DNA of 64,000 nt from Betaproteobacteria bacterium HGW-Betaproteobacteria-3 (GTDB lineage Bacteria; Pseudomonadota; Gammaproteobacteria; Burkholderiales; Burkholderiaceae_C), in NCBI GenBank assembly GCA_002842205.1, contig PHCI01000004.1, positions 62,001 to 126,000 on the forward strand, in the 5' to 3' direction. A program made the translations under genes and the position numbers. The stretch's first letter is position 1. Every line of letters starts with the position of its first letter. The notes beneath the pieces are model-generated. The model was not told the origin of the DNA. It worked only from the letters and a program-made list of their open reading frames with translations, and did not search any database. Positions 1 to 64,000 of the stretch are shown one piece after another.

Positions 1-21
1 GTTTGCGTGACGCAGGCTCAT
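1..21 (-). CDS. ctaG: Cytochrome c oxidase assembly protein CtaG (start only)
   Basis: Only the first seven codons lie in the window (MSLRHAN), reading off its left edge. In Comamonadaceae the gene after the small cytochrome oxidase assembly protein is normally ctaG (Cox11), the copper-delivery factor for the CuB site of subunit I. The ATG at 21 lies 14 bases beyond the stop of that small gene, which fits one operon running ctaC-ctaD-small protein-ctaG. The assignment rests on position and the first residues, so it is an inference. Confidence 0.45.
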
Positions 22-34
22 GACACCACCGGGT

Positions 35-145
35 TCAGTGCGACAGCAAGGCGATCTTCGCCATGAACCCGATGAAAAACACGGCCACGATCGACGCCAG
101 GATCAGCCCCATGCGGCGGTTGTTGCGTTTTTGCTCAGGTGTCAT
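35..145 (-). CDS. Cytochrome oxidase small assembly protein
   Basis: A 36-residue protein that starts MTPEQKRNNRRMG and continues with one hydrophobic segment (about residues 13-28) ending in a short KIALLSH tail. A positively charged N-terminus followed by one membrane helix is typical of the tiny protein found between ctaD and ctaG in Burkholderiales and annotated as a cytochrome oxidase small assembly protein. It starts 24 bases beyond the ctaD stop, so it is very probably co-transcribed. Its biochemical role is not established; an assembly role is inferred from its place in the operon. Confidence 0.75.
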   Translation of the reverse strand: MTPEQKRNNRRMGLILASIVAVFFIGFMAKIALLSH

Positions 146-169
146 GACGTTGGTGCCGAAAGGGTGCCA

Positions 170-1807
170 TCAGCCCAGGACCTTGGTGGCCGTGGCGTCC
201 AGCTTGGGTGGGTTCTCGAAGGTGTGGAACGGCGCCGGTGACGGCACTTCCCATTCCAGACCCTCGGCGCCTTTGCCGTCTTCGTCACGCCAGGGGTTTT
301 GGGCTGCTTTCTGGCCCTTGCCCATCATGGTGGGCAGCACGATGAAGAAGAAGAAGTAGACCTGCGCCAGACCGAAGAACAGCGCACCCACCGAGGCCAC
401 GGCGTTGAAATCGGCAAACTGCATGGGGTAGTCGGCGTAGCGGCGCGGCATGCCGGCCAGACCCAGGAAGTGCATCGGGAAAAAGGTGATGTTAAACGCG
501 ATCAGCGACCACCAGAAGTGGATCTTGCCGCGCGTTTCGTTGTACATCACGCCGGTCCATTTGGGCGACCAGTAGTAATAACCGGCAAACATGGCGTACA
601 GCGAGCCGGCCACCAGGACGTAGTGGAAGTGCGCCACCACGTAATAGGTGTCCTGGAGCTGGATGTCGATGGGGGCCATGGCCAGGATCAGCCCGGTGAA
701 GCCGCCCATGGTGAACACGAAGATGAACCCCACGGCAAACAGCATCGGGGTCTCGAACGTCATGGAACCCTGCCACATGGTGGCGATCCAGTTGAAGATT
801 TTCACGGCGGTAGGCACCGCAATCAGCATGGTGGCGTACATGAAGAACAACTGCCCCGTGACCGGCATGCCCGTGGTGAACATGTGGTGGGCCCACACGA
901 TGAACGACAGGATCGCAATCGAGCTGGTGGCGTACACCATGGAGGCATAGCCGAACAGCTTCTTGCGGGCAAACGCCGGCACGATCTGGCTGACGATGCC
1001 GAAAGCCGGCAGGATCATGATGTAAACCTCGGGGTGGCCGAAGAACCAGAAGATGTGCTGGTACATCACCGGGTCGCCGCCACCGGCGGGGTTGAAGAAG
1101 CTGGTGCCGAAGTGACGGTCGGTCAGCGTCATGGTGATGGCACCGGCCAGCACCGGCATCACGGCGATCAGCAGGTAGGCGGTGATCAGCCAGGTCCAGG
1201 CGAACATCGGCATCTTCATGAGCGTCATGCCGGGGGCGCGCATGTTGAGGATGGTGACGATGATGTTGATCGAACCCATGATGGACGAGGCGCCCAGGAT
1301 GTGCATCGCAAAAATGCCGGCGTCCATCGACGGACCCATCTGCAGGGTGAGCGGCGCATAAAGCGTCCAGCCCGCCGACGGCGCACCGCCGGGCATGAAG
1401 AACGACCCCACCAGCATCGCGCCGGCCGGGATCATCAGCCAGAAGCTGAAGTTGTTCATGCGCGCAAAGGCCATGTCGGCCGCGCCGATCTGCAGCGGGA
1501 TCATCCAGTTGGCGAAGCCCACGAAGCCCGGCATGATGGCGCCGAACACCATGATCAGCCCGTGCATGGTGGTGAGCTGGTTGAACAGCTGGGGGTTGAC
1601 CAGTTGCAGGCCCGGCTGGAACAGTTCGGCACGGATCAGCAGTGCCAGCACGCCGCCCACCATCAGCATGGTGAACGAGAACAACAGGTACAGCGTGCCG
1701 ATGTCCTTGTGATTGGTGGCATAGACCCAGCGACGCCAGCCGGTGGGCGCATGGTCGTGGTGGTCGTCGTCGTGTGCGTGACCGTGCGGATCAAGAACTG
1801 CACTCAT
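170..1807 (-). CDS. ctaD: Cytochrome c oxidase subunit I (aa3 type)
   Basis: Catalytic subunit of the aa3-type terminal oxidase in the inner membrane, which reduces O2 to water and pumps protons. The 545 residues have the usual length and about 12 membrane helices. Metal ligands can be read directly: H82 in the TMHG motif and H395 for haem a, H258 with Y262 in FGHPEVY (CuB and the His-Tyr crosslink), H307-H308 in AHHM (CuB), and H393 in HFHY (haem a3). The N-terminus (residues 8-19) is unusually rich in His and Asp. The start follows a GGAAATC ribosome-binding region and lies 45 bases beyond the ctaC stop. It is transcribed with ctaC. Confidence 0.98.
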
Positions 1808-1852
1808 GTTGATTTCCTTGAGAATTCGATTTCGGAGGTCGGGGCGCCAGAA

Positions 1853-3037
1853 TTACTTGCGCGCGGCACGGATGTCGGCCGGTTGCACGATCTGACCCGT
1901 CTTGTTCGACCAGTTGTTCTTGGTGTAGGTGATCACGGCGGCGATCTCGGTGTCCGAGAGTTGCTTCCACGCCGGCATGGTCCCGTTGTTCTGGCCATTG
2001 AGCAGCACCGCAATCTGCTTGCCCTTGTCGGCGTCCTGCACCACGGCCGCGCCGTCCAGCGGCTTGATCGGGCCGGCGCCCTTGCCGCTGGCCTGATGGC
2101 AGGCGGCACAATTGGCGGCATAGACCTTCTCGCCGCGCTTGGCCAGGTCTTCCAGGGTCCAGACCTTGGCCGGATCGTCGGCCTTGGCGGCGATCTTCTT
2201 CATCTCGCCCTGGACCCAGCTGGAATATTCCTCTGCTGAAACCACCTTCACGTGGATCGGCATGTAGGCATGCTCCTTGCCGCACAGCTCGACGCACTGG
2301 CCATAAAAATCACCGGTTTTCTCGGCCCGGAACCAGGTGTCACGCACAAACCCGGGGATCGCGTCCTGCTTGACGCCAAACGCCGGAACCATCCAGGAGT
2401 GGATCACATCGTTGGCCGTTGTGATGATGCGGATCTTTTTGTTGACCGGAACCACCAGCGGGTGGTCCACCTTGAGCAGATAGTCGTCGGGCATCACGCC
2501 AGAACTGGGGCCACCCGCGTCGGACATGGCACGGTGCGAACTGTCGATGGTCGAGACGAAGCCGATGCCCTCGCCTTCGCCCCGGATGTAGTCGTAGCCC
2601 CATTTCCACTGCATGCCGGTGGTCTTGATGGTGAGGTCGGCGTTGGTGGTGTCTTTCTGGGCCACCAGCACCTTGGTGGCGGGCAGCGCCATCAGGATCA
2701 CGATGATGAACGGCACAATGGTCCAGACGATTTCCACCGTCACCGATTCGTGGAAATTGGCTGGCTTGTGACCGACCGATTTGCGGTGCTTCCAGATGGA
2801 ATAGAACATCACCCCGAACACGGCCAGAAAGATCACCGTGCAGATGATGAGCATGAACCAGTGCAGCCAGGCCTGCTCTTCGGCGATGCGCGTGACCGCG
2901 GGGTGCAGGTTCATCTGGAACCGGGCCGGCCCGCCGGGCAGGTCATTGATCGCGTGGGCGGCACTGAATGCAGTGGACCCGACCCAAACGCCGGCCGTGG
3001 TCAGCGCGGACGCCAATGTGCTGGAAATGCTTTTCAT
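1853..3037 (-). CDS. ctaC: Cytochrome c oxidase subunit II fused to a cytochrome c domain
   Basis: Subunit II of the aa3-type oxidase accepts electrons from cytochrome c through its CuA centre. The 394-residue protein has a signal/leader segment (to about residue 29), two membrane helices (about 58-80 and 103-120) and a periplasmic cupredoxin domain with CuA ligands H213, C248, C252, H256 and M259 (motif CVELCGKEH). A C-terminal haem-c domain follows, with CAACH at 310-314 and a distal methionine in GTMPAW. The fused haem domain makes this the caa3-like form common in betaproteobacteria. The ATG at 3037 was preferred to a GTG nine bases upstream. First gene of the ctaC-ctaD operon. Confidence 0.97.
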   Translation of the reverse strand: MKSISSTLASALTTAGVWVGSTAFSAAHAINDLPGGPARFQMNLHPAVTRIAEEQAWLHWFMLIICTVIFLAVFGVMFYSIWKHRKSVGHKPANFHESVTVEIVWTIVPFIIVILMALPATKVLVAQKDTTNADLTIKTTGMQWKWGYDYIRGEGEGIGFVSTIDSSHRAMSDAGGPSSGVMPDDYLLKVDHPLVVPVNKKIRIITTANDVIHSWMVPAFGVKQDAIPGFVRDTWFRAEKTGDFYGQCVELCGKEHAYMPIHVKVVSAEEYSSWVQGEMKKIAAKADDPAKVWTLEDLAKRGEKVYAANCAACHQASGKGAGPIKPLDGAAVVQDADKGKQIAVLLNGQNNGTMPAWKQLSDTEIAAVITYTKNNWSNKTGQIVQPADIRAARK

Positions 3038-3141
3038 CGTTCTCACTTCTTCAATGCCTCAAATTAACCCACTTTCAGGCCTTGGGCCTGTCCGCTCCAT
3101 TCCATTGCGCCCCAATGCGGTGACCTGACTCGACACCCTGA

Positions 3142-3618
3142 TCAGGCGCCCCGCAAGGCCATGCGCAGTTCGCGCGCCAGGGCCGGGCGCAACTCCGGGC
3201 GCAGATAGCGCCCCACCTGCACCGACCGGCCCTGCCCGAACACCTCGATCAGGGACCAGTCGCCCGCCTTGGGCTCGATCCGGACCGATTCCCGCCGAAA
3301 TTCGGCGCGCTCCAGGCGCCCCGCGTTTTCCAGCTCGACCACCAACTGCGCGCCTTGCAGCGAAATGCGTTCGCCATCGGTCGCGTGGCGGGCGTACACC
3401 ACAAATGCAGCGCCCACTGCCGCCAGCTCCAGCCAGGCAAACGGCAGGATCAGCCACGCCCCCTGAAACCAGAAGAACACCCCGATTCCCAGCGACACCA
3501 CACACAGCGAGGCGTAAAACCAGCCCAGCTGCGACGGCGTCACCGAGCAGTTACGCTTCAGGAACCAATGGATGTTTTGGCCCGAGACGGTCGCAAAACG
3601 ATAGACAAGGTTCGACAC
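3142..3618 (-). CDS. DUF2244 domain-containing membrane protein
   Basis: A 158-residue protein with two adjacent hydrophobic segments (about residues 32-70) followed by a soluble C-terminal half with a GDWSLIEVFGQGR-like stretch. This is the layout of the DUF2244 family, which in proteobacteria is often found beside cytochrome c oxidase genes. It lies about 100 bases upstream of ctaC on the same strand and may be co-transcribed with it. No enzymatic motif is visible and the function is unknown; a role linked to the oxidase is suggested only by the neighbourhood. Confidence 0.8.
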   Translation of the reverse strand: MSNLVYRFATVSGQNIHWFLKRNCSVTPSQLGWFYASLCVVSLGIGVFFWFQGAWLILPFAWLELAAVGAAFVVYARHATDGERISLQGAQLVVELENAGRLERAEFRRESVRIEPKAGDWSLIEVFGQGRSVQVGRYLRPELRPALARELRMALRGA

Positions 3619-3733
3619 AGGTGCCGCTCACGAAAACCGGCAAGGCTGTTTGCGCCACGTCAATGGCCGCACCCGCGCCTTGCTGTAGGGGAAAATGCCC
3701 GAATTCATTCGTCCGGGATTGTAGCGCGGCTTG

Positions 3734-4636
3734 TCACCCTTTTCGGACCGGCTGGCCCAGCATGGCCCGCATGTCCTGCAGTGACACGGCGCTCTGTTCA
3801 CTGACCCGCACCCGCGGTTCGGGCTTGAAGGCGTGGCCGTAAATGATCTCGAACGTCAACGGCAGGCGCCCCGCTTCGGCGGGATCGGCCAGTTCGCGGC
3901 CCAACGCCTGCTGCAGCGCGGCGTGCCAGCGCCGCCCGCGCAGGCCGGCAAAGCGTTGCGGATGCAGGTTGCGCCCGACGCCACGCAGCTCCTGCAGCAG
4001 CCGCGCCGGCGTCTCAAAGGTCAGGGTGATGCGTTCCATGTCCATCACGGGTTCGGCAAAACCGGCCTGCACCAGCATGTCGCCCCAATCGTGCATGTCG
4101 GTGAACGCATGGCCCGGCGGCGGCCAACCCAACCGGGCGTACAACGTGTGCAGCTCCTGCGCCGAATCCGGCCCCAGGCATGAAAACATCAGGAACCCGC
4201 GGGGTGCCAGCAGCCGGTGCCATCGGGCGATCAGTGCCTGGGGGTCGTCGGCCATGTGCAGGGCCATGTTGGCCCACAGCATTTGCACCACGCCGTCGTC
4301 GGGCATGGCGAAACGGGTGGGCGCGCCCGTCCAGCGCCTCAGGTTCCACCACGGCTTTGCTAGCTTTTTAGAAGCAAACTTCGAATGATCGAAGGGGGCT
4401 TCAACCACAAAACATTCAGATTTTGGATACCGCCGCTGGATTGCCGAATGCGCGTCCAGCCCGCCGCGCAGGGGTTCCCAGTGCAACCATGGGTCGGGCT
4501 GCAGCCGGATCCACTGCAGGCGCTCTTCCATGCGCCGCGCCACCTCCTCGTGCAGCCAGGGGGATGGCGCGGACGGCAGGCGGGCCCAACGGCGGGCGGC
4601 AGCGGGATCGATGGTGGGGGGGCGTTCATCCGGCAC
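3734..4636 (-). CDS. BioC-like SAM-dependent methyltransferase
   Basis: A 300-residue protein starting at a GTG (VPDERPPTID). An N-terminal region PWLHEEVARRM and a later MLWANMALHMADDPQ followed by APRGFLMFSCLGPDS match the class I SAM-methyltransferase fold of the malonyl-ACP methyltransferase BioC group in betaproteobacteria. The usual glycine-rich SAM loop is degenerate, as in other Comamonadaceae relatives. The reading frame stays open 231 bases further upstream, but that stretch is antisense to comF, so the GTG was chosen. It diverges from comF with only 20 bases between the starts, so each promoter must lie partly inside the neighbouring gene. Substrate unproven. Confidence 0.75.
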   Translation of the reverse strand: MPDERPPTIDPAAARRWARLPSAPSPWLHEEVARRMEERLQWIRLQPDPWLHWEPLRGGLDAHSAIQRRYPKSECFVVEAPFDHSKFASKKLAKPWWNLRRWTGAPTRFAMPDDGVVQMLWANMALHMADDPQALIARWHRLLAPRGFLMFSCLGPDSAQELHTLYARLGWPPPGHAFTDMHDWGDMLVQAGFAEPVMDMERITLTFETPARLLQELRGVGRNLHPQRFAGLRGRRWHAALQQALGRELADPAEAGRLPLTFEIIYGHAFKPEPRVRVSEQSAVSLQDMRAMLGQPVRKG

Positions 4637-4656
4637 AGCACGAGTATATTGAGCCG

Positions 4657-5418
4657 ATGTTCCTTCGCCTGCTGCACCGCGTTCGCGCTGCCCCCGCAGC
4701 CTGGTCCCGGCGTCTGCCCGCGCAATGCGCGGTGTGCCGCAGCTGGCCCTCGCAGCCACTGTGCGAGGCCTGCATCGCCCGCTTTGCGCAGCCAGTGCCG
4801 CGCTGCCGCACCTGTGCGATGGCACTGGCGCCCACGCCATCGGAACCTGCCCATTCCGCCGATACACGGCAATGCGGCCGGTGCCTGCGGGAGCCTCCCC
4901 CGCTTCACGCCTGCCGGGCTGCCGTGAGTTACGGCTACCCCTGGACGCAGGTGCTGACGCAGTTCAAGTTCCAGGCCCAGCCGGGATGGGCGCGCAGTCT
5001 GGCCACGCTGCTGCACAGCACGCCCTGGGTGGACCCGGCGCTGGAGCAGGCCGATTGGGTCGTTCCCATGCCACTGTCCGGCGAGCGGCTGCGGTCGCGT
5101 GGATTCAACCAGTCGCTCCAGCTGGCCCGCGCACTGGCCCCGGCACGCACCCGTGCCGACGTGCTGCTGCGCCTGCGCGACACGCCGGCGCAGCATGCGC
5201 TGCCGCGTGCCGAGCGGCTGCGCAATGTGCAAGGCGCCTTCGCCGTCGACCCGCTGGTGGCCGCGCAGGTGCGCGACGCCCGGGTGGTCCTGGTGGACGA
5301 CATCATGACCACGGGCGCCACACTGTTCGCTGCCGCCCGCGCGCTGCGCGATGCCGGTGCCGCGCAGGTGACCGGGTTGGTGGTGGCGCGCACCGAGGCG
5401 TCCGCGCCGCCGGGATGA
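4657..5418 (+). CDS. comF: ComF family phosphoribosyltransferase-like protein
   Basis: A 253-residue protein with an N-terminal zinc-ribbon-like cluster (CAVC, then CEAC, then CRTC) and a C-terminal type I phosphoribosyltransferase domain carrying the PRPP loop VVLVDDIMTTGATL. This is the ComF/GntX layout. In naturally competent bacteria ComF acts in the cytoplasm in processing incoming single-stranded DNA; in others its role is unclear. The ATG at 4657 precedes MFLRLLHRV; longer in-frame extensions lie over the divergent methyltransferase and were rejected. No other competence gene is adjacent. Confidence 0.88.
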   Translation: MFLRLLHRVRAAPAAWSRRLPAQCAVCRSWPSQPLCEACIARFAQPVPRCRTCAMALAPTPSEPAHSADTRQCGRCLREPPPLHACRAAVSYGYPWTQVLTQFKFQAQPGWARSLATLLHSTPWVDPALEQADWVVPMPLSGERLRSRGFNQSLQLARALAPARTRADVLLRLRDTPAQHALPRAERLRNVQGAFAVDPLVAAQVRDARVVLVDDIMTTGATLFAAARALRDAGAAQVTGLVVARTEASAPPG

Positions 5419-5505
5419 AACCATGGCGCACCGCCGTTGGCCAATATCGACGGCCGCAGCGCAGCACGCCCCATGCGCGGGGCCCGGCCCGGCACAATCG
5501 GCCCC

Positions 5506-5973
5506 ATGTTCCACATTGTCCTGGTCGAACCCGAAATCCCGCCCAACACCGGCAACGTGATCCGGCTGGCCGCCAACACCGGCTGCACCCTGCACCTGAT
5601 CGAGCCGCTGGGTTTTTCGATGGACGACAAGCACATGAAGCGGGCCGGGCTGGATTACCACGAGTACGCCGAGGTGCGCCGCCACGCCAGTTGGCACGCT
5701 TTCATGGCAGCCGAACAGCCCGCGGCCGGGCGCCTGTTTGCACTGACCACCCACGGCACGCGCGCGCCGCATGACACCGCGTTTGCGGCCGGCGACTGGT
5801 TGGTGTTCGGCTCCGAGACGCGCGGGCTGGCGCCCGATCTGCGGGCCACTTTTGCACCCGACCGGCAGCTGCGCCTGCCCATGGTGCCGGGGCAGCGCAG
5901 CCTCAACCTGTCCAACGCCGTGGCCGTGACGGTGTTCGAGGCGTGGCGCCAGTGTGGGTTTGAACTGGCGTGA
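5506..5973 (+). CDS. trmL: tRNA (cytidine(34)-2'-O)-methyltransferase TrmL
   Basis: SPOUT-class methyltransferase that 2'-O-methylates the wobble base of tRNA-Leu isoacceptors. The 155 residues are the normal length. Family motifs are clear: VLVEPEIPPNTGNVIRLAAN at the start, GSETRGLAP in the middle (SAM site), and LPMVPGQRSLNLSNAVAV near the end, which forms the trefoil knot. The ATG at 5506 was chosen because the protein then begins MFHIVLVEPE as in known TrmL proteins. It follows comF by 87 bases on the same strand. Confidence 0.95.
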   Translation: MFHIVLVEPEIPPNTGNVIRLAANTGCTLHLIEPLGFSMDDKHMKRAGLDYHEYAEVRRHASWHAFMAAEQPAAGRLFALTTHGTRAPHDTAFAAGDWLVFGSETRGLAPDLRATFAPDRQLRLPMVPGQRSLNLSNAVAVTVFEAWRQCGFELA

Positions 5974-6144
5974 AATGCCGCGATGCAGCGACGATTTCGG
6001 GGCGATTGCCAGCCCCCACCGTCCAGATGGCCAGCCCTTTTCGTGTGGAAGCGCCGCAACGGCCAACAAGCCCTCACTGGAATCCGCACGCTGATTAGGC
6101 TAAGGTAGGGTCAGAATTACATAAGTCTGAAGTGGAGAGTGTGC

Positions 6145-7275
6145 ATGAACATCCGTCGAATTCTCGTGGCAGTCATTGCCCTGCTGACCGCCGGTTTCGG
6201 CTCGGCGCAAACCGGCGTGAGCGAACGCGAAGTGCTGATCGGCCAGGTCGCGGCCATGACCGGCCCGGCCGCGCAACTCGGCCAGCGCATGCAGGCCGGC
6301 ATGCAGGCGTACTTTGCCCAGGTGAACGCCCAGGGCGGGGTCAACGGCCGCACCATCAAGCTGGTGGCCCGGGACGACGGCTACGAACCCGCCAAGACGG
6401 TGGAGAGCCTCAAGGCCCTGATCAACGACGACAAGGTGTTTGCGCTGGCCGGCACGGTGGGCACACCCACAGGCCTGGCGGCGCTGCCCATTGTCACGGC
6501 CGAAAAGGTGCCGCTGGTGGGCATGTTCACGGGCGCGCAGGCTCTGCGCGAGCCGTTCAACCGGAACATTTTTCACGTTCGGGCCAGTTATTTTGACGAG
6601 ACCGAACGCATCGTCCAGCATCTGACCACACTGGGCATCAAGAAGATCGCTGTGTTCTACCAGAACGACGCCTACGGCAAGGCCGGGCTGGAGGGCGTGG
6701 AGCGGGCCCTGGCCAAGCGCCAGATGAAGCCCGTGGCCACGGGCACGGTGGAGCGCAACAGCGTGGACGTGGCCAAGGCGCTCGACGCCATCCTCAAGAC
6801 AGAGCCTGAAGCAGTGGTGCAGATCAGCGCCTACAAATCGTGCGCGGCCTTCATCAAGGAAGCGCGCGCCAAAAGCTACGGTGGGCAGTTTTTCAACGTG
6901 AGCTTCGTCGGCTCCCAGGCGCTGGCCAATGAACTCGGGCCCGCAGGCCAGGGCGTGGTGATTTCACAGGTGGTGCCGTTCCCGTATGTGGCGTCCAGCC
7001 AGATCGTGCGCGACTACCAGCAACACATGACAGCCACCGGCGACAAGAACTTCGACTTTTCCAGCATGGAAGGCTATCTGACGGCGCGGGTGCTGACCGA
7101 AGGCCTGCGCCGCGCCGGCCGCGCGCTCACGCGGGACGGCCTGATCGCCGGGCTCGAATCGATGCGCGAGGTCAATCTGGGCGGCTTCATGGTCAATTAC
7201 TCGGCCAAGAACCACATGGGCTCGGGCTTTACCGACCTCACCCTGATCGGCCGCGACGGCCGCTTTGTGCGCTGA
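6145..7275 (+). CDS. Periplasmic branched-chain amino acid-type ABC substrate-binding protein
   Basis: A 376-residue protein with a signal peptide (MNIRRILVAVIALL to about AQ at residue 22) and the Leu/Ile/Val-binding Peripla_BP_6 fold: an N-terminal VLIGQVAAMTGPAAQLGQ substrate-binding stretch, LAGTVGTPTGLAALPI and the hinge-region FYQNDAYGKAGLEG. ATG 6145 follows a GGAGAG sequence at the right distance; an upstream GTG is less suitable. No permease or ATPase gene is adjacent, so this is an orphan binding protein, common in Burkholderiales, which may share a transporter encoded elsewhere or act in sensing. The ligand cannot be predicted. Confidence 0.88.
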   Translation: MNIRRILVAVIALLTAGFGSAQTGVSEREVLIGQVAAMTGPAAQLGQRMQAGMQAYFAQVNAQGGVNGRTIKLVARDDGYEPAKTVESLKALINDDKVFALAGTVGTPTGLAALPIVTAEKVPLVGMFTGAQALREPFNRNIFHVRASYFDETERIVQHLTTLGIKKIAVFYQNDAYGKAGLEGVERALAKRQMKPVATGTVERNSVDVAKALDAILKTEPEAVVQISAYKSCAAFIKEARAKSYGGQFFNVSFVGSQALANELGPAGQGVVISQVVPFPYVASSQIVRDYQQHMTATGDKNFDFSSMEGYLTARVLTEGLRRAGRALTRDGLIAGLESMREVNLGGFMVNYSAKNHMGSGFTDLTLIGRDGRFVR

Positions 7276-7320
7276 CGCCGGGTTGGAGGCCCGACGCCGG
7301 CCCGCTCGCTGCCCGGGCGC

Positions 7321-7776
7321 TCAGGGGTAGCGCAGCGACAGCGATTCGGCCACGCACACGGGTTTGTCCGCGCCCTCGCGCTCCACGGTGACCTCCCAGG
7401 TCATCTGCACGCCCTGGTTGTCGATCGGCGTGCAACGCAACAGCTTCATGCGGGCGCGCAAGCGGCTGCCCACGGGCACGGGGGCCGTGAAGCGCACCTT
7501 GTTCAGGCCGTAGTTCACGCCCATGCGCGACGCCACCACCTCGAACGACGACTCGAAAAACCGCGGCAGCAACGACAGCGTGAGAAAGCCGTGCGCGATC
7601 GGGCCGCCAAACGGGCCGGTCCTGGCTTTTTCGACGTCCACATGAATCCACTGGTGGTCGCCCGTGGCCTGGGCAAACTGGTTGACCTGCTCCTGCGTGA
7701 TGGTGATCCAGTCGCTGACAGCGACTTCCTGGCCCGTGAACGCCGCGAGCTCCGAAAGGGTTTGAAAGGTTTTCAT
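7321..7776 (-). CDS. MaoC family (R)-hydratase-like dehydratase
   Basis: A 151-residue single hot-dog domain protein. The hydratase signature is present: FAQATGDHQWIHVD supplies the catalytic Asp and His, followed by GGPIAHGFLTLSLLP. Proteins of this type hydrate trans-2-enoyl-CoA or act on related acyl-CoA thioesters in fatty-acid, polyhydroxyalkanoate or aromatic-acid metabolism. The ATG at 7776 was chosen over a longer frame because MKTFQTLSEL matches family starts. It is convergent with the binding-protein gene upstream in the window. The exact substrate is not evident. Confidence 0.88.
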   Translation of the reverse strand: MKTFQTLSELAAFTGQEVAVSDWITITQEQVNQFAQATGDHQWIHVDVEKARTGPFGGPIAHGFLTLSLLPRFFESSFEVVASRMGVNYGLNKVRFTAPVPVGSRLRARMKLLRCTPIDNQGVQMTWEVTVEREGADKPVCVAESLSLRYP

Positions 7777-7856
7777 GGCGCCACTGTACCCAACCCGGCG
7801 CCCGCTGCGGTGTCGGGCCTGCGACACGCCGCCACTGCGGGCGCAGCAGGTGCGCG

Positions 7857-8477
7857 CTACTGGTCCAGCCAGAGGCAGATGTCGCGCCACTGCTCCAGGT
7901 CTTTTTCAACCCGGCTGGGCGCCACGTCAAACAGCGTGAGCCCGCGCGCCGCGAGGTGGATGTAGTTTTGCGTGTCGCGCAGGTGGCCCAGTACCGGCAG
8001 GCCGAGTGAGCTGACGAATTCGCGCAGCTTGTCGGCGGCAATGGTGCGGCCATCGACCCGCATGCCCACGATGCCAAGCTGGATCTTGCCGGCGTTACGG
8101 TGCTCGGCCAGCTGGTCGAGAAAGCGGCGGGTGGCAAAGATGTCGAACACACTGGGTTGCAGCGGCACGACGACTTTGTCGGCCATTTTCATCACGTCGT
8201 TGAAGCGCCAGCCGTGCAGCCCGCCGGGCGTGTCCAGCACCACATGGGTGGTGCCTTTGGGTGGTTTGGCGATGAGGTCGGCGTTGAGATCCCAGGTGCT
8301 GATCGGGCGGGCCTGCGGCGGGCGCAGGCTCAGCCACAGGCGCGAGGACTGCTGGCGGTCGGCGTCGCCCAGCATCACGGCGTGGCCGCGCGAGGCAAAG
8401 TAGCCCGCAATGTTGGTGGCCAGCGTCGACTTGCCGACGCCACCCTTGGGATTGGCTACAACCACGATGGGCATCAT
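7857..8477 (-). CDS. ParA/MinD-family ATPase (orphan)
   Basis: A 206-residue deviant Walker A ATPase. The motif KGGVGKSTLATNIAGYFA is at residues 11-28, with DADRQQSS (A') and VVLDTPGG (Walker B) following. Such ATPases position chromosomes, plasmids, pili or other cargo on the nucleoid or membrane. A strong AAAGGAGCAA ribosome-binding site precedes the ATG. No parB or cargo gene is adjacent and the protein lacks an N-terminal HTH, so it belongs to the short orphan ParA group. The cargo is unknown. Confidence 0.9.
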   Translation of the reverse strand: MMPIVVVANPKGGVGKSTLATNIAGYFASRGHAVMLGDADRQQSSRLWLSLRPPQARPISTWDLNADLIAKPPKGTTHVVLDTPGGLHGWRFNDVMKMADKVVVPLQPSVFDIFATRRFLDQLAEHRNAGKIQLGIVGMRVDGRTIAADKLREFVSSLGLPVLGHLRDTQNYIHLAARGLTLFDVAPSRVEKDLEQWRDICLWLDQ

Positions 8478-8562
8478 TTGCTCCTTTGCGCGGCGCAGGG
8501 CGCCCTTGAAGAAACCGCCGGGGACTGATCGGGTATGTTAACGGCTTGCCCGGACCCGCCCC

Positions 8563-10416
8563 ATGGAACACGCCCCCACCTGGTTGACCCACAGCTTCAT
8601 CTACCTGGCCGCGGCCGTCATCGTGGTGCCGCTGGGCAAGGCGCTGGGGCTGGGCGCGATCATCGGCTACCTGGCCGCCGGCATCGCCATCGGCCCGTGG
8701 GGGCTGGGGCTGATCAGCAACGTGGAAGACATCCTGCACTTTGCCGAATTCGGCGTGGTGCTGATGCTGTTTCTGGTGGGCCTGGAGCTGGAGCCACGGC
8801 GGTTGTGGAGCCTGCGCCGGCCGATCTTCGGCTGGGGCAGCGCGCAGGTGCTGGTCTGCACGGCCGCGCTGATGGGGCTGGCCCTGGCTTGCGGCGTGGG
8901 CTGGCGGGTGGCGCTGGTCGGCGCGCTGGGCCTGGCGCTGTCGTCCACCGCGATCGTGCTGCAGGTGCTGGGAGAGCGCCATTTGCTGCCCACCTCCAGC
9001 GGGCAGGCCGGCTTTTCGATCCTGCTGTTCCAGGACGTGGCGGCCATCCCCATCCTGGCCTTGCTGCCCTTGCTGGGCGGCGTGGCCCACCAAGCCGGCG
9101 GCGCCACGGCCACCGCGCTGGAAGCCGCCAAGATCGTCGGGGTGATCGGCGCCATCGTGCTGGGCGGGCGGCTGCTGCTGCGCCCGTTGCTGCGCTGGAT
9201 CGCCCGCAGCCGCACCCCCGAAATTTTCACCGCCGCCTCGCTGCTGCTGGTAGTGGGCATCGCCGCGCTGATGCAGAGCGTGGGCCTGAGCATGGCGCTG
9301 GGCGCCTTCCTGGCCGGGGTGCTGCTGGCCGAGAGCGAATACCGGCGCGAACTGGAGACCGACATCGAGCCGTTCAAGGGCCTGCTGCTGGGCCTGTTCT
9401 TCATTGCCGTGGGCATGAGCATCGACTTCGGCGTGCTGATGCGCTCGCCGTGGCAGATGGCGGCCATCTTGCTGGGTTTCATGGCGGTCAAGCTGTTGGT
9501 GATCGCCCTGTTGTCGCGCGCCATGGGCCTGCCCTACCAGGAGCGCCCGGTGTTCACGCTGCTGCTGGCGCAGGGCGGTGAGTTTGCGTTTGTGGTGTTC
9601 CAGGCGGCGTCGGGTGCCCATGTTTTTTCGGGCGAAACGGCCTCGTTGCTGATCGGCGCGGTGGCGCTGTCGATGTTGCTGTCGCCCCTGCTGCTGGTGG
9701 CGCTGGACCGCTGGGTGTTGCCCCGTTACCGCCGCGACGGCAGGCCGGTGCTGGCCGAAATCTCGGAGCAGCAGGACGCGCCGGTCGTCCTCGCAGGCTT
9801 TGGCCGCTATGGGCAGATCATCGGGCGCCTGCTGCTGGCCGAGGGCGTCACCGCCACCGTGCTCGACCACGACGCCGAGATGGTCGAAGCCGCCCGCAAG
9901 TTCGGCTACACCGTGTTTTATGGCGACGCCACGCGGCTTGACCTGCTGCGCATTGCGGGTGCCGCGCAGGCGAAGATTCTGGTGGTGGCGGTGGACGACA
10001 TCGACCAGTCGCTGGCCATCGTGGACCTGGCGCGCGAGCACTTTTCGCACCTGCAGATCGTGGCCCGCGCGCGCGACGTGACGCACTGGAACGCCCTGCG
10101 CGAGCGCGGCGTGATGCGGGTGCAGCGCGAGCTGTTCGAGTCCAGCCTGCTCAGCGCCAGAACCGTGCTGGAACTGCTGGGCCGCCCGGCCGACGCCGCG
10201 TTGCACAGCGCCGACCGCTTCCGCCAGCACAACCTGGCGCTGTTCGAGGCCATGTACCCGCACCACCAGGACCGCGCGAAAGTGATCGCCGCCGTCAAAC
10301 AGGGACGCCAGCAGCTGGAAGCGCAGATGGCCCGCGAACGCGAGGAGGCCCGCGCGGCCCTGGCCGCGCCCACGCCCACGCCCACGCCCACGGACGGTCC
10401 GGCGCACAGGATTTGA
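8563..10416 (+). CDS. CPA2-family cation:proton antiporter (Kef type) with RCK domain
   Basis: A 617-residue inner-membrane protein. The first 390 residues contain about 12 hydrophobic helices with family motifs GYLAAGIAIGPWGLG, GEFAFVVF and LLGLFFIAVGMSIDF. An RCK/TrkA-N nucleotide-binding domain follows (GFGRYGQIIGRLL, then YGDATRLDLLRIAGA), which gates transport in response to NAD(H) or glutathione adducts. This matches K+/H+ antiporters of the KefB/KefC type. The C-terminus ends in a PTPTPTPT run encoded by four 6-bp repeats. The gene diverges from parA. Whether it is truly glutathione-gated cannot be read from the sequence. Confidence 0.9.
   Translation: MEHAPTWLTHSFIYLAAAVIVVPLGKALGLGAIIGYLAAGIAIGPWGLGLISNVEDILHFAEFGVVLMLFLVGLELEPRRLWSLRRPIFGWGSAQVLVCTAALMGLALACGVGWRVALVGALGLALSSTAIVLQVLGERHLLPTSSGQAGFSILLFQDVAAIPILALLPLLGGVAHQAGGATATALEAAKIVGVIGAIVLGGRLLLRPLLRWIARSRTPEIFTAASLLLVVGIAALMQSVGLSMALGAFLAGVLLAESEYRRELETDIEPFKGLLLGLFFIAVGMSIDFGVLMRSPWQMAAILLGFMAVKLLVIALLSRAMGLPYQERPVFTLLLAQGGEFAFVVFQAASGAHVFSGETASLLIGAVALSMLLSPLLLVALDRWVLPRYRRDGRPVLAEISEQQDAPVVLAGFGRYGQIIGRLLLAEGVTATVLDHDAEMVEAARKFGYTVFYGDATRLDLLRIAGAAQAKILVVAVDDIDQSLAIVDLAREHFSHLQIVARARDVTHWNALRERGVMRVQRELFESSLLSARTVLELLGRPADAALHSADRFRQHNLALFEAMYPHHQDRAKVIAAVKQGRQQLEAQMAREREEARAALAAPTPTPTPTDGPAHRI
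10369..10392 (+). repeat. Short tandem repeat, (CCCACG)x4
   Basis: Four perfect copies of a 6-bp unit lie in the last codons of the antiporter gene and encode a Pro-Thr run. Because the unit is a multiple of three, gain or loss of copies would change tail length without shifting frame. Confidence 0.9.
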
Positions 10417-10420
10417 GGCT

Positions 10421-10470
10421 TTTTAAGGCCTTAGTCGGCGTCAAATGGTGATAGTTTGCTCTGTTTTTAA
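10421..10470 (-). repeat. Dispersed hairpin repeat, copy 1
   Basis: A copy of the window-wide intergenic repeat in minus orientation: AAGGCCTTAGTCGGCGTCAAATGG then TGATAGTTTGCT. It lies between the convergent antiporter and TauE genes and overlaps the TauE stop codon. Confidence 0.7.
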
Positions 10471-11228
10471 TAGAGAAGGTGATGAAACCCGTCCCACACC
10501 AGCTTGGCGCCGGTGAGCAGCATGCCCAGGTACAGCAGCCGGTAAAACAGCACCGCGTTGATCCGGTGGGCAATGCGCACCCCCACCAGCACGCCAATCG
10601 GCGCAAACGGCAGCAGCGCCAGTGAGGTGGTCATGTTGCGCAGGTCCAGCAGGCCCAGCCAGGCGTAAGGCGCCCACTTGCTGAGGTTCACCACAAAGAA
10701 GAAGACCGACAGGGTGGCGGTGAACACCAGCGGCGGCAGTCGCATGGGGATCACATAGGCGTTGACCGGCGGGCCGCCCGCGTGCGCCACAAAGCTGGTG
10801 AAACCCGCGGTGACGGTCAGGATGGCGCCGAGCCAGCGCGGTGGATGCGGACTGTCGGGGCCCGGCGGGAACAGCAGCCGCTGCGCCAGGAACAGCAACG
10901 TGAAAATTCCCACAATGCCGGCCACCAGGCGGGCATCCAGCCACCGGAACATCAGCGTGCCGATGACCGTGCCGACCAGGCCGAACGGCACCAGAAAGCG
11001 GATCAGCTTCCAGTCAAAGTGCCGGCGAAAAGCGTGCAGGCCCAGCAGGTCCATCACCAGCAGCACCGGCATCAGCATGGCCGCAGCCTGCGGCACGGTG
11101 ACCGCCAGCGCCATCAGCGGCACCGCCAGCGAGCCAAAACCCGCGCCAAAGCCGCTCTTGCTGATGCCCAGCAGCAGCACGGCCGGGATGGCCACGAGGT
11201 AGAAAAAGGGATCGGTGATCAGGGGCAT
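10467..11228 (-). CDS. TauE/SafE family membrane transporter
   Basis: A 253-residue integral membrane protein with about eight hydrophobic segments and the family's repeated halves: GISKSGFGAGFGSLAVPLMA in the first and FTSFVAHAGGPPVNAYVIPM in the second. Family members are proposed exporters of sulfite, sulfoacetate or related organosulfur anions, but most are uncharacterised. It is divergent from the TRIC gene with about 20 bases between start codons. Its 3' end (HHLLY then stop) runs into a copy of the dispersed repeat. Confidence 0.9.
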   Translation of the reverse strand: MPLITDPFFYLVAIPAVLLLGISKSGFGAGFGSLAVPLMALAVTVPQAAAMLMPVLLVMDLLGLHAFRRHFDWKLIRFLVPFGLVGTVIGTLMFRWLDARLVAGIVGIFTLLFLAQRLLFPPGPDSPHPPRWLGAILTVTAGFTSFVAHAGGPPVNAYVIPMRLPPLVFTATLSVFFFVVNLSKWAPYAWLGLLDLRNMTTSLALLPFAPIGVLVGVRIAHRINAVLFYRLLYLGMLLTGAKLVWDGFHHLLY

Positions 11229-11248
11229 GGGGCGACGACAATCCGGGC

Positions 11249-11887
11249 ATGCAAAACATTCAAATCTGGGGCGAAACGCTGCGCCTGCTGGTGGAGCTGA
11301 CGGCCACCGCCGCCTTTGCGCTGTCGGGCATCCTCATGGGCGCGCGCATCCGCCTGGACGCGGTGGGCGTGGCGGTGGTGGGATTCCTGGCTGCCTTTGG
11401 CGGCGGCACGCTGCGCGACCTGCTGCTGGACCAACGGCCGTTCTTCTGGGTGCGTCATGTGGAGGTACTTTGGGGCGTGCTGGTGCTGTGCGTGCTGGCC
11501 ATGCTGTTCCTGCGCGGGCGCCATATCGAGCCGACCGAACGAGCCATCCAGTGGCCCGATGCATTGGGTCTGGGTCTCTTCACCGCCACTGGCGCGCACC
11601 AGGCCCTGCTGCTGGACATGCCGGCGCTGGTGGCCGTGCTCATGGGGCTGATCACCGGTGTGTTTGGCGGCGTGCTGCGCGACGTGGTCTGCAACGAAAT
11701 CCCCACCGCCTTCAAAGACCACCGGCCGTACGCCCTGTGCGCCTTCGCCGGTGGCTGGCTGTACGTCGCCCTGTGGACAGCGCAAGTGCCGGGCTGGCTC
11801 GCACTGGCGGCCTGCGTGGTGTTCACCGCCGGACTGCGCGGTCTGGCGCTCTGGCGGAACTGGCAATTGCCGGCCTGGAAGTTGTAG
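11249..11887 (+). CDS. Trimeric intracellular cation (TRIC) channel family protein
   Basis: A 212-residue membrane protein made of two similar three-helix halves, each with a glycine-rich motif: FLAAFGGGTLRDLLLDQRPFF and GLITGVFGGVLRDVVCNEIP. These GGG/GGV-LRD repeats are diagnostic of the UPF0126/TRIC family, whose prokaryotic members form homotrimeric K+-permeable channels. Length is as expected. It diverges from the TauE gene with a very short shared upstream region. The physiological role in bacteria is uncertain. Confidence 0.9.
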   Translation: MQNIQIWGETLRLLVELTATAAFALSGILMGARIRLDAVGVAVVGFLAAFGGGTLRDLLLDQRPFFWVRHVEVLWGVLVLCVLAMLFLRGRHIEPTERAIQWPDALGLGLFTATGAHQALLLDMPALVAVLMGLITGVFGGVLRDVVCNEIPTAFKDHRPYALCAFAGGWLYVALWTAQVPGWLALAACVVFTAGLRGLALWRNWQLPAWKL

Positions 11888-11983
11888 CGTGCCCATGGGT
11901 GGGCGCTGCGCGCGCCGCGGTGCCCGCCGGGCGCTAAGGCTGGCCCGGGGCGGAGGGGTGCAGCGCCCGGCATCGTGCCCCCT

Positions 11984-12520
11984 TCAGCGCAGCGCCAGCG
12001 CCATATGGACCTTGGCGTGATCGCGCCCGGCCACCCGGATGGCGCGCGGCAAAACGCCCCACACGGCAAAGCCACAGCGCGCATACAGCCCCTGCGCCTT
12101 CGGGCTACCCTCGGTCACGGTCAGGTCCAGCTGCGCCAGGCCCGGCAGCGAGCGCGCCCGCGCCAGCAGCGCCTGCATCAGCGCCCACCCCAGGCCCTGG
12201 CCCGCAGCCTCGGGCGCCACGTACAGGCCCACCACCGTGGCGTTGTGGCGCTCCTTGGGGCGATACCGGCCCTGCAGGCCCACCATGCCCACCAGCAGGC
12301 CGCCCCGGAAGGCGCCGATAAAAAAGTCATGCGGCCGCGCCGCGTCGGCCCCCAGGCGCTGCACCGACCAGGCCAGCGGCTTTTCGGCCTCGTCCCCGGC
12401 GCTGGAGGTGAAGGCTTCGGGGTGTTCGGCCAGCGCTCGCAGGCGCAGCGCGCGGTAGGCCAGTGCGTCATCGGGCGCCAGCAAGCGCAGGGTCACGGTG
12501 TCATCCTGCATTTTTTGCAT
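11984..12520 (-). CDS. GNAT family N-acetyltransferase
   Basis: A 178-residue acetyltransferase. The acetyl-CoA-binding core reads VVGLYVAPEAAGQGLGWALM (motif A with Q-G-L-G), followed by AQLDLTVTEGSPKAQGLYARCGF (motif B). Substrate not predictable; proteins with this layout acetylate small molecules or protein amino groups. Two start codons are possible, 12520 (MQKMQDD) and 12511; neither has a clear ribosome-binding site. The start lies next to a dispersed repeat that separates it from the upstream thiolase gene on the same strand. Confidence 0.88.
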   Translation of the reverse strand: MQKMQDDTVTLRLLAPDDALAYRALRLRALAEHPEAFTSSAGDEAEKPLAWSVQRLGADAARPHDFFIGAFRGGLLVGMVGLQGRYRPKERHNATVVGLYVAPEAAGQGLGWALMQALLARARSLPGLAQLDLTVTEGSPKAQGLYARCGFAVWGVLPRAIRVAGRDHAKVHMALALR

Positions 12521-12526
12521 GAAAAC

Positions 12527-12572
12527 AGGCCTTAGCCCCCGTCAAATGGTATTACTTTGCTATTGATTCAAT
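12527..12572 (-). repeat. Dispersed hairpin repeat, copy 2
   Basis: Minus-orientation copy: AGGCCTTAGCCCCCGTCAAA followed by TGGTATTACTTTGCTATTG. It fills the gap between the thiolase stop and the acetyltransferase start. Confidence 0.75.
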
Positions 12573-12578
12573 ACTCAA

Positions 12579-13781
<1,203 letters not shown>

Positions 13782-13909
13782 GGGAAAGCTCCGGAAGTTG
13801 CCAAGGCACGGGTCGGCCTCATACCGTGGATTTTGCGTCAGGTCGCGCGGGACCGCTGGCCGGCCCCGGTGCCGGGTGCCGCCCGTGGGCGCCGTGATAA
13901 TCTGCCGCC

Positions 13910-14344
13910 ATGTTCCAACCGAGCCAAGCCGACGTTCGCCGTTTTTTCTGTGCCGTGCTGGCCAAATCACGGGCGGCGCAACCCCTGGAAGCCCTGGAGA
14001 CCCTGGCCAGCCTGTGGATTGCCGAGCACCCCGAATACCATGCCGACCTGGCCGATGCCGAGCGCGCCGTGCAACACGGCGCCGCCACGGACGACGGCCG
14101 TACCAATCCGTTTTTGCACCTGTCCATGCACCTGTCGATCAGCGAGCAGTGCTCGATCGACCAGCCCCGGGGCATCCGTCAGGCGGTGGAACTGCTGGCG
14201 TCGCGGCGCGGCTCGCTGCATGACGCGCACCACGACGCCATGGAGTGCCTGGGCCGCATGCTGTGGGAAAGCCAGCGCGCCGGGCGCCCGCCCGATGGCG
14301 ACGCCTACATCGACTGCGTGCAGCGGCAGGCCACGCGCGACTGA
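13910..14344 (+). CDS. DUF1841 family protein
   Basis: A 144-residue soluble protein starting MFQPSQADVRRFF, with a central HLSMHLSISEQCSIDQPRGIR segment and a conserved HDAHHDAMECLGRMLWE near the C-terminus. These are hallmarks of DUF1841, a betaproteobacterial/gammaproteobacterial family of unknown function. The His-rich segments could bind metal, but this is not established. It diverges from pcaF and is convergent with the cytochrome c4 gene, with a repeat and a bidirectional terminator after it. Confidence 0.85.
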   Translation: MFQPSQADVRRFFCAVLAKSRAAQPLEALETLASLWIAEHPEYHADLADAERAVQHGAATDDGRTNPFLHLSMHLSISEQCSIDQPRGIRQAVELLASRRGSLHDAHHDAMECLGRMLWESQRAGRPPDGDAYIDCVQRQATRD

Positions 14345-14355
14345 TCCGGTGCGTT

Positions 14356-14407
14356 GATTGCTACTTTTTGAGTAGCAAACAATCGCCATTGGACGGGGGC
14401 TAAAGGC
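14356..14407 (+). repeat. Dispersed hairpin repeat, copy 3 (best formed)
   Basis: TTGCTACTTTTTGAGTAGCAA forms a stem-loop (TTGCTAC paired with GTAGCAA) followed by ACAATCGCCATTGGACGGGG and GCTAAAGGC. It is the clearest copy of the family in the window and lies directly before an intrinsic terminator. Confidence 0.85.
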
Positions 14408-14411
14408 AAAA

Positions 14412-14435
14412 AAGCCGCTCAAAGAGCGGCTTTTT
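14412..14435. terminator. Bidirectional intrinsic terminator
   Basis: AAGCCGCTC, an AAA loop and GAGCGGCTT form a perfect 9-bp stem, followed by a T-run and preceded by an A-run. It therefore works for both the rightward DUF1841 gene and the leftward cytochrome c4 gene, whose 3' ends face each other here. Confidence 0.9.
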
Positions 14436-14457
14436 CATGGGTGGCAAAAGACCCGGC

Positions 14458-15123
14458 TTACTTGAACCGGTTCTGTGGGATGGACTTCAGGTCGCCGTCG
14501 AGCGATGCCACGTAACCCGCCAGCGCCTTGAGTTCGGCATTGGTGAACTGCTTGGCCACGCCGCCCATGATCGCGTTGTTGCGACCGACCTGCGGATTGT
14601 TGTCGGTCTTGTAGGCCTTGAGCGCCACAAACAGGTAGTCGGCATACTGGCCGGCGATCTTGGGGTAGGTCGGGTCGATGGGCTTGGCGAAGTTGGCGCC
14701 GTGGCATGACGCGCAGGCGCCTTTGGTCAGCAGCGCGGCCACGGGTGCGGCAGCTTCGTGGCGCGGTGCGTCGGGCAGCGTGGCACCGTCCGCCTTGCCG
14801 CTTTGTTCGTAGTAGGCTGCCAGATCGGCGATGTCCTGCTCGCTCAGGGTGTCGCCAATGCCGCGCATGGTCGGGTGCTTGCGGTCACCCTTCTTGTAGG
14901 CGTGCAGCGCCGAAGCCACGTACTTGCCGCCCTGCCCCGAAATCTTGGGCACCTTGTAAATTTCAGGGAAACTGGCCTGGTAGCCCGGAATGCCGTGGCA
15001 ACCGATGCACATGGCGATTTTCTTTTCGCCGGCCTTGGCGTCCCCTGCAACGTCCTGCGCAAAGGCAACACCGGTCACGGAAGCGACAGTCAGGGCCAAC
15101 ACGGCGGTCAACAGCTTGTTCAT
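14458..15123 (-). CDS. Di-haem cytochrome c4
   Basis: A 221-residue periplasmic protein with a signal peptide (MNKLLTAVLALTVASVTGVAFA) and two similar cytochrome c domains with haem sites CIGCH (N-terminal) and CASCH (C-terminal), each followed by a distal-ligand methionine (TMRGIGD; IMGGVAKQ). This is the cytochrome c4 layout, an electron carrier that can feed terminal oxidases such as the aa3 or cbb3 enzymes. ATG 15123 was preferred to one six codons upstream because the signal peptide then starts with MNK. Confidence 0.93.
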   Translation of the reverse strand: MNKLLTAVLALTVASVTGVAFAQDVAGDAKAGEKKIAMCIGCHGIPGYQASFPEIYKVPKISGQGGKYVASALHAYKKGDRKHPTMRGIGDTLSEQDIADLAAYYEQSGKADGATLPDAPRHEAAAPVAALLTKGACASCHGANFAKPIDPTYPKIAGQYADYLFVALKAYKTDNNPQVGRNNAIMGGVAKQFTNAELKALAGYVASLDGDLKSIPQNRFK

Positions 15124-15225
15124 TTTGCGCGCACAATCCAATGAAAAATCAGTCTTGAAATCAGCGGCGGATTATATCCGGCGCTTCACCCCACGCCCAT
15201 TCCAACCCTGTCGCCCCCACCGCCC

Positions 15226-16080
15226 ATGAAATTCGAAGGTACCCCGAATTACGTCGCCACCCAGGACCTGATGCTGGCCGTCAACGCCGCCATCACCCTC
15301 CAACGCCCGCTGCTGGTCAAGGGCGAACCCGGCACCGGCAAGACCATGCTGGCCGAGGAAGTGGCCCAGGCCCTGAACATGCCGCTGCTGCAGTGGCACA
15401 TCAAATCCACCACCAAGGCGCAGCAAGGCCTGTACGAATACGACGCCGTGAGCCGCCTGCGCGACTCGCAACTGGCCGACGTGGACGGCGGCGAACGCGT
15501 CAAGAACATCCACAACTACATCGTCAAGGGCGTGCTGTGGCAGGCTTTCACGGCCGACCAGCCGGTGGCGCTGCTGATCGACGAGATCGACAAGGCCGAC
15601 ATCGAATTCCCCAACGACCTGCTGCGTGAAATTGACCGCATGGAGTTCTACTGCTACGAGACGCGCGAACTCATCAAGGCCAAGAACCGGCCGCTGGTGT
15701 TCATCACCTCCAACAACGAAAAAGAACTGCCCGACGCCTTTCTGCGCCGCTGCTTCTTTCACTACATCAAGTTTCCCGACGCCGAGACGATGCAGCACAT
15801 CGTCAACGTGCACTTCCCCAACCTCAAGAAAACGCTGCTCACCGCAGCCATGAAGACCTTCTACGACGTGCGCAACCTGCCGGGGTTGAAGAAAAAGCCG
15901 TCCACCAGCGAACTGCTCGACTGGCTCAAGCTGCTGGTGGCCGAAGACATCCCGCTCGAAGCGCTGCAGAGCAAGGACGACAAGGTCGCGCTGCCGCCGC
16001 TGCTGGGCGCGCTGCTCAAGAACGAACAGGACGTGACCCTGTTCGAAAAACTGGTGTTCATGCAGCGGCACAACCGCTGA
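15226..16080 (+). CDS. MoxR-family AAA+ ATPase
   Basis: A 284-residue AAA+ protein with Walker A GEPGTGKT (residues 33-40), Walker B ALLIDEIDKAD, sensor 1 VFITSNNEKELPDAF and an arginine-finger region FLRRCFF. MoxR ATPases act as chaperones with von Willebrand factor A (VWA) partner proteins to mature enzymes or membrane complexes. A VWA gene follows one gene downstream, so this is the usual MoxR-VWA pair. The target complex is not evident. The gene is divergent from cytochrome c4, about 100 bases away. Confidence 0.93.
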   Translation: MKFEGTPNYVATQDLMLAVNAAITLQRPLLVKGEPGTGKTMLAEEVAQALNMPLLQWHIKSTTKAQQGLYEYDAVSRLRDSQLADVDGGERVKNIHNYIVKGVLWQAFTADQPVALLIDEIDKADIEFPNDLLREIDRMEFYCYETRELIKAKNRPLVFITSNNEKELPDAFLRRCFFHYIKFPDAETMQHIVNVHFPNLKKTLLTAAMKTFYDVRNLPGLKKKPSTSELLDWLKLLVAEDIPLEALQSKDDKVALPPLLGALLKNEQDVTLFEKLVFMQRHNR

Positions 16081-16092
16081 GCAGGGGGCCCC

Positions 16093-16689
16093 ATGGAAGG
16101 ATTCGTCCAGCCTGTCGAACTGCAGGACCGTGGCGTGCGCCTCGTGCCGCTGGCACTGGCCCATGAAGACGGTCTGCGCACCGCCGCGGCCGACGGTGAA
16201 CTCTGGAACCTGCGGGTAACCTCGGTGCCCGAACCGCACGAAACGCGCGCCTACATCGAAACCGCCCTGCAGATGCGCGCGATGGGCCAGCGTTTCGCCT
16301 TCGCCGTGACCGACGCCGCCAGCGGCACCGTGCTGGGCAGCACGAGTTACCACGACATCCTGCCCGCGGTAAAGCGTGTGGAAATTGGCTACACCTGGTA
16401 CGCCCGGCGCTGCCAGCGCACCCATGTCAACACCACAGCCAAGCTGCTCATGATGCGTCACGCCTTCGAGACGCTGGGCTGCCACGTGGTCGGCTGGCGC
16501 ACCGACAACTTCAACTTTGCCTCGCAGCGCGCCATCGAGCGCCTGGGCGCCCGCAAGGACGGCGTGATCCGCGGCCACGCCTTGCGCCGCGACGGCACGA
16601 TTCGCGATACCGTGATGTACAGCCTGACGCAGGGCGAATGGCCCGAGGTGAAAGCCCAGCTGCTGTACCTGCTGGACAAGCCACGGTAA
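16093..16689 (+). CDS. GNAT family N-acetyltransferase (RimJ/RimL-like)
   Basis: A 198-residue acetyltransferase of the Acetyltransf_3 type: EPHETRAYIETAL near the N-terminus, GSTSYHDILPAVKRVEIGYTW as the central strand, and VVGWRTDNFNFASQRAIERL as the C-terminal motif B. These are features of RimJ/RimL-like enzymes acting on protein N-termini or small molecules. It starts 12 bases after the MoxR stop and ends nine bases before the VWA gene, so it is embedded in the MoxR-VWA operon. Substrate unknown. Confidence 0.88.
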   Translation: MEGFVQPVELQDRGVRLVPLALAHEDGLRTAAADGELWNLRVTSVPEPHETRAYIETALQMRAMGQRFAFAVTDAASGTVLGSTSYHDILPAVKRVEIGYTWYARRCQRTHVNTTAKLLMMRHAFETLGCHVVGWRTDNFNFASQRAIERLGARKDGVIRGHALRRDGTIRDTVMYSLTQGEWPEVKAQLLYLLDKPR

Positions 16690-16698
16690 GGGGCCGCG

Positions 16699-17889
16699 AT
16701 GCTGATCGACTTCTTCTACACGCTGCGCGCGGCCAAGCTGCCGGTCTCGGTCAAGGAATACCTGACGCTGCTCGAAGCGCTGCAGCAGGGCGTGGTGGGC
16801 CCCCTGTCGGACGACGCGTGCAAGATCGACGACTTTTACTACCTCTCGCGCACCACGCTGGTCAAGGACGAGAAGCACTACGACAAGTTCGACCGCGCCT
16901 TTGCCGCCTACTTCAAGGGCGTCGAGTTGATTGCCGACCTCACCAAGGACATTCCGCTCGAATGGCTGCGCAAGAACCTGGAGCTGGAACTCAGCCCCGA
17001 GGACAAGGCAAAGATCGAGAAGATGGGCTGGGACGAGCTCATGGAGACTCTCAAGAAGCGCTTTGAAGAACAGAAAGAGCGCCACGAGGGCGGCAGCAAG
17101 ATGATCGGCACCGGCGGCACCAGCCCGTTCGGCGCCAACGGCTACAACCCGCAGGGCATCCGGATCGGGCAGGAAAAAAGCCGCAACAAGAGCGCCGTCA
17201 AGGTGTGGGACCAGCGCGCCTACAAGGATTACGACGACACCCAGGAGCTGGGCACGCGCAACATCAAGGTCGCGCTGCGCCGCCTTCGCAAGTTCGCCCG
17301 TGAAGGCCATGAAGACGAACTGGATCTGGACGAAACCATCAGCAAGACCGCGGCCAACGCCGGTTACCTCGACATCAAGATGCGGCCCGAGCGCCACAAC
17401 AACGTGAAGGTGCTGCTGCTGATGGACGTGGGCGGCACCATGGACGAGCACATCGCGCGGGTGGAAGAACTGTTCAGCGCCACCAAGACCGAACTCAAGC
17501 ACCTGGAGTTCTATTACTTCCACAACTGCGTGTACGACTTCATGTGGAAGAACAACCGGCGCCGCTTCTCCGAGAAGTTTGCCACCTGGGACATCATCCG
17601 CAAGTACAACAAGGATTACAAGCTCATCTTTGTGGGCGACGCCACGATGAGCCCCTACGAAATCCTGCAGCCCGGCGGCAGCGTCGAATACAACAACGAG
17701 GAGGCTGGCGCCGAATGGCTGCAACGCCTGACGCACGCTTTCCCCAAGTTCGCCTGGATCAACCCCGAACCCCAGGGCGTGTGGCAATACCGGCAAAGCA
17801 TCAGCGTGATCCAGCAGCTGGTCAGCCACCGCATGTACCCACTCACGATCAAGGGACTCGAAGACGCCATGCGGCTGCTGTCAAAATAG
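16699..17889 (+). CDS. VWA domain-containing protein (CoxE-like), MoxR partner
   Basis: A 396-residue protein starting MLIDFFYTLRAAKLPVSVKEYL, the usual opening of the CoxE-like/VWA family paired with MoxR ATPases. The C-terminal half holds the VWA fold with VLLLMDVGGTMDEHIARVEE. The metal-ion site reads D-V-G-G-T rather than the classic D-x-S-x-S, a variant seen in this family. A linker rich in charged residues and glycine (about 120-160) separates the halves. It probably works with the MoxR ATPase to mature a target complex. Confidence 0.9.
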   Translation: MLIDFFYTLRAAKLPVSVKEYLTLLEALQQGVVGPLSDDACKIDDFYYLSRTTLVKDEKHYDKFDRAFAAYFKGVELIADLTKDIPLEWLRKNLELELSPEDKAKIEKMGWDELMETLKKRFEEQKERHEGGSKMIGTGGTSPFGANGYNPQGIRIGQEKSRNKSAVKVWDQRAYKDYDDTQELGTRNIKVALRRLRKFAREGHEDELDLDETISKTAANAGYLDIKMRPERHNNVKVLLLMDVGGTMDEHIARVEELFSATKTELKHLEFYYFHNCVYDFMWKNNRRRFSEKFATWDIIRKYNKDYKLIFVGDATMSPYEILQPGGSVEYNNEEAGAEWLQRLTHAFPKFAWINPEPQGVWQYRQSISVIQQLVSHRMYPLTIKGLEDAMRLLSK

Positions 17890-17893
17890 CCGG

Positions 17894-19759
17894 ATGAAAT
17901 GCCGTTGGGTGCACAGGCTGGCATGGTTGCCAGCCTTTTTTGTGGCAACCACAGGGTGGCAGGCGGGGTGGGTGGGTCAGGCTCTTGCCCAGGAGCCGCC
18001 CGCCAGCGATGCCGTGCCTGCCCCCGCAGCCACGCCCGCCGCCTTTGTGCTGGAAGTGCGCGCCACTGACGACATCCGAGATTACCTGGAGCGCCACCTG
18101 GAGCTGCAACGCTACCGCGACCTGGTCGACCTGGACGACAACGAACTGGCCCGCCTGACGGTGGCCGCAGGCCAGAACACCCGGGAACTGCTGGGCACGC
18201 TCGGCTATTTTTCGCCGCAGATTGACCTGGCGCTGCAGCCAGCCGCGCCAGGCGCGGCACGCACCGTGGTGATCACGGTGGACCCGGGCGTCACCACCCG
18301 GGTGGGCCTGGTGGACATCCAGTTTGCCGGGGCCATTGGCACTGACGAAGCCGCGACCGAACAGCGTCGGCTGATCCGGGCCGGCTGGGCATTGCGCCGC
18401 GGCATGCCCTTCACCCAGACCGACTGGGACGCTGCCAAGACCGCCGCACTGCGCGAACTCACACGCCAGCGCTACCCCACCGGCACCATCACCTCGAGCC
18501 ACGCCGAGATCGACACCGACACGCACAGCGCAAAGCTGAGCCTCACCCTCGATTCCGGCCCGTTGTACCGGGTCGGCACCGTGCAGATCGAAGGCATCGA
18601 GCGCTACGAAGACACGTTGGCGCGACGCTTGGCGCGCATCCCGTCCGGCGACGAATACGACCAGTCCCGGTTGCTGGAAGCCCAGCAGCGCTTGATGGAC
18701 AGCGGCTATTTCGACTCGGCCCTGGTGACCCTGGACACCTCCGGCGATCCGGCCGCCGCCCCGGTGAAAGTGCAGGTGCGCGAGGCGAAGATGCAGAAGA
18801 TCACCCTCGGCGTGGGCGCCAGCACCGACGCCGGGCCGCGCGTGACGGTCGAGCACCGGCACCACAAGGTGCCTGGCATTGGCTGGAGCGCTCTCACCAA
18901 ACTGTCGATCGACCGCGAGACCCAGTCGCTGGGCACCGAACTGCTGTCGCGACCTGAAGAGAGCGGCTGGCGCTGGCTCAATTCGGCGCTGTTCCAGAAG
19001 CAGACCTCGGGCAGCTTTGACGTCTACAGCCAGCGCTATCGCCTGGGCCGCACCCAGGCCGGCGAGCGCATCGACCGCAATGTTTTCGCCGAATACGACC
19101 GGGCGCGCACCGCGGGTGTGGGCGTCAACGACACCGCCGAATCCCTGAGCACCACGTACGCCTGGACCCAGCGCAACTTTGACAGCATCCCCTTCCCATC
19201 GAGCGGCTACGGCCTGTCGGTCGAGCTGGGCACCGGCATCACCTTGCGCAGCGGCGGCAACCCCTATGTGCGCAACGTCACCCGCTGGCTGGGCTACTGG
19301 TCGCTGGCCGACAGCGAGCGCATCACCCGCTCGGTGCTGCGCTCCGGGCGCATCGCCGTGCGGCTCGAAGGGGGCGCCGTGGTGGCCCGCAGCGAGGCCC
19401 GTATCCCCGACACCCAGCTGTTCCTGACCGGCGGCGACAACACCGTGCGCGGCTACTCGCTGCGCAGCATTGGCACCCGGCTGCCCACGGGCCAGACGAC
19501 GGCCGGGCGCTACCTGGCCGTGGGCAGCGTGGAATGGCAACGCCCGATCACGGTCAACGACCGTCTGACCGAATGGGAGAGCACGCTGTTTGTGGACGCC
19601 GGTGCCGTGGCCGACCAGCCCGGCAACCTCAAGCCGCGCGTGGGCGTGGGCACCGGCGTGCGCTGGCGCAGCCCGGTCGGCCCGCTGCAGATGGACGTGG
19701 CTTATGGTGTCACCCCCCGGCAACTGCGCCTGCACCTGAGCGTGGGGTTCACTTTCTGA
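17894..19759 (+). CDS. tamA: Outer-membrane translocation/assembly module TamA (BamA family)
   Basis: A 621-residue Omp85-family protein. It has a signal peptide (cleavage after about QALAQ, residue 33), POTRA domains in the first 300 residues and a 16-strand beta-barrel ending in LHLSVGFTF, the C-terminal beta-signal with terminal Phe. TGGDNTVRGYSLRS is the barrel motif lining the lid loop. With TamB it inserts autotransporters and other proteins into the outer membrane and aids phospholipid transport. The start lies five bases after the VWA stop, and the gene overlaps tamB by one base. Confidence 0.93.
   Translation: MKCRWVHRLAWLPAFFVATTGWQAGWVGQALAQEPPASDAVPAPAATPAAFVLEVRATDDIRDYLERHLELQRYRDLVDLDDNELARLTVAAGQNTRELLGTLGYFSPQIDLALQPAAPGAARTVVITVDPGVTTRVGLVDIQFAGAIGTDEAATEQRRLIRAGWALRRGMPFTQTDWDAAKTAALRELTRQRYPTGTITSSHAEIDTDTHSAKLSLTLDSGPLYRVGTVQIEGIERYEDTLARRLARIPSGDEYDQSRLLEAQQRLMDSGYFDSALVTLDTSGDPAAAPVKVQVREAKMQKITLGVGASTDAGPRVTVEHRHHKVPGIGWSALTKLSIDRETQSLGTELLSRPEESGWRWLNSALFQKQTSGSFDVYSQRYRLGRTQAGERIDRNVFAEYDRARTAGVGVNDTAESLSTTYAWTQRNFDSIPFPSSGYGLSVELGTGITLRSGGNPYVRNVTRWLGYWSLADSERITRSVLRSGRIAVRLEGGAVVARSEARIPDTQLFLTGGDNTVRGYSLRSIGTRLPTGQTTAGRYLAVGSVEWQRPITVNDRLTEWESTLFVDAGAVADQPGNLKPRVGVGTGVRWRSPVGPLQMDVAYGVTPRQLRLHLSVGFTF
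17915..17941 (+). terminator. Intrinsic terminator-like hairpin inside the tamA signal-peptide codons
   Basis: AGGCTGGCA, loop TGGT and TGCCAGCCT form a perfect 9-bp stem followed directly by five or six T residues. It lies 26 bases after the VWA stop codon but within codons 8-16 of tamA. It could terminate the upstream operon or attenuate tamA. The structure is seen directly; function is inferred. Confidence 0.6.
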
Positions 19760-22700
19760 TGGATCATTTCGCTGCGCCCCCGCCGGCCGGTGCGCCCCTG
19801 CCGCCCGCCCCGCCGACCCCACCCGCAGCACGCCGGGGGCCCTCGCGCGGGCGGCGCACGCTGCGCGGCCTGGTCGTGGGCGTCGTGCTGCTGGCCGCGC
19901 TCGTCGCCCTGATCGGCATCGGGGCGTGGCTGTGGAGCGGCAGCGCGCAGTCGCTGGCGCAAACGATGCAACTGGCCGCCCGCCAACTGCCCGCCGGTCA
20001 AACCCTGCAGGTTGAAGGCGTGAGCGGCACGTTGCGTGACGGCGGCCGAATCGCCCTGCTGCGCTGGGAGCGCAACGGGCTCAGCGTCGAAGCCCGTGAC
20101 GTGGTCATCGCCTGGGCCTGGCCGCGCCTGCCCGCGCTGCTGCGCGAGCGTCGGCTCGAACTGCAGACACTGGACATCGGGCAACTGGCGATTGACGACC
20201 GCAGCCCCCCGTCCGCGCAAGCCTTCGTGCCCCCCGCCGATCTCACGCTGCCCCTGGCGGTGGACGTGCCGCTCAGGATCGGCACCCTGACCGTCGCCGG
20301 GCCCACCGCTCTGCAGGCCAGCGGCATGGCCGCGCACTACCGCTTTGACGGCAGCCACCACACGCTGGACCTGGCCGCGCTGCAGCTCGCCGCAGGCCAT
20401 TACCGCGGCACCGCACGGCTGCTGGCGCGCGCACCGCTCACGCTGGACGCCCAACTGCAGGGCGAAGTCAGCGCGCCGCTGCCGGGCACCCGACAGCCGT
20501 TGCCATTGACCGCCAGCGCCACCGTGCATGGCCCACTGGGTGGCGCCGATGCCCTGCTGGCGGTGCAGGCGCAACTGCAACCGGCGCAGGCGGGCGCTTC
20601 AACCCCCATGCAGGCCACGGTATCGGCCAGCGTCGCACCCTGGGCCGCCCAGCCGGTGCATGAGGCCCACGCGGCCTTTGCCCGCCTGAACGTGGCCGCG
20701 CTCTGGCCCGGCCAGCCCCAAACCCTGCTGAGCGGCCAGATCGACGTGACACCCGTGAGCGGACCGCCCGCGGCCTGGCGGGTGCGGGGCCAGATCGCCA
20801 ATGCGCTGCCCGGCCCGCTGGACCGCCAGCGCCTGCCGGTGCAGCGCCTGCAGATCGACGGCGTGCTGGAGGCCAGCCGCCTGAACGTGACCCGGCTGGA
20901 GGCCGACGCGGCCGGCGGGCGCGTGGACTTGCAAGGCCAATGGGTGGGGGTCGGCACGGCGGGCACCACCCACCTGCCCACCACGGGTTGGCAAGGCACC
21001 GTCACGGCCAGCGGAATCAACCCCGCCGCCGTGCACAGCCAGATCGCGCCGGCCATGCTGGACGGAAAGCTGGTGGCGCGGGCCGAACCGGGCGCCATTG
21101 TGTTTGACGCGCAATTGCAGCCCGCGGCGCGACAACCCGCCAACTCCGCGTTGCAGGGCCTGCAACTGACCTCGGCCCACGTGCAGGGCCGCTGGCGCGG
21201 TGGCCTGGACGGCACGCTCCAGTTGCAGGCCGTGCAGGCCACCACCCCGGACGCCCGGCTCGACGGCCAGCTCGACATCGAACTGGCCAGCCGGGCCACC
21301 CGTGGCACGCTGCGGCTCACCCTGCCCGGCGCGCAGGCCGATGTGGCGGGCCACCTGAGCGCCGCCGACGGCACCGGCGAATGGACCCTGCGCGTCAGCG
21401 ACGCCGCCCCGGCCCTGCGCTGGCTGGCCAGCCTGCCCGGTGGCGCAGCGGCCGTGGGGCCGCTCACCGCGCGCGGCAACGGCAGCTTCACGGGACGCTG
21501 GCGGGGCGGCTGGCAAGGCGGCGGCAGCGCGCTGCAGCTGGACGCGCAATTGCGCGCGCCACTGCTGGACCTGACCCGCGCCGGACAGCCCCCCGAAGCG
21601 GCCACCCGCCTGCGCGACCTGCAGGCCGACCTGTCCGGGCGGCTCAGCGCCTTCACGCTGCGCGCGGACGGGCAGATTCAAACCGGCACGCGTCGCAGCC
21701 AGATCCAGGCCCAGACGACGGGCGGCCTGGCAACCGGCAACGCCAACCCCGGCAAGGGCCCGCCAGGCACGGCCGGCGCGGCGCACTGGCAGGGCCAGGT
21801 GCAAGCCCTGACGCTGGCGTCGCACGACACCGTCCAGCCCGGCACCTGGACCGTGCGATTGAGCGCCCCCGTGACCTGGAGCTGGGTCGGCACCGCGTCC
21901 GGCAGCGCCCTGCAGATCGGCGCCGGTGCCGCCGCCCTGAGCGGCCCGGTGGCGGGCGACGCCACCCTGGCGTGGCAGGCCACACGCTACGCCCGCGACG
22001 GCGCACGCACCACGCTGCAATCGACCGGCCGACTGCAAGGCGTGCCACTGGGCTGGCTGGAAGTGCTGGGCAACACCCAGCTGGCGCAGCTGGGTCTGCG
22101 CGGCAGCCTGGTGTTCGACGGCGATTGGGACATCGCGCTGGCCGAACGCCTGCAGGTGCGCGCCAGCCTGGCGTGGCGCAGCGGCGATCTGAGCCTGCTG
22201 GCCGACGACGACCCCGCCGGCACTGCCAGCGCCAATACCGGCGCGGTGGCGGGTGCCGCGACCGGCATCGCCCTGCCAACCGTGCGCGGGGCGCCCGTCG
22301 CGCAACCCCGGCTCATCAGCGCCGGGGTGCGCGAGGCGCGCCTGAGCCTCACGGGCGACGGCGAAGCCCTGCACGCCGCGCTGCGCTGGGACAGCGAGCA
22401 CGCCGGGCAGGCCGAAGCCACGCTGTCCACCCGCCTGCAGCGCGTCGATGGCGGCTGGATCTGGCCAGCCGACGCCCCTCTGAGCGGTACGCTCAAGGCC
22501 CGACTGCCGCGCGTGGGGGTGTGGTCGGTGCTGGCGCCGCCGGGCTGGCGCATCCGCGGCACACTCGACGCCAGCGCCACGCTGGCCGGCACGCGCCAGG
22601 CGCCGCTGTGGCGTGGCACCCTGCAGGCCGATGACCTGGCGGTGCGCTCGGTGGTCGAGGGCATCGCGTTCTCGGACGGCGTGTTGCGCGCCACGCTCAA

Positions 22701-23901
22701 CGGCCAGCGGCTGGACATCGACACGCTCAGCCTGCACGGTGCGGCGGGCGGCGGCAGTGGTCGCCGGGCCCGCGCCAACAGCGGCGGTGGCGAACTCACG
22801 GGCAGTGGCTTTGCCGAATGGCTGCCCGCCCCCGCACCCCGTGGCGCCCCGTCGGGCACCGCAGCACCCGATGGCGCTGCGGCACCGCCGGGCGTGCTGT
22901 CACGCATTCACCTGGCGCTGGACGTGCAGGCCAAGGCACTGCGCGTGAGCGCACGGGCCGACCGCCGGATGGTGGTCAGCGGCCAGGTGCGGGCGCGCCT
23001 GACCGACGCCCAACTGGAAATCCGCGGCAATCTGCAGGCCGACCAGGCGCTGTTTGTGCTGCCCGACGAAAACGCCCCCAGCCTGGGCAGCGACGTGACC
23101 GTGCGCACCGGCGGGCGGGTCGTCTGGCCCACCACCAGCACGCCACCGGCGGGCAGCACGGCCACGGCGGTGCGGGTCATGCCCGACGTGTCGGTCACGC
23201 TCGATCTGGGCAGCGACTTCCAGGTGCAGGGCCGCGGCCTCAAGACCCGGCTGGCGGGCCAGCTCCAGCTGCGCAGCAACGCAGCCACCGCTTACCTGCC
23301 GCGCCTGCAAGGTGAAGTGCGCACCGTGCGCGGCACCTACAAGGCCTATGGCCAGCAGCTCGACATCGAGGAAGGCGTGCTGCGCTTCAGCGGCCCGTTC
23401 GACAACCCGTCGCTGGACATCCTGGCGATCCGGCCCAACCTGAGCCAGCGCGTGGGCGTGCAAATCAACGGCACCGTGCTGTCGCCGCGCGTGCGCCTGT
23501 ACGCCAGCCCCGAATTGCCCGAAGTCGAAAAACTCGCCTGGCTGGTGCTGGGCCGCAGCGCGGCCAACGGCGGCGCCGAGTCGGCCGTGCTGCAGCAGGC
23601 CGCCATGGCGCTGCTGGGTGGCAACAAGGGGGGCTTGTCGGGCGGCCTGGCGTCGGCGCTGGGGCTGGACGAACTGTCGCTGCGCGGCGCGGCCACCACG
23701 GGCGACGGCACCACCAGCGCGGCCGCCGTGACCCTGGGCAAACGCATCACGCGCGACTTTTATGTTGCCTACGAGCGCAGCCTGGCCGGCGCCCTGGGCA
23801 CCTTCTTCGTGTTTTACGACCTGACCAAACGCTTCACACTGCGCGCCCAGAGCGGCCAGCAAAGCGCGGTGGACCTGATTTTCACCATCCCCTACGACTG
23901 A
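19759..23901 (+). CDS. tamB: Translocation/assembly module inner-membrane protein TamB
   Basis: A 1380-residue protein with one N-terminal membrane anchor (LRGLVVGVVLLAALVALIGI, about residues 34-55), a long repetitive beta-rich periplasmic region of the AsmA/TamB type, and the conserved C-terminal DUF490 (TamB) domain, including GTYKAYGQQLDIEEGVLRF and DFYVAYERSLAGALGTFFV near the end. It spans the periplasm and partners TamA, which it overlaps by one base (TGATG). Length matches the family. Translation is probably coupled to tamA. Confidence 0.94.
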   Translation: MDHFAAPPPAGAPLPPAPPTPPAARRGPSRGRRTLRGLVVGVVLLAALVALIGIGAWLWSGSAQSLAQTMQLAARQLPAGQTLQVEGVSGTLRDGGRIALLRWERNGLSVEARDVVIAWAWPRLPALLRERRLELQTLDIGQLAIDDRSPPSAQAFVPPADLTLPLAVDVPLRIGTLTVAGPTALQASGMAAHYRFDGSHHTLDLAALQLAAGHYRGTARLLARAPLTLDAQLQGEVSAPLPGTRQPLPLTASATVHGPLGGADALLAVQAQLQPAQAGASTPMQATVSASVAPWAAQPVHEAHAAFARLNVAALWPGQPQTLLSGQIDVTPVSGPPAAWRVRGQIANALPGPLDRQRLPVQRLQIDGVLEASRLNVTRLEADAAGGRVDLQGQWVGVGTAGTTHLPTTGWQGTVTASGINPAAVHSQIAPAMLDGKLVARAEPGAIVFDAQLQPAARQPANSALQGLQLTSAHVQGRWRGGLDGTLQLQAVQATTPDARLDGQLDIELASRATRGTLRLTLPGAQADVAGHLSAADGTGEWTLRVSDAAPALRWLASLPGGAAAVGPLTARGNGSFTGRWRGGWQGGGSALQLDAQLRAPLLDLTRAGQPPEAATRLRDLQADLSGRLSAFTLRADGQIQTGTRRSQIQAQTTGGLATGNANPGKGPPGTAGAAHWQGQVQALTLASHDTVQPGTWTVRLSAPVTWSWVGTASGSALQIGAGAAALSGPVAGDATLAWQATRYARDGARTTLQSTGRLQGVPLGWLEVLGNTQLAQLGLRGSLVFDGDWDIALAERLQVRASLAWRSGDLSLLADDDPAGTASANTGAVAGAATGIALPTVRGAPVAQPRLISAGVREARLSLTGDGEALHAALRWDSEHAGQAEATLSTRLQRVDGGWIWPADAPLSGTLKARLPRVGVWSVLAPPGWRIRGTLDASATLAGTRQAPLWRGTLQADDLAVRSVVEGIAFSDGVLRATLNGQRLDIDTLSLHGAAGGGSGRRARANSGGGELTGSGFAEWLPAPAPRGAPSGTAAPDGAAAPPGVLSRIHLALDVQAKALRVSARADRRMVVSGQVRARLTDAQLEIRGNLQADQALFVLPDENAPSLGSDVTVRTGGRVVWPTTSTPPAGSTATAVRVMPDVSVTLDLGSDFQVQGRGLKTRLAGQLQLRSNAATAYLPRLQGEVRTVRGTYKAYGQQLDIEEGVLRFSGPFDNPSLDILAIRPNLSQRVGVQINGTVLSPRVRLYASPELPEVEKLAWLVLGRSAANGGAESAVLQQAAMALLGGNKGGLSGGLASALGLDELSLRGAATTGDGTTSAAAVTLGKRITRDFYVAYERSLAGALGTFFVFYDLTKRFTLRAQSGQQSAVDLIFTIPYD

Positions 23902-23959
23902 CGCCGCCGCACGGCCAGCCCTGGCAGCGGGCGGCGCACGCCCTACAATCCACCCCGCC

Positions 23960-24034
23960 GCCGCCGTAGTTCAATGGACAGAACGAGCGCCTCCTAAGCG
24001 CTAGATATGGGTTCGATTCCCGTCGGGGGCGCCA
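23960..24034 (+). tRNA. tRNA-Arg (anticodon CCU)
   Basis: A 75-nucleotide cloverleaf including an encoded CCA. The D arm (GTTC...GAAC), the anticodon arm AGCGC-CTCCTAA-GCGCT with anticodon CCU, and the T arm ATGGG-TTCGATT-CCCGT are well formed. The acceptor stem GCCGCCG/CGGGGGC has a G4-G69 mismatch where C4 would be expected. A TACAAT sequence about 15 bases upstream is a plausible -10 box. Confidence 0.93.
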
Positions 24035-24064
24035 CCGCCTATTCGCACCGCCCACCTCCCCTGC

Positions 24065-24919
24065 TCACCCGCCCGCCGCCTCCAGTGCCAGCACCGCCGT
24101 GGCCGTGTTGGAAATGGGGATGTGGTAGTTACCGCTCACGCGCGTGACCTTCGACCCGCCTGCCGCTGCCAGCGCGCCGCGCATGGCCAGCCACATCAGC
24201 AGTTCCACGCCCTGCGTGCCGGTTTTTTCCACCAGTTCGTGAATGCTGAACTGCGTGGCCCATTCGGGGTTGCTCGTCAGGCTGTCGATGAACTGCAGGT
24301 CGAACGCCTTGTTGATGAAGCCCGCGCGTTCGCCGTCAAGCTGGTGGCTTAAGCCCCCCGACGCGATGACCGCCACCTTCCTGTCGCTGTCCCACGACCG
24401 GATGGCCTCGCCCACGGCCTTGCCCAGGGCATAGACGCGGCGGGCCTTGGGCAGCGGAAACTGCACGGTGTTGATGCACACCGGCACCACCGTCACGGGG
24501 CAATCGCCCTCGGGCCAGAACAGCTTGAGCGGCAAGGTGCAGGCGTGGTCCACGAGCATTTCCTGGCAGCTCACCACGTCGAACTCCTGCTCGACCAGCG
24601 TGTTGATGAGGTGCCACGACAGCCCCACCTCACCCTTGAACGGCGGCAGCGTCGGGATGCCCCAGCCTTCATCGGCGTTGTGGTATTCGGGCGCGGCGCC
24701 CACGGCAAAGGTGGGCATCTTGTCGAGGAAGAAGTTCAGGCCGTGGTCGTTGTAGAACAGCACGACGACGTCGGGCTTTTTCTCGGCCAGCCAGGCGTGG
24801 ATGGGCGGAAAACCGTCAAAAAAAGGCTTCCAGTACGGGTCGTTCTGCAAACCCTTGTGGATCGCGCCGCCGATGGCGGGAATGTGGGAAGTGCCGAGGC
24901 CACCGATGAGTTGTGCCAT
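24065..24919 (-). CDS. ligB: Protocatechuate 4,5-dioxygenase beta subunit (LigB family extradiol dioxygenase)
   Basis: A 284-residue class III extradiol dioxygenase catalytic subunit, cleaving protocatechuate or a close analogue (gallate, 3-O-methylgallate) between C4 and C5. Non-haem iron ligands are H12 (GTSHIPAIG), H59 (YNDHGLNFF) and E239 (GTQGVEL); the catalytic base is H192 (ASGGLSHQL). The ATG at 24919 follows AAGGAGACCTGTAC. It starts 16 bases after the alpha-subunit gene stops, so they form one operon. No downstream 4,5-cleavage pathway genes are adjacent, so substrate identity is uncertain. Confidence 0.88.
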   Translation of the reverse strand: MAQLIGGLGTSHIPAIGGAIHKGLQNDPYWKPFFDGFPPIHAWLAEKKPDVVVLFYNDHGLNFFLDKMPTFAVGAAPEYHNADEGWGIPTLPPFKGEVGLSWHLINTLVEQEFDVVSCQEMLVDHACTLPLKLFWPEGDCPVTVVPVCINTVQFPLPKARRVYALGKAVGEAIRSWDSDRKVAVIASGGLSHQLDGERAGFINKAFDLQFIDSLTSNPEWATQFSIHELVEKTGTQGVELLMWLAMRGALAAAGGSKVTRVSGNYHIPISNTATAVLALEAAGG

Positions 24920-24935
24920 GTACAGGTCTCCTTCA

Positions 24936-25283
24936 TCACTGCCCGGCCGCAACCAGCCTGGCCTTGAACTGCTCTTTGGTCAGGCCGGTCTGCTGCGCGC
25001 CGATGTCCTGCATGTCGAGCTTGAAGATGCCGGCAAACTTGGCCAGGTAATAGGCGTTGCCACCGGCCGCAATCAGTTGCAGCACGTTGCGGGCGCGGAT
25101 GGCCGCCGCCTGCGCCTCGTTCAGCCCGTACTGCCGCATGTAGGCCTCTTCGTCGGCCAGGAATGCCTTGCGGTTGGCCTCACTGTTGAATGAAAAGCAC
25201 ATTTTGTTCAGCGCATAGCCCTTTTGGGCCTGCTCGCCATCGAACGGCGTGGTGCCGGGAATTTTGGGCAACGGTGCGTGCAT
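24936..25283 (-). CDS. ligA: Protocatechuate 4,5-dioxygenase alpha subunit (LigA family)
   Basis: A 115-residue small subunit of the LigAB dioxygenase. The motif GYALNKMCFSFNSEANRKAF and the later YGLNEAQAAAIRARNVLQLIAAGGNAYYLAKF are family signatures; the subunit covers the active site of LigB. AAGGAGACC precedes the ATG. The gene diverges from a LysR regulator across an 87-base region carrying a perfect inverted repeat, suggesting that the operon is inducible by that regulator. Confidence 0.9.
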   Translation of the reverse strand: MHAPLPKIPGTTPFDGEQAQKGYALNKMCFSFNSEANRKAFLADEEAYMRQYGLNEAQAAAIRARNVLQLIAAGGNAYYLAKFAGIFKLDMQDIGAQQTGLTKEQFKARLVAAGQ

Positions 25284-25351
25284 GCGGTCTCCTTCGGCTG
25301 CGGTTGGCGTGAAAAACGCAGTGTTTCACCACCATTGCCAAAGATAAACAG

Positions 25352-25372
25352 ATGAATCATCATCTGATTCAT
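25352..25372. promoter_or_regulatory. Inverted repeat, candidate LysR operator
   Basis: ATGAATCA-N5-TGATTCAT is a perfect 8-bp inverted repeat in the ligAB/lysR divergent region. Its right arm overlaps the ATG of the LysR gene (25371), which suits autorepression. Assignment to the LysR protein is inferred from position. Confidence 0.6.
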
Positions 25373-26297
25373 GAGTAAATTCGATTGGTCAGATTTGGAC
25401 GCCCGGCTGATGCAGCTTCTGGTGGCCGTGGTCGAGGCGGGCAGCGTCACCGGCGCGGCCGCGCGGCTGGGCGTCACGCAGTCGGCCGTGAGCCATTTGC
25501 TGGACAAGCTGCGCGGCATCACCGGCGACCCGCTGTTCGTCAAAAGCGGGCGCGGCATTGTGGCCACGGCGCGCGCCGAGGCGCTGGCCGAGCAGGCGCG
25601 CGGCCTGCTGCGCCAGTTGCAGCAGTTCGCCGCCAGCGCCCACTTCGACCCTGCCACCTGGCAGACCACGCTGACCATCGCGGCCAACGATTTCCAGCGC
25701 GACCTGCTGCTGCCCGCGCTGGCCGCCCGCCTGCGCGAGGCCGCACCCGGCGTGGCATTGCGCGTGATCCATTCGACCATTCCCCGGCTGGAGATGCTGC
25801 GCAACGACGAATGCCAGCTCGTCATCAGCCCGCGCCCGCCCGACGGCGCCGACATCGTGCAAAAACGCCTGTTTGAAGACCCCTACCGCGTGTTCTATGA
25901 CCCGGCCGTGCGCGCCGCCCCCGCCACCCAGGCCGAATACCTGGCCGCCGACCACGCCACCGTGCTCTACGAGCCGCGCCGCAGCCTCGACCTGGACCAG
26001 CACCTGGCCGCCCGGGGCCTGGTGCGGCGCTTTGCGGTGATGGTGCCCGCCTTCAGCGCGCTGCCCGCGTTCATCCGCGGCACGCCGCTGCTGGCCACCG
26101 TGCCCGGCCTGCTGGCGCATTCCACCTTGCTGGGCCTGGCCAGCGCGCCACCGCCCGTGGCCTGCCCGACCATGCCCATGTACCTGATCTGGCACACCCG
26201 CTACCAGCAGGACGCGGCGCACCAGTGGCTGCGTGCGCAACTGCAGGCTGTGGTGGCGCCGGTGATGGCGCGGGTGCGGGCTGTCACTGCGGCGTAA
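25371..26297 (+). CDS. LysR family transcriptional regulator
   Basis: A 308-residue LysR-type regulator. The N-terminal winged HTH reads LLVAVVEAGSVTGAAARLGV then TQSAVSHLLDKLR (about residues 16-48), and the rest is the two-lobed effector-binding domain. It is transcribed divergently from ligAB, the usual arrangement for a regulator of an adjacent aromatic-ring cleavage operon. A perfect inverted repeat overlaps its own start. The inducer is probably an aromatic acid, by inference from the neighbours. Confidence 0.9.
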   Translation: MSKFDWSDLDARLMQLLVAVVEAGSVTGAAARLGVTQSAVSHLLDKLRGITGDPLFVKSGRGIVATARAEALAEQARGLLRQLQQFAASAHFDPATWQTTLTIAANDFQRDLLLPALAARLREAAPGVALRVIHSTIPRLEMLRNDECQLVISPRPPDGADIVQKRLFEDPYRVFYDPAVRAAPATQAEYLAADHATVLYEPRRSLDLDQHLAARGLVRRFAVMVPAFSALPAFIRGTPLLATVPGLLAHSTLLGLASAPPPVACPTMPMYLIWHTRYQQDAAHQWLRAQLQAVVAPVMARVRAVTAA

Positions 26298-26384
26298 CAG
26301 CGGTGTTTTGCGTGACTTAATGCCTCAGGTTGTGGCGCGGCGCGGCCGAAAAGCCTTGCACACAGACTTTTTGCAAAGCCCGCC

Positions 26385-26741
26385 ATGGAACACGCCAGCT
26401 ACAACGACATCCGCGAAAGCGCCCGCTCCTTCATGGCCACGGCCCAACCGGCGCCCGACGGTCATGGCCCCGACGCCACCCTGTGCGAGTGCATCGCCCC
26501 CTACGGCTACATCCTGCGCACCGTGCAACGCAAATGGGCCACCAGCGAGCTCGATGAATTCCTGCACAGCGTGATGAAGGAAAGCGCCGAAAGCGCCCAC
26601 CGCGGCTTCGAGCTGATCGACTTTGTGGCCGCCGAAGCCTTGCTGAGCCTGATGAAAGCCAACGCCCACGCCATCGAACTCAAGGCCAGCCACCGCGCGC
26701 CCGCCGCGGCGCGCAATTGGCACGATGGCTATGTGCCGTGA
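26385..26741 (+). CDS. Hypothetical protein
   Basis: A 118-residue soluble, mostly helical protein starting MEHASYNDIRESARSFMAT. It has two cysteines close together (LCECIAPYG) and a HRAPAAARNWHDGYVP C-terminus. No known domain was recognised. Codon use is like the surrounding genes, which supports it as a real gene rather than noise. It lies 87 bases after the LysR gene on the same strand and is convergent with the enoyl-CoA hydratase gene. Confidence 0.6.
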   Translation: MEHASYNDIRESARSFMATAQPAPDGHGPDATLCECIAPYGYILRTVQRKWATSELDEFLHSVMKESAESAHRGFELIDFVAAEALLSLMKANAHAIELKASHRAPAAARNWHDGYVP

Positions 26742-26956
26742 GTGGGATGAGTGGCAGACAGGGCGGCGCCCGGCGGCCCTGAAAAACCTCGCAAGTGCTT
26801 GGGCGATCGCGCACGCACGAGGTCCGTCATCGCTTGAAAAAGACGCCGCTTGAATGACCTACGGATGCACTTCGTACGCGATTTTATGAACAAAATTGGC
26901 AGTTAGTCCCCGTAAATATTCAATAGTTAGCTATCACCATCATAGCAATTGACGCC
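26742..26956. other. Intergenic region between convergent genes
   Basis: About 215 bases with no supportable gene. It is more AT-rich than its flanks and ends in a degenerate copy of the dispersed repeat (26907-26955). No clear terminator was seen. Confidence 0.6.
26907..26955 (-). repeat. Dispersed hairpin repeat, degenerate copy 4
   Basis: CCCCGTAAATATTCAATAG then TTAGCTATCACC resembles the minus-orientation copies at 35364 and 32180. It ends at the stop codon of the enoyl-CoA hydratase gene. Match is partial. Confidence 0.5.
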
Positions 26957-27748
26957 TCATTCGGCCCCGCCGCGCCAGCGCGGGGGGCGCTTTTCGAGGA
27001 AGGCGCTGACGCCTTCTCGACCGTCGGGGGCGGTGAAGCCGCAGGCCATGCCGGCGCTGGTGGCGGCGTAGGCGGCCGTCACGTCCATGTCGAGCTGCTC
27101 GTAAAACAGGCGCTTGCCCTGGGCGATGGCGCTCGCCGATTTGCTGGCGATGAGCGTGGCCCAGCGGGTGGTTTCGGCGACCAGCGCCGCGGGCGGCACG
27201 ACCTGGTTGACCAGGCCCATCTCGAAGGCGCGCTGCGCGGGGATGAGCTGGCCGGTGAGCAGCATTTCCATGGCGTGCTTGCGCGCCACGGCGCGGCCCA
27301 GTGCCACGGCGGGGGTAGAGCAAAACCCGCCGATGTTGACGCCGGGCGTGCCAAAGCGGGCGTCCTCAGAGGCAATGGCCAGGTCGCAGGTGGCCACCAG
27401 CTGGCAGCCCGCGGCCGTGGCCACGCCGTGCACCCGTGCGATCACGGGCTGGGCCAGTTGCGTGAGGGTGAGCATGAGGCGGCTGCACTGCTCAAACAGC
27501 GCCTGCATGGGCGCGGTGCCGGTCATGGCATTGAACTCTTTCAGGTCGTGACCGGCGCAAAAGCCGCGGCCGTTGGCGGCCAGCACCACGACGCGCACGC
27601 TGCGGTCGGCGTGGACCGTATCGAAGGCGCTTTGCAGCGCGGCCAGCATGCCCGCCGACAGCGCGTTGAAGCTGGCCGGGCGGTTGAGCGTGAGGGTGGC
27701 CACGCCGTCAGCGTCATGGCGCAGGACAAAGGGTTCGGGGGTGGTCAT
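26957..27748 (-). CDS. Enoyl-CoA hydratase/isomerase family protein
   Basis: A 263-residue crotonase-fold protein. Acyl-CoA-binding features include LNRPASFNALS, the oxyanion-hole stretch GRGFCAGHDLKEF and ATAAGCQLVATCDLAIAS, with FGTPGVNIGGFCSTPAVAL following. The pattern resembles the ECHDC3-like subgroup, in which the two catalytic glutamates of classic hydratases are not both obvious, so the reaction is uncertain. It starts about 30 bases after the gene upstream of it on the same strand and may be co-transcribed with it. Confidence 0.88.
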   Translation of the reverse strand: MTTPEPFVLRHDADGVATLTLNRPASFNALSAGMLAALQSAFDTVHADRSVRVVVLAANGRGFCAGHDLKEFNAMTGTAPMQALFEQCSRLMLTLTQLAQPVIARVHGVATAAGCQLVATCDLAIASEDARFGTPGVNIGGFCSTPAVALGRAVARKHAMEMLLTGQLIPAQRAFEMGLVNQVVPPAALVAETTRWATLIASKSASAIAQGKRLFYEQLDMDVTAAYAATSAGMACGFTAPDGREGVSAFLEKRPPRWRGGAE

Positions 27749-27779
27749 GCGGGGGCCTCGGTCAAAAAAAGAAATTAGA

Positions 27780-29024
27780 TCATGGCCGGGGCGCCGGTAG
27801 CGGGCGCGGCGGCAGCAAGCGGGCCAGCAGGCGCTGCCCTTCTTCGGCCATGGCCTGCATTTTTTCTTCCAGCGCGGTCATTTCGCTGATGAAGTGCGAG
27901 AAGCTGCCCAGGCGCTGGTGCAGCTCGGCCACGCCCAGCCCGAATTCGCCCTGCGCGTCCACGCGCTCGCGGGCAGCGCGCCAGGCTTCGCGGGCGGTGT
28001 GCAGCCGCGCGCGGGCGTCGGGTGGCAGCCCGCCTTGCGCGGCCAGGGCCTCCAGGCCTTCCAGCACGGCCTGCATGGCGTGGTGGCTGGCGTGGCTGAC
28101 GCGCCCGGTGGGTTCGGCAAAGGCGGCGCGGGTGAGCCGGTCCATGGGCTCGTGGATGGAATCCACATGCGCCTGCATCTGGTCGCGCACCTGGCACAGG
28201 CGCTTGTTGAGCGCGCCCACCTGGCCCAGCACCTTGGCCTCGTCTTCAATGATGTGGCTGATGCGGTCGAGGAACAGGTTGGTGTCGTTGGCCAGCTCGC
28301 CAAATTCATCGGACGATTTGACCACCGCGCGGTGGCTCAGGTTGGAGCCGGCCCGGGACAGTCGGGCCATGGTGGCGCGCAGCGTGAGCAGCGGCTCCAT
28401 GCGCAGGCGCAGCAGCACAAACAGCACGATGGTGTGCAGGATGATGTTGCCCATGCCGAAGACGGCCGACAGGCTCACCTCTTCGAGCCAGTGCGCCAGG
28501 TGGGTGGCGCGGTAATTGCGCACGGTCACGGTGCCCAGCACGTCGCCGGGTTTGGAGGCCACGTGGCATTGCACGCAAAACGGCTCGGCCTGCACGGGAA
28601 CCTGCGCCTCGTGGTGCACGCCCGGGCGCCACTGGGGCGCAATGCCGTGCGGCACAAAGCCGAACACCGATTCGATGGATTTCACGGTGGCGTCAGACGG
28701 CGTGATGGCGATGTCGAGCCCGATCTTTTGGTGGCTCTTCTCGAAAATCGGGTACACGGTGCGTGCTGCGACCGGCCCGCCGCGGTTGAGCATGATGGCC
28801 TTGACGTCGGTGGCCAGTTGCTCGGCCACCTCTTGCGTGCGCTGCTTTTCTTCGGTGTGGTAGTTGACCAGCACCACCACAAAGCGCACGCCGAGTTCGG
28901 CCACGATCACAAAAACCAGCGCCAGAAAGAAGTCGCGCAGCGTGCGCAGGATGAACGATTCGCCAAAGCGGTGTACCGCAGCGTCGGTGTGTGCCGGTGG
29001 TTCAGCGGGTGGACTGGCGGACAT
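27780..29024 (-). CDS. Membrane sensor-like protein with periplasmic haem-c site and HAMP domain
   Basis: A 414-residue inner-membrane protein: helix 1 (about residues 31-54), a periplasmic domain of about 135 residues with a covalent haem-binding site CVQCH (about 152-156), helix 2 (about 190-212), a HAMP domain (about 213-265) and a helical cytoplasmic tail. The periplasmic part resembles the Tll0287-like/DUF3365 haem sensor domain. No kinase, cyclase or methyl-accepting output domain is present. The ATG at 29024 was chosen over a long upstream frame with no domain. Probably senses redox state, NO or O2, by inference. Confidence 0.78.
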   Translation of the reverse strand: MSASPPAEPPAHTDAAVHRFGESFILRTLRDFFLALVFVIVAELGVRFVVVLVNYHTEEKQRTQEVAEQLATDVKAIMLNRGGPVAARTVYPIFEKSHQKIGLDIAITPSDATVKSIESVFGFVPHGIAPQWRPGVHHEAQVPVQAEPFCVQCHVASKPGDVLGTVTVRNYRATHLAHWLEEVSLSAVFGMGNIILHTIVLFVLLRLRMEPLLTLRATMARLSRAGSNLSHRAVVKSSDEFGELANDTNLFLDRISHIIEDEAKVLGQVGALNKRLCQVRDQMQAHVDSIHEPMDRLTRAAFAEPTGRVSHASHHAMQAVLEGLEALAAQGGLPPDARARLHTAREAWRAARERVDAQGEFGLGVAELHQRLGSFSHFISEMTALEEKMQAMAEEGQRLLARLLPPRPLPAPRP

Positions 29025-29282
29025 GGTGGCAGGCGGATGGACCGTTTGAACCGTCGCCGGTCCGGGACAGGCATTCCGCGGGGGCAGGGGCTTGCGGATG
29101 GACGGGTGACGAAGGCATGCGCCTGTCCGACCATGCCAGCCGGGCAGAAGTTCGGGCCGGGTCGGTCGCCCTGCAAAATAAATATTCCGGGTGCGTGCCG
29201 TGCGCACGGCAGGTTTGCGCCAGGCATGGATCGGGCCTTGGCCTGCGACGGGGCACCGCGGGTCGGCGTTCGGGCGGTTCCT

Positions 29283-30944
29283 TCAGTGGGGACGCGAGCG
29301 CAGGGTGCGGCTCAACAAAATGACCGGGACCAGCCCCACCAGCACCAGCGCCAGCGAGGGCAGCGCGGCTTCGCCCAGCCGTTCGTCGCGCGCCAGCTGG
29401 TAGGCCACCACGGCCAGCGTGTCGCTGTTGAAGGGGCGCAGCACCAGGGTGGCGGGCAGCTCTTTCATCACGTCCACAAACACCAGCAGCGCCGCCGCCG
29501 CCGTGGAACGCCGCAGCAACGGCCAGTGCACCCGCACCAGCAGCGCCAGCCCGCCCACGCCCAGCATGCGGGCCGAATCGTCAAAGCTGGCGGGGATGCG
29601 TGAGTACCCACTCTGCACCGATTGCAGCGCCACCGCGCAAAACCGCACCAGGTACGCCCACACCAGGCCCAGCGCGGTGGCCGTCACCAGGTGGCCGACA
29701 CCGGTCTGCGGCGCGGCGGCCTGCAGCCAGCCCACAGGCAGCAGGATGCCCACCACAATCACCGCCCCCGGCACGGCATAGCCCAGCGAAGCCAGTTGCA
29801 CCACGCCACGCGTGATGGCGTCGGGCGTTCGGCGCAGCGCAAACGCCAGCGCCAGCGCCACGGCCAGTGCCAGCACGGCGGTGATGACGCCCAGCCGCAC
29901 GCTGTGCAGCGACCATTCCACAAAGCGGTCCCACGGCAGCACCGACCAATCGGCCGCCAGCGGCCGCAGCATGAACAACACCGGCAGCACAAAACCCATG
30001 AGCACCGGCGCGCCGCACACGCCCCAGGCCAACCAGCGCGCCCGCCCCGTCAGCACCACCGGCTGCGCCTCGGCCGCGCCGCTGCGCCCGCCGCGGCCGC
30101 TGGCAAACCGCATGCGCCGCTGCGAACGCTGCTCGAGCCACAGCAGCAGCGCCACCACGGCCAGCAGCATCGTGGCCAGTTGCGCGGCCGCAATGCGGTT
30201 GTCCATGGCCAGCCAGGCTTTGTAGATGCCGGCGGTGAAGGTCTGAATGCCAAAGTAGCTGACCACGCCGAAGTCGGCCAGCGTTTCCATCAGCGCCAGC
30301 GCCACGCCCGCGGCCACGGCCGGGCGCGCCAGCGGCAGCGCCACCTCACGGATGCGGCGCGACAGCGGCGCACCCAGCAGCCGCGCAGCTTCCATCAGGT
30401 GCGTGGCGCGCTCGCCCAGCGCCGTGCGCGCCAGCAAATACACGTACGGGTACAGCGCAAACGTGAACACCCAGGCCGCCCCGCCCAGGCTGCGCACCTC
30501 GGGGAACACCCGGCCCTGCAACCCGAAGGCGCTGCGCAGGCCGGTTTGCAGCGGGCCGCTGAACTGCAGAAAATCGGTGTAGGCGTAGGCCACCACATAG
30601 GCCGGCATGGCCAGCGGCAACAGCAGCGCCCATTCCAGCGTGCGGCGGCCCGGAAAGTCAAACAGCGTGACGGCCGCGGCCGACGCCGTGCCCACCACCA
30701 CCACGCCCAGCGCCACCATGAGGCACAGGCGCAACGTGGTCCAGGCGTAGTCGGGCAACACGGTGGCGGCCATCTCGCCCAGGATCTGCTGCGTGGCCGC
30801 ATTCCACTGCAACCACGAGGCCAGCACCGCCAGCACCGGCAGCACCAGCACGGCGGCCAGCACCAGCAAGACCGGCACGTGCAGGCGCAGCGCCGCCCGG
30901 CGCGGGGCCGCTGAGGGGGAAAGCGCCGTGGAAGAGGTGGCCAT
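29283..30944 (-). CDS. Iron(III) ABC transporter permease (FbpB-like, two fused permease halves)
   Basis: A 553-residue membrane protein with about 12 helices in two repeated halves, each with an EAA-type loop (EAARLLGAPLSRRIREVALPL in the first; the second is DSARMLGVGGLALLVRVHWP). This matches FbpB/SfuB permeases for ferric iron. The ATG at 30944 precedes MATSSTALS; it is divergent from the ATPase gene with 40 bases between them. No periplasmic binding-protein gene is adjacent. Regulation by Fur is plausible given a Fur-box-like sequence in the shared region. Confidence 0.88.
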   Translation of the reverse strand: MATSSTALSPSAAPRRAALRLHVPVLLVLAAVLVLPVLAVLASWLQWNAATQQILGEMAATVLPDYAWTTLRLCLMVALGVVVVGTASAAAVTLFDFPGRRTLEWALLLPLAMPAYVVAYAYTDFLQFSGPLQTGLRSAFGLQGRVFPEVRSLGGAAWVFTFALYPYVYLLARTALGERATHLMEAARLLGAPLSRRIREVALPLARPAVAAGVALALMETLADFGVVSYFGIQTFTAGIYKAWLAMDNRIAAAQLATMLLAVVALLLWLEQRSQRRMRFASGRGGRSGAAEAQPVVLTGRARWLAWGVCGAPVLMGFVLPVLFMLRPLAADWSVLPWDRFVEWSLHSVRLGVITAVLALAVALALAFALRRTPDAITRGVVQLASLGYAVPGAVIVVGILLPVGWLQAAAPQTGVGHLVTATALGLVWAYLVRFCAVALQSVQSGYSRIPASFDDSARMLGVGGLALLVRVHWPLLRRSTAAAALLVFVDVMKELPATLVLRPFNSDTLAVVAYQLARDERLGEAALPSLALVLVGLVPVILLSRTLRSRPH

Positions 30945-30950
30945 ACCAAT

Positions 30951-30969
30951 GCAAATGCGAATTGTAAGC
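30951..30969. promoter_or_regulatory. Candidate Fur box in the divergent ABC transporter promoter
   Basis: GCAAATGCGAATTGTAAGC fits the F-F-x-R form of the Fur box with about 11 of 19 positions, and lies exactly between the divergent permease and ATPase starts. The match is modest; the support is its location. Confidence 0.4.
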
Positions 30970-30984
30970 ATCTACAATGGCCGC

Positions 30985-32154
30985 ATGTTCCTTGAAGTCA
31001 CGCAACTCCGGGTCCAGTACGCGGGGCAACCCCAACCGGCGGTAGACCACGTGTCGCTCGGCCTGCGTGCGGGCGACATCGGCGTGCTGATCGGTCCGTC
31101 GGGCTGCGGCAAGACCACGCTGCTGCGGGCCGTGGCCGGGCTGGAACGCGTCAACGGCGGCGAAATCAAGTTGTCAGGCCAGGTGGTCAGCAGTGCGGGC
31201 ACGCACCTGTCGGCCGAGCAGCGGCGCGTGGGCATGGTGTTTCAGGATTACGCGCTGTTTCCGCACCTGGACGTGGGCCGTAATGTGGGTTTTGGCATCC
31301 ACGCCCTGCCCCGCGCCGAGCGCGCCGCGCGGGTGGCCGAGGTGCTGGCGCTGGTGGGTCTGGAGGGCAGCGAAAGGCGCTATCCGCATGAACTCTCGGG
31401 CGGTCAGCAGCAACGCGTGGCGCTGGCCCGCGCGCTGGCGCCGCGGCCCCAGCTGCTGCTGCTGGACGAGCCGTTTTCCAACCTCGACGTGGACCTGCGC
31501 GAACGCCTGGCGCACGAGGTGCGCGGCATCCTCAAGGCCGCGGGCGCCACCGCCCTGTTTGTCACGCACGACCAGCTCGAAGCCTTTGCCATCGGCGACG
31601 TGATCGGTGTCATGCACGAAGGCCACCTGCACCAGTGGGACGACGCCTACACGCTCTACCACCGCCCCGCCACGCGGTTTGTGGCCGACTTCATTGGCCA
31701 CGGCGTGTTCACGCCCGCCACCCTGCACCAGAGCGGAGACCAGGTGGTGGTGCACACTGCCCTGGGCGACCTGACCGACGTGGCCGGTTGCCCGGTGCCG
31801 GGCGCGTTTGACGGCGGCCAGTGCGAAGTGCTGCTGCGCGCCGACGACATCGTGCACGACGACGACGCGCCGGTGAAGGCGCAAATCGTCCGCAAGGCGT
31901 TTCGCGGCTCGGAGTTTCTCTACACGCTGAAGCTCAAGACCGGTGAGACGGTGCTGGCCCACGTGCCCAGCCACCACGACCACAAGCTCGGCGAATGGAT
32001 CGGCATCCGCGCCGAAGTGGACCACGTGGTCACCTTTGACCGCGCCTGCCCCCTGCACACCCGCGCGCTGTGCCAGACGCCCTGCATTCACGCGGCCCAG
32101 GGCACCTGCCCAGTGCCCACCGCGGCGGCGGTGGTGCCGATCACGCTGGTTTGA
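30985..32154 (+). CDS. Iron(III) ABC transporter ATP-binding protein (FbpC-like)
   Basis: A 389-residue ABC ATPase: Walker A GPSGCGKTT (residues 37-45), Q-loop FQDYALF, signature LSGGQQQR, Walker B LLLLDEPFSNLD and H-loop VTHDQ, then a TOBE-type C-terminal domain. It matches FbpC/PotA-type ATPases and is divergent from its permease. The tail is longer than usual for FbpC (about 350) and ends in a segment with cysteines spaced C-x7-C-x3-C-x7-C. The final codons and downstream sequence are duplicated 3.2 kb away (35281 on), marking the left edge of an insertion. Confidence 0.9.
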   Translation: MFLEVTQLRVQYAGQPQPAVDHVSLGLRAGDIGVLIGPSGCGKTTLLRAVAGLERVNGGEIKLSGQVVSSAGTHLSAEQRRVGMVFQDYALFPHLDVGRNVGFGIHALPRAERAARVAEVLALVGLEGSERRYPHELSGGQQQRVALARALAPRPQLLLLDEPFSNLDVDLRERLAHEVRGILKAAGATALFVTHDQLEAFAIGDVIGVMHEGHLHQWDDAYTLYHRPATRFVADFIGHGVFTPATLHQSGDQVVVHTALGDLTDVAGCPVPGAFDGGQCEVLLRADDIVHDDDAPVKAQIVRKAFRGSEFLYTLKLKTGETVLAHVPSHHDHKLGEWIGIRAEVDHVVTFDRACPLHTRALCQTPCIHAAQGTCPVPTAAAVVPITLV

Positions 32155-32226
32155 GGGTAGCACCATGCTTTTTGAAGGTTTTTTGGCCTATATCCCCCAT
32201 CAGATATCAATACTTTGCTATTTTTT
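32115..32226 (+). repeat. Left direct repeat flanking the island (3' end of ABC ATPase gene)
   Basis: This copy begins GCCCACCGCGGCGGCGGTGG, contains the ATPase stop codon, and runs through GGGTAGCACCATGCTTTTTG into the dispersed repeat. A core of about 40 bases is identical to the right copy at 35281-35410. The sequence match is seen directly. Confidence 0.9.
32180..32226 (-). repeat. Dispersed hairpin repeat, copy 5 (in left direct repeat)
   Basis: TTGGCCTATATCCCCCATCA then ATATCAATACTTTGCTA. It is part of the left direct repeat and a variant of the family seen across the window. Confidence 0.7.
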
Positions 32227-32383
32227 TTGGAGTCAACGCATCCGGCTGGCAACGGCGTTCGGTCTTGCAAACATCCGTCACGCTGGAGAGTCATCTGGAC
32301 GCCCCCCCCGTCAGGCCCGGCTGGAATACGATCTCAGATCGTTGGCCATGGGGTGCTTTCAAAGAAATTGACTGACGCGATGA

Positions 32384-32400
32384 TATACGATTATCGTATA
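32384..32400. promoter_or_regulatory. Perfect palindrome, candidate operator of the HTH regulator
   Basis: TATACGAT-T-ATCGTATA is a perfect 8+1+8 palindrome 63 bases upstream of the regulator start. It overlaps a TATAAT-like -10 box (32397-32402), and a TTGACT lies upstream at 32368. This fits autorepression by an XRE-type dimer; binding is inferred. Confidence 0.6.
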
Positions 32401-32462
32401 ATCAAGCAAGCCGATGACTGAATCGGCTCTAGCATGGGCGCATATCTGTTTTGGAGAGGCCC

Positions 32463-32900
32463 ATGAGCAAACGAAAGACACCCGTGATGCAAAGCTTTGG
32501 TGAGCGCCTGGCACAGTTGCGCAAAACCGCTGGTTACACCCAGGTGGAGTTTGCTGCCGAGTTGGACATTTCCCAGCGCATGGTGGCGTATTACGAGGCA
32601 CCCGATGCACAGGCCCCGGCGCATTTGTTGCCGCAAATGGCCACAGCGCTGGGGGTAAGCGTGGATGTACTCTTGGGCTTGAGTGAGAAACGCAACCCCA
32701 AGCGCATTGCCACCCACCGGCTGGAGCGGCGTTTGCTGGAGATCGATAAGTTCGACCCCAAGGCCAAGCGTCAGATCACGCAACTGCTCGATTCGTTTAT
32801 CGAGGCGGAGAAGCTCAAGCAGAAAATGAAGGCGCGCACCACCCCAACCGCAAAGCCACGCGCCCAACGCAATCAACCATCCAACGCACAGGAGGCCTGA
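32463..32900 (+). CDS. XRE-family helix-turn-helix regulator
   Basis: A 145-residue protein with an N-terminal HTH_3 domain (LAQLRKTAGYTQVEFAAELD then ISQRMVAYYE, about residues 15-45), a helical middle and a basic tail. Shorter start codons are possible, but MSKRKTP at 32463 has GGAGAG eight bases upstream. It is followed two bases later by the antitoxin gene, so it may be the transcriptional regulator of the toxin-antitoxin set. It resembles phage- and island-type repressors. Confidence 0.85.
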   Translation: MSKRKTPVMQSFGERLAQLRKTAGYTQVEFAAELDISQRMVAYYEAPDAQAPAHLLPQMATALGVSVDVLLGLSEKRNPKRIATHRLERRLLEIDKFDPKAKRQITQLLDSFIEAEKLKQKMKARTTPTAKPRAQRNQPSNAQEA

Positions 32901-32902
32901 AC

Positions 32903-33142
32903 ATGACCACGCTTCAAATTGAATTGCCCGATGGCACAGCCCAGGCGGCGCGTGCTGCGGGCCTATTGACGCCGCAGGCTCTGGACCGGCTGCTGACTGA
33001 GGCCCTGCGCAAGCGCGAAGCTGCCAATTCGCTGCTGTCGATTGCCGATCGCGTGGCTGCTGCGGGCATTGCGCCCATGACCATGGAAGAGATCAATGCC
33101 GAGGTGAAGGCTGCGCGCGCTGAACGCGGGCCGTTGAACTGA
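32903..33142 (+). CDS. Type II antitoxin-like protein
   Basis: A 79-residue protein, MTTLQIELPDGTAQAARAAG followed by LLTPQALDRLLTEALRKREA, with a GIAPMTMEEINAEVKAARAER tail. The ATG follows GGAGGCCTGAAC, a strong ribosome-binding site, and the gene is immediately upstream of a PIN-domain toxin. Small proteins of this look pair with PIN toxins; it lacks a recognised DNA-binding domain. Identification is from size, pattern and context. Confidence 0.75.
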   Translation: MTTLQIELPDGTAQAARAAGLLTPQALDRLLTEALRKREAANSLLSIADRVAAAGIAPMTMEEINAEVKAARAERGPLN

Positions 33143-33147
33143 ACCTG

Positions 33148-33570
33148 GTGCGGGCAGTTATTGATACCAACGTGCTGCTGTCGGCCTTGCTGTGGGGCGG
33201 CACGCCACGTGCGCTTTTGGAACATGTGCGCAATGGCGCGGTGACGCTGATCAGCAGTCCGGCGCTGCTGGCGGAGTTGTCCCGCGTGTTGGAGCGGCCC
33301 AAGTTTGATGTGCTTTTGCTGCGCTCCAATACGTCACGGGTGCAGACGCTCGCAGAGGTGCGACAACTGGCCGAGGTAATCGATCCGCCACCGCTGGCGC
33401 AGCCGGTGTGCCGCGACCCCGATGATGATGCGGTGTTGGCATTGGCCGTGGCCGCTCAGGCGGACCTGGTGATATCGGGCGATGATGATTTGCTGTGCCT
33501 GGTCAGCTTTGAGGGGATTCCGATTTTGATGCCAGCGCAGGCACTGCACAGGGTGCTGGCGGCGTTGTAG
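33148..33570 (+). CDS. PIN-domain toxin (putative type II toxin)
   Basis: A 140-residue PIN-fold ribonuclease-type protein. Metal-binding acidic residues are seen in MRAVIDTNVLLSALLWGG (N-terminal Asp), RDPDDDAVLALAVA and ADLVISGDDDLL. It matches the putative toxin component of the PIN family. The start is a GTG six bases after the antitoxin stop; there is no ATG in a suitable position, as is common in this family. With the antitoxin it forms a likely toxin-antitoxin operon, which would cleave RNA when freed from the antitoxin. Confidence 0.88.
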   Translation: MRAVIDTNVLLSALLWGGTPRALLEHVRNGAVTLISSPALLAELSRVLERPKFDVLLLRSNTSRVQTLAEVRQLAEVIDPPPLAQPVCRDPDDDAVLALAVAAQADLVISGDDDLLCLVSFEGIPILMPAQALHRVLAAL

Positions 33571-33591
33571 CCGACATCGCCACGCCGCCGA

Positions 33592-33627
33592 GGTGGTGAA
33601 TTTTCCAAACACGGCACTGACCGCGCC
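33592..33627 (-). pseudogene. Remnant of a pretoxin segment (GAVSAVFGKFTT)
   Basis: On the minus strand this short stretch encodes GAVSAVFGKFTT, the same residues as in the intact pretoxin segment at about 35145-35185, with a few base changes. It then runs into unrelated sequence 22 bases past the PIN toxin stop. It is a fragment of a third copy of the toxin-delivery protein. Confidence 0.75.
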
Positions 33628-33662
33628 CCTGACGCGAAGTCCAGTTAGCGCGGCACTCATCG

Positions 33663-33869
33663 TCACCTCACCTCGTGGTGGGCCACGAAGTACACCGCCA
33701 TCGCACCAATTGCCAGTACAGCCAACAAAAGTCCGATCCAATAGGCGATAACCAACGGCAACAAATGCGCGAACGTTAGCGCGACCACAAGACCACTCAA
33801 AAGAATGAAGCCCAACATCCATCGAAATGCCTTGGCCTTGAGACCACTACCTTCATTCCTATGGCCCAT
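33663..33869 (-). CDS. Small membrane protein, candidate immunity protein (module 2)
   Basis: A 68-residue protein (MGHRNEGSGLKAKAFRW at the start) with two hydrophobic helices (about 19-40 and 43-63). The ATG at 33869 has GGGGAGAAATAGCA just upstream, a better site than an ATG six codons earlier. It overlaps the end of the module 2 toxin-like segment by 11 bases, the usual toxin-then-immunity order. Immunity function is inferred from position and from the matching arrangement of module 1. Confidence 0.6.
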   Translation of the reverse strand: MGHRNEGSGLKAKAFRWMLGFILLSGLVVALTFAHLLPLVIAYWIGLLLAVLAIGAMAVYFVAHHEVR

Positions 33870-34359
33870 TGCTATTTCTCCCCACATCTCGAACGCACAT
33901 CTGGTAGCCGCGACAACCTGTGATTCCCGCAGCCTTCCCCCAACCCACTTGAGGTCTCAAGGTAAAGGACTTGCCAGCAGAACCTTCTACCTGGTCAAAC
34001 TTAGTGGCCCACGTTCCTCCAAACCCATCGATGTTTGTCACTGCGAACCCTGTGGAGTTTTGCCAGCCTGAAGTTACCCGTCCAAGCGAGAGTCCTCCCG
34101 TAGCTCCTGCTCCAAACGCCAGTCCGGGGCCAACCGCGCTGCAAAAATCATAGTAGACACAAGCGTCAACACGGTCCAGAGGGAAGGTCAGACCCACTTC
34201 ACCCGACAACCCAAGCGAAGCAATGTGACCGGAGGCATTGAGCCCGACCTGAAGCCCGCCTCCGCCTCCTTCGAATGAGTCACCAGTGGGAGGCCCGCTC
34301 TCCTCGGGTGAGGGCCCGCATTGTCCGTGGCGGCAAGCATTAAAGAGGTACCTAACCTG
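33859..34359 (-). pseudogene. Orphan toxin C-terminal segment (module 2), lacking its N-terminal part
   Basis: An open frame with no good start, bounded upstream by a TGA. It begins QVRYLFNACRHGQCGPSPEE, so it starts at a YLFN junction like that of module 1 (YGYLFNQ). A glycine-rich C-terminal domain follows (EGGGGGLQVGLNASGHIASL, VYYDFCSAVGPGLAFGAG). This is the form of a displaced C-terminal domain of a CdiA/Rhs-type polymorphic toxin. The glycine-rich domain resembles none with a known activity that I recognise. The nearest alternative start is a TTG at 34209. Confidence 0.65.
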
Positions 34360-34363
34360 TCAT

Positions 34364-34579
34364 TTACTTTAGCGATATCCAGATGAGCACAAAAAGCAAA
34401 AACAAGAAAGACATGGCGACCGCGCAATCAACGAGGAACTTAAAGGATTGGCCATCATGCGGCGAAACCCTAGCGGTCCCAAATTGGGCCGAGCGTCCGT
34501 TGATCCGGTTGTACACATAAAAGCCTGTATATATCAGGTACAAGAAATAGCCCAAGTACACCCAGACAGGTGGATTCAT
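34364..34579 (-). CDS. Small membrane protein, candidate immunity protein (module 1)
   Basis: A 71-residue protein with two hydrophobic segments (about residues 4-22, and 50-70). A GAGGAAAACGG sequence upstream overlaps the toxin module stop, and the ATG lies 11 bases after that stop. A small gene directly after a toxin C-terminal module is typical of CdiI-type immunity genes. No sequence family recognised; function inferred from arrangement. Confidence 0.65.
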   Translation of the reverse strand: MNPPVWVYLGYFLYLIYTGFYVYNRINGRSAQFGTARVSPHDGQSFKFLVDCAVAMSFLFLLFVLIWISLK

Positions 34580-34590
34580 ATCCGTTTTCC

Positions 34591-35316
34591 TCAGTTTTTA
34601 AATGGTTTGACGAGTTGGTCGTAGACCGAACCAGCTGTGGCTCCCCATCTACCTGCTACAGGCGCTGGTACACCAATTCGCGTCAACCCCTTTTCGACCG
34701 CTGCTCCAAAGGCCACTGATCCTGTCGTAAGTCCCGCGTCTTTGTACTTCTCATTGGCCAAATCCACTCCAACGGTTGCGACGTCGTACACGGTTACAGC
34801 GACACGCCCGGGCGCGGTCATCTGAACGCCAAGCTTAAGTACATCAACGCCTTGCTCGGGCGAACCACCATTTGTAACGGGCAATCCAGCACATCTACTA
34901 GCTGCCTCAGCAACACATCCCGCCCCTTGCATCACTTGTCCATTTCTCAGGGCCGCCCGCCTGTTTGCTTCTTCTGTGGACATCATTTGATTAAACAGAT
35001 ACCCATAAGCCGCAGTCTCCGCCCCGTTGGCGAACTTGCCGCCGACGATGACCGATCCTACACCCCCGGCAACAGACGTCGCAACACCACGGGCAATGAC
35101 GCCGCCGATGCCGCCACCCCCCACGCCGCTGATGGTGTTCGTGGTGAATTTGCCGAACACGGCACTGACCGCCCCCTGTCCGCATTTGCCCCCACCGGCC
35201 ACGGCGCTGATGCAGCCCGCACCGGCATGCGCCAAGTAGCGTGCTGGGGAATCCGCCAGGCCGACCTCGCCACTCAGGGCGCCCACCGCGGCGGCGGCGG
35301 CGGTGGTGCCGGTCAC
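34591..35316 (-). CDS. CdiA/polymorphic-toxin C-terminal module (module 1)
   Basis: A 241-residue open frame. The first half (SPARYLAHAGAGCISAVAGG, GAVSAVFGKFTT, then a glycine-rich run to NGAETAAYGYLFNQ) is the conserved pretoxin segment typical of the C-terminus of CdiA-like haemagglutinin proteins. After YLFNQ a different domain begins (to VKPFKN), with no activity I recognise. The GTG start lies inside the right direct repeat and has no clear ribosome-binding site, and the frame stays open further upstream, so it looks like a piece of a larger protein left without its delivery part. Confidence 0.7.
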   Translation of the reverse strand: MTGTTAAAAAVGALSGEVGLADSPARYLAHAGAGCISAVAGGGKCGQGAVSAVFGKFTTNTISGVGGGGIGGVIARGVATSVAGGVGSVIVGGKFANGAETAAYGYLFNQMMSTEEANRRAALRNGQVMQGAGCVAEAASRCAGLPVTNGGSPEQGVDVLKLGVQMTAPGRVAVTVYDVATVGVDLANEKYKDAGLTTGSVAFGAAVEKGLTRIGVPAPVAGRWGATAGSVYDQLVKPFKN

Positions 35317-35410
35317 CCTGGTTTGAGGGTAGCACCATGCTTTTTGAAGGTTTTTTGAGGATTTTTGGCCTCTAGCCCCCGTCGAATATCAATACTTTGC
35401 TACTGTTTAA
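35281..35410 (+). repeat. Right direct repeat flanking the island
   Basis: Matches 32115-32226: GCCCACCGCGGCGGCGGCGG, then a 40-base identical core beginning CTGGTTTGAGGGTAGCACCA, then a dispersed repeat copy. On the plus strand it reads as the last codons of an ABC ATPase gene (PTAAAAAVVPVTLV and stop) with no gene before it. Confidence 0.9.
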
Positions 35411-35412
35411 GA
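35364..35412 (-). repeat. Dispersed hairpin repeat, copy 6 (in right direct repeat)
   Basis: TTGGCCTCTAGCCCCCGTCG then AATATCAATACTTTGCTACTG. It lies between the right direct repeat core and the acyltransferase stop codon. Confidence 0.75.
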
Positions 35413-35438
35413 AGTAAAGTGTCAGCACACAACGGCAC

Positions 35439-36239
35439 TCACCCCCGTAGCCGGATCACCTCGTCGCGCAAGGCCTCGGCCCATGTCCGCCGGTTGCGAC
35501 CTTGCGCGTGCTGTGGTTCGCCAAACACCACCACGGCGCCAATGTCCGGTGCGCTCAGCGTGCGCCAGATCGAGCCGAGCAGGGTGTCGTCGCCGATGTA
35601 GCACGGCGCCAGCGAGAGGGCGCCGGTGCGGCGGTCGGTGAACTTCAGCGCCACCGGTTGCACGGGCGCCTGCGCCGTGATGGCGGCCTGCAGCAGGTTG
35701 GCGTGAAACGGCAGCAGGCTCACGCCGTCGCTGGTCGTGCCTTCGGGGAAGACGGCGAGGATGTCGCCCTCGCGCAGGCGTTCGGCCATGTGGTGCACCA
35801 CGCGCAGGGCGTCGCGGCGCGATTCGCGTTCGATGTACAGCGTGCCCGCGCCCGTGGCCAGGGTGCCGATCAAGGGCCAGCCTTTCACGTCGGCCTTGGA
35901 CACAAAGCGGCAGTGCCGCGCCGCGTGCATGACGACGATGTCGAGCCACGAAATGTGGTTGGCCACCAGCAGCACCGGCCCCGCCGCCGGTGGCGAACCC
36001 GCGACCGTGAGCTGGACGCCCAGGATGACCAGCATGCGGCTGGCCCAGGCCTGCACATGGGCTTCGCGGTGCAGCGGCGTGAGGCGGGGAAACACCACCA
36101 CGATCATCCACAGACCGCGGACGACGTGGGCCGTGCCGCGCGTCAGCCGGGCCACGGCGGTCAAGCCGCTCACTGGCGTACCTTCGCCCTGCGGGCTGCC
36201 GTGCGAGCTGGCTTGGGAACGGCCCGGCGCGGCGCTCAT
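35439..36239 (-). CDS. 1-acyl-sn-glycerol-3-phosphate acyltransferase (PlsC-like)
   Basis: A 266-residue membrane-associated acyltransferase. The catalytic box reads NHISWLDIVVMHAA (H-x4-D variant), and FPEGTTSDG is the glycerolipid-binding motif; one hydrophobic segment (about 30-55) anchors it. Such enzymes acylate lysophosphatidic acid in phospholipid synthesis or make ornithine lipids. Its ATG overlaps the stop of the dihydroorotase-like gene by four bases, so it is the last gene of the pyr-ruvX operon. Confidence 0.88.
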   Translation of the reverse strand: MSAAPGRSQASSHGSPQGEGTPVSGLTAVARLTRGTAHVVRGLWMIVVVFPRLTPLHREAHVQAWASRMLVILGVQLTVAGSPPAAGPVLLVANHISWLDIVVMHAARHCRFVSKADVKGWPLIGTLATGAGTLYIERESRRDALRVVHHMAERLREGDILAVFPEGTTSDGVSLLPFHANLLQAAITAQAPVQPVALKFTDRRTGALSLAPCYIGDDTLLGSIWRTLSAPDIGAVVVFGEPQHAQGRNRRTWAEALRDEVIRLRG

Positions 36240-37576
36240 GCGTTGCGGCGAGCCTCGTGCGGCCGGGTGCCCGATGGCGCTGCCGCCGATTCAAAGGCTA
36301 CCTGGCCGGCAAAGATGGTGGCACGCACCCGCCCCGGCAGCGCATAGCCCGAAAACGGCGTGTGCTTGCCCTGGCTGCGCAGGGCGTCGGCGGTGACCGT
36401 CCACTCCGCCGCCGGATCGAAAATGCAGACGTCGGCCACGCCGCCGTCGGCCAGCCGGCCGATGCTGGCCTGCAGCGTGCCCAGCGCGCTGCCCAGCACC
36501 CCGGCCGGCGCGCTGGTGAGCACGGCCAGTGCGCGCGTGAGGCCCGCGCCGCTGTCCTGGCCCCACTTGAGCGCAAGGCTCAGCAGCAGCTCCAGCCCGG
36601 TGGCGCCGGCCTCGGCTTCGGCGAACGGCAGGGTCTTGGCGTCTTCGTCGACCGGCGTGTGGTCGGACACCAGCGCGTCCACGGTGCCGTCGGCCAGGCC
36701 CGCACGCAGGGCATCGCGGTCGCGCTGCTGGCGCAGCGGCGGGTTCAGGCGGGCGCGGCTGTCAAAGTAGCCGATGTCGTGGTCGGTCAGGTGCAGCGAG
36801 TGGATGCTCACGTCGCAGCTGACCTTCAGGCCTTCGTCCTTGGCGCGCCGCACCAGCGCCAGCCCGGCGGCGCTGCTGATGCGGCACAGGTGCACGCGCG
36901 CGCCGGTGGTTTTCATGAGTTCGAAAATCGTGTGCAGCGCGATGGTCTCGGCCGCCACGGGCACGCCCGACAGGCCGAGCCGTGTGGCCAGCGCGCCACT
37001 GGCGGCCACGCCTTTGCCCAGGTACAGCTCCTGCGGGCGCAGCCACACGGTGTAGCCGAAGGTGCTGGCGTATTGCAGCGCGCGCTGCATCACCAGCGTA
37101 TTGGCCAGCGGCACTTCGGCCTGGCTGAAGCCCACGCAGCCGGCTTCGGTGAGCTGGACCATTTCGGTCAACACCTCGCCCGCGAGATTGCGTGTGAGCG
37201 CCCCCAGCGGGAACACGCGGGACTGGTGCAGGTTCTGGGCGCGGAACTTGAGCATCTGCACCAGGCCGGGTTCGTCGAGCACCGGGTCGGTGTCGGGCGG
37301 GCAGACCACGCTGGTCACGCCCCCGGCCGCCGCAGCGGCCATTTCGCTCTCGAGCATGCCTTCGTGTTCGTGGCCGGGCTCGCGCAGGCGCACGCACAAA
37401 TCGACCAGCCCGGGCGCGACGACGCAGCCGGTGGCGTCGATCACCCGGTTGGGCGCAAAGTCGGGTGCGATTTTCTGGATGCCGATGATGCGGCCCGCGG
37501 CAATGGCGACGTCGCAAACGGCGTCGAACTGGGTCGCCGGATCGATGACGCGGCCGTTTTTGATGAGGATTTTCAT
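36236..37576 (-). CDS. pyrX: Dihydroorotase-like protein, probably inactive (PyrC')
   Basis: A 446-residue amidohydrolase-fold protein. Active dihydroorotases have H-x-H in the first strand motif; here it reads [12 protein letters not shown], so both metal-binding histidines are absent, and SDHTPVDED replaces the usual catalytic segment. This matches the PyrC' or PyrX proteins of betaproteobacteria and pseudomonads, which lack activity and hold the PyrB complex together. Its ATG overlaps the pyrB stop by three bases, consistent with coupled assembly with PyrB. An active dihydroorotase must be encoded elsewhere. Confidence 0.9.
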
Positions 37577-38640
37577 GCAACTCCCCCCAAGGAGCCTGTT
37601 CGCGGCGTCGCAGAACCGGCTTGGCCGGGCTGCTGACGCGCCCCCTGGGGGGAGGCGGCGCCTGGCGCCGCTTCGGGGGGGGCCGTGTTCCCCGCCACGA
37701 TGCCCATCACGGCCATGCGCACCGCGATGCCGAAGGTCACCTGCGGCAGGATCACGCTTTGCCGGCCGTCGACCACGGCCGAGTCGATCTCGACGCCGCG
37801 GTTGATGGGGCCGGGGTGCATGACGATGGCGTCGGGTTGGGCCAGTTGCAGCTTCTCGGGCGTGAGGCCGTAGCTTTTGAAAAACTCCTGGCTGGACGGC
37901 AGCAGCGCACCGCTCATGCGTTCGTTTTGCAGGCGCAGCATGATGATCACGTCGCAGCCCCTGATGCCTTCTTCGAGCGTGTGGCACACCCGCACGCCCA
38001 TGGGCGCCATGTCGGCGGGCACCAGCGTGCGCGGGCCCACCACACGCACTTCGGCACAGCCCAGGGTGGTCAGCGCGTGGATGTCCGACCGCGCCACGCG
38101 CGAGTGCAGCACATCGCCCACGATGGCCACGGTGAGGTTGGAAAAATCCTTCTTGTAGTGCCGGATGGTGTACATGTCCAGCAGGCCCTGAGTGGGGTGC
38201 GCGTGGCGGCCGTCGCCGGCGTTGATCACGTGCACATGCGGCGCCACATGCTGGGCAATCAGGTAGGGTGCGCCGCTTTCGCTGTGCCGCACCACAAACA
38301 GGTCGGCGGCCATGGCCGACAGGTTGGCAATGGTGTCGAGCAGCGATTCACCCTTGCTGGCCGAACTGCGGGCAATGTCGAGGTTGATCACGTCGGCCGA
38401 CAGGCGCGTGGCCGCGATCTCGAAGGTGGTCCGGGTGCGCGTGCTGTTCTCGAAGAACAGGTTGAACACGCTTTTGCCCCGCAGCAGCGGCACTTTCTTG
38501 ACCTCGCGGTCGCTCACGCTGACAAAGTTGGCGGCGGTGTCGAGGATGTGCGTCAGGATGCTTTTGGGCAGGCCTTCGATCGACAGCAGATGGATCAGTT
38601 CGCCATGCGAGTTGAGTTGGGGGTTGCGCTGTTGGAGCAT
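37573..38640 (-). CDS. pyrB: Aspartate carbamoyltransferase catalytic subunit
   Basis: A 355-residue enzyme that joins carbamoyl phosphate and aspartate, the committing step of pyrimidine synthesis. Carbamoyl-phosphate loop [23 protein letters not shown] and HPGPINRG are all present. Most homologues stop near the GIVAGN that lies about 40 residues before the end here; the extra tail is rich in Ala, Pro, Gly and Gln and is encoded by a GC-rich inverted-repeat sequence. No separate regulatory (PyrI) gene is seen. Starts two bases after pyrR stops. Confidence 0.95.
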
Positions 38641-38642
38641 GG

Positions 38643-39164
38643 TCAGACGGCTTCGATGCGAAAACTGAAGAGCCCGGCGTCGTCGCGCGCGAGGGCCAGC
38701 GCCTGCCCGGCGGGGATGTCGACCCGCGCCGCGGCCAGCTGCGCCTCTACCGGCAGTTCGCGGCCACCACGGTCCACCAGCACCGCCAGTTGCACGCGGG
38801 CGGGGCGGCCGTAATCGAACAGCTCGTTGAGCGCGGCGCGGATGGTGCGGCCGGTGTAGAGCACGTCGTCAAGCAGCAGGAGGTCAGCGCCGTTGACGTC
38901 GAAGTCCAGCACGGTCTGCGCCGCCGACGCCGCCAGGCCGCGCCGGGAAAAGTCGTCACGGTGCATGGCCGACGAGATGATGCCTGGCGCACCGGCGCGT
39001 TGCAGATCGGCCTGCAGCCGCTCGGCCAGCCAGGCGCCGCCGGACGCGATCCCGACGAGGCGGGTCTGCGGCGTGACGAGCGCGCGCACGCCGCGCAGCA
39101 GTTCCTGGTACAGGGTTTCGGCGTCGAGCGCGAGCGGCCCGGCTTGGCCTGGCGTGGTCGTCAT
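38643..39164 (-). CDS. pyrR: Pyrimidine operon regulator/uracil phosphoribosyltransferase PyrR
   Basis: A 173-residue type I phosphoribosyltransferase with the PRPP-binding motif [18 protein letters not shown] near residue 100 and [12 protein letters not shown] earlier. In some bacteria it binds pyr mRNA for attenuation; in others it only makes UMP. No attenuator hairpin was identified here. It overlaps the ruvX stop by four bases and stops two bases before pyrB begins. Confidence 0.93.
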
Positions 39165-39577
39165 GGAAGATTCCTCAAAAACTGCTCCAGGATGATGCAG
39201 GCCGCGCCGGCGTCGGCGTCACGCGCACCGGCTTCGCGGGCGGCGGTGGTGCTGTAGCGCTCGTCCACCTCAAACACTGGCAGCCTGAAGCGGCCCTGCA
39301 GCTGGCGTGCAAACTTGCGCGCGCGCACGGTGTTTTCATGGGCGGCGCCGTCGGGGTGAAAGGGCACACCCACCACCAGCGCGTCGGGCTGCCATTCGCG
39401 GATGCGCGCGGCCACGCCTTCAAACCGGGCCTCGCCTTCGGCGCGCAGCGTGTCCTGCGGCTGGGCGCTGCGCAACAGCCGGTTGCCCACCGCCACACCG
39501 GTGCGCTTCAGGCCAAAATCGAAAGCAAGAAAGGTCTGGAGATGGGCAGGAACGTCGGGCGCGGCCAGAACGCTCAT
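39161..39577 (-). CDS. ruvX: Putative pre-16S rRNA nuclease/Holliday junction resolvase RuvX (YqgF)
   Basis: A 138-residue RNase H-fold protein: [16 protein letters not shown] (first acidic residue), [12 protein letters not shown] and [10 protein letters not shown] with a terminal acidic motif. YqgF family members help mature the 5' end of 16S rRNA and were named RuvX for resolvase activity. It overlaps yqgE upstream by four bases and pyrR downstream by four bases in one tightly packed operon. Confidence 0.92.
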
Positions 39578-40185
39578 GCATGCCCCGCTTCACGCGACAG
39601 CATCCAGGCCTCCAGGCCCAGCAGCTTGAGGGCGCGGTCGTAGCGTTGTTCGACCGGGGTGTCGAAAATGACGGCCGTGTCGGCATCCACGGTGAGCCAG
39701 CTGTTGTCGGCCAACTCGGACTCCAGTTGCCCCTGGCCCCAGGCCGAATAGCCCAGCGTGACCAGCACGCGGCGGGGCCCGGCGCCGGTGGACAAGGCCT
39801 CCAGGACGTCTTTGGAGGTGGTCATTTCGAGCCCGCCGGGGATCGTCAGGGTGGCGGCATAGGCCGGTTCTTTTGAATCCTGCCCCTGATCGGTGACGGG
39901 CGTCGTGAAGGGCTCGTGCAGCACAAAGCCGCGCTCGGTCTGGACCGGGCCACCGTGAAACACGGGCGCGGCGCAAAGGTCGTCGCGGCGCAGGGGCAGG
40001 TCCACCTTGTCAAAAAGGCCTTTGAGGTTGATGTCGGACGGTTTGTTGATGACCAGGCCCAGCGCGCCCCGGGCGTTGTGTTCGCAAAGGTACACCACGC
40101 TGCGCGAAAACGTCGCGTCCTCCAGACCCGGCATGGCGATCAGGAAATGATGGGTCAGGTTGATGGGGGCGGTATCCTCGGCCAT
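39574..40185 (-). CDS. yqgE: YqgE/AlgH family protein
   Basis: A 203-residue protein with the family motifs [20 protein letters not shown] (N-terminus), [15 protein letters not shown] and the [13 protein letters not shown] segment. Position immediately upstream of ruvX, with a four-base overlap, is conserved across proteobacteria. Biochemical function is unknown; a link to alginate or quorum-dependent gene control has been suggested for AlgH in Pseudomonas. First gene of the yqgE-ruvX-pyrR-pyrB-pyrX operon. Confidence 0.93.
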
Positions 40186-40206
40186 GGGTCCATTTTAGCG
40201 ACGATC

Positions 40207-41685
40207 ATGCCGAAACAATTCCCGACCGGTCTGATGTGGTTCCGCCGCGACCTGCGCGCGACCGACAACGCCGCCCTGCACCACGCGCTCAAGCACTGCG
40301 CCAAGGTGCATTGCGTGTTCGTGTTCGACCGTGACATTCTGGACGCGCTGCCGCGGGCCGACCGGCGGGTGGAATTCATCCGCGAATCGCTGGTGGCCCT
40401 GGACGCGCGGCTGCGGGCCCTGGCGGGCCACGCCGACGCCGGCCTGATCGTGCGCCACGCCCGCGCTGTGGAGGCCATTCCGGCGCTGGCGGCTCAACTC
40501 GCGGTGCAGGCGGTGTTTGCCAACCATGACGACGAGCCGCAAGCCGTGGCGCGCGACGCGCAGGTGCTGGGCGCGCTGGCGGCGGCCGGCATTGCCTTTC
40601 ACACCGCCAAGGACCATGTGATTTTTGAGCGCGACGAGCTGCTGACGCAGGGCGGCACCGTCTATGGCGTGTTCACCCCCTACAAGAACGCGTGGCTGCG
40701 CAAGGTGGACGGGTATTTCCTCAAACCTTACCCGGTGGACCAATATGCCGCCGCGTTGGCCCCCCGACCGCCGGTGCTGCGCCAGCAGGTGCCCACGTTG
40801 GGCGACATCGGGTTTGAACCCACCAACCTGGCCGCCCTGAAGATCGCCGCCGGCGAAAACGGTGGCGCCGCGCTGCTGGACGATTTTCTGGGCCGCATCG
40901 ACCATTACCACCAGACGCGCGACTTTCCCGGGGTGAAGGGCCCCAGCTACCTCAGCGTCCACCTGCGCTTTGGCACGGTGTCGGTCCGGCGACTGGCAGG
41001 CCTGGCGCATGCGCGGTCGCTTCAGGGGAGCGAGGGTGCCGCGGTCTGGCGCAATGAACTGATCTGGCGCGATTTTTACGCGCAGATCCTGCACCACCAC
41101 CCCCGCGTCGCCGAAAGAGCGTTCAAGCCCGAGTACGACGCCATTCGCTGGGAGCACGGCAAGCACGCGACGGCGCTGTTCGAAGCCTGGTGCAGCGGCC
41201 ATACCGGCTACCCGCTGGTGGACGCCGCGATGGCGCAGCTCAACCAGACGGGCTACATGCACAACCGGCTGCGCATGGTGGTGGCGAGCTTCCTGGTGAA
41301 AGACTTGGGGCTGGACTGGCGCTGGGGCGAGCACTACTTTGCGCGCAAGCTCAACGACTTTGATCTGGCGTCCAACAACGGCGGCTGGCAGTGGGCCAGC
41401 TCCAGTGGCTGTGATGCCCAGCCGTATTTCCGGATCTTCAACCCGGTCAGCCAAAGCCGCAAGTTCGACGCCCAGGGCCGCTTCATCCGCAAATACCTGC
41501 CGCAACTGGCCGGCCTGCCCGACGCCGCGATCCATGCGCCGTGGGAAGCCCGCCCGGTGGACCTGGCCGCCGCCAGTGTGCGCCTGGGCACCGACTACCC
41601 GCTGCCGCTGGTGGCGCACGACGCGGCGCGCCAGAAGACGCTGGAGCGCTACGCCGTGGTCCGCAAAAATCGGCCCAAAGCTTGA
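40207..41685 (+). CDS. phr: Deoxyribodipyrimidine photolyase
   Basis: A 492-residue flavoprotein that repairs UV-induced cyclobutane pyrimidine dimers using blue light. The N-terminal antenna domain (TGLMWFRRDLRATDNAAL) and the C-terminal FAD domain (FPGVKGPSYLSVHLRFGTVS, WRNELIWRDFYAQIL, then YPLVDAAMAQLNQTGYMHNR and NDFDLASNNGGWQWASSSGC) are all intact. ATG 40207 gives the usual CPD class I start. It diverges from yqgE with about 20 bases between the starts and converges with chpA. Confidence 0.96.
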   Translation: MPKQFPTGLMWFRRDLRATDNAALHHALKHCAKVHCVFVFDRDILDALPRADRRVEFIRESLVALDARLRALAGHADAGLIVRHARAVEAIPALAAQLAVQAVFANHDDEPQAVARDAQVLGALAAAGIAFHTAKDHVIFERDELLTQGGTVYGVFTPYKNAWLRKVDGYFLKPYPVDQYAAALAPRPPVLRQQVPTLGDIGFEPTNLAALKIAAGENGGAALLDDFLGRIDHYHQTRDFPGVKGPSYLSVHLRFGTVSVRRLAGLAHARSLQGSEGAAVWRNELIWRDFYAQILHHHPRVAERAFKPEYDAIRWEHGKHATALFEAWCSGHTGYPLVDAAMAQLNQTGYMHNRLRMVVASFLVKDLGLDWRWGEHYFARKLNDFDLASNNGGWQWASSSGCDAQPYFRIFNPVSQSRKFDAQGRFIRKYLPQLAGLPDAAIHAPWEARPVDLAAASVRLGTDYPLPLVAHDAARQKTLERYAVVRKNRPKA

Positions 41686-41744
41686 GCCCGGGGGTCAGCA
41701 CGGGCACCGATCCTGGCACGGCAGCGCGCCGTGGAATGGCATGA

Positions 41745-41798
41745 TTTACTATAATATAAATAGCAAACTATCGCCATTTCACGGGGACTTGAGGCCTA
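41745..41798 (+). repeat. Dispersed hairpin repeat, copy 7
   Basis: AATAGCAAACTATCGCCATT then TCACGGGGACTTGAGGCC. It lies between the convergent photolyase and chpA genes and overlaps the chpA stop by a few bases. Confidence 0.75.
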
Positions 41799-44700
41799 AA
41801 TATCTTCCAATTCGACGTGGGTGTAGCGACGCACCAGACTCAGCAGTTCGTCTTCCGGATACGGCTTGCCCAGGTAGTGGTTGACGCCCAGTTCCATGGC
41901 ATGGTCGCGGTGCTTGGTGGCAATGCGCGAGGTGATCATGATGATCGGAAGGTCTTTGAGCTTGGCGTCACCGCGGATGTTGCGGGCCAGGTCAAAACCG
42001 TCCATGCGTGGCATTTCGATGTCGGACAACACCACCGAAGGCCGCTCGTCCTGCAAGCGCTCGAGCGCCTGGAGGCCGTCGGCCGCCAGAACCACGCGGT
42101 AGCCTTCGCGCTGCAGCAGGCGCTGGGTCACGCGGCGCACGGTGATGGAGTCGTCCACCACCATCACCAGCGGCACCTGCGACGGCGCACCCGCTGCCAG
42201 CACGCCGCCATCCACCCCCGAGACCGAGACCTCGCCGAGCATGTGCGGCTGGGCGTGGTCTGCGCTCAGGCTGCGGGCCTGCGCCCCATAGACCGACGCC
42301 AGCGCCACAGGGTTGTAGATCAGCACCACCGCACCCGAGGCCAGCACCGTCATGCCCGCCAGACCCGGCAGCCGGGCCAGCTGCGGCCCGAGGTTCTTGA
42401 CGACCACTTCCTGGTTGCCCAGCACTTCGTCCACATGCAATGCCACGCGTTGGGCCGCACTGCGCAGCACCACCACCGGCAGGGTTTTGCCCTGCAGTTC
42501 GGTGCTGCGTTGGGACGCCTGCAACAGCGCCCCAGCCCAGAAGAATGGCACCTGCTCACCGCCGTAATCCAGCGTGCCGTTGTTATAGGCCTGCTCCACT
42601 TCCTTGGCAGGTGCGCGCCGCACGATCTCAACCACGTTGGACGGCACGCCAATCGACTGGGTGCCAAAACGCAGCATCACCACTTGCGTGACCGCCGTGG
42701 TCAACGGCAGCACCATGCGGAAGGTGGTGCCCTGGCCCGCCTGCGTGGAGGTTTCGATCCGTCCGCCCAGTGCGTTGACTTCGGCCCGGACCACGTCCAT
42801 GCCGATGCCCCGGCCGGCCAGTTCGGTCACGTCGGTTGCGGTTGAAAAGCCTGGCAGGAAAATCAGGTTGGCGACTTCCGCGTCGCTGAGCGCCTGGCCG
42901 GGATCGAGCAGGCCGAGCGCGGCCGCCTTGTCGCGGATCCGGGGCAGATTCAAACCCGCGCCGTCGTCGGTAAATGCAAGCGCAACGTCATTGCCTTCGT
43001 GGTGCAAGTCCACGGTGATCGTGCCCGCCGCCTCCTTGCCGGTCGCCAGGCGTTGCGATGGGTCTTCAATGCCGTGGGCCACGCAGTTGCGCAACAGGTG
43101 CTCGAACGCCGGCGTCATGCGGTCGAGCACGCCGCGGTCCATTTCAATGGAACCGCCGGTGATGTCGAGCTTGACCTGCTTGCCGGTGTCTTTGGACGCC
43201 TGGCGCACCACGCGGTAAAGGCGTTCGGAAATGCCTTCGAACTCGACCATGCGGGTGCGCAGCAGATCGCGCTGCAACTCACGCGTCTGGCGGGCCTGGG
43301 CGATGAGGTCGTCCTCGGTGGCTTCCACGGTGCGCTGGATGTTGCGCTGCACGGTGGCCACGTCGTTGACCGACTCGGCCATCATGCGGGTGAGTTCCTG
43401 CACGCGGGTAAAGCGGTCAAACTCGAGCGGATCGAAGCCCTGTTGCGAATCCTTGGCCTGGGCCAGCCGGGACTGCATCTGTGTCTCGGCCTGCAGCTCG
43501 ACGTCGCGCAACTGGCTGCGCAGGCGGTCAAGGTTGCCGGTCAGGTCGCCCAGCGAGCCGCGCAACTGGCCCAGCTCGGCTTCCAGGCGCGACCGCGTGA
43601 TCATCACCTCACCCGCTTGCGTCACCAGACGGTCCAGCAAATGCGAGCGCACCCGCACGGCTTGCTGGTGGCCCTGGCGCATCGGTGCCAGAACGGTCTG
43701 CGCAGGCAAGGCGATTTCGGTCCGCGTGGATGGCGCCACATCCCGGGCCCCCTCGGCAGGCTCTGTATGCGGGCTGGCCTCGGCCATGACGGGCGACTCA
43801 GCGGTGGGGACGGCTTGCGGCGCCATGTCAGGCGCCGGGGCGTCGCTGACGACACGCAGTCCGTCAAAGTTGCCCTGCAGAACGTCAAATCGGGTCAGCA
43901 GTGGTTCGATCTGCGCGGTGTGCAGGTCGTCGTGTCCGATCTCTTCGATTTCGGACTCCATGCGGTGGGCCAGTTCGCCCAGGCGCAAGGCGCCTGCCAG
44001 GCGCGCGCTGCCCTTGAGCGTGTGCAGCGTGCGAAGGGCTTCATTGCGCGCGCCGAGGTTACCGGGGCGGGCCGCCCACTGGCGCAAGGCACCCCCAAGC
44101 TGGGGCAACAGTTCGGCCGCTTCTTCCTCAAAGATCGGGAACAGGTCCGGATCGATCGCGTCGATCGCATCAATGTCGTCGTCCACGTCACCGCCAAGCC
44201 CCTGGCTGGCCAACGCATCCGTCGCGGTCGGTGTGACCCGCGGCGCCGAGAAGGTGCCGTAGGTCGTCGTCGCCGGGGTCGATGGTTCGTCTGTTGCCGA
44301 TGGTGAGTACGCCTGGGGCGAAACCGCATCGACTTGTCCCCCGGTGGCGACAACCTGCAAGTGCGGTGTCGTGGGCGGCGGATGGTCGTCGGTCGCAGAC
44401 TCCATCAGCCCGGCGCTCAATGCCTCGTCAGCCGCCTCGTCTGCCTGGAGGTTTCGCAATGCGTCCAGGATTTCCGGGTCTGGCGCCTTGAGAAAACCTG
44501 CCGCAAACTGATGCAGCAGCCGCCGGATATCGTCGGCAACGGCCGAAAATACGCGCGCCTGGCGCGGCGTCCCGTGGGCCTCGACCTGGGCATGTTGCAG
44601 GGCGTGCTCCAGCAAGCGCGCCATGTCCGACAAGGCCGTGAACCCGACCGTTGCCGAACTGCCCGCCAGCGAGTGCGCCAGGCCAATGGCACTGTCGGGC

Positions 44701-47700
44701 ATGGTCTGGTCCAGCTCCAGCGCCCATTCGGCAAGCTCGGTGACCAGGCGCCGCGACCATTCGTCCGCTTCGCCCAAATACACGTTGTACAGCGGAAGAC
44801 TCACACGCAGTGAATCAATCACCTTGATCTGGTCATCGCTGGTGTCGGGCTCCAGGGCAGCCTCGTCGGGCATCAGGGCCGCATCCAGCGCAATGTCTTC
44901 GGTCACACTGAGGTCGAAGTGGACGGGCGATTCGGGTGGCGGCGACGTCAAATCAAGATCGACCGCGCCGATCATGTCTGCCGGCAAAGTGAAATCGGTG
45001 TCCTGACCCTCGTAGGACAGCGGTGCTGGCGCCGTGTCGGGGGTTTGCACCTGCGGCAACGGCACTTCGGCAGGGGCATCGGTGTGGGCCGACGTTGAAA
45101 ATTCTGCCAGGCTCGACAAGTCGATGTCCGTGATCTCCAGGGGCTCGGTGGCCGGTGCAGGCCCGCCGGTGTCATCAGGGTTTCCGAAATCCATGTCGAC
45201 AAATTCGGGGAACGCCACATCGGTGGGCGCCGCCTGCGCGACCGGTTGCACGCCGGTGGTTGCCGCCGTCGGCAACACCAGGGGTTCCACCCGGTTTTCG
45301 GTTCGCATGGCGTCGGCGGCACGCCGAAAGGGTTCGGCTTTCCAGGCCTGGTCGGTGTCGGCGGCGATGTCTTCGACCCATGCGCCCAGGCCCGCAAAGG
45401 CATCGCTGCACAACCGGTGCAACGCGGCATTGATCGGTTTTTGCTCGGCCAGCCAGCCATTGAGCAATTGCTCCAGTGACCAGGCTGCCTCGCCAAATTC
45501 GTTGAGGCCCACCATGCGCGAGCTGCCCTTGAGCGTGTGGAACGCGCGTCGCAGCGTGGTCTGGAACCCGGTGTCTGAAGGGGCTTCGCGCAGACCGTCA
45601 AGCGCCTCATGCCCGGTTTGAAACACCTCTCTCGCCTCGTCAAGAAAGATGCCGCGCAGGTCGTCTTCTTCGAGGTCGCTGGGCACCACCAGATCTGGCG
45701 TCGGCAGTGTTCCGGTCGCGGCAGCCAGTTGGTCCAGCGCAGCGGCGGCAGCCCGAGCATCCGTACCCGAGACGGCGACCGCAGCCTGACGCGCGGTTTT
45801 TGCCAGCTCATGCTGATCGGCCAATGCCGCATGGGACGCAATCTGGTCCAGACGCGCGGTCAGCTGCGCGTCATCGCGCTCCAGCGTGACCTCGCGCACG
45901 GACTGCGACAGGTCGTCCGCTGGCACGGTGTCTGTACCCGAATCCGGTCCGTGTGGATCCACGGTGCGGCCCATCAGGGGGCGCAATTCGCCCATCGCCT
46001 CGTCAAAGACAAACAGCTTCTTGGCCAGCGCGGGCTGGTAGTTGAGCATGTCGATCAGGAAACCCATCGCCCCGATGTTGTTGCCCAGCTTGTCAAAGGT
46101 GCCGGCCGCGCGGGCCTGCTCTTCGTCGACGTCGGTTTCGAGAATCTGCTCGATGCTGTCGCGCATGCGCAGCACCGTCTGGGCGGCCTGGTCCAGCCCC
46201 AGCACCGACATGACGCCACGCATCTGGGCCAACTGGCCCGGTACGTCGCGCAGCACGCCTTTTTCGCGCGGATTGCGAAAGAACTGGTCCAGGGATTTTT
46301 CAAGCTCCCCCAAGGTGACACGCAGCTCGCCCACCACCGTTCCCATGGTCTGGCGGTCGCTGACACGGCGGTACAGCTCTTCCATCCACGGCTCCAGCGC
46401 CTCGGGCGCGGCACCACCGCGCACCCGCTCGAGCCGCTCGGCAAGCCGACGGGTGCGTGCCTCGAGTTGTGGATCGCTGGGGTCCAGATCCTCGAAGGCG
46501 GCCTCCAGGAACAGGACGGCTGTGGCCACCTCAATGGCGAGTTCCGTGCCCGGCGCCACGCCGGAACGCTGGACGGCGTCCAGGGTCTGGTTGAGCGCCT
46601 GCGCCAGGGGCGCGCTGGGGGGGTGGAGTTTGACCAGCGATTCGCCCACCAGATGAAACTGGTCGTTGGCAATCTTGATCTTGCCGGCATCTCCGCCCGC
46701 CAGCGCCGACCAGCTGTCCTTGGCGCTTTCGATGCGTTTGCGTGCCTGTGCCAGAACGGCAGGATCGAAGCGGCCAAAAGGACCGACTTCGTAGTCCACC
46801 CGCTGCGCCGCGCCCAACCCGCTCGCCTGCCGAACGGCGCTGAGCACAGGGCCATCACCCGCCAAGGCGCCTGGCTGCCCCGATTGCGCGCAGAAAAACA
46901 GCAGGTCCTGCATCAGCCGCTCGGAAACCGCGGAGTCGCCACGGGCCAACGCCGCATATTGCAGCAGGATGCGGGACGTTGCGCGCTTGACGTAAACGTC
47001 CGGCGCAATCAGGCGCCGCGCCAGGGCATCAAAAAACGCCGCACTGATCTTCCAGAACACCCGTGCCTGGCGGACCTGCTGCCCCGCAGCCAGCCCGAGA
47101 CAGATCTCGCCCAGCTGGGCAGCGGCCGATGGATCGCCCGCCTTGATGAAGCCCAACACCGCCCGGTCCAGGCGGTTGCGCACTTCGGGGCCGTAATTCA
47201 ACGGCGCCGGCAAATCCAGTTCGGGCTCGGCGCCTTTCCAGTCCGCGGACCAAAGGTCGGCCGGATGGATGCGATCGCTCCCGGCGAGTTCCTGAACATC
47301 GCGGTATTGCGGAAAGAGCGACACCGCAGAAACCGGCTTGCCACTCAACACACTTTCAAGGTATTCGGACAGCGCGAAGCCACAGCGTTCGACTCGACTG
47401 GCCGCTGCCTCGGTGCACAGTTCGGGCTTGTCCAGAAAGCGCTGCGCGGCCGATTCCATGGCTCGCAGCACGTTGGCCGGCGCCACCAGGCCCACCATCT
47501 CCAGCGCCCCCACGGACTGGTGAATGTATTGCCGCGCCATGCGCAACGGGTTGGTGTCAATGCCGGCTGCATTGGCCCCCCGGGCCGGATCGGCTTCACG
47601 GGCAAACCGCCGAAGTGATTTGGCTGCGTTGTCCAGCGACTTGCGCAATTCTTCGAGCACCCACGCCAGGGGCCCGAGATCGCTCATGGCGAGTGGGTGG

Positions 47701-47735
47701 TCGATGACGCCGGAAGCTGCGGGACTGGTCTGCAT
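41796..47735 (-). CDS. chpA: Pil-Chp hybrid histidine kinase/response regulator ChpA (PilL)
   Basis: A 1979-residue CheA-type kinase controlling type IV pili. Three histidine phosphotransfer sites are visible: FHTLKGSSRM (near residue 735), HSLAGSSATV (near 1025) and LHTLKGSARL (near 1240). A long variable Asp/Ala/Pro-rich region is interleaved with these. Then come a CheA catalytic core (LRNCVAHGIEDPSQR, DDGAGLNLPRI; about 1540-1600), a CheW-like domain (about 1700-1820) and a C-terminal REC domain (VVLSDIEMPRMDG; last 120 residues). Last gene of the pilGHIJ-chpA cluster. ATG 47735 (MQTSPAAS) was preferred; MSDLGPL at 47687 is possible. Confidence 0.93.
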   Translation of the reverse strand: MQTSPAASGVIDHPLAMSDLGPLAWVLEELRKSLDNAAKSLRRFAREADPARGANAAGIDTNPLRMARQYIHQSVGALEMVGLVAPANVLRAMESAAQRFLDKPELCTEAAASRVERCGFALSEYLESVLSGKPVSAVSLFPQYRDVQELAGSDRIHPADLWSADWKGAEPELDLPAPLNYGPEVRNRLDRAVLGFIKAGDPSAAAQLGEICLGLAAGQQVRQARVFWKISAAFFDALARRLIAPDVYVKRATSRILLQYAALARGDSAVSERLMQDLLFFCAQSGQPGALAGDGPVLSAVRQASGLGAAQRVDYEVGPFGRFDPAVLAQARKRIESAKDSWSALAGGDAGKIKIANDQFHLVGESLVKLHPPSAPLAQALNQTLDAVQRSGVAPGTELAIEVATAVLFLEAAFEDLDPSDPQLEARTRRLAERLERVRGGAAPEALEPWMEELYRRVSDRQTMGTVVGELRVTLGELEKSLDQFFRNPREKGVLRDVPGQLAQMRGVMSVLGLDQAAQTVLRMRDSIEQILETDVDEEQARAAGTFDKLGNNIGAMGFLIDMLNYQPALAKKLFVFDEAMGELRPLMGRTVDPHGPDSGTDTVPADDLSQSVREVTLERDDAQLTARLDQIASHAALADQHELAKTARQAAVAVSGTDARAAAAALDQLAAATGTLPTPDLVVPSDLEEDDLRGIFLDEAREVFQTGHEALDGLREAPSDTGFQTTLRRAFHTLKGSSRMVGLNEFGEAAWSLEQLLNGWLAEQKPINAALHRLCSDAFAGLGAWVEDIAADTDQAWKAEPFRRAADAMRTENRVEPLVLPTAATTGVQPVAQAAPTDVAFPEFVDMDFGNPDDTGGPAPATEPLEITDIDLSSLAEFSTSAHTDAPAEVPLPQVQTPDTAPAPLSYEGQDTDFTLPADMIGAVDLDLTSPPPESPVHFDLSVTEDIALDAALMPDEAALEPDTSDDQIKVIDSLRVSLPLYNVYLGEADEWSRRLVTELAEWALELDQTMPDSAIGLAHSLAGSSATVGFTALSDMARLLEHALQHAQVEAHGTPRQARVFSAVADDIRRLLHQFAAGFLKAPDPEILDALRNLQADEAADEALSAGLMESATDDHPPPTTPHLQVVATGGQVDAVSPQAYSPSATDEPSTPATTTYGTFSAPRVTPTATDALASQGLGGDVDDDIDAIDAIDPDLFPIFEEEAAELLPQLGGALRQWAARPGNLGARNEALRTLHTLKGSARLAGALRLGELAHRMESEIEEIGHDDLHTAQIEPLLTRFDVLQGNFDGLRVVSDAPAPDMAPQAVPTAESPVMAEASPHTEPAEGARDVAPSTRTEIALPAQTVLAPMRQGHQQAVRVRSHLLDRLVTQAGEVMITRSRLEAELGQLRGSLGDLTGNLDRLRSQLRDVELQAETQMQSRLAQAKDSQQGFDPLEFDRFTRVQELTRMMAESVNDVATVQRNIQRTVEATEDDLIAQARQTRELQRDLLRTRMVEFEGISERLYRVVRQASKDTGKQVKLDITGGSIEMDRGVLDRMTPAFEHLLRNCVAHGIEDPSQRLATGKEAAGTITVDLHHEGNDVALAFTDDGAGLNLPRIRDKAAALGLLDPGQALSDAEVANLIFLPGFSTATDVTELAGRGIGMDVVRAEVNALGGRIETSTQAGQGTTFRMVLPLTTAVTQVVMLRFGTQSIGVPSNVVEIVRRAPAKEVEQAYNNGTLDYGGEQVPFFWAGALLQASQRSTELQGKTLPVVVLRSAAQRVALHVDEVLGNQEVVVKNLGPQLARLPGLAGMTVLASGAVVLIYNPVALASVYGAQARSLSADHAQPHMLGEVSVSGVDGGVLAAGAPSQVPLVMVVDDSITVRRVTQRLLQREGYRVVLAADGLQALERLQDERPSVVLSDIEMPRMDGFDLARNIRGDAKLKDLPIIMITSRIATKHRDHAMELGVNHYLGKPYPEDELLSLVRRYTHVELEDI

Positions 47736-47796
47736 GGAGGTGTTCACTGGAGTGATGATCACAAATACAGCGGGCGCGTCGACGCGTTCGCGTGCT

Positions 47797-50073
47797 TCAG
47801 GCGATCTTGAAACGGGCCACGGACTGACGCAGGTCTTCTGCCATCCGCGAAAGTTCACGCACCTGCTGCGCGGTCGAGCGCGTGCCCTCGCCGGTTTGCT
47901 CGGTCACGGCAAAAATGTGCTGCATATTGCCAGCCACCACGTTGGCCGAGAGCGCTTCGCGCGATGCCGAAGCCGCAATCTGCTCGATCAGCTCGGCAAG
48001 ACGGCGCGACACCTGGTCGATCTCGGAAAGTGCGCCACCGGCGTTGTCCGAGAGTTTGGCCCCCTCGACCACACCCTGGGTCGAGCGCTCCATGGCGGCC
48101 ACCGCGTCCTGGGTGTCGGTCTGAATGGCTTTCACCAGCGCCGCGATCTGGCGCGTGGCATCGGCAGAACGTTCGGCCAGCCGCTGAACCTCTTCGGCCA
48201 CCACCGAAAAGCCGCGCCCTGCTTCACCGGCGGATGCCGCCTGGATGGCAGCGTTCAGGGCCAGCACGTTGGTCTGCTCGGTAATGTCAGAAATCAGTTC
48301 GGTGATTTCACCAATTTCCTGCGACGACTCGCCCAGCCGCTTGATGCGCTTGGAAGTCTCCTGGATCTGGTCGCGGATGGAGTTCATGCCGCCGATGGCG
48401 TTTTGCACAGCCGCCAGGCCGGATTCTGCGGCTTGCAGCGACTGACGGGCCACCGAAGCCGACTCCTTCGCCTGGTTCGACACCTCGTTGATTCGGCCGG
48501 CCATGTCGAGCACCGACTGGCCCGTTTCGCGAATTTCCCGCAGCTGTTCGGTCGAGGCCGCCAGCAGCTCGGTCGAGGTGCTTTCAACCTGCGCGGTGGT
48601 CTGTGCCACGCGGGTGGCCGTGTTCTGCACGTTGCCCACCAGCGAACGCAATTCTTCCACGGTGTAATTCACCGAGTCAGCGATGGCGCCCGTGATGTCT
48701 TCGGTCACGGTGGCTTCCTGTGTCAGATCGCCTTCGGCCACGGTTTGCAGTTCGTTCATCAATCGCAAAATGGCGGCCTGGTTGGCGTCATTGATGCGCT
48801 TGGCTTCCTGCTCCAGGCGTTCGGCTTCCAGCCGCTGCTGCTCGGCCACGCCTTGCCGCTGCCGGCTGTCCTTGAGCTGAACGTAAGCCAGACCGCCCGC
48901 ACAGGCCAGTGCAAAAAATGCCGACAGGACCAGTGCCGCAAACGGGCCGGCCCCCAGGCCCGTCTTGGCCGACAGGCCTTCCTGTACCGCCTGCAGATCG
49001 CGCCGCAGGGCCTCGCTGTCCGAAATGATGGCGGCTTGCGCTTCGCGCGCTGCCACCAGGCCTTGGAGGTTGCCCAAAATGGCGCCTGCCTGGCTGCGTG
49101 TGTCTTCGTACAACTTGAGCAGGCCGTCGAGCTGCTCGCGGGTCTGCGCATCTTTGGTGCCGTTCAGTCGCAATTCGGGGCTGCCGTCGCGCAGGCCCTG
49201 CGCGATTTCCTTGAACGAGTTCAAGTCCTTGCCGAGCAGGAACACGGCTTCGGGGCTCACGCCTTCCATGGTCAGGAATTCGTTGGCCGATTTACCGATC
49301 CGCTGCGTCAGCATCACCAGCTGGCCCGCTGCGGAGATTTCGGCAGGCGCCGCGTTCTGCTGGAGTTTCAAGGAGGAGATCGTCTCCGCGATTTCAAGCA
49401 GGTCCGATGACTGGCGATTGATCGTGCGCAAAGCGGTGCCCACCTGGGTCAGGATCTTCTGCTGCGCCATGACCGTGCTGGCGCTTTTCTCGGCGCGCTC
49501 CATCAATGGCACGGCCTTGTCGAGATCAACCATCACGGCTGGATCCACCGGATTGAGCTGCATGTCACGATCGCCTGATCTCAGACCCCGCACGGCCCGT
49601 GCCAGCACGTCGGCACTTTCGCGCACCTCGGGAAATGCCTGAGGGCTGCCCACAAGCGCCTGCGACACCGATTTGGCCAACCGTTGCGACTGCATCAGGG
49701 ACTGGCCCGTGGCCTCGATCTGCTGCGCCACGCGGTCTGCCTGGCTCAGGGCAAAGAAGGTCACCGCCGCCAGCACCACCAGCGAAAAGCCAAGCAGTGT
49801 GGCCAGAACACGCTGGTGCTGAACCGTGGTCCGTTTGCCCAGCAGCGGCAGGCTCATCAATTCGCCGGACTCCTGCGCCGGCAGGATGGACTCTTCCTCG
49901 GTCACGAGCTTGCTGTCGGCAAAGTCGCCACGGACGTCATCGTCTGGCAAAAACGCGTCGTCATGTCCCGTGCCGAAATCGGCCGACACCGGCATCATGT
50001 CGTCGTCATCCGATCGGTTGCGTTCGGGTGTCTTCTTTTTGAACAGGTTTTTGAGTTGGTCTGCAACGGACAT
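47797..50073 (-). CDS. pilJ: Type IV pilus methyl-accepting chemotaxis protein PilJ
   Basis: A 758-residue membrane receptor. An acidic Asp-rich N-terminal segment (about 15-65) precedes helix 1 (about 89-110), a periplasmic PilJ-type domain with paired similar halves ([13 protein letters not shown] and the later [14 protein letters not shown]), helix 2 (about 390-412) and a cytoplasmic MCP signalling domain with the conserved hairpin [20 protein letters not shown]. It feeds ChpA via PilI. It lies 60 bases before chpA in the cluster. The N-terminal acidic cytoplasmic tail is longer than in Pseudomonas PilJ. Confidence 0.94.
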
Positions 50074-50097
50074 GGTGAGGGGGCCTTCCAGGGAAAC

Positions 50098-50619
50098 TTA
50101 TGCGCTAATGCTCAAGAATTCAGGGGTTTGCGAAAGCAACTGGAGATTGATTTCCTGCCAGTAAGCGCCTTCCGCATCGATATACCCGCTGCCAAAAAAT
50201 GCCGGGGTGTCCGGCGCACGCGGCACCGAAGACCGGAACGCGTCTGCGGTTCGCAATCCCGCCAGACGGTCGATCAACAGTGCGCAATTGATTTCAAGCG
50301 CCCCGTTGAGCGCCACCAGCCGGGCGTTGTCACGCAGGGTGTTGTTTCTTTCGGTTCCCGTCACGAACCCGCCAAGATCCACAACGCCGAACAGGCCGCC
50401 GCGCAAGTTGGCTACGCCGAGAAACCAGTGGTTTGTGTAAGGGACGGGCCGCGCAGAAGTCCACGGGAAAATCTCGCCCGCCTGCGTCAGCGGGAACAGG
50501 TATTTCCCATTGGCGGCCTCCACCGCGAGCCATGACGCGGTCACACCCGAAGTGCGCGCCTCCTGCAGGCGGTTGGCAAGATGGGTCTGAAATTGTCTGA
50601 GGGCGTCGCGGTTTGCCAT
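50098..50619 (-). CDS. pilI: CheW-like adaptor PilI
   Basis: A 173-residue single CheW-domain protein (YLFPLTQAGEIFPW, then HWFLGVANLRGGLFGVVDLG and a later LLIDRLAGLRT). It couples the PilJ receptor to the ChpA kinase. Order pilG-pilH-pilI-pilJ-chpA follows the Pseudomonas Pil-Chp operon. Its start lies 16 bases after pilH stops. Confidence 0.9.
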   Translation of the reverse strand: MANRDALRQFQTHLANRLQEARTSGVTASWLAVEAANGKYLFPLTQAGEIFPWTSARPVPYTNHWFLGVANLRGGLFGVVDLGGFVTGTERNNTLRDNARLVALNGALEINCALLIDRLAGLRTADAFRSSVPRAPDTPAFFGSGYIDAEGAYWQEINLQLLSQTPEFLSISA

Positions 50620-50635
50620 GCGGTTTAGCGGTGAA

Positions 50636-51001
50636 TCAACCCAGTGCCTTGATCTTGGCCATCAGTTCGCTCACGTCGACCGGTTTGGTGATGTAGTCGC
50701 GGGCACCCTGGCGCATGCCCCAGACCCGGTCCGTCTCCTGATTCTTGCTGGTGCACATGATGATCGGCACGTCGGAGTAAAGCGGGTCGCGGGCGATGGC
50801 CCGGGTCAGCTGAAAACCATTCTGCCCGGGCATCACCACGTCCATGAGGATCAGGTCGGGCTTTTCTTCGGCCAGACGCTTGAACGCGTCTTCCGCGTTC
50901 TCGGCGGTTTTCACCGACATGCCATTTTTTTGCAGCAGGTCGGTCAGGAACATCAATTCGGTCTTGGAATCATCCACGACCAGCACCTTCTTGATAGACA
51001 T
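50636..51001 (-). CDS. pilH: Response regulator PilH (single REC domain)
   Basis: A 121-residue CheY-like receiver with KKVLVVDDSKTELMFL at the start, phosphoacceptor in LILMDVVMPGQNG, and TKPV in the last helix. In Pseudomonas PilH tunes pilus retraction. The ATG at 51001 overlaps the pilG stop by one base; a GTG three bases upstream is less likely. Confidence 0.93.
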   Translation of the reverse strand: MSIKKVLVVDDSKTELMFLTDLLQKNGMSVKTAENAEDAFKRLAEEKPDLILMDVVMPGQNGFQLTRAIARDPLYSDVPIIMCTSKNQETDRVWGMRQGARDYITKPVDVSELMAKIKALG

Positions 51002-51399
51002 CACGTCGCTCCGATTGAAACAGTACCGAATCGCTGCACGGCTTGCAGCAACTGGTCTTTGGTAAAGGGTTTGGTCAGGTAGTCCTGCGACCCGACCATG
51101 CGGCCCCGCGCCTTGTCAAACACGCCGTCCTTGGACGACAGCATGACCACAGGCGTCTGTGCAAACCGCTGGTTGCGCTTGATGATGGCGCAAGTCTGAT
51201 AGCCATCCAGGCGTGGCATGAGAATGTCGCAAAAAATCAGGTGGGGCGCGTAGTCATTGACTTTGGCCAGCGCGTCGAATCCGTCTTCGGCCAGAACGAC
51301 CTCGTGACCGCCTTGTTTGAGGAAAATTTCGGCGCTGCGCCGGATGGTGTTGCTGTCATCGATGACAAGCACCTTGAAACCCGAACCCGTTGTGCTCAC
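51001..51399 (-). CDS. pilG: Response regulator PilG (single REC domain)
   Basis: A 132-residue receiver-domain protein: FKVLVIDDSNTIRRSAEIFL, then phosphoacceptor in LIFCDILMPRLDG and DYLTKPFTKDQLL. PilG drives pilus extension in the Pseudomonas system. It starts with GTG, preceded by CAGGAG 11 bases upstream, which supports the site despite the unusual start. First gene of the pil-chp cluster, downstream of the rubredoxin gene on the same strand. Confidence 0.92.
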   Translation of the reverse strand: MSTTGSGFKVLVIDDSNTIRRSAEIFLKQGGHEVVLAEDGFDALAKVNDYAPHLIFCDILMPRLDGYQTCAIIKRNQRFAQTPVVMLSSKDGVFDKARGRMVGSQDYLTKPFTKDQLLQAVQRFGTVSIGAT

Positions 51400-51472
51400 T
51401 GGCCGTTACTCCTGATTTTTCTGCCCCATTCGACGCGCCAACGCGGTCGGGCGTTGCAGGCCGTCCGGCCGG

Positions 51473-51646
51473 TCAGATTTGTACCATCTCAAAGTCTTCC
51501 TTGCGGGCCCCGCATTCGGGGCACGTCCAGTTCATTGGCACATCGGCCCAAGCGGTCCCCGGCGCGATACCGTGCTCCGGCGCGCCGACAGATTCGTCGT
51601 ACAACCACCCGCAAATCAGACACATCCAAGTTTTAGATTCGTTCAC
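51473..51646 (-). CDS. Rubredoxin
   Basis: A 57-residue iron-sulfur electron carrier that could easily be missed for size. It starts at a GTG (VNESKTWMCLICGWLYDES) and has the paired iron ligands CLIC (C9, C12) and CPEC (C42, C45), a W-x-C-P-E-C-G motif and the typical FEMVQI ending. No longer frame exists. It lies 73 bases upstream of pilG and is divergent from thiD, the order rubredoxin/thiD/hemL seen in other betaproteobacteria. Its redox partner is not clear. Confidence 0.9.
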   Translation of the reverse strand: MNESKTWMCLICGWLYDESVGAPEHGIAPGTAWADVPMNWTCPECGARKEDFEMVQI

Positions 51647-51739
51647 AGCTTAAAGGGCCTTCGAATAGAATGCAACGATTGTATCGGGGCTTTGTCGGCA
51701 GCCGGATACGCCAGTGCCGCACTCACCGATCTCTCGCCG

Positions 51740-52684
51740 ATGACCCCATCCTCTCCTTCCGAAACCGCCGCCGCGCCCGACGCCGACCTCATTGAAGACG
51801 ACGACGACGGCAGCCCCGCATGCGTCATGGTGTTCAATGCCAGTGACCCCAGCGGGGCCAGCGGCATTGCCAGTGATGTCACGGCGGTGGCCTCGGTAGG
51901 CGCCCATGCCCTGCCTGTGGTCACCGGCGCCTACGCCCGGGACACCGCGGAAATATTCGATCATTTCGCGTTCGAAAGCGAGGCCGTCAGCGAGCAGGCA
52001 CGCGTCATTCTGGAAGACGTTCCGGTGCAGGTTTTCAAGGTCGGATTTGTCGGGACACCCGAGAACCTGAGCGCGATTGCAGAGATCGCCACCGACTACG
52101 CCGATGTACCACTCATTGCCTACATGCCCAATTTGTCGTGGTGGCAGGAAGGGCAGATTGATCTCTATCTGGACGCGTTTCGCGAGCTCATGTTGCCGCA
52201 GACCACAGTGTTGGTTGGAAACCACAGCACGCTGTGGCGATGGCTGTTACCCGACTGGAGCAGCGAGCGCAGTCCCGGCCCGCGCGACATCGCCAAGGCT
52301 GCGGGCGAGCTCGGCGTGCCCTACACGCTGGTGACAGGCATCCCCTTGCCGGACCAGTTCATCGACAACGTGCTGGCCTCGCCACAATCGGTGCTGGCCA
52401 GCGAGAAATTCGAACGCTTTGAAGCTGTCTTTTCGGGAGCTGGCGACACGTTGTCGGCGGCTCTGGCGGCCTTGGTGGCGGGTGGCAGCACCCTGCCCGA
52501 CGCAGTGACCGAAGCCCTGAGCTACCTCGACCGCTGCCTTGACAGTGGCTTTCGCCCCGGCATGGGCAACGTCTTGCCCGACCGCCTGTTCTGGGCCCAG
52601 TCGGACGACACCCCCGACGCTGCGACCGACACTTCCCCCGATTTCTCTGATTTCGAAATACCACCCCATGAAACCAAACACTGA
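51740..52684 (+). CDS. thiD: Hydroxymethylpyrimidine/phosphomethylpyrimidine kinase (ThiD)
   Basis: A 314-residue ribokinase-fold enzyme of thiamine synthesis. The ATP-binding motif [19 protein letters not shown] is near residue 240, and [20 protein letters not shown] (about 31-50) matches the substrate-binding DPSGGAG region. The N-terminal 25 residues are an acidic extension. ATG 51740 was chosen over a longer frame with no family similarity. It overlaps hemL by 17 bases. Confidence 0.9.
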
Positions 52685-53981
52685 CCGCAACGCCGAACTG
52701 TTCGAGCGCGCCAAACGCCTCATTCCCGGCGGGGTGAACTCGCCGGTGCGGGCCTTCAAGGCCGTGGGCGGCACGCCGCGTTTTGTACAGCGCGCCCAGG
52801 GCGCCTACTTCTGGGACGCCAACGGTCAGCGCTACATCGACTACATCGGCTCGTGGGGGCCGATGATCCTGGGCCACGGCCACCCGGCGGTGCTGGAAGC
52901 GGTGCAAAAGGCGGCACTCGACGGCTTTTCGTTCGGCGCGCCGACCGAGCGCGAAGTCGAACTGGCCGAAGCCATCATCCGCCTGGTGCCCTCCGTCGAG
53001 ATGCTGCGCCTGGTCAGCTCGGGCACCGAGGCCGCCATGAGCGCGATCCGCCTGGCGCGCGGCGCCACCGGCCGCACCAAGTTCATCAAGTTTGAAGGCT
53101 GCTACCACGGCCACGCCGACGCGCTGCTGGTCAAGGCCGGCTCGGGCCTGGCGACCTTTGGCAACCCCACCAGTGCGGGCGTCCCGGCCGAGGTGGTCAA
53201 GGACACGCTGGTGCTCGAATACAACCACCTGGCCCAGCTTGAAGAAGCCTTTGCGCTGCATGGCAAGGAACTGGCCTGCCTGATGATCGAACCCATCGCC
53301 GGCAACATGAACTTTGTGCGTGCCAGCGTGCCCTTCATGAAGCGTTGCCGCGAGCTGTGCACGCAGTACGGCGCCCTGTTGGTGTTCGACGAGGTCATGA
53401 CGGGTTTTCGCGTGGCCCTGGGCAGCGCGCAAAGTGTCTACGCCAAAGCCATCCCCGGGTTCGAGCCCGACATGACGGTCATGGGCAAGGTGATCGGCGG
53501 CGGCATGCCGCTGGCCGCGTTCGGCGGCAAGCGCGCCGTGATGGAACAACTGGCGCCGCTCGGCGCGGTGTACCAGGCCGGCACGCTGTCGGGCAACCCC
53601 GTGGCCACGGCCTGCGGTCTGGCCACGTTGCGCGAGATTTCAAAGCCCGGCTTTTTCGACGCACTGTCGGGCAAGACGCGGTCGCTAGTGACCGGGCTGC
53701 AGCAGGCGGCCAATGCAGCGGGCGTCGCCTTCAGCGGTGACAGCGAAGGCGGCATGTTCGGCTTCTTTTTGCTGCCCGCCTTGCCGCAAAACTACGGCGC
53801 CGTCATGAAGACCGACGGCGCCCGCTTCAACACCCTGTTTCACGGCCTGCTGGAGCGCGGTGTCTACATCGCGCCGGCGTTGTACGAGGCCGGCTTCGTG
53901 AGCAGTGCGCACAGCGACGACGACATCGCGCACACCGTCGAGGCAGCGGCAAGCCTGTTCAAGATACTTCAAAATAAATAG
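52668..53981 (+). CDS. hemL: Glutamate-1-semialdehyde 2,1-aminomutase
   Basis: A 437-residue PLP enzyme that makes 5-aminolevulinate in the C5 haem route. Key motifs: [13 protein letters not shown] at the start, [33 protein letters not shown] and the PLP lysine in [17 protein letters not shown]. It overlaps thiD by 17 bases. Length is as in other bacteria. The C5 route is typical of betaproteobacteria. Confidence 0.96.
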
Positions 53982-54018
53982 CTAACTATCGCCATTTGGC
54001 GGGGGATGAGGCCCGAAA
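53966..54018 (+). repeat. Dispersed hairpin repeat, copy 8
   Basis: AATAGCTAACTATCGCCATT then TGGCGGGGGATGAGGCCCG. It overlaps the hemL stop codon, showing that the element has been absorbed into the 3' end of a coding gene. Confidence 0.75.
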
Positions 54019-54037
54019 TCTTATAAATTTCAGGGCC
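54010..54037. terminator. Hairpin between convergent hemL and purH
   Basis: GGCCCGAAAT, a CTTATAA loop and ATTTCAGGGCC pair with one bulge. There is no T-run, so its role as a terminator for the convergent genes is only possible. Confidence 0.4.
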
Positions 54038-54127
54038 GGGCGCCCGCTGCGGTTGACACGGGCACGGCGGCGGCCCGGCTTGTCTCACGCGGTTTTGCAT
54101 TCAAGCGTAGAACAAGGCGAAACCGTT

Positions 54128-55732
54128 TCAATGCCTGAAATGCCGCACGCCCGAGAACACCATGGCCACGCCGCGCTCGTCGGCGGCGGCGATCACTTCG
54201 GCGTCACGCATCGAGCCGCCGGGCTGGATCACACAGCTTGCGCCCGCGTCCACCACCACGTCCAGCCCGTCCCGGAACGGGAAGAACGCGTCGCTGGCCA
54301 CGGCGGTGCCTTGCAGCGACAGGCCCGCGTGCTGCGCCTTGATGCTGGCAATGCGGGCCGAATCGAGGCGGCTCATCTGGCCGGCGCCCACGCCCAGGGT
54401 CATGCCGTCCTTGCAGAAGACGATGGCGTTGGACTTGACGTACTTGGCAACCTTCCAGGCAAACAGCAGGTCTTCAAGCTGCTGCGGCGTGGGTTGCAGC
54501 CGGGTCACGACCTTCAGGTCGGACAGCGCCAGTTCGTGGTTGTCGGCGCTCTGGATCAGCAGGCCTGACCCGATGCGCTTGATGTCCTGCGCGTTGCGGC
54601 CCTGCGCCCACGCGCTGTCGCCACGGGCGTGCGGCGACCCTTGCAGGTCGTGGGGCAGCGCAATCTGCAGCACCCGAACATTGGCCTTGGCCTTGAACAG
54701 GTCCAGCGCCTCGGGTGTGTAGGCCGGCGCCATCAGCACCTCGACAAACTGTTTGCTCACGGCCTGCGCCGCGGCCAGGTCCACCGGCCGGTTGAAGGCG
54801 ATGATGCCGCCGAAGGCCGAGGTCGGGTCGGTCTTGAAGGCCTTGCTGTAGGCCTCCAGCGCATCGTTGCCCAACGCCACGCCGCACGGGTTGGCGTGTT
54901 TGACGATGACGCACGCCGGTGTGGTGAAGCTCTTCACGCATTCCCACGCCGCGTCGGCGTCGGCGATGTTGTTGTAGCTCAGCTCCTTGCCCTGCAGTTG
55001 CACCGCCGTGACCAGCGAGCCCGGGGCCGGATGAAGGTCGCGGTAGAACGCAGCGCTCTGGTGCGGGTTCTCGCCGTAGCGCAAGTCCTGCAGCTTCACA
55101 AAGCGGCCATTGGCCTGGGCCGGAAACTCGCTGCGCGTGCCGTCTTCCCGGAGCGACGACAGGTAGTCGCTGATGGCCGCGTCGTAGTTGCTGATGCGGT
55201 TGAACGCCGCCACCGACAGCGCAAATTTCGTCCGGTCGGTCAACCGGCCAGCCGCCTTCAGCTCGGCCAGCACCGGCGCGTACTGTGACGCGTCGGTCAG
55301 CACGCCCACGTCCTTCCAGTTCTTGGCGGCGCTGCGCACCATGGCGGGGCCGCCGATGTCGATGTTCTCGATCGCGTCTTCCAGCGTGCAACCCGCTTTG
55401 GCCACAGTGGCCTCGAACGGGTAGAGGTTGACGACCAGCAGGTCGATGGTGCCAATGCCGTGTTCTTTCAGGGCCGCCATGTGCGCGGGCACGTCGCGCC
55501 GCGCCAGCAGGCCGCCATGCACGCGCGGGTGCAGCGTCTTGACGCGGCCGTCCAGCATCTCGGGAAAACCGGTGAGTTCGGCCACCTCGGTCACGGGCAG
55601 ACCCTGTTCGGACAGCAGTCTGGCGGTGCCCCCGGTGGACAGCAGCTGCACGCCCAGCGCGTGCAGCGCCTGCGCGAATTCAACAACGCCGGTCTTGTCG
55701 GAGACGGAAATCAGTGCGGTCAGGACGGTCAT
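54128..55732 (-). CDS. purH: Bifunctional AICAR transformylase/IMP cyclohydrolase
   Basis: A 534-residue enzyme for the last two steps of purine synthesis. N-terminal IMP cyclohydrolase domain ([20 protein letters not shown], then [10 protein letters not shown]) and C-terminal AICAR transformylase domain ([20 protein letters not shown] and [19 protein letters not shown]). ATG 55732 precedes [13 protein letters not shown]. Last in a dusB-fis-purH order that is well conserved in Burkholderiales, about 67 bases after fis. Confidence 0.97.
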
Positions 55733-55799
55733 GGGGTTCCCTGGGAAAGCCGGCAATGGCGAAGGTGGCAAAGGACGACGGCGCGGCCGACGCCCGCCA

Positions 55800-56036
55800 T
55801 CACTTGAGCAACTTGTGTTCGATGAGCTTCTTGCGCAGCGTGTTGCGGTTGAGCCCCAGCCATTCAGCGGCGCGGGACTGGTTCTGGTCAGCCTGTTTCA
55901 TGACGATTTCGAGCAGGGGCTTTTCCACCACCTTGACCAGCATGTCGTACATGCGGTCGGGCTCGGTGCCGCGCAAGTCCCTGAAGTACGCCTCCAGGCT
56001 GGCGCGCACACAGTCTTCGATTTGTTTCTTGCTCAT
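55800..56036 (-). CDS. fis: Fis family DNA-binding protein
   Basis: A 78-residue nucleoid-associated protein with the Fis-type HTH at its C-terminus ([20 protein letters not shown]). The family N-terminal beta-hairpin seen in enteric Fis is replaced by a shorter helical start, as in other betaproteobacteria. Its ATG overlaps the dusB stop by four bases, reproducing the dusB-fis operon known from E. coli. Confidence 0.95.
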
Positions 56037-57088
56037 GCCACGGGCACCTCCACCGATTGTTCTTGGTTTTCATTCATCACGGCATCCACCACGGCGGGGA
56101 TGCGGTCCATCCGCCCGGCCAGCGCGTCAAAGTAGTCTGACACCGCCCGCAGCTGCGCTGCGCTGTCGTCCAGTGCATTCATGCGGGCGCGGAAATCCTC
56201 GCCCCCCGGCAGTGCGCGCACATACCAGCCGATGTGCTTGCGGGCCGAACGCACACCGGTGAATTCACCGTACAGCGCGTAGTGGTCGAGCAGGTGGTCG
56301 AGCAGCAGGCGGCGCACCTCGGCCACCAGGGGCGGCGCCAGGTGGGTGCCGGTGGCCAGAAAGTGGCCGATCTCGCGAAAGATCCAGGGGCGGCCCTGGG
56401 CTGCGCGGCCGATCATCACGGCGTCGGCGCCGGTGGCCGCCAGCACATCACGGGCGCGTTCGGGCGTGGCGATGTCGCCATTGGCCACCACGGGCACCCG
56501 CACAGCGGCCTTGACGGCGCGCACGGTGTCGTATTCGGCCGCACCGCGGTAGCCCTGCTCTCGCGTGCGGCCATGCACCGTGATCATCTGCACGCCCGCA
56601 CCCTCGGCGGCGCGCGCCAGGCGTTCGGCATTTTTATGCGCCGCGGCCCAGCCGGTGCGCATCTTCAGGGTGACGGGCACGCCGTGCGGCGCGCACGCGG
56701 CCACCACCGCCTCAATAATGGCCAGCGCCAGGGGTTCGTCCTGCATCAGCGCCGAACCGGCCCATTTGTTACAGACTTTCTTGGCCGGGCAACCCATGTT
56801 GATGTCGATGATTTGCGCGCCGCGGTCAATGTTGTAGCGCGCGGCGTCGGCCATCATGGGCGCGTCGGTGCCGGCAATCTGCACGGCGATCGGGCCGGGT
56901 TCGCCGTCGTGGTTGGCGCGGCGCGAGGTCTTGAGCGTGTTCCACAGATCGCGCCGCGACGTCACCATCTCGCTGACCGCGTAGCCCGCCCCCAGCGCCT
57001 TGCACAGCTGGCGGAACGGCCGGTCGGTGACGCCCGCCATCGGGGCCACGAACAGGTTGTTCGCCAGGGTATAGGGGCCGATGTTCAT
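56033..57088 (-). CDS. dusB: tRNA-dihydrouridine synthase B
   Basis: A 351-residue FMN-dependent enzyme that reduces uridine to dihydrouridine at tRNA position 17. Motifs: NLFVAPMAGVTDRPFRQLC, IIDINMGCPAKKVCNKWAGS with the catalytic Cys, VTLKMRTGW and VVANGDIATPERA, GADAVMIGRAAQGRPWIFRE. ATG 57088 (MNIGPYTLANN) was chosen over a longer frame. Overlaps fis by four bases and is transcribed first in the dusB-fis-purH set. Confidence 0.96.
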   Translation of the reverse strand: MNIGPYTLANNLFVAPMAGVTDRPFRQLCKALGAGYAVSEMVTSRRDLWNTLKTSRRANHDGEPGPIAVQIAGTDAPMMADAARYNIDRGAQIIDINMGCPAKKVCNKWAGSALMQDEPLALAIIEAVVAACAPHGVPVTLKMRTGWAAAHKNAERLARAAEGAGVQMITVHGRTREQGYRGAAEYDTVRAVKAAVRVPVVANGDIATPERARDVLAATGADAVMIGRAAQGRPWIFREIGHFLATGTHLAPPLVAEVRRLLLDHLLDHYALYGEFTGVRSARKHIGWYVRALPGGEDFRARMNALDDSAAQLRAVSDYFDALAGRMDRIPAVVDAVMNENQEQSVEVPVA

Positions 57089-57222
57089 GGCGGGCAATGG
57101 GGAGGCGAAAGCGGGGGCGGGAGATGCTGAAAAATGAGGCACGATTGTAGCCCCACTCCACTCCGGCCCATTGCCCATGGCGCCCCGGCGGCGGTGTTGC
57201 CAACAGATACACTGCGTCGCAC

Positions 57223-57705
57223 ATGGAAGTCTGGATTGAACACCTGCTCACGCTGCTGGCGCTGCCCAAATTCGGCCTGTGGACAGTGTTCGTGGTGTCG
57301 TTCATTTCGGCGACGCTGCTGCCGCTGGGCTCCGAGCCCGTGGTGTTCGGCCTGGTCAAACTCAACCCCGAACTGTTCTGGCCCGCGGTGCTGGTGGCCA
57401 CGGTCGGCAACACCCTGGGCGGCGCGGTGGACTGGTGGATGGGCTACGGCACCCATCGGGTGGTGGACAAGGTCCGGCATTCCAGCACCCACGTCAAGGC
57501 CCTCGCGTGGCTGGAACGCCTGGGGCCCAAAGCCTGCCTGCTGGCCTGGCTGCCCGCCGTGGGCGACCCACTGTGCGCCGTGGCCGGCTGGCTCAAGCTG
57601 CCGTTCTGGCCTTGCCTGTTCTACATGGCGATTGGCAAGTTCCTGCGCTACGTGGTGATGACCGGCGCCCTGGTGTGGGTGTTCCCGGGGCAATTCACCC
57701 CGTGA
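57223..57705 (+). CDS. YqaA family membrane protein (SNARE-associated/DedA-like)
   Basis: A 160-residue integral membrane protein with about four hydrophobic segments and the DedA/SNARE-like motifs FVVSFISATLLPLGSEPVVF, VATVGNTLGGAVDWWMGYG and AWLPAVGDPLCAVAGWL with FLRYVVMTG at the end. The YqaA subgroup is shorter than full DedA proteins. DedA relatives help maintain lipid and envelope homeostasis; the role of YqaA is unknown. It diverges from dusB. Confidence 0.88.
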   Translation: MEVWIEHLLTLLALPKFGLWTVFVVSFISATLLPLGSEPVVFGLVKLNPELFWPAVLVATVGNTLGGAVDWWMGYGTHRVVDKVRHSSTHVKALAWLERLGPKACLLAWLPAVGDPLCAVAGWLKLPFWPCLFYMAIGKFLRYVVMTGALVWVFPGQFTP

Positions 57706-57717
57706 GCGGCTGAGCCT

Positions 57718-57772
57718 CTGTTTGCTATATTATGAGTAGCGAACTATTGCAATTTGACGGGGGCTGAAGGCA
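57718..57772 (+). repeat. Dispersed hairpin repeat, copy 9
   Basis: GTTTGCTATATTATGAGTAG then CGAACTATTGCAATTTGACG then GGGGCTGAAGGC; its arms GTTTGCTA/TAGCGAAC form a stem. It is followed by a T-rich stretch and the antitoxin stop. Confidence 0.8.
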
Positions 57773-57790
57773 TTTTTTATTGAAAATCAG

Positions 57791-58105
57791 TCATACCGCC
57801 GCCAGCCGTTCCACTGTGTCGGGAAATTTCTCGACCAAGCGGATCAGCAGGGCGGCTTGGGCGTTGGGCCTGGCCCGCCCCTGCTCCCAGTTTTCCAGCG
57901 TGCGGGGGTTGGTGCGCAGGTAGCGGGCGAACACGGGGCGCGACAGGTGCAGACGTTCGCGCAAGGCCAGCAGTTCGTCGGCGGTCACCTCCGGCGCCGG
58001 ATTGAATTCCACCTCGTGCGTGCGCAGTGTCTGTTTGCCGACGCGCGCATTCGACAAGGCATCGAAGCCCTCGGCAATCTCTGCAAACAGGTTTCGCTTT
58101 TTCAT
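57791..58105 (-). CDS. HTH antitoxin (HigA/NadS-like)
   Basis: A 104-residue protein with a C-terminal HTH_3/XRE-type domain (LSRPVFARYLRTNPRTLENW EQG; split here into its helices) of the NadS/HigA antitoxin kind. It overlaps the end of the upstream toxin frame by four bases (ATGA), the toxin-first order of HigBA systems. The toxin frame is broken by a nonsense codon, so this antitoxin may now be without a functional partner. It could still act as a DNA-binding autoregulator. Confidence 0.85.
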   Translation of the reverse strand: MKKRNLFAEIAEGFDALSNARVGKQTLRTHEVEFNPAPEVTADELLALRERLHLSRPVFARYLRTNPRTLENWEQGRARPNAQAALLIRLVEKFPDTVERLAAV

Positions 58106-58440
58106 CGCCTCGCCTCCAGTTCCGTTTTCAACATGCCCTTGAGTGCCTTCTTCTCAACGGGCTTCAGGTCTGCCATTTCGTCCTTGTCGTACAGGGTGAA
58201 CAGCCAGAATTACGGGCCGCCATCCCACCAGTAGTAGATCACCCGCAAGCCGCTGCGCTTACCCTTGCCCCGTCGCGTGTCACCATGCCGCAGCTTGCGC
58301 AAGCCGCCCGTCCCTTCGATCACATCACCGACTTCGGGGTTCTTCATCATGGCCTCTTGCAGACCACGGAAGCCCTCGTCGTCCAGATAGGCGGCCCGGT
58401 AACGAGAAAAGGCGGGCAACTCGACGAAGACGGCTTTCAT
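58102..58440 (-). pseudogene. HigB/RelE-family toxin gene interrupted by a nonsense codon
   Basis: The full frame would encode 112 residues of a RelE/HigB-type mRNA interferase: MKAVFVELPAFSRYRAAYLD, LRKLRHGDTRRGKGKRSG, VIYYWW, then FWLFTLYDKDEMADLKP and a helical LKTELEARR end. A TAA at 58210-58212 falls after WWDGGP, where family members usually have a Gln or similar codon before FWL. Both halves keep good coding sequence and reading frame, so the change looks recent. A 76-residue truncated product would lack the last strand and catalytic helix. Confidence 0.85.
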
Positions 58441-58488
58441 TCCTCAAGTATACGCAAATTGCGGATACCCATGAGCGACCGGGCCCCT

Positions 58489-58548
58489 GTTTACTACACT
58501 AAAAGTAGCAAACTATCGCCATTGGACGGGGGCTAGAGGCATTTTTTA
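58489..58548 (+). repeat. Dispersed hairpin repeat, copy 10
   Basis: GTTTACTACACTAAAAGTAG then CAAACTATCGCCATTGGACG then GGGGCTAGAGGC, followed by the same GCATTTTTTATTGAAAATCA tail seen after copy 9. The two copies 0.77 kb apart flank the toxin-antitoxin pair. Confidence 0.85.
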
Positions 58549-58555
58549 TTGAAAA

Positions 58556-59650
<1,095 letters not shown>

Positions 59651-59720
59651 GGACGGGGCTTTCGGGAATGCTGGGGTGAACCGGCAATTTTACCGGGTAG
59701 GCGTACCGGCCCCGCCCGCG

Positions 59721-60626
59721 TCAGTCAAAGCGGTACGACGCGCTGACGCTTTGCCCCACCTTGAGCACCTGCCCATCGCCCGCCAGCACGATGGCATTCA
59801 TGCCGAAGGTGACGGCCCCGTTCAACAGCGGGTTCTGGCGGTAAGCCTGCAGCGTGTCCCCCACTTCGGGCGACGGCACCCCGGTGGCCGGGTCCACATT
59901 GGGGATGGGACAGCGCGCGCAGGGTTTCACAGGTTTGATCTGGACCGGCACGTCGGCGGCAACGTGCAGCACCTCGAGCCGGTCTTCGTCATGGGCGTCG
60001 ATCCCCGCCAGCACGAGGTTGGGGCGGAACCGCTCCATGCCGACCGCCGCGTGGCCGCCCTCGGCCAGCCGCTGGTTCAGGTGCGCGAGCGATGCCTCGC
60101 TGGCCACCAGCAGCGGGAACCCATCGGCAAACTGGTTGGGCGCCTCCGCGCCACCGGTCCACTGCAGGCTGGACAAGCGCCGGTGTTCGGGGTCAAAACG
60201 CGCCAGCCGCAATTGGCGCAGGCGCGGTGCAGGGGGCAAATCCGACGCCGGCGCCAGGAAATCGGTGAACCACTGCGCGGCCAGGTCGCCCATGTCGTAG
60301 GCGGGCACTTCGTCGTCCCAGACCCGCACCCGCACCGGCTGCTCGGCCGCGTCGATCTGCAAATGCAGGGCCAGCATGCCGGGCGCACGCAGCACGATGT
60401 CGTTCAGCCGCATCTGGGGCCGGATCAGCGCCATGCGCGGCAGCTCGCGCTGGCTCACGAAGCCGCCGTCGCGGTCCACCACCATCCAGGCGCGGTCCAG
60501 GTCCAGGCCGGTGTCGGTCAGCACCGCCTCGCGCACGGACACACCGGCACAGGACTTGACGGGGTACACAAAAAGGCCGGAAATCGTGGCGGTGACGTCG
60601 CCGGGGGGCGGGTTCGGGTCGGACAT
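59721..60626 (-). CDS. MOSC domain-containing protein
   Basis: A 301-residue protein with an N-terminal MOSC_N beta-barrel (ISGLFVYPVKSCAGVSVREA) and C-terminal MOSC domain (FRPNLVLAG, then VKPCARCPIPNVDPATG with a conserved Cys that can hold Mo-cofactor sulfur). Such proteins bind molybdenum cofactor or support reductases of the mARC/YcbX type. ATG 60626 was chosen over a longer frame. It is divergent from the monooxygenase gene with about 120 bases between. Confidence 0.9.
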   Translation of the reverse strand: MSDPNPPPGDVTATISGLFVYPVKSCAGVSVREAVLTDTGLDLDRAWMVVDRDGGFVSQRELPRMALIRPQMRLNDIVLRAPGMLALHLQIDAAEQPVRVRVWDDEVPAYDMGDLAAQWFTDFLAPASDLPPAPRLRQLRLARFDPEHRRLSSLQWTGGAEAPNQFADGFPLLVASEASLAHLNQRLAEGGHAAVGMERFRPNLVLAGIDAHDEDRLEVLHVAADVPVQIKPVKPCARCPIPNVDPATGVPSPEVGDTLQAYRQNPLLNGAVTFGMNAIVLAGDGQVLKVGQSVSASYRFD

Positions 60627-60747
60627 GGTGTGCGATGGTCTGAAAAAAAGTGAAACAACAAGGCTGAAACAACAGGGCGCAAAACCCGCGACGGCCTTGG
60701 GGCAGCGGTTTGGCACCGATTGTGCCCCGCCTCCTACAATCCCGGGC

Positions 60748-61923
60748 ATGGCTCAAGCTCTCGATGTGTGCATCCGCGGCGGCGGTGTGGTCGGTCGCAC
60801 CCTGGCACTGTTGCTGGCCCGCACCCCATTGCGGGTCGGGCTGGTGGCGCCGGGCCTGTTGGCCGGTGCCGACGCGGCCACAAGCCCGCCCGGTGCCGAT
60901 GTGCGCGCCTACGCCCTGAACGCGGCCGCGCGCGAAACACTGGAGTCGGTGCGCGGCTGGCCGGAAGCCGCGGCGGCAACACCCGTTCTGCACATGAAAG
61001 TCTGGGGCGACCAGGGCGGCGAAGTCTGTTTTGACGCCGCACAACAAGGCGTGGCGGCGCTGACCTGGATCGTTGACGTGCCCGCCCTGGAGGCCCGGCT
61101 GGCCGAAGCGATCCGGTTTCAACCCACGTTGCAGGTTCTCGCCGAGCCCGCCCCGGCTGCACTGACCGTGGTGTGCGAGGGCAAGGCCAGCGCGACGCGG
61201 GCCGAATTGGGGGTGGATTTCCAGGTCTCGCCTTACGGCCAACATGCGGTGGCCACGCGCGTGCGCTGTGAAAAAATGCACGGCCAAACCGCCCGGCAGT
61301 GGTTTTCGGGGGGGAGAATCCTGGCCTTTTTGCCATTGGATGGCCCGCAAGGGAACTCTGTGGCCGTGGTGTGGTCTGTCGAACAGGACGAAGCGGTTCG
61401 CCTGATGGGTTTGGACGCCCCCGATTTTTGCGCTGAACTGGCCGCCGCCAGCCAGCAGGCGTTGGGTCCGCTGGAATTGATGGGCGAGCGTGCGCGCTGG
61501 CCGCTGCAAATGGCCAATGCCTCCCGCTGGGTGGGGTCGGCCTTGGTCGAAGGCCAAACCCGGGCCTGGGCTCTGGCGGGCGACGCCGCGCACACGGTGC
61601 ATCCCCTGGCCGGTCAGGGTTTGAACCTGGGATTGGGCGACGCCGCCGAGCTGGCCCGTGTGCTGCGCGAACGCGAGTACTGGCGCCCGGTGGCCGACCC
61701 GAAGGTGCTGCGCCGCTATGAACGGGCCCGCAAGGCCGCCATGGCCACGCTGGGCACGGCGAACGACGGAATACAGCGCCTGTTTGCGCACAACGACGGC
61801 CTCTGGCCCATCTTGCGCAACTGGGGCATGAACGGATTTGAACGGAGTGGCCCGCTCAAGACATGGGTGGCGCAGCAGGCGATGGGCCTGCACGCAAAAC
61901 CGGCCTCGGCCAAAGGAACATGA
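60748..61923 (+). CDS. UbiH/UbiF/VisC-family FAD-dependent monooxygenase
   Basis: A 391-residue flavin hydroxylase. The N-terminal FAD-binding GGGVVGRTLALLLA and the C-terminal ALAGDAAHTVHPLAGQGLN and LNLGLGDAAELARVL match the ubiquinone-biosynthesis hydroxylase group. Which ring carbon it hydroxylates cannot be told from this sequence. It overlaps the DsbC-type gene by one base, so they are co-transcribed. A TACAAT upstream at 60735 is a plausible -10 box. Confidence 0.9.
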   Translation: MAQALDVCIRGGGVVGRTLALLLARTPLRVGLVAPGLLAGADAATSPPGADVRAYALNAAARETLESVRGWPEAAAATPVLHMKVWGDQGGEVCFDAAQQGVAALTWIVDVPALEARLAEAIRFQPTLQVLAEPAPAALTVVCEGKASATRAELGVDFQVSPYGQHAVATRVRCEKMHGQTARQWFSGGRILAFLPLDGPQGNSVAVVWSVEQDEAVRLMGLDAPDFCAELAAASQQALGPLELMGERARWPLQMANASRWVGSALVEGQTRAWALAGDAAHTVHPLAGQGLNLGLGDAAELARVLREREYWRPVADPKVLRRYERARKAAMATLGTANDGIQRLFAHNDGLWPILRNWGMNGFERSGPLKTWVAQQAMGLHAKPASAKGT

Positions 61924-62651
61924 TGAACGCACACACTGCCCTTCGCCCGCTCCAACCCCTGCTGCTGGCCGCATGCCTGATGGCCGCCCTGGGCGCGCAC
62001 GCGCAGGAAGCCACCATCCGCAAGAACCTGGCTGAGCGCATTCCACAAATGCAACAGATCGACGAGGTGCGAAAGGCTGAAATGCCCGGCCTGTACGAGG
62101 TGCGCATCAACGGCACCGACATCCTGTACACCGACGCCGAAGGCAACTTCCTGATCCAGGGCAGCCTCATCGACACCAAACAGCGCCGCAACCTGACCGA
62201 AGAGCGCGTGGAAAAGCTCTCGGCCATTGATTTTGACGCCCTGCCCCTCAAGGATGCGTTCGCGATCGTGCGCGGTAACGGCAAGCGCAAGGTGGCGGTG
62301 TTTGAAGATCCCAATTGCAGCTATTGCAAGCGTTTCGAGCGCGATCTGCAACAGGTCAACAACGTCACCGTGTACATGTTCCTCTACCCGATCCTGGGGC
62401 CCGATTCGCTGGAAAAGTCCAGGCACGTCTGGTGCGCCAAGGACAAGGGCAAGGCCTGGACCGACTGGATGGTGCGCAACCAGCAGCCGCCCAGTGGCAA
62501 CTGCGACACCGGCGCCCTGGCGCGCAACGTGGAATTCGGCAAAAAATACCGCATTACCGGCACGCCGACGCTGATATTTGCCGATGGCTCGCGCGTTCCG
62601 GGCGCCATCAATGCGCAGCAACTTGAGAAATACCTCGCCGACGCCAGGTAA
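61923..62651 (+). CDS. dsbC: DsbC-type periplasmic thiol:disulfide isomerase
   Basis: A 242-residue periplasmic protein with a signal peptide (to about residue 28), an N-terminal DsbC dimerisation domain and a thioredoxin fold with active site CSYC (C132-C135). The cis-proline loop TGTPTLIFADG is present, as is a second cysteine pair (WCAKDK and GNCDTG). It isomerises wrong disulfides, kept reduced by DsbD. It overlaps the monooxygenase by one base. Confidence 0.92.
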   Translation: MNAHTALRPLQPLLLAACLMAALGAHAQEATIRKNLAERIPQMQQIDEVRKAEMPGLYEVRINGTDILYTDAEGNFLIQGSLIDTKQRRNLTEERVEKLSAIDFDALPLKDAFAIVRGNGKRKVAVFEDPNCSYCKRFERDLQQVNNVTVYMFLYPILGPDSLEKSRHVWCAKDKGKAWTDWMVRNQQPPSGNCDTGALARNVEFGKKYRITGTPTLIFADGSRVPGAINAQQLEKYLADAR

Positions 62652-62780
62652 CTCTGGCTTTGCCCTGCGCCGCCGCCGGGCGGCGGCAGGTATCGGATCG
62701 CGGGTTTTTTCCAGACACAATCCAGAGCAGGCCCCCCACTCCGGGTCCGGCCATGCTGAACCTGTTTTTCTGGACGCGCC

Positions 62781-64000
62781 TTGAAAACCAACGCCCCATC
62801 CGACCCCATTCACTACCGCGTGGAGGTGGCCAACCTGCACGCCCACCTGTTCAAGGTCACGCTCACGGTCGCGCAGCCCAACCCGCAGCAACGCATGTCG
62901 CTGCCGGTGTGGATTCCCGGCAGCTATCTGGTGCGGGAGTTTTCCCGGCACCTGCAACACCTGCAGGCGCACCAGGCCCGCCGCGCGGTGCCGCTGCAAC
63001 AACTGGACAAATGCACCTGGGAAGCGGTCTGCAACCCGGCACGCCCACTGACGTTGACCTACGAGGTCTATGCCTTCGACAACTCGGTGCGCACGGCATT
63101 GCTGGACGCCACGCGGGGCTTTTTCAACGGCACCAGCCTGTGCCTGCGGGTCGAAGGCCAGGAGGCGCAGCCGCAGGTGCTGGAAATCGTGGCCTCGCCG
63201 GCCATAGCCAAATGGTCCGTGGCCACGGGTTTGTCGCCACGCAAGGTCACTGCCCGGGGTTTTGGCACCTACCATGCGCCCGACTATGACGCGCTGGTGG
63301 ACTGCCCCGTGGAGCTGGGCACATTCTGGCAAGGCACGTTCACCGCCTGCGGTGTGCCGCACCGGTTTGTCGTGGCCGGTGCCAGCGCTTCGTTCGACGG
63401 TGCACGCCTGCTGGCCGACGCGCGCAAGGTCTGCGAGACCGCGCTGCGCTTCTGGCACGGCCCGAAAGCCAGCGCGCGCGGCGCCCACTGCCCCCCGTTC
63501 AGCCACTACGTCTTCATGCTGAACGCCGTGGACGACGGCTACGGCGGCCTGGAGCACCGCAATTCCACGGCGCTGATCTGCACCCGCAAGGATTTGCCGC
63601 GCCTGGGCGATCCCAAGCAAAGCGAGGGTTACTTCACCCTGCTGGGCCTGATCAGCCACGAGTACTTTCACAGCTGGAACGTCAAGCGCCTGCGACCGGC
63701 CGAGTTCGCCCACACCGCCTATGACCGCGAGAACTACACCGAGCTGCTGTGGTTCTTTGAAGGCTTCACCAGCTATTACGACGATCTGCTGCTGCGCCGC
63801 GCCGGACTGCTCGACAACACAGGCTATCTGAAGCTGCTCAACAAGACCATCAACCAGGTGCAGCAAGCGCCGGGGCGCCAGGTGCAATCGGTGGCGCAGG
63901 CCAGCTTTGACGCCTGGGTCAAGTACTACCGGCAGGACGAAAACACCCCCAACGCCACCATCAGCTACTACACCAAGGGGGCGCTGGTGGCCTTGTGCCT
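62781..64000 (+). CDS. M61 family metallopeptidase (glycyl aminopeptidase), partial
   Basis: At least 406 residues, cut off by the window edge. An N-terminal beta-sandwich (HYRVEVANLHAHLFKVTLTV) precedes the zinc site HEYFHSWNVKRLRP and the downstream glutamate in LLWFFEGFTSYYDDL, the M61 gluzincin layout. A PDZ domain is expected beyond the edge. No ATG was found; the frame is open from 62760 and a TTG at 62781 is the best start, so the N-terminus is uncertain. 130 bases after dsbC. Confidence 0.85.
   Translation, partial: MKTNAPSDPIHYRVEVANLHAHLFKVTLTVAQPNPQQRMSLPVWIPGSYLVREFSRHLQHLQAHQARRAVPLQQLDKCTWEAVCNPARPLTLTYEVYAFDNSVRTALLDATRGFFNGTSLCLRVEGQEAQPQVLEIVASPAIAKWSVATGLSPRKVTARGFGTYHAPDYDALVDCPVELGTFWQGTFTACGVPHRFVVAGASASFDGARLLADARKVCETALRFWHGPKASARGAHCPPFSHYVFMLNAVDDGYGGLEHRNSTALICTRKDLPRLGDPKQSEGYFTLLGLISHEYFHSWNVKRLRPAEFAHTAYDRENYTELLWFFEGFTSYYDDLLLRRAGLLDNTGYLKLLNKTINQVQQAPGRQVQSVAQASFDAWVKYYRQDENTPNATISYYTKGALVALC

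What the first reader, a model, noticed from the sequence alone, without database searches (positions are those of the whole stretch)
34591..35316. Toxin module 1 reads out of the duplicated repeat with no start of its own
The GTG start sits inside the right direct repeat, no ribosome-binding site is visible, and the frame stays open upstream into the repeat (KAWCYPQTR before VTGTTAAAA). So the pretoxin frame and the antisense of an ATPase 3' end are joined. Either the repeat was the recombination junction or the pretoxin sequence really extends over it.
Basis: seen in the sequence. Interest (0 to 1): 0.5.

Follow-up and report, generated by a model that had tools for sequence, protein, structure and literature searches.

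The report
Stranded tail of an antibacterial toxin
The open frame is the cut-off tail of a known type of bacterial competition toxin, left with its probable immunity genes and joined to a stray copy of the end of a neighbouring transporter gene, so it probably cannot be made as it stands; this is close to a known kind of genomic leftover.

Summary
The frame 34591-35316(-) is the C-terminal tail (pretoxin plus toxin) of an Rhs-type polymorphic toxin. Its called GTG and first 12 codons lie inside a 77-bp copy (35281-35357) of the neighbouring ABC-ATPase gene's 3' end (original 32115-32185). Homologous pretoxins run on upstream in frame for at least 155 residues. In the window, clear DNA similarity begins at about 35232. 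Its residues further upstream fit a profile of 31 homologues no better than shuffled ones (100 of 100 shuffles as good), while 29 of 31 homologues fit clearly. So the repeat edge is the junction. In 36 of 36 relatives' loci examined the ABC ATPase and acyltransferase converge, in 20 at most 250 bp apart. The 3.2 kb between the repeats is therefore extra DNA: two toxin/immunity-like modules, a further pretoxin scrap and a PIN toxin-antitoxin-like operon. Profile searches found no Rhs core, RHS repeat or T6SS sheath gene in the draft genome. It is an orphan Rhs-CT/immunity array, a known kind, here without a detectable parent gene. How the joint arose is inferred and undecided.

The parts
30985..32154 (+). 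ABC transporter ATP-binding protein; its 3' end is the left copy of the repeat
   Evidence: Pfam ABC_tran 2.7e-35, TOBE_2 6.1e-08; best matches in relatives 80-84% identical
32115..32185 (.). left copy of the duplicated segment: last codons and stop of the ABC ATPase plus 31 nt
32186..32236 (.). dispersed repeat element next to the left copy
32463..32900 (+). XRE-type regulator, first gene of a three-gene toxin-antitoxin-like operon
   Evidence: HTH_3 3e-08, HTH_31 8.1e-09 (scanned from 32475, an internal start I chose)
32903..33142 (+). 79-aa small protein, probable antitoxin of the PIN protein (by position only)
   Evidence: no family match above cut-off; 5 nt before the PIN gene; anti-SD -10.3
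33148..33570 (+). PIN-domain protein, TIGR00305 type (putative toxin)
   Evidence: PIN_3 1.5e-21; TIGR00305 5.7e-22, above its cut-off
33593..33628 (-). scrap of a further pretoxin (GAVSAVFGKFTT), broken off beside the PIN gene
   Evidence: 92% identical over 36 nt to 35141-35176
33663..33869 (-). putative immunity protein 2, small membrane-like protein (68 aa from ATG 33869)
   Evidence: anti-SD -8.5 at ATG 33869; one strongly hydrophobic segment, KD 2.62
33859..34359 (-). module 2: toxin 2 frame, opening at the YLFN motif 13 nt after the immunity-1 stop
   Evidence: reads QVRYLFNACRHG...; one relative, 32% identical, E 1.4e-6, fused to pretoxin-YLFN in an Rhs protein, L152
34364..34579 (-). 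putative immunity protein 1, small membrane-like protein (71 aa)
   Evidence: 11 nt after the toxin 1 stop; GAGG upstream, duplex -6.1, within background; one strongly hydrophobic segment, KD 2.68
34591..34980 (-). module 1: toxin 1 domain after the YLFN motif
   Evidence: 13 of 19 tblastn alignments to other loci end by aa 118; 4 run to aa 122-130, one to 174 (L009), one weak one to 216; no credible relative of this part
34981..35256 (-). module 1: pretoxin segment shared with Rhs proteins
   Evidence: up to 78% identity; blastn similarity starts at 35232-35234
35281..35357 (.). right copy of the duplicated ABC-ATPase 3' end; holds the called GTG 35314-35316
35358..35418 (.). dispersed repeat element next to the right copy
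35439..36239 (-). acyltransferase, usual convergent neighbour of the ABC ATPase
   Evidence: Acyltransferase 5e-28; synteny in relatives

Best explanation
Module 1 is an orphan Rhs C-terminal toxin fragment: the pretoxin plus toxin tail of an Rhs gene whose body (Rhs core and everything upstream) is gone. It is followed by its probable immunity gene and by a second toxin/immunity-like module that starts at the YLFN boundary motif. The cut end of the pretoxin is fused to a copy of the 3' end of the adjacent ABC ATPase gene, followed by a dispersed repeat element that leads into the acyltransferase. The frame reads back into that copy only because the antisense of the ATPase end is open. Most likely the toxins are silent (no start, no export part, no Rhs parent found), and the small membrane-like proteins are the only parts that can still act, as passive protection against relatives with the intact toxins. 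Shown: the truncation, its position at the repeat edge, the modular order, the usual convergent neighbourhood in relatives. Inferred: silence of the toxins, immunity function, and how the joint formed. My weak preference is loss of the Rhs body with a short templated copy of the ATPase end that then switched between two dispersed-element copies.
For: (1) Profile of 31 pretoxin homologues, each left out in turn: 29 of 31 keep signal in the stretch 45 to 8 residues before the conserved histidine (at most 5 of 100 shuffles as good; 25 beat all 100); in the window 100 of 100 shuffles are as good or better, and 96, 99 and 90 of 100 for three other choices of stretch (first version). (2) At strict settings blastn similarity begins at 35232-35234 in L002, L003, L011-L014, L016, L017; in L004, L005, L006, L009, L010 further in. 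(3) All 36 matches listed (near-duplicates included) have at least 155 residues of open frame upstream; the window has 53 residues between the last stop and the conserved histidine. The Rhs core is above cut-off in the two relatives tested. (4) ABC ATPase and acyltransferase converge in 36 of 36 loci; 20 of 36 have at most 250 bp between; the four best ABC matches outside the own genome have -4, -12, 3 and 2 bp. (5) Module 2 opens at YLFN 13 nt after the immunity-1 stop; its toxin has a relative directly after pretoxin-YLFN in an Rhs protein, followed by a small hydrophobic protein. (6) A second pretoxin scrap, 92% over 36 nt. (7) No Rhs core, RHS repeat or VipA match in the genome. (8) Repeat identity is 64 of 66 up to the dispersed element and 49 of 61 beyond (Fisher p 0.0036, boundary chosen after looking).
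Against: With relaxed scoring the same blastn run draws weak alignments of L002, L003, L011 and L012 back to about 35290-35297, across the repeat edge, at 66-70% overall identity; the profile alignment is also drawn back to the alanine run. Eight codons (35257-35280) between repeat edge and first clear homology are unassigned. For the joint: the right element is about as close to other genomic copies (73, 73, 72, 72) as to the left one (74), but the left element is closer to the right one (74) than to any of 20 others compared (best 66), so a single older duplication of the whole ~125 bp is not excluded. The in-frame 6-bp difference would also fit two alleles of the ATPase end, that is incoming DNA. 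The negative Rhs and T6SS results come from a 38-contig draft; the two Rhs control searches rang in B. subtilis and M. acetivorans but not in E. coli. Immunity function and toxicity are untested.
Confidence: 0.8

Rival explanations
1. The 3.2 kb is a small mobile piece (circle or island) that integrated by recombination at the ATPase 3' end, so the two repeats are the two ends of the integration, as with islands that rebuild the 3' end of their target gene.
For: Direct repeats at both ends with one copy completing the target gene; content typical of islands; the copies differ like two alleles. In one relative, L103, an unrelated insert at the same place has a 40-bp repeat (90% identical) after the ABC stop and again before the acyltransferase. 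The left element's best match among those compared is the right one.
Against: No integrase or transposase among the seven insert proteins scanned (smaller frames not scanned); insert DNA not matched in the plasmid or phage collections at E 1e-5; no second copy of their own ATPase coding end in 16 relatives with long gaps; the pretoxin is cut at the repeat, which an integrating unit need not do.
Confidence: 0.35
2. The pretoxin really extends over the repeat, and the ATPase end was rebuilt from toxin sequence.
For: The frame is open and Ala/Gly-rich like pretoxins; the sub-threshold Pfam DUF637 match is drawn from aa 6 (E 0.013); relaxed blastn crosses the edge weakly.
Against: Upstream residues fit homologues no better than shuffles; the right copy runs on into a dispersed element and the acyltransferase, the usual context of the ATPase end in relatives.
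Confidence: 0.03
3. The fusion made an expressed toxin: start and transcription come from the acyltransferase side or the ATPase end, giving a cytoplasmic toxin-antitoxin pair, as the title of PMC7043789 says of RHS elements in Salmonella (title and start of abstract seen in the listing).
For: Frame intact for 241 codons; toxin 1 and the next gene are 11 nt apart; a weak GTG start exists.
Against: No minus-strand promoter-like site; the GTG context is within background.
Confidence: 0.08

Closest known systems
Orphan cdiA-CT/cdiI and rhs-CT/rhsI modules (PMC3150448, passages seen; PMC3967940, passages seen)
   Same: Toxin fragments without translation start, keeping varying lengths of upstream sequence, each followed by a small immunity gene, often opening at a boundary motif
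   Different: No full-length parent gene found here; the boundary motif is YLFN, not VENN or DPxGL; the cut end is joined to a duplicated host-gene 3' end
   Same: Pretoxin up to 78% identical (L011), YLFN-like boundary
   Different: L012 and L152 have the Rhs core above cut-off and a long upstream body; what follows YLFN differs
Arrays of orphan immunity genes in T6SS clusters (PMC5361080, abstract and start of introduction seen)
   Same: Kept immunity genes are proposed to protect against kin
   Different: Toxin parts are also kept here, and no T6SS sheath gene was found

Membership tests
Orphan Rhs-CT/RhsI module | toxin fragment homologous to the C-terminal part of full Rhs proteins | tested here: met
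   Rhs core in the two relatives tested
Orphan Rhs-CT/RhsI module | lacks the N-terminal body and a clear translation start | tested here: met
Orphan Rhs-CT/RhsI module | small downstream gene encoding a cognate immunity protein | tested here: inconclusive
   gene present 11 nt downstream with a hydrophobic segment; neutralisation cannot be tested here
Orphan Rhs-CT/RhsI module | lies downstream of a full-length rhs gene (the usual setting in the passages) | tested here: not met
   no Rhs core or repeat match in the genome, a draft; for this reason I file it as a variant and not as a plain member
Orphan Rhs-CT/RhsI module | toxin domain inhibits growth | not testable with these tools
   needs expression in a laboratory strain
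DUF637 (PF04830) pretoxin | score above the curated cut-off | tested here: not met
   15.7 bits against 26.6; also below it in the Rhs relative L152, 17.8
Integrative island with att repeats | carries its own recombinase | tested here: not met
   none among the seven insert proteins scanned

The most novel reading that the evidence does not exclude
A genome without detectable Rhs or T6SS keeps a stranded pair of Rhs toxin/immunity modules because the immunity genes still protect it against Rhs-armed neighbours, and the reservoir was uncoupled from its weapon by template switching between dispersed repeats that copied the end of a neighbouring gene.
Probability: 0.2. Interest if true: 0.45.

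Novelty: new variant of a known kind. Interest (0 to 1): 0.25.

Why it matters
It turns an odd start-less ORF into a located break point: where an Rhs toxin gene was severed and what it was joined to, and it shows that the ORF's called start should not be annotated. If the immunity genes work, it is a case of immunity kept after the weapon was lost.

Tried and rejected
Structure prediction of the toxin 1 domain alone (137 residues, one sequence) gave mean pLDDT 42 and was not used. Weak toxin 1 matches in G682 (E 3.6e-4) and G1119 (E 1.9e-4) were set aside: the plus-strand frames printed for those loci show no pretoxin or Rhs that I could see. No match for the ORF or pretoxin in plasmids, for the ORF in phages or solved structures, for toxin 1 or pretoxin in viral contigs, for toxin 2 in plasmids. 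Some of these tools warn that records very near the window's genome may be left out. That repeats of the ATPase coding end recur at this place was dropped: none in 16 long gaps; the matches in L102 and L103 lie after the stop codon, the L102 one being 75% identical and inside the gap. That the two dispersed elements are unrelated to each other could not be shown. One search was in the wrong frame and was replaced. In one search the XRE gene was scored at a wrong start and that value is not used. Rows dropped before the profile test: of 36 matches the second match in L125, the weak L008, and the near-duplicates L014, L017, L145; 31 remained. In its first version 11 of 31 had no anchor and 18 of the other 20 beat all 60 shuffles; one search includes all 31. 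A note of mine gives 9 nt between the immunity-1 stop and YLFN; recounted, it is 13.

Full report
Setting. The window is bases 62001-126000 of contig C22 of a 3.77-Mb, 38-contig genome. Named loci with the nearest pretoxins are a Comamonadaceae MAG and a Ramlibacter MAG. The finding concerns the minus-strand frame 34591-35316.

The observation. The frame is there, begins with a GTG at 35316, and is open for 24 more codons upstream until a stop. The GTG and the first 12 codons lie in the right copy of a direct repeat, 35281-35357, whose left copy is 32115-32185. The left copy is the 3' end of an ABC ATPase gene (30985-32154) plus 31 nt. The ribosome-binding context of the GTG is within background (-5.2 against mean -3.3, sd 2.6).

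What the frame encodes. Matches were found in 8 of 100 relatives (whole ORF) and 19 of 399 genomes of the family (pretoxin only), the own genome included in both, and in 7 loci of the named genome collection. The shared stretch is RYLAHAGAGC...GGKFANGAETAAYGYLFN. In one search, 13 of 19 alignments to other loci end by aa 118, close after YLFN; four run to aa 122-130, one to 174 (L009) and one weak one (E 0.007) to 216. This is the pattern of a polymorphic toxin: constant pretoxin, variable toxin. The relatives are Rhs proteins where tested: TIGR03696 (Rhs core) scores 65.8 and 64.7 bits (cut-off 32.5) in L152 and L012, and a simple core motif lies upstream in 19 of 31 (the other 12 were not examined further).

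Where the similarity ends. At strict settings blastn starts to match at 35232-35234 in eight relatives, about 50 nt inside the repeat edge; at relaxed settings four alignments are drawn back weakly to 35290-35297. To judge such weak extensions I made a profile from 31 homologues, each left out in turn. The stretch 45 to 8 residues before the conserved histidine carries clear signal in 29 of 31 (at most 5 of 100 shuffles as good). In the window 100 of 100 shuffles are as good or better, and 96, 99 and 90 of 100 for three other stretches tried. The relatives' frames run at least 155 residues further upstream (36 matches, near-duplicates included). So the pretoxin is cut, and the cut is at the repeat edge to within about 25-50 nt. 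Eight codons between are unassigned.

The neighbourhood. Of 150 family genomes, 99 had the ABC match and 124 the acyltransferase, at the thresholds I set. From these I picked by hand 37 genomes with both genes on one contig, best ABC matches first, and fetched the interval. In 36 both genes were found in one stretch; G046, fetched in two pieces because the genes lie some 23 kb apart, is not counted. In 36 of 36 they converge; in 20 they are 250 bp or less apart (two of these with overlapping frame ends as I called them); in 16 more than 1 kb lies between. The four best ABC matches outside the own genome have the genes abutting. None of the 36 holds a pretoxin piece at E 1e-3. The 3.2 kb of the window is therefore extra in this lineage, and the place tolerates other insertions.

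The insert. From left to right: an XRE regulator, a 79-aa protein and a PIN protein on the plus strand, then on the minus strand a pretoxin scrap (92% over 36 nt to module 1), small protein 2, toxin 2, small protein 1, module 1. Module 2 opens at YLFN 13 nt after the stop of small protein 1. Toxin 2 has one relative in 397 other genomes, in an Rhs protein of G497 (32% identical, E 1.4e-6), where it directly follows pretoxin and YLFN and is followed by a small hydrophobic protein. Toxin 1 has no credible relative. Both small proteins have one strongly hydrophobic segment, so a membrane target of the toxins is a guess. Small protein 2 has a good ribosome-binding site at ATG 33869 (-8.5); small protein 1 a fair one (-6.1, within background by energy, but GAGG nine bases before ATG). 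No minus-strand promoter-like site was found, so their expression is open.

No parent. The genome gave no match to TIGR03696, PF05593 or the T6SS sheath PF05591. The Rhs models do detect this Rhs group. In the two Rhs searches the control rang in B. subtilis and M. acetivorans and not in E. coli, which is among the controls and which I recall to carry rhs genes in K-12. So the reach of these searches is not fully shown, and the assembly is a draft.

The joint. The repeat is 64 of 66 identical up to a dispersed element and 49 of 61 beyond (Fisher p 0.0036, with the boundary chosen after looking). The element beside the right copy is about as close to four other genomic copies (73, 73, 72, 72) as to the one beside the left copy (74); but the left one is closer to the right one (74) than to any of the 20 others compared (best 66). 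So it is likely, not shown, that the true duplicate is the 71/77-bp ATPase end and that the elements are separate family members. At least 40 matches of the element were scored genome-wide. One account is repair: the broken Rhs end was extended on the ATPase 3' end and then switched to another element copy next to the acyltransferase. Incoming DNA with its own allele of the ATPase end explains the 6-bp in-frame difference equally well. The evidence does not decide. On checking my calls I noticed the result for the left element that goes against the template-switch account, and therefore lowered the main confidence from 0.82 to 0.80 and the novel case from 0.25 to 0.20, and raised the integration rival from 0.30 to 0.35.

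Comparison with what is known. PMC3150448 (2011, passages seen) describes orphan cdiA-CT/cdiI modules that generally lack translation initiation signals, keep varying amounts of upstream sequence and usually encode the boundary motif; it reports that the orphan immunity protein is produced in E. coli EC93. PMC3967940 (2014, passages seen) describes orphan rhs fragments downstream of a main rhs gene that are expressed after recombination with it. PMC3482391 (2012, passages seen) lists DUF637 among pretoxin domains and describes standalone toxin cassettes. The present case fits this class in the features tested except the usual linkage to a full rhs gene, so I call it a variant. I made three literature searches, none aimed at orphan arrays without a parent gene or at joints with duplicated host-gene ends, and make no claim that these are unreported.

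Verdict. The thing itself is close to ordinary for its class, with two modestly unusual features: no detectable parent, and a cut end joined to a copy of a neighbouring gene's end.

Noticed in passing
window 14346-14413, 32169-32236, 35351-35418, 41734-41801, 53965-54019, 57699-57789, 58468-58558: A dispersed intergenic repeat element (about 50-90 bp, with TTTGCTA and CCCCCGTC parts on one strand or the other) with at least 40 scored matches in the genome.
   Followed up: partly
L103 (G185), between ABC ATPase and acyltransferase: A different insert (a 703-aa frame) at the same place has a 40-bp repeat, 90% identical, after the ABC stop and again before the acyltransferase; the place may be a favoured landing site bracketed by small repeats.
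   Followed up: partly
window 32463-33570: Three-gene cluster: XRE regulator, 79-aa protein without family match above cut-off, PIN protein (TIGR00305). A perfect dyad ATACGAT-T-ATCGTAT lies upstream at 32385-32399 (seen by eye), a possible operator.
   Followed up: no
window 34107-34121 and 34701-34715: Short 15-nt near repeat (93%) between the two toxin frames; may be chance.
   Followed up: no
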